DNA from: Salminus brasiliensis
Lineage: Eukaryota; Chordata; Actinopteri; Characiformes; Bryconidae
NCBI RefSeq assembly: GCF_030463535.1
Contig: NC_132891.1
Location: forward strand, 11,011,449 to 11,075,448
Reading direction: 5' to 3'
Length of the DNA: 64,000 bases
Under the pieces are notes generated by a model. That model saw only the letters and a program-made list of their open reading frames with translations, searched no databases and had not been told where the DNA came from. The position numbers and the translations under genes were made by a program. Shown one piece after another: positions 1 through 64,000 of this stretch. The number at the start of each line of letters is the position of its first letter. Within the stretch, counting starts at the first letter, position 1.

Positions 1-604
1 GCTAAAGCGGTCCTGCAGATGGACATAGGAGTTCCACACTCTCTTGACATACACTCTTAAACAGAGGGTTCTTCAAGGTTCTTCTGAAGTAAAGGAGTTT
101 GTTTTTCTATTAATCAGTACTACAACCATAACAAGCCTAAACGGTTCAGTATCACTTGGACGGTCCATCATAGATGCTCACCTGACCTTCAACTGGAGAT
201 GTATTAAATGCAAAAAAAACTCCAAGCAGAATGTAAATGATTGTCTATTGAATGTAACCTTGCACCTAACCCCAACCCCAATCCTTTCGAAGATGGTTCT
301 TCATAGAACAGAGCACTAGAAGGATTGGGTTTAAAACAAACTCCAAGTTTTTTTAAAGGGTATCTTTGTAAAGGCACTGGTTCAGGATGAAACTGCGATA
401 ACTCAAATAACTACCTAGATGCTTAAGTGGTTCTTCACATTGGTAGAAACCCTTTCGAAGATGGTTCTTTAGAGAAAGATAGGGTTTCACCATCATGACA
501 ACCCAAATAACTCTTGCTTTATGTGACATGAGTATTTCCATGCCATCACATTTCCCCTGTCTTTCCTAAACCAAACACTTTATTAAAAGACCTGTACACC
601 TACA

Positions 605-1131
605 CTTTCATGCAATTATCTGATCAGCCAATTGTAAGACAGCAGTGCAAAGCATACCATGCTGCAGATATGGGCCAGCAGCTTCAGTTAATGTTCACAT
701 CAACCATCAGAATGGAGAATGTTTTTTTTGCATTTGGGATTTTGGGCATGGAGCAACTGTTGGTTTTAGAAGGGCTGAATTGAGTATTTCTGTGACTCTT
801 GATCTTCAGGGATTTTTCACACAACAGTCTTTAGAGTTTACTCAGAACAGTGCAGTAAAGGACCAACACCTGGTGAGCGGCAGTTTTGGGGTCTGAGAAA
901 TGCCCTATTCATGAGAGAGATCAGCAAAGAATGGCCATCACCAAAACTGGACTCAAACTGGGTTCATTAACATGGCGATGAGTTCAGTGTTCTTCAGCGG
1001 AATTCCCAGTTACTGGATCTGAATCCAACGGAACATCTTCGGGATGTGGTAGAATAAAGCATAAGAATACTCCTGAAACATCTGCAGGAATTGCATGATG
1101 CAATCATGTAAACATGGATCAGTCATTTCTA
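605..1131 (+). mobile_element. Internally deleted Tc1/mariner-like transposon relic
   Basis: The left part, from TGCAATTATCTGATCAGCC, resembles the 5' end of a common teleost Tc1-like element including the start of its transposase. From about 930 it jumps to the 3' end of the same gene, where one frame reads LDLNPTEHLRDVVE, the equivalent of the DDE-transposase motif DLNPIEHLWDVVE. Most of the catalytic core is missing and frames are broken. Confidence 0.7.
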
Positions 1132-1492
1132 AAAAATAAAATGTAAATAAGCTCCAGGCTCACACTTAAAACAGCTTTATTTCCTTTTTGTGTACAGTAG
1201 TGTATTGCTCCATCTGACAAAGTGCAAAAAATATTTTTTAAAGTTCCTTCATAAATATAACAAAACATAAGTCACATGATAAATAAACGATCACAACACA
1301 ACAACATGAAACAAAAAAAGCCACATTTACATACACAACACACAAATGGTAAGATCAGAATATTTGGTTATGTACATTTCCTTTATCTTGGGAAGGTTAT
1401 CCTGTGCAATATTCATTTATGGTCAAACCAGCAGGACGTCATCCCAGCCACAGGGGGGAAAAAAGGCAAAATGCCTCCAGGTTAATGTATGA

Positions 1493-2535
1493 TGGTATGC
1501 AAAGTTTGGGCACCTCTTCTCAAATTTTTTGTTACTGTAAATAGCTAAGCAAGTACAAGATGTCCAAAATGCCTAAAAACATTTAAAATTCATGTCAATT
1601 TATTTTTTTGCTTCATATAATTTCAAAATAAAACTAAAATAAAATAAAAACAAAATAAAAAGGAGCACCATGCAAAAGTTCAGGCACCTCAAATAACTTA
1701 CTAAAGACCTCAGACCTTAATTAGCTTGTTGAATAATTGCTTGTTCAGAATCCTCATTAGGAAAGGGCTTCTCTAATGAGCTGACTCATACTCTGAAGCC
1801 CATGACAAGGCTGTAAAAAGACAGCAAAGCATTTTAGATTTTGCGTTTTCCTCGGTTCATAATGTAATTAGGAAATAGCAGCTCACAGGGCTGGTGGAGG
1901 TCAAGTTGAGGTCTGGAAAACCCTCCAAAAGAACAAAAACGCTGCTTGTAGAATTGCTAGAAAGACAACTTAAAACACCTGTTTGACTGCAAAAGACCTT
2001 TAGGCAGATTTTGCAGACTCTGGAGTGGTGTTGCACTGTTCTACTGTGCAGCGACACCTGCACAAACATGACCTTCATGAAAGAGTCATCAGAAGAAAAA
2101 CATTTCCTGTGCCTACACCAGAAAATTGTGTCAGAGTTTAGAGTTTTTAAAAAGGGATGTCTAAGCAAGCTGGACTAATTAAGCTAAAACAGAATTATTT
2201 GCGTCACAATGAACACAAGTTTGTTTGACGAAAAACATCTTGTCTTGAGGGTGGCTCAATCGTGCTTTAGGCTTGTGTTGCAGCCAGTGGCACAATAATT
2301 AATAATTTCACTGTTAAATTCAATTAATTACCATAAAAGTCGGGAAGCAAACATTGCTAAAAGCTGAAAATGAATAGAGGATGGCCTCTACAGCAGGATA
2401 ATGATCCTAAACATCAAAATCCACAATGGACTACCTCGAGAGGCACTTGCATTCTGGAAACCGGGCCATCTTTTACTCACTCAGTTATTCAATAACAGAT
2501 ATTTTGACTAGCAGAGCCCAAACTTTTGCATTCCA
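1493..2535 (+). mobile_element. Degenerate Tc1-like transposon with near-complete ends
   Basis: The ends are imperfect inverted repeats: left TGGTATGCAAAGTTTGGGCA and right, inverted, TGGAATGCAAAAGTTTGGGC. A second, inner copy of the end motif (CCATGCAAAAGTTCAGGCAC) lies about 175 bp inside, as in IR/DR-type Tc1 elements. The interior resembles a Tc1 transposase gene (plus sense) with many stops and a deletion near its 3' end. Not functional. Confidence 0.75.
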
Positions 2536-2837
2536 CTGAAGCACTTTGTTGTCCCTGTGCACAAGCTTCTTCTGACCTAGACTGGGTTTGTTCAAAATCA
2601 ACAGAATCCTTCAAAAAAAGGAAAACAAAAAAAATCGTAACTTCTTAGAAGTTATGCTACATTTTTAACTGAACTGTATGTGACTGTGACTAACTGATTT
2701 ACTTGTGTGTGAAAGCTTGGTTTGGCAAACCTGTGCCTTTAATGCCTGAACTCAACTAAGGTCTCTAAATCCTGAAGTCAGCGCTCTACAGAAAGATGCA
2801 TTGGTAGTTGCCAATACCCATGACATCTCAGCACCAA

Positions 2838-2839
<2 letters not shown>

Positions 2840-2906
<67 letters not shown>
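2840..2906. repeat. CA microsatellite
   Basis: About 33 uninterrupted CA dinucleotides in the gene-free left flank. Open frames through it are repeat artefacts. Confidence 0.98.
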
Positions 2907-2909
<3 letters not shown>

Positions 2910-3059
2910 CAGATTTAAACTCTAATACTGTAAAATCAGTCAGTATTTTGAGATGCAACATTGTCTGCAACCCCTGCCTGTGTAATGGAGTGTGTGCCTA
3001 CCCAAATGAGGTAAAACGCAAGATATTTGATAAGTGCCATGGGTTGACTGAGTACTAAC

Positions 3060-3321
3060 TACACTCTTAAAAAAGAAGGTGCTTCAACAGGTTCTTTGAG
3101 TGATGCCATGGAAGCAGCACTTTTGGTTCTATAGAGAACCAAGTTTATAAAAGAGAAACGTTTTAAAAGGTCCAACGAGCCTTTACCAATCTTTATTAAC
3201 CAATTTAAAGGTTCTCTACACTCACACATGGCTATTGCAAACATGGTGCTTAAAGGAAGTGGTTCTCTTCTATGGCATCACTCGCAGAACCATTCTAAGC
3301 ACCTTAATAAATAAAGAGTGC
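3060..3321. mobile_element. Short inverted-repeat (MITE-like) element
   Basis: It starts CACTCTTAAAAAAGAAGGTG and GAGTGATGCCATGGAAG. The inverted right end reads CACTCTTTATTTATTAAGGT, then GAGTGATGCCATAGAAG, giving inverted repeats of about 60 bp. A diverged relative of the same ACTCTTAAA...GGTTCTT type may lie at 48-540. Non-coding. Confidence 0.65.
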
Positions 3322-4382
3322 ATAATAGCCTTTCTCAACACGAACATGAGAAAACTGCAGGACAGTGTAAGGGACCACTGTTGCTGTAGGTCACATCCAC
3401 TTTTATTATGGCTTATAGCCTTATAGAGAGGCCTTTGACTGTGTACAACTTCACAATGCCCTCCTTTTGTTAGTCGCAGAGACTTTGATGACCTTGATAA
3501 AGTACGCAGTCATATGCTGCACCCGGATTTCCGTCTTGGGGATCAATAAAGTATATTCATCTGTCTATTGTTTTGTCTATGTATCTACAGATAATTTTCT
3601 CGAAGGCTTTAGATGATGTATGGCTATGGAAAACAGAACTTCACTGGATCATAGGTTCAATTTAAACCCCATTGAATCCCTGCACTGAACACATCTCTAC
3701 ACATTTAACCAGAACTCATTCAACACATTCTCTAGCTCCACAAACAATCCTAACTCACACATCCACATCCTCTACCATCACTGATATGTAAATAAGTTAA
3801 AACTGTATCTCTGTGGTCCTTCTGCAGCTCATAAAATCATAAAACTTCTCTGAAATAGTGTCATGTTTATAGATATATAGTATATATTACATTTATTAAA
3901 TAAATAAGAAAATACATTTAAACATGTACTCTGTGGTCAAACCGGTCTGACCCCATTTAATCTCAGTGCCGAGTGTCCAGCCACTGCTTTGTGAAAACCT
4001 CTGTCCGCTTTTGTGCGTCCATGCACAAGGGTGAAACAGGGCAGCGTTGCGCATTACTGCCACCTAGTGTGGCCCAGCAGAACTATGCTTTTTTTTCTCT
4101 AGGTTTTTTTCTTCCGCCAAGACAAAATTTCAGTAAACATGCATGGCAGAACAAAATCTACATTCCTAAGGGAAAATAAAACCAGTAATTCTTTTCTATA
4201 TTATTGCAATATCATGATTTTCATTTTTCCCCCCAAAACAAAAATACATTACAGTATACATCATATACAAGTGACTGCAAAGTGGCAGAGTGACAGTATT
4301 CTGCACTATTTCAAGCGCTGGGGTGCAAGGTGCAGGGCGATGAGGGCAAAAATCATGTGTGGGTTTTCTGTTTTCTTTTCTT

Positions 4383-4592
4383 TTTATTCAAACTCTCTCG
4401 CTTTTTTTCTTTTTTTCTTTTTTTAATAAATTACCTCTCTTTATCTGCAGAATGCTTGTGGCGCTACTCCGACAGAGAGGGGGCGCTGCAGCCCATGGAG
4501 TGCTCCTCTTCCTCAAGAGCTCACACCGAGCAGTTGCGTCTCTTGGCCACGCAGGGCAGGCCGCTGGAGCTCAGCCGGGTCTTCACCCTTTG
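4383..4592 (-). other. klhl17: klhl17 3' UTR, with candidate polyadenylation signals
   Basis: Minus-strand sequence after the TGA. An AATAAA hexamer reads at 4388-4383, about 205 nt after the stop, and an ATTAAA overlaps 4429-4424. Either would give a short 3' UTR. A longer UTR using hexamers below 4 kb is possible. The T-runs near 4404-4425 are A-rich on the transcribed strand. Confidence 0.45.
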
Positions 4593-4821
4593 TCAAAGGC
4601 TGGTGGAGGAGACGGACAGGGTGGGCGAGGAGGGCGGCGGGAAGTTGAGGAGCTCCAGGACGGCCACTCCTACGCTGCTGCGCCGTGTGAACATGCATGA
4701 CGCTGCCACCCACTTGTTGCTGCGAGGGTTGTATTTCTCAATGGAGTTTAGGCTGGAGCTGCCGTCGTTGCCCCCGACGGCGTACAGCCAGCCGTCCATA
4801 GCAACCAGGTCGTGGGTGCTC
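4593..4821 (-). CDS. klhl17: klhl17 exon 12: last Kelch repeat, conserved tail and stop
   Basis: The acceptor is CTACTTAG at 4823-4822 and the TGA stop is at 4595-4593. It encodes the end of residue 516 and 75 further residues: [38 protein letters not shown], then the tail [20 protein letters not shown] and a final Leu. The Ser/Pro-rich tail lies outside the Kelch propeller yet looks nearly invariant against the mammalian protein as I recall it. Confidence 0.96.
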
Positions 4822-7800
4822 CTAAGTAGAGTTGCAAAAGCATCAAAATATTGCATACTTTAATACTTTCAATTAAAATACAGTTTCGCAGCATTCACAA
4901 CATCACAATTTTAATATATGACTGAATTAATACAAAATTCAATGTGAAAGGAGCCAGACTAAAGTAAAGCCAAGACAAAATCAATTTCCGAAAGATTCAC
5001 TCTTTTTGTACAGTATGGATGCAGCAATGCATCGAAAAAACATGATATCGCAATGCTAACTGCGTGTCATAGAGCATGTATTGTAATTAGGACATAGAAC
5101 ATCTTGTAAGTATGAGAAAGAACATTATGGGACGTTATCTCAAAGCTGAAATACTTTCTCATAATAACAGGATGTTCTAGGTCATAATTATACATTTTTA
5201 CAATATACTCTCACAATAATGAGATACCTTACAAGATGTTTTAGGTGTTTTATGTTGCTTGGCAGTAATATGTCTCTACATAACAAAAAGTCAAAGAAAG
5301 ATTCATTAGAAATGCTTTAAAACGAGTTTATGCATTTTATTTTTTTATTTAAAGCCTCTCGCTCTGTGTTTTACTGTGTTTTATTTACCTGAGACCAATA
5401 GGAGAATTAAAAATGTGCAAGATCACCAAGTAAAGTGTTGCCACATCAAAAACTTAAAGGTTAGGCACTGATATGGGAGTCGTGGCCTAATGCTGAATTG
5501 CAATATTTTTTGCATATCTGATAATACTGACTGCATCTGCAGTACTCGGTTCAGCATTACAGAGAAATAAAGCATTCATTGCTTTATATATGCTGGAGTG
5601 CTACAGTTGAGCTTGCTCTGCAATAGGAAACCCCTACTAACTATGTTAGCTGCAGATTGGCCAGCGTGCCAACAGCTGCTGATTATAGTAATGCATTATT
5701 AATAGGCTGACCTCTTCACTATTAAAGAGTTTAAAAGTTCTCTCTCAAGTGCACAAAGTGAATTCTTAAGAGAACTACAACAATGCATTTTATATGATGA
5801 TATGTTAAACCAGAACTCACACCTGCCAGAAAATACTGGTCGTGGGGATGTTCGTTACCTGCGGATGTTCATGGGGGCCACTCCTTCCCATGTGTTGGTT
5901 TTCGGGTTGTACCGCTCCACTGAATTGAGGCAGCTAGTTCCATCGTTGCCTCCAGCAACATAGAGCATTCCCTCCAGCACAGCCACTCCAGCACTGCTCC
6001 TCCGGCTTAGCATGTTAGCTATAGCAGTCCATGTATTACTCTGAATGCAGAGGAAAAACAACATTGCATGGAAACGATGGGCAAAGGTTTAACCCATATG
6101 GAGTCAAAGAACATCAGACTAAGGATGCAAATTTAATACTGTTGTTTACTCGGGGATAAGTTAAAGGGACTGTCAGATACCTGTGGATCATACTTCTCTA
6201 CTGTGGCCAAATGTGAAGAGCTGTCATATCCACCAACTGCATACAGACTGCCATCTAAAAGAAAAGCATTGGGTATAAATAAGTTGTTTTTGTTTTGTTA
6301 TGGAAACGGATGCAGTACCAGCACATTCAGGAATGTAGCATAAACAGAAAAAAAATTGATCTAATCCCAAATTCCAGACAGGAAGCAGCCACATGGAGTA
6401 GTCAGATTTACAGGGAACATCTGTTTCTGTTGACAACACTCTAGATAGTGCATATTTCCAGTATGTGTGACAAAAGGTTGTTGCATGCAGATAGCTCACC
6501 TAGTGTGGCCACTCTAACATATCTTCTCCTGGTGCTCATGGCAGCAATTGACGTCCAAGTGCTGGTTAGTGGGTCATATCTCTCTGCGCTACAGGACAAG
6601 AAGAAAGAGGTCTGCACGATTACATTAATTAAATCAGATGATTTTGCTTGAATTGTGAAATCCATAAACATGCCCTAGATGAGTTAGCATCTACAATTCT
6701 ACAGTTTTGCTCCTGTTGAGCACAGATTCAGATGTGCTGGTGTAAGTTAACACAAAGGACCATGATTAATGAGTGTTACAGAGGAAACCTGTAAAGTGCA
6801 GAATTTAAGCCAATAAAGGAGATATTTATTTCCTACAGTTTTCCTTCCCATCCCTTAAAGATCTCCTACCTGTTGAGACAGGAAGCTCCATCATAGCCTC
6901 CAGCAGCATATAGCAGACCATGGAGCACCGCCACACCCAGACAGCTCCTCCTGGTTCCCATAGACACTTCTGGTTGCCAGCCGTTGGTCACAGGATCATA
7001 TGATTCAACGGTGGCCAAATCTGAAGTGCCATCATACCTGACAAGTGAACATGACTCAAGTTCACAAGAAATGTGACTGAAATATCCAGGATGTTGGTTT
7101 CAGAAAAAGTATAATTAAAAGATGCCAAGAAGACAGACTAGCACAACTGTGTTCTCTGGAATGACGGAGCCCCATCCAATACTGTTGGGAGGAGCTGGGG
7201 AGTTTGGGATGAGATGGGGTGCTGAATGCAATAAAATCCTCACAGTACTGCTCAAATCTAGTAGAAAGCCGTTCCTTGGAAGTAGAGACAATTAAACAAA
7301 AGCAGGATAAATGTTGTCTTTTATTTTTTCTTTAACCCTTGATTTCAGTAGAAACGAATGAGCAGGTGTCCCAATACTCTTGTCTATATAGTGTATAATC
7401 CTCAAATGACCCAACTTGCCTTCATATAATTTACAAAACACATGCCCCTTTTAATGCAGATGTTTAGACTTTTAGCTAATAAAAAGCACTCAGTAGCTCC
7501 TCCATCATTAAAGATGTTTAGTGCACAGCTCCTCCTGCTGGCCAGAGGTTAAATTCAGTCTTGCAGCGTTACATTGCATTTGACTGACGCTCTTTTCCAA
7601 ATATACTTACACTGCAATCGTTACATACACAGGCGAGATGTCAGATTAGGAGTCTTGCTCAAGGATTTTTATCAGTGTAGTGTGGTTTGCTTATTCAGAC
7701 AGGGAATCAAACCCCCATGTTCCACGGGGGATTCATTTTAAAGCTTTTTTTTAACCCACTACATCAACCACATCAACAGCACATGTTAGAATTACAATGA

Positions 7801-10773
7801 AAGTAATTTCTTAAATATTTCTTAACATGATTGTGTAGTGTGATTATTTACAGTACATCTATTTTGGTGCAAAGATTGCTGCCTGCAAAATGAATATTAT
7901 TGTTGTTTTCTATTCATAGATACTGACATCATTGCTTATATTGATCATTCAAATTATTAATTTCAAATAAATAAATTCAAATATTAATGCTAATTAACTG
8001 CATTTCTCCTACGTTCAAATTAACACATGCTCCAACCAGACGTGGGTCTGATCTCACAGGTATATCTGATTTAACCGTACACAACTTTGATAATTTAGAG
8101 CCAATGTGTATCATAATATACTCAAAGGGCAAGACCTAGCTAAGCTAAGCTAAGACCGAGACTTGGCAAAATGGGAAATTAGTTAAAAGAAAAGGATACA
8201 TATTATCCAGGCTACACAACCGCTGCTACAAAAACGTTTAGATCTTTGTATAGATAATGGTAGGTCATAGCTCCTCGTAGCTCTAAACAATGTTTTTCTT
8301 GTCCCTTATGCCCCCCCCCCCACAATTGCTTAAACTGGTATTAATCATTTTTGCATGATCATTTTCCAAGCTCTTTATCCCTTAGAACTATACTGCTGAT
8401 TTGTTCCTATGCCTTGAACATGGATCTATGTAAATGAACATGTACTGAACTGCTGCCCTGTATTGAGCCCCATACAGCAAAAAAAGCAAGTCAGTCCAGG
8501 TTAAAACACTGCACATAAGCCTGAAAATGTTGAATTGAAGTATATGCATGTTGTTTTTGACATCATAGGAACAATGTATTTTAATTAGACTTCATTTCCA
8601 TCTCTGGACTGTGTGGAATAGAGTAAACGCTATGTTGTGAAAATACAACAATGTTTACATACTATACCAGGAAACTTTAGTTATGCATAAATATGGGCCC
8701 TTTAAGAAACAAACTTCAGACACCACACATGTGTTGACTGATATACTACATTTAACCTGAGATAAAAATGACAGAGAAAAACATGTGAACTTAAGTTAAG
8801 TTTTCTTCATCAAATACTTTAACCTTTGGAAAGAAATAAAAGGTCCTTACCCGCCCACAGCATAGAGCTTGTTTCCAATAGCAGCAACACCAACTCGGGC
8901 CCGTCGTGTAGACATGGAGGCCACCATGTGCCAGCGATCTGTCCTAGTGTCATACGCCTCACAATCTCCGTGGATGGCAAAGAGACTGCCTCCACCTGAG
9001 AGGCCACAAGAGGTTTAAACAGGGTTTAAAATGTATTTATGTGTATATTATTCTTGCTATTACTGATGTGTGTCTTTCTGGCCAGGTGGTTTTGAAGCAG
9101 CAGCAGCAGGGTGCGACAACTGTTTGTTTTGTTTTTTTCGCTTCTGGGCTCCCCCTACAGCAGGGGAGTGTAATTCACTTTTACACCACTGCCATAAAGA
9201 CAATGAAGTAGAGAAATATTACAGGATTTTACACAAAGATGACCCTGGTCACGTAGAGTTATGCAGGTTGTGAGAGTGGTCTCGTGCAGCTCCACCAAAG
9301 TTACATTATGCAGCAGCAGCATCCTAAGCAATGACAGACGCCATCCTCCCCATTACAGGTCAATAGTGCTTCAAAATGATGATGAAGCGGTTGTCTTAAG
9401 GTCAAACTGCCACACAATGTTGAAAAATATGAAACAAGCTTCAGATAAACAACTGTTTTCTGATTCTTTGAGTATATGTGTCATAACACTCCTCTTAATT
9501 TAAGTGTCTTATTATGAATAGTAGGTCTCTTTGTGGTAGATTATTAATCTTTTAGGTGTTAAGACCTCTTGAGGAGTGGAGAGGACTTCACCATGAGACC
9601 AGGGGACAAAATGGGTGGCATTATTCCCGAGGCATTGCAGCCCATTTCTTCTTCATTTAATAAAACATATGCTACATGGACAAAATTATTAGGGCAACTC
9701 ATTTATTGTTTCTTCTGAAATCAAGGGTATATTAAAAATACATATCCATGGAAGGCTTACTACTAGATAGTGAAGCACTGCTGTGAGGACTTGATGGCAT
9801 TCAAGAGTGTGAGTGAGGCCAGGATGCTGAATGATTACCATCCCAAAAGTACTAGATGGAGCTCAATCATTCCAGAGAACACAGTTCCACTGCTCCACAG
9901 CTCAATGCGGGGGAGCTTTATACCCCTCTTGCCCATGGCTGGTGCCAATATGTTTGTGTCCCAGATGCTCCTATAGGCAATATTTCTCTACAGGCACTAG
10001 ACAAGCTGAGTGTCTGCATTAGGCGCAGCTTAGAAAGGGTGTCCACAAACATTTGGGCATATAGTATATACATTTAACATAATATAATTGCCTGATATAT
10101 AACAATTAATAACAATGTTGTGGGTCTTGCACAAGAACTCACCCACAGCAAATAACACAGGGCTGGCTCCCTCACAGCGGCGGGGTCGGGTTCGGCTGTT
10201 ACTCAGCACACCTCTCTGCTCAGGCATCAGGTGGTACTTAAGTGCCTCGATCAGCAGGTCCTTGCACTCCGAGTGGTGCCGAACCAGCAGCTCTGTGTCC
10301 ACGTTACTCATCAGGAAGTCCCGCGTCAGCAGCGGAAGACGCACACACTTCATCAGCTAGGGGAGAAGCAAGACAGTGAGGGCGTGAAAATAAAGATATT
10401 GACCAAAAGTGGACAGAAAGAGAGAGGGGCAGTGACAGGGGAAGTGGGATTTAGGGAGGGAGAAAAATAGAAAGAGATGAGTTAAGAAGATCCTCTTGTT
10501 TTGAGCAGTCTTGAGCCGTTACGATTCCTCGTTTAAACTCTTTTTTTCCAGTAATGTAATAAAAATAACATGCGTGGTTTATTAATAAGGACAGACTTAC
10601 TACTTATCACTGTGCTGCAGAAAGTCTAAAAAGACAAGCAGAACATCACTCACTCGAGGTACATGCTGCCTTCGTCCATCAATGTCGTGCTTGACCCAGC
10701 TAAGCACAGCCCTGTACACTTCCTCCTCTGATGGAACATTCAGATTATCACTAGAGATCAGGTCCAGAACCTG

Positions 10774-10853
<80 letters not shown>

Positions 10854-12166
10854 TAGTTTATTCATAACACTCCATACATGCTTGAATACGTCATTATAGC
10901 ATTTATCAGTGGGTTATACTGCTCAGGACCAGTATGAACTAGGCTCCAACAAAGATGGTGCATAGCACATTAGCAGTGAGAACTCCAGCGTAATGCAGCT
11001 GGCATCACAAAGTGTTGGAAAGAAATTTCATTCATGGGTGACTGAGCTATGATGAACTAAATCTCTGATGGACAACGCACAAGGAAACTTCAAAATCACC
11101 AGGACTCCTTAGCAAAGCAGTAGAATGTAAACCGCACACCTACCAGTTGTTTGTAAAGCAAGTACATAAACTATGAGCGTGTATCAGTCCTCTGGCCTTG
11201 AGGACGAGCTCGCACAAATTTATCATATTGTCCTCCCACATTTTTCTTCTTTCGTTTCTCAAAACAGGTGAATTACAAGTTCTCAAAGACATTTAAATCA
11301 GGACATTTTGTTAAACTGGTTTAAGGACAGGTCAGATTCAGATAATGTAAAGGTCATCACTTGAGGAGCCAAGTATGGCATCTTGTATAGTCATTTGACC
11401 ACACAGGTTATTATTTGTGGTTATCCAGAGGGGGAGCTGGGAGGGGGGGGGAGCTGCTAGTAAACGTCAGTGTATGACGTACACTATATCTATTCCAAAT
11501 GCATTCGGCTACTTTAAGCTGCACTCACTGCTGACACAGGGGTGCAATTGTGCGCACACATAGCTTGCCTAGTCCCTGTAGAGAAGTACTGCCACTAGAA
11601 TAGACCTCGCTGGAGCAGATAAGCGTGAACCTACTGACACCGTATCTAATGCCAGGCGTAGGCAAAAGTACTGACGCAATTCATGATTTACTCTAGAAAA
11701 GCTGATCCATTTTATTATAATAACAATAAATGCAGTCATATTTCACAACCCTACTGACTGTATTCATGAACCTTGACTAGCATATTAGCTTGAGGCAAAC
11801 ACATTACATTAAGACACTGTGCGTCCATCATTGTTCTAAAATGTTTTTAGAACATATTTTTACTGCAGGTTTCCAAATGGAGACACCACAGCACTATATA
11901 GTATTCTATGTCACCCCACCCCAAACATACACATCCCCCACTGTCTTTTTCCTTGCGGTCACCAGTTACCAAGCCGTCGTCTGGCTCCTCAAACTGCAAA
12001 CCATCCCATCAGGGGCACTCCCCTCAGCTTGTGCTAACTCAGTCACCCATGTGTGCAATGCCGTTCTAATAATGTGTGATGCTAGTTGGATTCTTTATAT
12101 ACACACATACAGCAGGGTCACTGCCTGCCCAGCCCAACACAGTTCAGTATCAGGAGTGCAAATGTA

Positions 12167-12232
<66 letters not shown>

Positions 12233-15200
12233 GTCTGTTGTTATGGCCACAGTTTGTGTACAGGAAACAAACACGGGTTTCCCAGGTTTTAATGCTTAAA
12301 TCTAGGGGCAAACCTCACAGCTCAGCGAGCTCACATATTAATCTCCATCTGCTGCAGCAGTGATGCGAGAGAGAGAGATAAAGATAGAGAGAAGTACAGA
12401 AAGAAAAGGAAAAAAAAAAAAAAAGAGCAACAAAGAGTGAGAACATGAAAGAGAATGTGAGAGAGGCAGAGATAAAGATAAATACAGAAAGAAAAGGAAA
12501 AAGACTGAGAAAGAGTGATGGCACGAGAAAGCAATACAGAAAGTGAAGGAAGAAGAGTGAGTGAGTGAGTGAGTGAGTGAGTGAGTGAGTGAGAGAGAGA
12601 TACAATGAGAGATAGAGTACAGAAAGAGAAGGAAAGAGCGAGTGAAAGTGAGAAAGATAGATACAGAGATAGATAGGAGTACAGAAAGAGAGTATGCGAG
12701 AGAGCGTGAGAGAGATGCAGCCCTGTTCACCAGCCACTGTCACTCACAGAACACTCTAATCAAGCTCTAAAAAAGGGATTTAAGAAAAGGGATTTAAGGG
12801 AGAAGCAGGCAGCTAAAGTGAGTGCAGCAGCAACACTACTCCGATTATTCAAAAGAGGGCTTTGCTTTGAAAAGAGAGGATTAAGAGCAGAGAAATATCA
12901 TCTACTGTAGAATGAGACGGAGTGATAGGACTTTAGCATGTCTGAGCCTCTGGCTGACAGCCTGTGGTTCAGCTCTGGTCAGGCAGATGATTTCAGATGG
13001 TGCAGAGAACACACTCGTGACACAAGGCGCCGACTTAGGCTGTTGTTTTGGTGTAGGGGCATGCCAGTTTGTCCATCTGCTCCATGGACAAATATACTAT
13101 AGGACTGTGGGAAGTACAGCATATAGTCTGTTAATCATTATTATGGTATTTACCCTAACAATCAGAACATCGCCCAGACTTGCAATATGTGAAGAAGCAA
13201 GCCTGCAATTAAGTCGCTCTGGCAGACCCAGATAAAACACAAGCCTAGACTAAATAGCATCCTGTATGGTAAAACACAACTGGCCTTTCAGTCATGTTAA
13301 AAAACTCTAATCCATTTCCAAGAAACTAAACCTAAAATGTTCTACTATGTGGGGTGGGCATAGGTGTACAGAATATATTGGTGGTCTCCCCTACCACTTG
13401 ATCTTTGTGGGCTCTGTTCTGCTTACATTATAAAAAAAAAAAATATCCTACTGTCCAAGGAAGGCTTTCCAGTAGATGGAACAGATTTGATAGCATTCAG
13501 CGACAAGAGAATTAGTGAGGTCAGGATTTTGGATGAACACCCCCCCCTCCCCCCCAACCTTATCCCACCTCACTCCTCAACTCATCCCAAACTCCTCAAC
13601 TCATCCCAAAAGTACTGGGGTAATAGTAAAAGTACTATAACTCTACCGCCTCAGTCCACATGACTTAATACATTAAGTCTATATTAAGCATGTCCTTTAG
13701 CGGCATCTCGAATTATACTTTCCAATTGTAGGGAGAACCCAGGGGCAAGAAATACCAATTCCCGAAGCTTTGAGGTAATGGTTTTCATGAGATTAACTTT
13801 GCTGAAAAAAAAAAGAGAGCTAATTTGCTAACTTGTATATCAATGTATGTGATAATCAGCTGACTAAACCAAAAAGCCTCTGCAAAACACCAAGATGTGA
13901 AGGAGAGGGCTGATTGACTTGTTTATTTAATGAATTTTTTTTTTATTTCAGGTGGTTCTGAAATTAATGGCAATCTAAGCAGGTACAGGATCTGTTTAGT
14001 TAACCTGGTAATAAACAGTGTAAATGCTCCCTACACGCCTTCTTTACCTGTTTGAGTGGCAGCAGCATGAACTCTTCTGTTTTGGACACCTCCACAAAGT
14101 GCTGCAAGACGTACTTGTGGGCAGACTTAAGCAGGTCGCTGCAGGAGTGTGTGTCAGCAAAGCCGCGGATGCCCAGACAGTTGGAGGGGTCCAGCTGACT
14201 GAGGAGGAACTTACAGCAGGCATCCCTTACCCCGTTCAGCTGCAGGAGACTGGCTGCTGGTAGCAGGGTCTTCACAAGGGACACAGAACCAAAAAAAAAA
14301 AACACAGCAAAGAAATGTATAATAGGAGTTGATCATGAGAGGAATTGCTTTAATAAGTAGGGACACATAACAGTTATAAACGCTGGATTTGGCAGTATTT
14401 TTATGGTTTCCAATATATCCTTCCTATTGCTTATGTTCCTGTGAAGGTTTTCTTCTTTTTATTATATTAGAATGAAACATAGTTTTAATGTTTTAAAACC
14501 TTTAGACGTCTAAAGGTTTGTGGACACCTTTTCTTATTAATGAATTCAGCTGAACTAAAGGTTTGTTAAACCTCCATAGAAATGCAGTGCTAATAGAATG
14601 TGATGCTCTTGAGCAGCTATGCATGACTTACCATTTCCGATGGCAAGCATCAGCTAGAGGGGTATATAAGTTTTATTTTTCACTTGATCAGGGTTAGCAG
14701 ATTAGAAGCATTTGGCCAAATCTGGCATATTACGGTCCTTGTCAACACTAAATCTAGTATATAATATCCTGCAATGAACATAACACTGTTCACTCTCAGC
14801 ATTAATGAACATAAAAGGGTGATTCATCAACTGGGGCAACTTCTAATGTGTTAACTTCAAAAAAATTAAATTGGCAATAATTTAGTTTTAATTATATGTT
14901 ATGTTGGTAATGTCATGTTGCACTAATGCCAATTTGTTGGATAAAGTTGGATAGAGAGGAAATAATTAATTATTAGATTTTTTTTTGGAGAAGAACAGTT
15001 GAAAGTTTGGTTTGGGAACAAAGTCAAAGTAGTAAAGTACTGATGTTTAAAACATTGGAAACCATAATTATTTCTGTGCGAAATTTCTGGTGGTGCAATA
15101 AATGATATATTTAATACCCAAGCTGTTTATTTTGTAACAAGCTGTTCTACCATAGGTCCATAAAAGTCCTCTTAATTGAAGACTCCTTTCAAATATTCTA

Positions 15201-17620
15201 AAAGTCTACTGACTCATGAAGATACTTATTATTAGTTCTGAAAAAACTGGATGGAATGAGTCTACAGCAACACTTTCATGTGACCTGGCAGATGATTTTG
15301 TAATGACAGTAGTGGAAATGCTTGACCGACCTCTGTGTCAGCTGGCTGTATTCATTAAGAACTACTCTCATTTCATTCCCAACATGCTTACGTCAAGTAT
15401 ATAACTGAGGACATAATGGAGAAGACACCATGCAGCTTCATTAGAATGCTTAAGGAAGCATACCTGTACATTGCCTTCCCCCACTACTATCTCAGCAGTG
15501 TAGGCATACTGCACCAGCTGCTCCAGCGCCTGTGGATCGATGTCATGCAAGGTCACGTGCGTCTGGCGGCTCTCAGACATCTCATCTGCACAATCGTACA
15601 CAATCACACCCAATCTCAAGCTGCTTTTAACATGTTGGATATTAAAATTGAAATGAAAGAAAGGTCAGTCTGGCAGGTGGTTAGAAAATCATGGTAATAA
15701 TAAAGCCTGACATTTAGGTTAAATGAAATAACTAGGTGAGAATCTGATCACATCTGGGTGTCACATTTTTGGACAGGATTTGCTAATCAATTCAAAACAA
15801 AAGAGGAATTCCATCTGTGTTCACATGTTTCTGGTATCTATATTACATTTTAAATGTCATATTTGTACATACTATCTCATACTTAACAGTGACAATGTGT
15901 CAGAGCTTTTCTCAGATGTATTGCAGGACATAACAGATGCAGAGTCTGTCTTGTAACTGGGAAGCAGACATGTGCTGATATTCTGTAATAAGGTAAAGTG
16001 GTAAGCAAAATTTCTGTTTCAAAAAGGCATAAAATGAATGACAAAATATTATTTTCAACATTTCAAGCACGATTAGTGTATGAAGGCTCTTAAATCTTTT
16101 ACCAATGTCTCAGACCTTAATTAGCTTGTTAGAACAATGGCTTGTTCACTAACATTTGCATTAGTGACTTTTATTTTGACACCATTTGTTTGCTCAGAAA
16201 TGAAATACATGACGTATATATTTTAGCGATCTTGTGGGAGCTGTCAAACCTAGCACCACGTAGCTTGATTTGGACGGAAAAATGTACGCCTTGCATAGTT
16301 CGGAACGCGCAAAAGGCATGTACAACGTCTCTTAGTCAATCATGGGTGTGTTTCTGGCGTAACATGCAACTTGCCAATTCCTTCAAGAGGCAAATGCGGT
16401 CTGACTTTGGTGGATTTGGCGCAAAATTTACCTGAACACTCCTCATTTCGAGACCATCATGGCCATTGGCGTAGATATATTCGCAAGCACCTTTACTATT
16501 CAAACGTCAAAATAGACTGTTGGCGGGGTGTAAGATAGCAATGAGCATCTTGACGCACCTTGCGCAAGGTATAAAACAGGGCCCATATATCAGCACATGC
16601 CTACTAGGTCTAACCTGCAAAAGCATCCAAAACAAACATGAGCATACTGATAACTGGTGACTGAGAAACATTTCTGGATGGAATTCTGCTTTGGCTCCAA
16701 TTATCTTGGAAACATTACGGTGCAAATCAGGGATTAAAGGCAGTTTGTAGTGAACTCCACAGGTGTATGGTAAGTTCAGAAAAGTAATGGCACGGTTTTG
16801 CCCACACTGTCCTGAGACATACCATCACACTCTAGCCTGAGGTGTAGTGGAGAAGAGGAGGAGAGATAGGAAAAACACGGCACCTGCTGACCTAAGACCG
16901 GAAAGGGAAGAGAATTCAGCATGGAAAACATAATGGGAGGCGAGGTAAAGCAGGAAGTGCTTCAATAGGAAGCTGAGCTAATGCAGCTATAGGACACAAA
17001 CAAACAGAATGAGTTTTACTATGTACTGAAATTGAAGGCATGGAGCATAACAACGATGATGAACTTGGGAATGGCTTTAATGGGTCCAACTGGTGACAAA
17101 TGAAGTTGCTCTGTTTTTTTTCCTGACAACTTTAAACCCATTGTAAAAAATGAGGGAAATGCATGTATGATTGCATTAGTTGGGCACGCTTATGTAGATG
17201 AGACAGAATGAAAGACAGAATGAGAGACGGCTGGGCAAAGTGGCACCCAAGTAATGAGAGAGGCACAGTGCCAGGAAGGTATTTAGCTAACAAATTAAGA
17301 GGGTGTGCGCAATCTATCTTCAACCAAAGCAGTCTCAAACAGTTTCCACATTATTGCATTTCGTTAGGGGCGAAACAGCTAAAATAGAAAAGAGAAAGTA
17401 ACCTACTTGTAAACATGGCGTGAAAATAGGGGCTACAGGAAGCCAGGACCACCTTATGGGCCTTGATCTCCTTGTTGGCCACATGCAGGACGATGTCACA
17501 CAGCAGCCCCCGCTGCCGCATCCTGTTCATGGACACGAAGGAGTCGTGGTAGTGGCGTTTGGAGTTGTGCGAGATGCTGTGACCATCGCGATTCAGCAGT
17601 TGCATGCCCCCCTCCATCAT
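4593..17620 (-). CDS. klhl17: Kelch-like protein 17 (actinfilin), complete coding region, 11 coding exons
   Basis: BTB-BACK-Kelch substrate adaptor of a Cullin-3 ubiquitin ligase. In mammals it is neuronal, binds F-actin at the postsynaptic density and targets the kainate receptor subunit GluR6 (family knowledge). Coding exons in transcript order: 17620-17407, 15585-15464, 14269-14048, 10770-10654, 10356-10143, 8995-8851, 7037-6870, 6588-6500, 6254-6181, 6040-5859 and 4821-4593. All junctions are in phase and give 591 residues. The BTB fold starts near residue 39 (LLCDIVLHV), BACK covers roughly 143-245, and six Kelch repeats run from about 292 to 572, with the recurring AVGG/AAGG and YDP/YNP...W motifs. 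A short tail follows. I chose the start at 17620 (MMEGG) because it aligns with an internal methionine of the longer mammalian protein; exon 2 is open for 16 further codons upstream without a methionine, so an upstream start cannot be excluded. Paralogues such as klhl20 are less likely because of the exact match to the KLHL17-specific C-terminal tail as I remember it. Confidence 0.95.
4822..5858 (-). other. klhl17 intron 11
   Basis: About 1.0 kb of AT-rich sequence. The words ATGATATCGCAATGC near 5041 recall repeats with ATATCG motifs seen elsewhere, but nothing definite. Confidence 0.6.
5859..6040 (-). CDS. klhl17: klhl17 exon 11: Kelch repeats 4 and 5
   Basis: The acceptor is GCATTCAG at 6042-6041 and the donor AG|GTAACG at 5859/5858. 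Residues 456-515 include [40 protein letters not shown] and APMNIRR. It is 182 nt and ends in phase 2. Confidence 0.95.
6181..6254 (-). CDS. klhl17: klhl17 exon 10: Kelch repeat 4
   Basis: This short exon of 74 nt has acceptor CTTTTAG and donor CAG|GTATCT. Residues 431-455 are [20 protein letters not shown] then YDPQ. Confidence 0.93.
6500..6588 (-). CDS. klhl17: klhl17 exon 9: Kelch repeat 3 to 4
   Basis: The acceptor is CCTGTAG at 6590-6589 and the donor G|GTGAGC at 6500/6499. Residues 401-430 are [20 protein letters not shown] then RRYVRVATL. The final split codon gives Asp with exon 10. It is 89 nt. Confidence 0.94.
6870..7037 (-). CDS. klhl17: klhl17 exon 8: Kelch repeats 2 and 3
   Basis: The acceptor is CTTGTCAG at 7039-7038 and the donor AG|GTAGGA at 6870/6869. 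Residues 345-400 include [34 protein letters not shown] and [15 protein letters not shown]. It is 168 nt and ends in phase 2. I translated it directly from the sequence. Confidence 0.94.
7141..7396 (+). mobile_element. Non-autonomous DNA transposon family copy A (3' half), klhl17 intron 7
   Basis: Contains the family words ACTGTGTTCTCTGGAATGA, ATCCTCACAGTACTGCTC, GAGCAGGTGTCCCAATACT and a TATAGTGTAT end. At least nine further copies or fragments occur in this window. Non-coding. Confidence 0.65.
7570..7715. repeat. Dispersed repeat fragment, klhl17 intron 7
   Basis: Contains TGACTGACGCTCTTTTCCAA, AGGAGTCTTGCTCAAGG and AGGGAATCAAACCCCC, the same family type as 30178-30300. Confidence 0.45.
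8851..8995 (-). CDS. klhl17: klhl17 exon 7: Kelch repeat 1 and start of repeat 2
   Basis: The acceptor is CCTCTCAG and the donor GG|GTAAGG. It encodes residues 297-344 ([21 protein letters not shown], then [16 protein letters not shown] and KLYAVGG). The diglycine and Y..W spacing are typical of Kelch blades. It is 145 nt and ends in phase 2. Confidence 0.95.
9672..10070 (-). mobile_element. Same DNA transposon family, copy B, inverted, klhl17 intron 6
   Basis: Near full length in inverse orientation: ACATGGACAAAATTATTAGG on the left, ACACAGTTCCACTGCTCCAC in the middle and GTGTCCACAAACATTTGGGC on the right. Ends at ATAGTATATA. Confidence 0.7.
10143..10356 (-). CDS. klhl17: klhl17 exon 6: end of BACK and linker to Kelch repeat 1
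   Basis: The acceptor is CCCCTAG at 10358-10357 and the donor G|GTGAGT at 10143/10142. It encodes residues 226-296: [26 protein letters not shown], then the basic segment [10 protein letters not shown] and the first beta strand PVLFAVG. It is 214 nt and ends in phase 1, completing a glycine with exon 7. Confidence 0.95.
10654..10770 (-). CDS. klhl17: klhl17 exon 5: BACK domain
   Basis: It encodes residues 187-225 ([19 protein letters not shown] then VLSWVKHD), the central BACK helices. The donor is CGA|GTGAGT. The acceptor is CTGCAG directly preceded by about 72 nt of TG repeat on the transcribed strand, so the usual polypyrimidine tract is replaced by the microsatellite. It is 117 nt, phase 0 at both ends. 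Confidence 0.94.
10776..10850. repeat. CA (TG on transcript) microsatellite at the klhl17 exon 5 acceptor
   Basis: About 37 uninterrupted CA units on the plus strand. On the transcribed strand it reads (TG)n immediately before CTGCAG of the exon 5 acceptor. Confidence 0.98.
11482..11662 (+). mobile_element. Same DNA transposon family, copy C (5' part), klhl17 intron 4
   Basis: Starts CACTATATCTATTCCAAATG, then TACTTTAAGCTGCACTCACT and CTAGTCCCTGTAGAGAAGTA. Truncated after TAATGCCAGGCGTAGGC. Confidence 0.65.
12160..12740. repeat. Compound low-complexity block: GT repeat, A-run, GA-rich tract, GAGT repeat
   Basis: GT repeat at about 12168-12196, 34 A at 12197-12230, then a purine-rich tract from 12365 to 12720 with GAGA, GAAAG and a tandem GAGT block near 12557-12590. 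On the klhl17 transcript this is a pyrimidine-rich stretch of over 350 nt within intron 4. Three overlapping open frames here are composition artefacts. Confidence 0.9.
13440..13630 (-). mobile_element. Same DNA transposon family, copy D, fragment, klhl17 intron 4
   Basis: Inverse-oriented fragment recognised by CTACTGTCCAAGGAAGGCTT, GATAGCATTCAGCGACAAGA and CATCCCAAAAGTACTGGGG. It contains C-runs and a short local duplication (CTCCTCAACTCATCCCAAA). Confidence 0.55.
14048..14269 (-). CDS. klhl17: klhl17 exon 4: 3-box and start of the BACK domain
   Basis: The acceptor is GTGAAG at 14271-14270, preceded by CTTCACAA on the plus strand and therefore pyrimidine-poor. The donor is CAG|GTAAAG at 14048/14047. 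It encodes residues 113-186, from [19 protein letters not shown] through [13 protein letters not shown] to MLLPLKQ. This covers the helices after BTB and the N-terminal half of BACK. It is 222 nt, phase 0 at both ends. Confidence 0.94.
14504..14675 (+). mobile_element. Same DNA transposon family, copy E, 5' fragment, klhl17 intron 3
   Basis: Left end AAAGGTTTGTGGACACC, then ATGAATTCAGCTGAACT and CTAGAGGGGTATATAAG. Strongly diverged. Confidence 0.5.
15464..15585 (-). CDS. klhl17: klhl17 exon 3: second half of the BTB domain
   Basis: The acceptor is TGTGCAG at 15587-15586 and the donor CAG|GTATGC at 15464/15463. It encodes residues 72-112, [20 protein letters not shown] then [15 protein letters not shown], which is the distal BTB region used for dimerisation and Cullin-3 contact in this family. 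It is 122 nt long and ends on a full codon. Confidence 0.95.
15586..17406 (-). other. klhl17 intron 2
   Basis: 1.8 kb; apart from the possible repeat at 16230-16600 and a short Tc1-like fragment near 16110-16145 (CAGACCTTAATTAGCTTGTT, also at 1710), I see nothing else. Confidence 0.7.
16230..16600. repeat. Possible dispersed repeat, klhl17 intron 2
   Basis: Sequence with many GCGCAA and GGCGTA words (ATGGGTGTGTTTCTGGCGTA, TTGCGCAAGGTATAAAACAG) that resembles a fish DNA-transposon-derived repeat. I cannot define its ends. Confidence 0.3.
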
Positions 17621-17668
17621 GGCGCTGTGCTCCGAGGCCCGCTGCTGCCTGAGCCTCACTCTCAGCAA
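17407..17668 (-). CDS. klhl17: klhl17 exon 2: start codon and first half of the BTB domain
   Basis: The acceptor is TTTACAG at 17670-17669 and the donor A|GTAGGT at 17407/17406. The first 48 nt are treated as 5' UTR, although open in frame. Coding starts at 17620 with two adjacent methionines. Residues 1-71 include [20 protein letters not shown], then the start of BTB with its buried core ([20 protein letters not shown]). It ends in phase 1, and the split codon gives Asn72. Confidence 0.93.
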
Positions 17669-19794
17669 CTGTAAACACACCAGAACAACATTCCCTTATG
17701 CTTAATCAGCGTTCACTCTCAGATATGCAGAATAGAAACATCGGCACCAATTTCTCGCCCTTGACAGCTTTGATCTTGAAGAGAGGAGAATGGCAGTGAA
17801 TCTGACAACAACTGACAAGCAACCTGCATCAGCAGGCCAGATTTGGACCAGGCTGGGCAGCTAACAATTAAGGGACAAAGCCCCTGCATTTGGCTCGACA
17901 GTGAACCATGCACCTGTATGATCATCTACAGGAACTACAGAAACTGCTAGAAATGCATGTTAACATACAGGATTCAGCTCAGTCCAAACACAAGGAATTC
18001 TGTACTCATGCAGGCAGCACTTAATACATGTGTCTTATATTTGTGCATAATTACAAATTGCTTTAACTAAAAGCCACAAATTTCTTTGAATCTGACAATT
18101 TTGTGGAAATTTGGGAAAGCGGCGAAGAGATTTGTTGCTTGCATGTCAACAGCAGCTGAGTGACATAAAAATGAACATGATAAGCTAAACAGAACAGAAT
18201 ACCATGATACCGTTAATCTGCCAGAATCTTAAAAAAAAACACTGTGATACAAATTTTTACATGTTTATCACCTAGACCTACTGTTAATACGTCATGTACT
18301 GTCCTCTTAAAAACATACTAACAGACTGCCCCATCCAGCAACTACTGTTCATATATTATCAGGTAAAATGATCATTTAATCATGATATTGATTTGAGGTC
18401 ATATAGCCCAGCACTAACACACTCATAATTATCTTTACCTTTGAGACACCTGCACCACCTGCAAAACTCTATATAAGGCTCTCCCTGTTTATCTATATGA
18501 CAGCAACACAGGCTGAATGTTTAGGCTTACAACATGAACATTAACGTGACCAGCCTGAACATAAACAAGAGACCTAGGGGCAGAGCCATGTGGCAAAGAA
18601 CGTCCCAGGGGTGGAGCCATGTGAGAAAGTGTATACAAACCTGAGAATAACATAATAAAAAAAGAGATGAAAAACATATAGAAGACAAATGCAAATAGGG
18701 GTAATTATACTGACCGACTGAATTTTTACTCTCCCAAAATCAGCATCGCCTCAACATTTTCATATTAGTCAGACCATAATACCTCAATTGAAGCTAAGCC
18801 CAAAACAAAGGCAGACAAAAAACAAACAAACAAACAAAAAGACAAAAAAGACATTTTTTGATATATGACAAGACATGGATTGAAAAATGGATTTTCTGGC
18901 TTTAACAGTAGCGAAAAATCAAGGGATAGATTTTATTCCACTGACTGACAACAGCAGTGCACTCCAAGCACGCCAGTGCAGAGCTTGAAAACGGTCCAAG
19001 TTTGCTGTGGTTTGGCATATGGGACGCACTGCCCGCTTAACAAATAACACAGACACAGTAAATGTGCATTGGATTACATGACCACAAGTAAAGGGCTTTC
19101 AGACAGAGCTCACATGCCCAGGATCATAAACATCAGCCACACATAAGAACCTGAAAAGACAGCACAATGCAGCAACACAAATACATGCCAGAAATATGCC
19201 AGTTGTCTTATTTAGTTCTGCCTCTACAATGCTGCCCAATTTTCCCTTTAACCTACTCATCCATCACAAGAGCACAAATGGTGGCCTCCAGCTAGACCAG
19301 CTGCAGAGTGCTATAGGAGCAGAGGAAAAGGAGGAGGGAGAAGGCAGCCAGACTAAAGCTCTTATGCATCACAAAATTATTAAAACGCTTAGTGTGGGAC
19401 AAGGACACTTCTGCTCATTTCCACCTTAAAGCAACACTGCTGTTCAACCAGTCTTATCTAGGAGTCCTACCAATGGCACGCTGGCTTCCCGGCTTTAAAT
19501 GATATCTGAGTAAATAAAGGAATGGCACGACTGAAACCAGTGTTGTGGTTAGGGTAATGGTTTGTGTTTCCACAGGTTGTGCACGCCCATTCAACTCTGG
19601 TTTCGGCAGATCATTTCTAAACTCATAGTTCGGCAAAGAAAATCAAAGTTTGCTTTGTGTCTGATGTGAGCTTCTCTCATTTAGAACAGGAGATGCTAAG
19701 CGAACAATGCTAACATACCTTGGACAGACACAAATCTCATCTTGGTAAATACATGCCAAAATCTTCATTTATGGCAGTTATTTATGGCATTTAT

Positions 19795-19905
19795 GGCATA
19801 AGGCAGTTGGCACTCTCCTCCAAGCATGATGCTGTCCAACGACGTTGCTGTAGCTAGTGGCTCACTTTACGTCATTTCAAGAAAGCACATGAAGGATTCA
19901 CCATC
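19795..19905. repeat. Possible SINE-like fragment, klhl17 intron 1
   Basis: GCACTCTCCTCCAAGCATG, GCTGTCCAACGACGTTGC and AAGCACATGAAGG resemble the repeat at 38640-38840. Confidence 0.35.
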
Positions 19906-20109
19906 AGAACTGGTAAGGGTCCTAGATAACGTCAAAGACAAACAAATGGAGATCTGGACGATCTCTAGGGTTATGCTGATCTGCTCCAGAGAGTCTATTG
20001 GCAAGACTGGGAATGGTCATTTACTGTGTCAGTAATGTGTCAGAAATGACATGTATTTTTGGGAATGAAAGGGGAGGAGGAGGGAAAAAAAAGAAAGGAA
20101 CAGGAACAG

Positions 20110-20500
20110 GAACTAGTATCGTGTAAGACCCCCTCTAGCCCAGCGGAGTGCAGCAACTGGACATGGCATCGATTCCACATGTGGACGGCAGAGGTCTGAA
20201 GGGATTTTAAGCCATGCCACTACCCATGGTGGCATTTGTAGGGGCAGGATCTCGGGTGCAAATGGACCTCTCCACCACATCCCATTAATGTTCAACTGGA
20301 CTCATGTTGGGTGGCCATGCAGGTCACACTATTCAGCAGAACTTTCCAGAATGCTCCTCGAACTAGTTCTGGACAACTTGGGCTCCGTTTGCCCTGTGCA
20401 TCATCCTGCTGGAATATCCTTCATTGTGGGGGTTCATAAAGTCCATAAACGGCTGCAAATGGCCACCAAGCAGTGAGATATAGCAGACACCGGTCAGCAA
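20110..20500 (-). mobile_element. Probable degenerate DNA-transposon fragment, klhl17 intron 1
   Basis: Words such as GGACATGGCATCGATTCCAC, CTCCACCACATCCCATTAAT and CATCATCCTGCTGGAATA resemble the reverse complement of Tc1-like transposase genes (SPDxNPI and HLWD region). The reading frame is broken. Assignment to a family is uncertain. Confidence 0.4.
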
Positions 20501-22753
20501 CATATTTAAGAGGACCGGTGGATACGACCGATGCTACGAGACTACGCGATCATTAAGCACCTGCAGGCGACCACTGCGCTGTCCACTGTGGGTGGTAATG
20601 TCTACTATGTCGCATACAGGTTACAGGTGTGGGCCTTCCCAAGCCGTCCCCTGAGGTAATGCCACTTCATACTTAATGTACATACTGCTGTCAATCAAAC
20701 AGAAAGTTAACACAGAGCTGATTTACTTATGGTGGGGTCACATGTACTAGTTTAACTTTTATTATAAATAATGCAGCTAGGAGAGAGTGCACAGAGCAAG
20801 TGTATAGTGTAATAGGCTTGGCTGTTACTGTGACCGGCTGTGTAGACTAGAAGGGTTCCAAGTACAGATAAACCTTTGGTTACAAATATCCGCTACGGCA
20901 CAGTGCAACCTGATAAAACTTAAATAATGTATTGTGTAAAGCAGACGGAGCAGAACAGAATGGCACTTGCTGCTGAGCGGTCGGGTTAAGGCCTGTCCAG
21001 CTGCTCTGCCCCCCTACGTCAAAAAAACGCAAGCGAGCTGACCTGTTAAAGTTTTATCCACTCGTCTGTCAGAAGAAAAAACTGCTGCTGAAAAAACTGA
21101 AAACCTGCTCATGTAAGTGACACTTCCAGAGTCAACACTGGTAATGAAATTCCTACGGAAAGGAGCTTATCGGCAAGCAATGGTGAAACACAATTCCCAA
21201 TGATCCTTACTTCAAATACAAGCAAAGTACTTTCTGTACAGACCTATCTACTCATTACCAGTGGCCAGCGTCTAGAGCTAGTAACAGCCCTCCATCTGAC
21301 TCAGCATACTGTACACCCCTCAGGATCCCGAGATTAACAGATGCACTGAATAAAAGGCACTTATTGCTGTTATGTCTAATAATGGTGTCTCTTCTGGTTG
21401 TCTGTGCCACAGCAATGCAGATGCCCAGCAGTCTTGTTTGAAAGGACTGAGGACCTCCACTAGCATTTCCTCTCCTAACCACCACCCCCTATTGCACAGC
21501 CATCAGAGAGGGAGAACGCTGAAGGGAACACACTGTCTTACCTGTAACGATGGGCTAGATGGTCAGTCGTTTGAGCTCTGCTGCTCTGATAATGGCTGGA
21601 GGAGCTCTGTCAGCTCTGCACCTTAGCGTCCAGAGCCGTGCAGGACATATGAAAAATGTATAAGCCCCCTTTAGTTTGGGGGTTTGTATGCTGTTGACGT
21701 AAATGCAAACGGTATGAACGCTGCGTGCTGACATCCTGTTTTAAGGTGGAACGAAAACCCGGAGCTGTATATAATTGAGCTAACGGCGGCGGCTCCAGGT
21801 CCAGAATGTGAAACTCCGCCCCGGGTTTTCCGTCCGACTGCACGGACGGCTGCTGTGCAGCTGGGCTGCAGCTGAGAAATCCAGGCAGCTGGAACCAAAT
21901 CACGGAGCGGATTTTTTTACTATCTGGACCTGGATTTGCAAACAGTAAATATATTGCTCACCCTCACTGCCCCCACATCAACCCACACATTTGTACTGAT
22001 ACAATAACACCTAACTAACACTACACTGGTCAAATATATCAATACATTAGCTAAATCCCTGATATCGGGCTGAGAAAACTGGACTTCTGCTTCGCTCCTC
22101 AGTCAGTCCACCTTAAAACCCAGCTGTCTTGTATCCTCACAAAAAGCCATCTTAACCCAAACCAGCGACTGCTTAGACAGGTTTTCACAGACTTGATGCA
22201 CATTTGCACCCAGGTGAAGGAAGCCTGAGCGAGAAAGACGTGTTTTAGAGCTAGAAACGGTTGGGCAGTTATTAGATACAGCTGAAATGAATAAAGGGGA
22301 GCTAGGTTAGATAGCAGCAAGGCTAACCGCTATCAATATACTGACTGCCTGAAGTGACAGTTGGGTTGCTATCTAGCTAAGGTTTAAACCGCCTCAGGTT
22401 AACAATATTGAAAACACATAAAAGAGCATATATACGAGTTAAAACATGGGGGTTGCGGTGGCTTTCTAACCGGAGACCAGCATCAGGCTATCAGTGCTGT
22501 CCCAGCTTGAACAAAGGCACTTACTGGGAGGAAGATGCGACCATTAGGTTTCGCTAGCTGGTAACTTAGCTACTTCCACCCGGTTTCATTAGATAGCTAC
22601 ACTGCTCCTACTTTCCTCCACAAACCAAACGCGTTTACCTCGCTTGCTATCTATCTATCTCTATCTCTGCTGGTCGAGCTGCCTCATACCTAGCTAGCTA
22701 ACTTACGCCGCCTCTTCTTTACACACCATCAAATCAGCCCCTGAAACACTCAC

Positions 22754-22850
22754 CTGACGACGTCGCCTGGGTCTGACTGACAGCGCGTGTTTCCTCCTGC
22801 GAGCAACTCTCTCCAGTTTTATCTAAGGACGGGGATGATGGCCATACAGC
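22754..22850 (-). other. klhl17: klhl17 exon 1, non-coding 5' UTR (5' end approximate)
   Basis: On the minus strand a strong splice donor (CAG|GTGAGT) sits at 22754/22753, in CpG-containing sequence facing noc2l. The next exon acceptor in the gene is at 17668. The transcription start cannot be read from sequence, so 22850 is only a guess. If the exon extends this far, it holds a small upstream ORF (22845-22819). I see no in-frame ATG leading into the BTB protein in this exon. Confidence 0.55.
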
Positions 22851-23208
22851 GAGCTTTAACCAACGATATTTTCTATCTAGGCTGGCTAACTACAGTGACA
22901 TGCGATAATTAGACGTCTCTCCAAAACACAGAGCTCCCTCTCTTACATTTTACTGCCTTAGACAGGCTCCCTCAAACACGCGTGATTTTCTGTTTTACAT
23001 CCCCGAGCGAACATTTTTTTTATTTACTTATTATAGCGAAACATGAACCCATGGACGTGTTTAAGCAAATGTACGGAGCTCCAAAAGGATCAGGGTAGAA
23101 AATTAATACTGACCGTATTGCCTTTACACGTTCCCTTTATTTAATAAGTCGCTCCCTTACTTTAACATTTTATTTCCTCATTTTAAAGAGGGCGCTGATA
23201 GACGGAAT

Positions 23209-23670
23209 GATCTATTAAATCAACTGAATGATCTATTAAATCAACGGGATGATTTATTAAATCAACTGAATGATCTATTAAATCAACTGAATGATCTATT
23301 AAATCAACGGGATGATTTATTAAATCAACTGAATGATCTATTAAATCAACTGAATGATCTATTAAATCAACGGGATGATTTATTAAATCAACTGAATGAT
23401 CTATTAAATCAACGGGATGATTTATTAAATCAACTGAATGATCTATTAAATCAACTGAATGATCTATTAAATCAACGGGATGATTTATTAAATCAACTGA
23501 ATGATCTATTAAATCAACTGAATGATCTATTAAATCAACGGGATGATCTATTAAATCAACTGAATGATCTATTAAATCAACGGGATGATCTATTAAATCA
23601 ACTGAATGATCTATTAAATCAACTGAATGATTTATTAAATCAACGGGATGATCTATTAAATCAACGGAAT
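23209..23670. repeat. 21-bp minisatellite, exactly 22 tandem units, in the bidirectional promoter
   Basis: Each unit reads GAT(C/T)TATTAAATCAAC followed by TGAAT (type A) or GGGAT (type B); the last unit ends GGAAT. The order is A B A A B A A B A B A A B A A B A B A A B B. In the first two-thirds of the array, units after a B start GATTTA rather than GATCTA. This makes 42- and 63-bp higher-order blocks. Units are almost identical, which suggests recent expansion. The T-variant contains the 13-bp inverted repeat GATTTATTAAATC. Confidence 0.97.
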
Positions 23671-23859
23671 AGTTTAAGTTAATTTTTCCACCTTTGTGCC
23701 TTAGGGGCTCCGTACAGATGGATTTAATAATTTAATCATTTTAATCCCAGATCTCAAAACACGTGGTTAAATATGACTTCTCTTGGTTCTGTAACTTTGA
23801 GCCTCTCGGGTGTTTCTCGCCGTGAAACAAAACGGAACCCAAAAGATCAACGGTGTGGA

Positions 23860-23875
23860 GCAGGGGATTGTGGGT
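23860..23875 (-). promoter_or_regulatory. Possible ZNF143-type (SBS) promoter element
   Basis: On the minus strand the bases read TACCCACAATCCCCTG, close to the SBS consensus (T/A-CCCA-C/T-AATGC). It lies about 33 bp before the noc2l start codon. Such sites are common in bidirectional housekeeping promoters. The match is imperfect after AAT. Confidence 0.3.
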
Positions 23876-23907
23876 ACGGCGTCTAAGAAGCACGTTGGTG
23901 ATCCAGC

Positions 23908-55242
<31,335 letters not shown>

Positions 55243-55520
55243 AGGCCTCACTAAACTAGAAATGCATCCAGTGACTTTGAATTTGTCATGATGCAGAGAT
55301 GCATCATGTGATTATTAAAAAAATATTGCAAGTGGCTTAATTGCAAGAATTCACTTTCAGAATGATTTTTTTACATGCTTCCTCTGTTAAATCTGTATTA
55401 TATATTGTCTAAACAATATATTGTGAAATATGTGTAAAATCACTGCGTCTGGCCTCCCATTTTGTGACTGCATCTGTATAAGTCTATTTACTTGGACTTG
55501 CTGATGTCTGTATTTTCTAA
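55243..55520 (+). other. noc2l: noc2l 3' UTR (end approximate)
   Basis: Sequence after the TGA. An ATTAAA hexamer at 55314-55319 is the first plausible polyadenylation signal, about 72 nt after the stop. I see no canonical AATAAA in the next few hundred bases. The part from about 55267 to 55500 has a diverged second copy at about 58590-58815. Confidence 0.5.
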
Positions 55521-55959
55521 AGTCAAAATCTAGACGGTGTGTTTGATATGTCAGTGTTGTGGCACTTCTGTGCGCTCCTAATATATCACTTGGTGGATGA
55601 GCAGCAGAGGCGCCTTGACTGAGCAGCTCGGCTCTGTATAAACACACTTTTTATTTTTTTAAAGAATTATACAGATGTTATACTTGGCTGCTGGATCCGT
55701 CTTCCTTTCATAGAGGACTGTATAAATCCAGCTAGCAGATGACTGAATTCATCTTTAGGTATTATATATATTTTTTTCTCTACTCATTTTCAGTGTTTTG
55801 CCTTTGTTTGACAAATTCAGTTCATGGTTATTCAAGCTGTCCCGTTCATCAAGAGCTCGGACAGGTTCAGCAAAAAGTGCAGTAACTGAATCTAAAAGTA
55901 AATATTGCAGATGGTGATCCATGTTTTAAATGCAAGTGTCCTCTTTAAAGCATTTGCTA

Positions 55960-56388
55960 CACTATACGTCCAAATGTTTGTGGACACCCCTAATAATGAG
56001 TGCATTCAGATAGTTTAAGTTGCACCAATTGCTGATCTAGATGTGCAAATGCATGTGCGCACACAGCCTGTCTAGTCCCTGTAGAAAAGTGAGTCTCTGG
56101 AGTAGATGAACATGAACCTACTAGCACCATGTCTAATGTGATGCGCGGGCTAGAGGGGTATAAAGCCTTCCAGCATTGAGCTGTGGAGATGTGTTTTCTG
56201 GAATGATGATGCTCCATCCAATACGCTTTGTATGAGTTGGTGTTGGGGCAGATCTCAAACATATGCTCTTATTGTTGAATGCAATCAAATCCTCATAGCT
56301 ATGCTCCAAACAAAAGCAAGAAAAAGGATTTAAAACCCTGCATTTCAGAAAAAAAATGGCCATGTGTCCCAATACTTTAGTTAATATC
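55960..56388 (+). mobile_element. Same DNA transposon family, copy I, downstream of noc2l
   Basis: A nearly complete copy: CACTATACGTCCAAATGTTT and GTGGACACCCCTAATAATGA at the left, GGCTAGAGGGGTATAAAGCC in the middle, ATGTGTCCCAATACTTTAGT at the right. Confidence 0.7.
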
Positions 56389-57059
56389 AACTTCTCATAA
56401 GAACAAAGTGATATCTGTATAATACAGTACTGATACAAAATAGAGTGATCTGTTGGAAGCAACCTGTGGTGTGTTTGCAAGGGTGCTGTTGGTGTGGCCT
56501 GGGTCCTCAGGCTGAGGGAGGAGGGAGGAGGGAGGAGGAGGCGGCCCTGGCGGGCTAGGAGCGCCAGTCTGCCAGGTTCTTCTCTGATCCTCTGCCAACC
56601 TGCAGCACACAGGTGGGAGAGCACAGGGGGAGAAACACAGACCTGGCTGTTCTCTCGCCAAAATGTCTCCCCTCGTCATTACTTTCACAACTCCTGTTAC
56701 TCCTTGGCTTTTTTCATGCCACCTTTTGCTGTTATAGAACTACTCCAACTATAGCCTTTACTCCAGGAAACTAGTGATGTTTTGTGCATTCCTCAAATCA
56801 TACTCATCTATGTATTTGTTCTTAATTCAACCCTAAATTGAACTGTGCAGATCATCAAGAACATATACTTACTTAGCTACTTGCCACCTTTCTTAAAGAT
56901 GATGTAGGCCTACCTTATATTGCATTAAGATTGGACAGTAATGTGCAATCAACTGTATTTACCTTGGCGTAGTTGCTTAATGAGAGTTGGATCCTGGAAC
57001 TGTCGTCTCCTCATTCATTCAAAGGAAATCTGTCATAACCAAAACAAAGCTATAAAACA

Positions 57060-57612
57060 TTTACATTTACATTAAAGGCATTTAGCAGACACACTTATCC
57101 AGAGCGACTTACAAAAGTGCTTCACTGTTTACTCCGATAATACCCTTAGCTAGTTTGTGTAGACTAGGATCCAAAAGACACCTCTAAGCTTAAATACTAC
57201 TAAATACAAAAGTCAGTATGGAGACCCCAATACTCTGCACTTCGCCCAAGTATTCTCAGAAGAGGAGGGTCTGCATTTGAAGACAGCGAGCGACTCCACC
57301 TGTCAAGTGCTGTTCGGACCCCCAGGGGAAGTTAGTTCCACCACTTCTGTGCCAGGACAGAAAAGAGCCTGGACGCTTGTCCCCCGTGGATCTTAAGGGA
57401 TGGCGGGTCAAGCCGAGTCGTACTTGAAGCTCGAAGGCCTCTTGGTACTGATCGGCTTTTGACCACTGCCATCAAGTACAGAGGAGCTGGTCCATTCTTG
57501 GCTTTGTAGGCCAGCGTCAGGATTTTGAGTCTGATGTGGGCAGCAGCTACAGGAAGCCAGTGAAGACAAAACGCAGCAGAGGAGAGACATGGCTGAAAAC
57601 GAGCCAATGTCA
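57060..57612 (-). mobile_element. Relic 3' end of a CR1/L2-type LINE
   Basis: The minus strand encodes the far C-terminus of a reverse transcriptase ORF: CLHWLPV, LAYKAKNGPAPLYL and SVLAQKWWN, the usual HWLPV...YKA...PxYL pattern of CR1/L2 elements, then a stop. The adjacent plus-strand text GGCATTTAGCAGACACACTT belongs to its 3' tail. A related fragment lies in noc2l intron 6. Confidence 0.65.
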
Positions 57613-58589
57613 GAACCCCAAAACCTTGACTCCTTTTATTTACATCTCAAAACTGGTTCATATTCCAGTAGCGAAAGCCTTTGGCAAAGTAAAGCTGTGA
57701 CACAATCAGACGCAATGTGCATTCAGGCAGAATATGGTGTTTTGATAGCCTACCTCCAACACTGGAGACTCTGGTTAGGGGAACACGCCTTGCTAAGTGA
57801 ACCAGGCCTTGTTCTCGTGGCTTTTTCCGGTTCTCTAAAAGGGGCGCTCCAACCGGGCACGTAACGAAGCTAAAATACACATTATAGCCTTATATATATA
57901 TATATATACATATATTATAAGGCTTTTGCCATTTATCCTCTCCAACGTCGCTAAACAGACATGGCTGCTAGGCTAAAAGCTGACCTGAGTACAATCGGAC
58001 TCTTTTCAGCTACCGCTAGCGAGCTAACTGCACACTAAGGAGCTAAGACAGCTAAGGGGACAGCATCTCCGGTAAGACTCGGACATAATTACAAAAAACA
58101 CCCACAACGATCTGTTTACAGTGTTAACATCCATGCTATGCTGCATGGCTCCTGTGAGGAGAAGGGTCTAATGCAGCTCTGCAGTTGGATACGACTGCCT
58201 ATGAGCTGCTGCGATGCTGCCATACTGTCGTTAATTCCCACCAAGAAAAATAGTGCACTTCATTCAGCCAAACAAGTATATAACATAACATTTAATACAT
58301 TTCTGCATTGTATAAAGTTTTATAAACATAAATAAACGTGTTCTGTGCCATATTAAGTAGCATATTGATTGTCACACCATGGCCAACTGGGCTAGCTTTT
58401 CAATATTACTGATTCATTTATAATGTTACGTGTTTGTTGTGGGGGGTTGCATTTGTTTAGTCCAAAATATTGCTGAGCTGGCAGTATTTCTTCTGGACAA
58501 ATTCATTTTTAGCCCAAAGCTCATTTTATCTTCTGCTGGAGAGCAGACCCTGTGTGCTGGTTTCGTGGTTTGCGTGTACCCTGGCAATC

Positions 58590-58816
58590 TGAACCAGTGA
58601 CTTTGAATTGGTCATGAAGCAGAGACGCATCGTGTGATTAAAAAATATTGCAAGTGGCTTAATTGTAAGACATGCGTTCAATTTCCGAATGATTTTTACA
58701 TGCTTCCTCTGTTAAACCTGTATTATATATTGTCTAAACAATATATTGTGAAAATGTGTAAAATCACTGCGTCTGGCCTCCCATGTTGTGACTGCAGTTT
58801 ATTTACTTGGACTTGG
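58590..58816. repeat. Second copy of the proximal noc2l 3' UTR
   Basis: Aligns along its length with 55267-55500: CCAGTGACTTTGAATT, CAAGTGGCTTAATTG, TTATATATTGTCTAAACAAT, AAAATCACTGCGTCTGGCCT and TTTATTTACTTGGACTTG. Small substitutions and indels separate the copies. No stop-proximal coding sequence is included. Confidence 0.9.
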
Positions 58817-59130
58817 AATCTTATTCCTGTCTAGTTGGTTTGGTGGTGATGTGCTACACCGTTGTTATACAACTGTTATACACTATTAAACTAAGCACAG
58901 ATTCAACTGATTGTATAGTGGCACAATATAAATGAAGGGATTCATGAATTCAAAGCTATAAAAAGAAATCCAGAGGCAAACAATTATGATAAACGATTCA
59001 ATTAAATTGACACTTGATAACAATTAGTAGCCCAAGGCCAGATTATTAGTGTTGTATTATTGCTGACCCCCCCTCCCTCTATAGATCACTATATATATTG
59101 ACCAGATAGTGAACAATTATGGACACATTA

Positions 59131-59152
59131 TGTGTGTGTGTGTGTGTGTGTG
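59131..59152. repeat. Short TG microsatellite, intergenic
   Basis: About 11 TG units between noc2l and samd11. Confidence 0.9.
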
Positions 59153-60172
59153 AGCTCATTGCTGTGAGACAGTCTGAACATCGGTCTTCCTCAGAGAAGC
59201 TGCGCACAAATATTCAAACCAAATAATGTGATGGATTATGGGTAATCCATGTCCGTTTAGCGTACTTTGTTTGTACACCTACTTTGTTTTTGTACATATT
59301 ACATAATGGGATTGTTGCATTGAAAATTCAGCACTATGTTTTCGGACACTAAATGGCAGAACCCCAGAGTAGTGCACTATATAGGGAATAGGGCATCGTT
59401 TCAGACAGCTTAAATTTCTTACAGTATCTGCTTTTCTCCCTCAGATATCCGGTCCAACATTTTACCTGCTAGTCCTCGCCCAGCACTGATTCTAGGCATT
59501 AGATTGCCACCTTGTATGTATATAATTACATAATTGGCTGCTGTTTTGGCTTCTGTGCTGTCTGTTGGCAGTGTAATGAGTTCCAATGAAAGCTGCTACT
59601 CAGAAACACAGACAAAGTGAAATTAGGACACCAAGATTTTTTAAAAAAAAAGGTTGGACACTGGGCACCTCTGAAGGTCAGAGGAGCTAGGCGGGATAGA
59701 GGAGTCCCATAGGCCTTGGCCTGGGACTGACCTGCATGCTCTGACAGCTGTTGTTGACCCGATACTGCTGCCCCCTCCCCCCCACCCCCAAAACACACCA
59801 CCACCTCCGCTTATTTTCTCCTCAATTGGGGAATTTACTGTCAGGCCAACCGGGACCGCCACTCCCTAACTGACTGCATGGGAGAAGGAGGCTGGAAATA
59901 AACACATTACTCAGGAGGAATAGAGGGAAAATCATTTGGAAGATTTCCATAGGATTTATTTCACCCAGCGGTGAATAGAAAAATAGGATAAAGACAAAAC
60001 ATTGACTGCAAATCTAGAGACCGTTTTTTTTTTAATTCAATGCTTATGTTAAAAAAAAAGAAAAACAAAAACAAATTTCAAACATTTGCATAAAGAGCTT
60101 TGTGCCTTTAATTTCCCTGCAACAAAGACAAAGAAAAAAAGTATTATTCTTTGGGATCCATTTAGAGGACGA

Positions 60173-61541
60173 TTTATTTATACATCGTATTTTGTCAATC
60201 CAGCTACAACAAAAAAAATCCTATAAATATTTAATTTTCCCTCGTATTTATATGCTTAAGTAGCATCTGAAAGTGGGACTCTTCAATATTTCAACTGGAA
60301 TACATAGCAAACAAACCAACCAAAAAAAAAATCAAATAAAATATGTGAACAAAAGTGCCACCAAGTCAGCCAGTCACATTTTGTTCAGTATTAAAAAAAT
60401 GCGTGCAACAACACTTAACAAAAAGTACCACTTATGTAACCTTCACTATATTCTCCTCTAAAGCGTGTTTTATTTGTACAATTCAGCATAACGCTCTCCC
60501 CAAGTAATAAATGTGAACTCTGAGCGACCTTAACTCCATTTAGACATCAGATACTCTCAACCTTTGAACCTTTGTAGAGCAAAAGAACCAAGGAAACCTC
60601 AAAAGTTTTTTTTTTTTTTGTTTTTTTTGTTTTTTTTTGTATCTTCTGGCTGTTGCTTTGGATGATGGCTTTTGGCTGCGAGAGTGTTAAGTGCTCTGCT
60701 TCTCTTCTCTACGGCTGAGGCCACGTCTCTCCTGCTCCTGGGTACCTTGCCTCTTCGCCGCAGGTAAGCTGAGGGACACGGTACAGAAACCAGTGCTAGG
60801 TATCGGCTGATATTCCACACGTCCATTCATCTTTGGTATTGGACCGTGGAATGCATAGTTGCGCTGATGAAGAGAGCAAATGAGTTCCTTTCTGCATTTG
60901 TATTTTCTCCTCTCTAGGAGATTCAGTTTCTCCGAACCAAGACCAACTCCAGAGGATTGGAAATGGCTGGAAGCTGCAGGAAGAGAGCAGAGAAAACAGG
61001 AAAATAAATGGTCTCTTAGAGTTCTGCGTTCTGAAAAGGGGTCGGGTACCATGGAGAGTTCATCCCTGCACTGTCTGTCTCCGCCCTGCCACAAAAGAAT
61101 GCTGTGTTTGTGGTTGTCTCCTTCTCTCTGGCAAAGGGGTCCAAGCACCACTGTCTGTTCGCGTTCCTGCTCCCTTGCGCTCACAAACACACTGTCGCTT
61201 TCCTGTCTCATCCTCAGGCCCCGATGGATCATCTTTGGATTCGGCTTGTTCGCGGTCACTGCGCTGGGTGGAGCTGTTTAAGCTTGCATTGTTTGATTAC
61301 CGTCTATCTATGCAGTCCTTTCCACGCTTCTCCCCTAAAATGATAAGTGCCCCAGAAAAAAGGTCCTCAAGTTTGCTCTTTTTTTTTTTGGTGGGGGAAG
61401 GGGGGAGGTTGGGGTGGGGGGGTTGAGAGGAAGAAAACAATAGTTCAAAGAGACCCCCTCCACCCTATCCTTCTCCATCTCCTTCCCGTAGTGCTGCCCC
61501 AGCCCATACGGGGAAGCAGTCAGCGCTTTTAATGGCTGTCT
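60173..61541 (-). other. samd11: samd11 3' UTR (end uncertain)
   Basis: Sequence after the TAG on the minus strand. Candidate AATAAA signals read at 60474-60469, 60178-60173 and 59960-59955, giving possible UTR lengths of about 1.1 to 1.6 kb. The proximal part is mixed in composition. From about 60620 downstream it is very A/T-rich with A and T runs. No other gene is visible here on either strand. Confidence 0.4.
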
Positions 61542-61781
61542 CTACGAAAGAGCTTTAGTGGAGTCGTAAGACCCCGCCGGGGGTGGATTTCCGTTCTCCT
61601 GCTTGGGGGAGGCGCGGCAGGCCGGAGGCGCGCTGAAGGGGGAGGAGGTGCTGCCGGAGGAGGGCGGCCGGGTCTCTGTGGGCAGGGGGTCCCTGTCCGG
61701 GGGGCGGAGAGCAGATGGCGGCAGCGGGAGGGCCAGCGGGAAGCTGGTCATGTAGAATATTCTGCCAATGCGCCGGGCCAC
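61542..61781 (-). CDS. samd11: samd11 last coding exon
   Basis: The acceptor is CTTTCCTCAG at 61783-61782. It holds 79 codons and the TAG stop. The first 20 residues are conserved (VARRIGRIFYMTSFPLALPL); the rest is Pro/Ser/Arg-rich and GC-rich. A conserved SPKQENG motif near the end fits the mammalian C-terminus and resembles a sumoylation-type KQE site (inference). Confidence 0.93.
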   Translation of the reverse strand: MARRIGRIFYMTSFPLALPLPPSALRPPDRDPLPTETRPPSSGSTSSPFSAPPACRASPKQENGNPPPAGSYDSTKALS

Positions 61782-63195
61782 CTGAGGAAAGCAAGCACAT
61801 GCCAGTGTTACAGCTCGCACAAGACATAGGACACAGGACAGGAAAACACAAGAGAACATACTGTAATGTAGTGTTTAGAAAAAGCACTGAACTTTATTCA
61901 TTTAGACTTAATCTTGATCATAAGCACATTTGGTAAAGGTCGTAGTCGTATGTTGTTCTATTTCTAATACATGTTCCTGATCAAGCTTCTGTTCAGTGTA
62001 TTTCAAGCATAATAACCGTAACAGAGTAAACCTGGGAGGATGAGGGGTAGCAGGTACCTTCACCAAGGCACATGTATCTTTTCAGCTCAACACTTTTGGA
62101 GGAGAACACTACTTCTGTCGCATTAGCTATCATAGTAGACATAACTGGGGTAATGTCTTCGCCTGTTTGGAAAGGACCATTATGTAGTGTCTGTATTCTA
62201 CCATGCCAAAAGTAGCTTCACACTCAGGGTGTTATAGTGAGACTTTCTCTTGCCATAACTCTCAGCTCTTATGTTAATGGCCCTGACCCAAATGACTCAT
62301 CTGTTATTCAGTTAGGACCTGTAATTCAGGTTCAGCCTTTGCAGGTTGCCATCATGCCAGGCTATGACTAAATCAGATTGCCAGCTTAAGTTTTTTTTTT
62401 TTAAAAACTGCCTACCAGAAGCTTACACTAGCCCAGTGTCCAAAATCATTAATATAGGTTTTAAAATAACGATATCTAGAAAAACATCTAACGAATCTTC
62501 TTTCAGCTTACAGTACTAATGAAGTTTATAAAAACAGCATTTTTAGAACTGTCAGGACTGAAACGATCAGTAAACGTGCCAGCGTGCTCATTCTGTACGC
62601 ACATGCACACCAAAATCAATATTCACTCAACACCATTAGTTCCATTTTCTACTGTTTGCAATCAAAGTATTCAAATATTTTAGGTGCTGCAGTCCATTTC
62701 GAACGTACCTAAAAACATCTTGTGAATTTGCCATTTCCTCCCATTTTCAGACAATAAGTGAAACTGGCAACCCCATTGGTGAATGAACCACTGAGTGAAA
62801 CACGCACATGGCGAAGATGGCACAGTGTTTCTGGTTGCGGTAATGTCCCTTTTTTTAACAGTTTCAGTACCACAGCTTTTCTCAAGCTTGGCGCTAGAAT
62901 TGCAGAGCCATAGCTCTCCCTTCTTTACTTGGCGCTGTTGGTGTAATAAACAGAATACTAATGGGATTCCAATCTTTTAGATCAGACTGGGACATCCCTA
63001 GTTCTTTTCACCATCATACAAACCGACAGTTTAAAAAAACAAAACAATGACTCAATCCCCCTGGAAGCTGAGGGGCTTCATTACCTGAGAGCGGATCTTG
63101 AGAGCAGGGCCCAGTTTTAGCCCCATGTTGTTGAGCAGGTGCTCTTCGGTCAGGAGCGGCAGCGTCTCGCCGTCAATAGCCTGCTCTCGAAACAC
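61542..63195 (-). CDS. samd11: Sterile alpha motif domain-containing 11 (partial: last two coding exons)
   Basis: Exons 63195-63085 and 61781-61542 encode the last 116 residues. The first carries the C-terminal half of the SAM domain (VFREQAIDGETLPLLTEEHL, LNNMGLKLGPALKIRSQ). The second gives VARRIGRIFYMTSFPLALPL, a Pro/Ser-rich stretch, SPKQENGNPPP and the TAG stop at 61544-61542. This matches vertebrate SAMD11, whose mouse form mr-s is a photoreceptor and pineal SAM protein and transcriptional repressor driven by Crx (family knowledge). The upstream SAM half and the rest of the gene lie beyond the right edge; I found no further exon between 63196 and 64000. It is tail to tail with noc2l, as in mammals. 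Confidence 0.92.
61782..63084 (-). other. samd11: samd11 last intron
   Basis: A 1.3-kb intron between the last two coding exons. I see no clear repeat or RNA gene in it. Confidence 0.8.
63085..63195 (-). CDS. samd11: samd11 penultimate coding exon: C-terminal half of the SAM domain
   Basis: The acceptor is TATCGAAG at 63197-63196 and the donor CAG|GTAATG at 63085/63084. It is 111 nt or 37 codons, phase 0 at both ends. It contains the SAM helix-5 pattern LGLKxGPALKI (here MGLKLGPALKI). Confidence 0.93.
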
Positions 63196-64000
63196 CTTCG
63201 ATAAGAGACGTCACTTCAGTCAAGCGTTACACACTCACTCCACAAACAAACGTTTACAATATTCTAGTCTTCATTCAGCATGCATGTGAGTATGTGCATG
63301 GAGATGTGAGGATGGAAGACGTGTTAAAAGGATAGTTCGGCGAAAAATAAGATTTACACATTTCCTCTTGATCAATAAGACACTAAGCCAAAACAAGTTT
63401 CTTTGTATTGGAACTCTGAGTCTGTAGTAGGAACGAGCAGCTAACTGGATGTCTAAATCATCATTCACTGGCCTTAAGCCGCCTTTACGCGTTTTTAAAG
63501 AAAAGGTTCAGACAAAAATCAAATGAACACAATTTCCCACTTGTGGCCCAGCTGTGTTCAACCAGCCGAGACGTTTTTGGTGTAGAAAAAAGTGCTTCTT
63601 TACTTTTAAACTGATGCTGATGAGGCTAATGTTGCTCAGGCCCATTTGCAAGTCTTTATTGAGGTCTGACAGGCTTGTCAATGTGGTCTACGGGACAGTA
63701 TGACTGGAGCAACCTTTTTAGGCAACAGGTGTAGCGCCAAATTCCCCAAGTTCCCCAGCAGACACCAAACAGACACCCCTTTGAGTGCCTGAACATCACA
63801 CAAGCATATGGACGCTAGAATATGTTCGCAATTTCACAACTATTCATAAACATGAACAAAACATATACACATTCAAGATTAGCAGTCAATTCAAAATAGA
63901 AACAACTGAAATCAAGAACTTGTGCCATCCATATGCCTGGATCACGTGCACTTAAAAATACATGAGCACATATTTGGCACAAGACCAATGTCTGAATGTT

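Follow-up and report, generated by a model that had tools for sequence, protein, structure and literature searches.

The stretch of the Salminus brasiliensis genome analysed here, 64,000 nucleotides of contig NC_132891.1 (C14:11011449-11075448 in our numbering; hereafter the window), contains a minisatellite of 22 units of 21 bp lying between two divergent genes, klhl17 on the minus strand and noc2l on the plus strand. We suggest that this is quite probably a young, locus-specific, AT-rich array that was born by slippage and now sits, most likely near neutral, as a non-coding spacer in a domain that keeps its CpGs. The history, youth and neutrality that we infer for it are read from the sequence of a single assembly, and the spacer that it forms is probably neither transcribed nor coding. 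It is a further case of a known kind, the minisatellite, with a growth history that is unusually readable. If it is neutral, it would provide a readable example of how a minisatellite may start, with its seed repeats and its ancestral-looking edge unit, and of how such an array grows by 168-bp blocks, and it would also be a likely single-locus length marker; if it is functional, it would allow the effect of repeat number on two divergent genes to be tested.

Read unit by unit, the array runs from 23203 to 23664 (+) in the register CTGAATGATCTATTAAATCAA, as 22 units of 21 bp with no indels, and the interval 23209-23670 reported in the first-pass annotation of this DNA is the same 22-unit array in a shifted register. 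The unit count given there is borne out by TRF as well (period 21, 22.2 copies, 90% matches, 0% indels, score 771, 23205-23670). With many head-to-tail copies (22 x 21 bp) of a unit longer than about 10 bp, the array belongs among the minisatellites, a class defined by unit length (PMC3899988). Five unit types are present, in the order DABAABAABABAABAACACAEC, and 18 of the 21 unit columns are invariant across all 22 units, the variation being confined to column 2 (T in 13 units, G in 9), column 4 (A in 14, G in 8) and column 10 (C in 16, T in 6). Columns 12-15 never vary, so that every unit does hold an ATTA core, as had been noted, but the "dozens" of sites then envisaged come to 22, one per unit. 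The palindrome that had been ascribed to the T-variants, the 13-bp odd palindrome GATTTATTAAATC, is likewise restricted to the six of 22 units with T in column 10. An odd palindrome with 14 paired bases, a value reached in 0.7% of shuffles, is present in B units and not in A units (6 bases, reached in 77%). The 27 matches to the core pattern (at most two mismatches) were reached in 0 of 100 shuffles of the window, which averaged 0.15. Foldings of 105-base pieces were better than shuffles for the T-bearing left part of the array (z -3.5 on one strand and -2.9 on the other) and not better for the right part (z -1.1 and -0.2); the strand-hairpin signal, which comes from these four foldings only, is weak.

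The order of the units carries a higher period. When units are coded by their starts as a (CTGAAT) or b (CGGGAT), with the edge unit as d, the array reads d-abaabaab-abaabaab-abaab, and the joint absence of bb and aaa was seen in 0.125% of 20000 unit shuffles. Lags of 1, 2, 3, 5 and 8 were examined on this string; with the edge unit omitted, lag 8 gave 13 matches out of 13, reached in about 0.01% of shuffles, and lag 3 gave 14 out of 18 (P 0.012). At the level of bases, with the edge unit again omitted, the comparison at lag 168 (8 units) covered 273 positions and showed 4 differences, each of them at column 10; at lag 63 there were 12 in 378. The A-B-A blocks of 63 bp described in the first-pass annotation thus reflect an order that is real and non-random, but 168 bp is the better higher-order period. 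Two full copies of the 168-bp super-repeat, at 23224-23391 (+) and 23392-23559 (+), differ from each other at one position, and a partial third copy of 105 bp at 23560-23664 (+) differs from each of them at three.

The edges of the array suggest how it may have begun. The edge unit starts with CGGAAT, a word that also stands directly after the last unit, and the longer ACGGAAT, searched for on both strands, is found in the window only at 23202-23208 (+), at the left edge, and at 23664-23670 (+), at the right edge, where the two copies form a putative seed direct repeat. Among 62585 control positions there were three pairs of 7-mers matching at the same distance of 462, and none of these was a 7-mer occurring only twice. 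Counted from the edge unit D, types A and C are one substitution away and types B and E two. In one model of their origin, minisatellites arise by slippage at short direct repeats, and by such a route the klhl17-noc2l spacer of the ancestor would have held the 7-bp word ACGGAAT twice, as direct repeats at a distance of 21 bp. The 21-bp segment would have been duplicated by slippage or unequal exchange at these copies, with the edges keeping the ancestral form; single substitutions would then have given the inner A (CTGAAT) and B/C (CGGGAT) forms, after which triplet-like arrangements would have grown and a late duplication of 168 bp (8 units), probably the last growth step, would have led to the present 22 units. 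The ACGGAAT words at the edges and the inner units close to the edge form fit a birth by slippage, a mechanism that we infer from one allele. The likeness to the general model lies in ACGGAAT bounding the array at both ends, its copies one unit length apart in the reconstructed ancestor; the difference is that the short ancestral allele is here deduced from a single present-day allele.

In searches of the genome (1,066,335,885 bases in 103 contigs), an array of the 21-bp unit was found at one locus only. With up to two mismatches allowed, the A unit gave at least 17 matches in the array and at least two isolated ones, on contigs C1 and C17, while the control, the same unit written backwards, gave at least one match; these counts are lower bounds. 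A search with the left flank of the array gave a single genomic match. The viral collection has no exact counterpart of the unit plus one base, nothing in 21000-26000 reaches the gathering score of an Rfam family, and no tRNA is present in the window. As a base rate, 20 genome pieces totalling 200000 bases (10000 of them N) were run through TRF, overlapping rows being merged by eye. Arrays at least 200 bp long with a period of at least 8 numbered ten, once overlaps were merged, and were spread over 8 of the 20 pieces; none of the ten had both a period below 60 bp and 90% matches along its length. In the sampled pieces, then, long tandem arrays are common, and the 21-bp array is not of the commonest kind. 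Its length, read here from one assembly, probably varies between individuals.

The genes on the two sides were identified from their exons. On the klhl17 side, the best solved match of the kelch exon (4596-4859) is KLHL17 (6hrl, E 2.3e-82), followed by KLHL20 (6.9e-67), and the two halves of a BTB domain lie at 17354-17695 and 15371-15664. The best solved matches of the first BTB frame are other BTB proteins, and its link to the kelch exons therefore rests on order and strand. This klhl17 exon, 17407-17668 (-) with splice ends predicted from sequence, includes the first portion of the BTB domain (E 8.5e-15) as well as the start codon (17620), which is about 5.6 kb from the array. Between 22300 and 24100, one minus-strand donor passes a simple pattern (CAG/GTGAGT, first intron base 22753), and it marks the end at 22754 of a putative non-coding klhl17 first exon, 22754-22900 (-), for which the donor side only is supported and 22900 is a guess. 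On the other side, noc2l was named from the exon at 32008-32289, which has a Noc2 domain (E 3.2e-25) and Noc2 homologues. Its first coding exon (ATGGCAGGGAAAAACAAGAG) lies at 23908-23927 (+), with the ATG at 23908-23910 and the donor GTGAGT from 23928, and near this start, at 23864-23874 (+), is GGGATTGTGGG, which presumably resembles promoter sites of the ZNF143/THAP11 type.

Between the donor end of the putative first exon of klhl17 and the start of the array there are 449 bp, and the array ends 243 bp upstream of the noc2l ATG. Its placement between a klhl17 first exon and the noc2l start codon, as first annotated, stands in so far as the array does separate two divergent genes, but the only part of klhl17 that comes near is the putative non-coding exon. 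On the noc2l strand each of the 22 units opens with ATG-ATY-TAT-TAA, and on the klhl17 strand there is no ATG within the array. A noc2l transcript starting upstream of the array would have a leader full of short frames, and a noc2l start downstream of it (23671-23907) is therefore predicted; the two further upstream ATGs, one at 23718 and one at 23773, point to a start near the gene itself. From the exon side of the putative klhl17 donor (22754) to the noc2l ATG (23908) there are 1155 positions, and the distance between the human KLHL17 and NOC2L TSSs is given as 1328 bp (PMC12044007). In the literature searched, no paper joins klhl17, noc2l and "bidirectional".

The spacer as a whole stands out by its CpGs. 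When 200-bp steps are joined wherever their CpG o/e reaches 0.75, the longest run in the window is 22901-24000, which contains the array and measures 1100 bp, the next-longest being 400. For steps starting at 22601-23801, o/e was at least 0.75 in 12 of 13 and at least 1.0 in 9 of 13, as against 44 and 6, respectively, of the 626 steps elsewhere in the window. The four steps lying (almost) wholly inside the array have 4 CpGs each (o/e 1.02-1.19), a count close to the average for the window (3.7 in 200 bp), and the high o/e of the array owes much to its low GC; nevertheless, none of 44 equally AT-rich steps elsewhere has 4 CpGs or an o/e of 1, their mean o/e being 0.24. The nine CpGs of the array show no C-to-T change at column 1 and no G-to-A change at column 2. 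Such a content would suit an unmethylated promoter domain and, inside the array, would also be explained by the copying of a young unit, and since CpGs may be copied with the unit, the o/e of the array alone is no proof of absent methylation. A promoter-type domain that includes the array, and a shared promoter at this location, are plausible. The bidirectional promoter of the first-pass annotation, by definition a pair of genes on opposite strands whose starts lie within about 1 kb, is a candidate here, made plausible by the divergent genes and the CpG run 22901-24000, with start sites that are putative. A separate CpG-richer patch, at 21601-22000, lies past the putative first exon in the direction of the klhl17 coding exons, with 11, 14 and 8 CpGs per 200-bp step and o/e 0.60-0.93.

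Since the array lies between divergent genes, in a spacer that keeps its CpGs, it might act on them as a promoter VNTR, its copy number tuning one or both genes through spacing or through a nucleosome-poor AT-rich tract. We consider this unlikely; a functional role is possible and is not our first expectation, and the effect, if any, would most likely come from a change in promoter spacing or from an AT-rich gap between the start regions. Several human promoter VNTRs, among them 5-HTTLPR (20-23-bp units), the MAOA uVNTR and the TYMS 28-bp repeat, differ in copy number between alleles, and effects of this on expression have been reported. Like them, the array consists of units of some 20-30 bp in tandem that precede a gene start, variant units following one another in mixed order; unlike them, it lies between divergent genes, has a 168-bp super-repeat and is known here from the sequence of one assembly. 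In yeast, promoter repeats are described as affecting nucleosomes and expression (Vinces et al., cited in PMC3899988), and in humans 163 of 10264 genotyped VNTRs are listed as associated with the expression of a nearby gene (PMC8024321), a fraction that at the same time amounts to only 1.6%. The units also fail to favour the two-helical-turn spacing put forward in the first-pass annotation: the 10.5-bp power of AA/TT and of WW was not significantly above that of shuffled units (A units, P 0.37 and 0.45; B units, P 0.92 and 0.999), and the unit length is all that speaks for it.

The orthologous human spacer offers further context. Its tag SNP rs13303010 is reported to be associated in opposite directions with KLHL17 and NOC2L expression in pancreas, and one of two SNPs tested there gave allele-dependent reporter activity (rs13303327, with rs13303010 minimal), so sequence in that human spacer can matter; the SNP that the authors regard as functional, rs13303160, lies outside the human spacer (PMC12044007). 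Among fishes, minisatellites occur in the GH introns of Sparus aurata, and for MSTN-2 there are length alleles of both the promoter and the first intron (PMC3045353). These are cases of repeat-based length polymorphism in and near fish genes, of which the present array may be another, with different genes and units and read from one assembly. In Haemophilus influenzae, a TA repeat in the hifA/hifB bidirectional promoter sets the spacing of the -10 and -35 elements (PMC3899988); there, as here, a repeat lies between two divergent genes and its length could change both, but that is a 2-bp repeat in a bacterium, and this is an array of 21-bp units outside any mapped core promoter. In the literature searched for minisatellites, bidirectional promoters and fish, nothing seemed to resemble this array.

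Much less credible than a general tuning by copy number is a homotypic PBX-HOX (TALE) cluster, in which each unit would present TGATNNAT on one strand, 21 bp apart. Slippage at the 7-bp repeat would then have recently built 22 same-strand sites of PBX-HOX type, with copy number dosing the TALE/HOX input to klhl17 and noc2l, together or oppositely, and we give this little credence. The word TGATNNAT is indeed repeated in 22 of 22 units, 6 times as TGATTTAT and 16 times as TGATCTAT, although the motif was chosen post hoc, after the unit had been seen. Near the putative klhl17 first exon, TGACTGACAG at 22774-22783 is one base from TGATTGACAG, which we take to be a PBX-PREP word. Published motifs agree in part: TGATTTAT is described as a TALE:HOX motif in zebrafish embryos (PMC6023610), TGATNNAT as a HOX-PBX motif (PMC8707757), and TGATTTATAG is said to match the HoxA9 consensus perfectly (PMC6532930). 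Of the enriched cores listed in the part of PMC8707757 drawn on here, none is the CT core that 16 units carry. NF-Y sites are said to accompany early TALE binding (PMC6023610), and CCAAT is missing from both strands in 21.5-24.4 kb. Shuffled A units contain TGATNNAT in 4.7% of cases and TGATTTAT in 0.6%; outside the array the word is nothing special, with 55 of the 77 matches in the window against a whole-window average of 50.6 in shuffles. The broader argument of the first-pass annotation, that ATTA in every unit makes a homeodomain-type array, is weak and provides no evidence of one, as ATTA also occurs in 61% of shuffled A units.

That the array could be the inside of a small DNA transposon was considered on account of the inverted arms TGTACGGAGC... 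at 23070-23106 and 23679-23716, and this origin can be mostly rejected as very improbable. The arms pair over 33 nt with 76% complementarity, and their gapped alignment score was reached by 4 of 1000 shuffles; 8 of 614 segment pairs at the same distance in the window nevertheless score as high, no target-site duplication was seen by eye, and the left arm with its flank has a single match in the genome, which argues against membership in a MITE or DNA transposon family. A coding role, with the array encoding a coiled-coil peptide, has practically no chance and is rejected. The 21-bp unit would give seven codons and heptads (DLLNQLN/DLLNQRD) in one forward frame that is open from stop to stop for 189 codons. 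This frame draws hits to 20 Pfam families (E up to 0.01), many of them coiled-coil families, but only one of these (COG3_N, 29.6 against 27.9) passes its cut-off, with no stretch significant alone. No methionine was seen in this frame or in the reverse one of 182 codons. Of the three variable columns, one is silent and two alter the residue (L/R, N/D), and any unit that has no stop and a length divisible by 3 remains open at any copy number.

Other tandem repeats were seen in passing. The first intron of noc2l has a 55-bp unit at 24507-24727 (4.0 copies, 97% matches) that contains GCTGGTCAACCAGC, and the 200-bp steps 24501-24700 and 24601-24800 at this repeat have zero CpG, unlike the nearby 21-bp array; words resembling this 55-bp repeat recur in a 146-bp unit in one of the sampled genome pieces (L024:9066-9544). 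A different 21-bp tandem repeat, AT-rich and more decayed, lies at 51109-51185 (3.8 copies, 68% matches). Among the other sampled pieces, one from C2 near 4.0 Mb has long decayed CCTAA-rich arrays (L014:1-3013 and 8774-9733), and in another, from C4 near 16.0 Mb, a 138-bp satellite occupies all 10 kb sampled (L020:1-10000).
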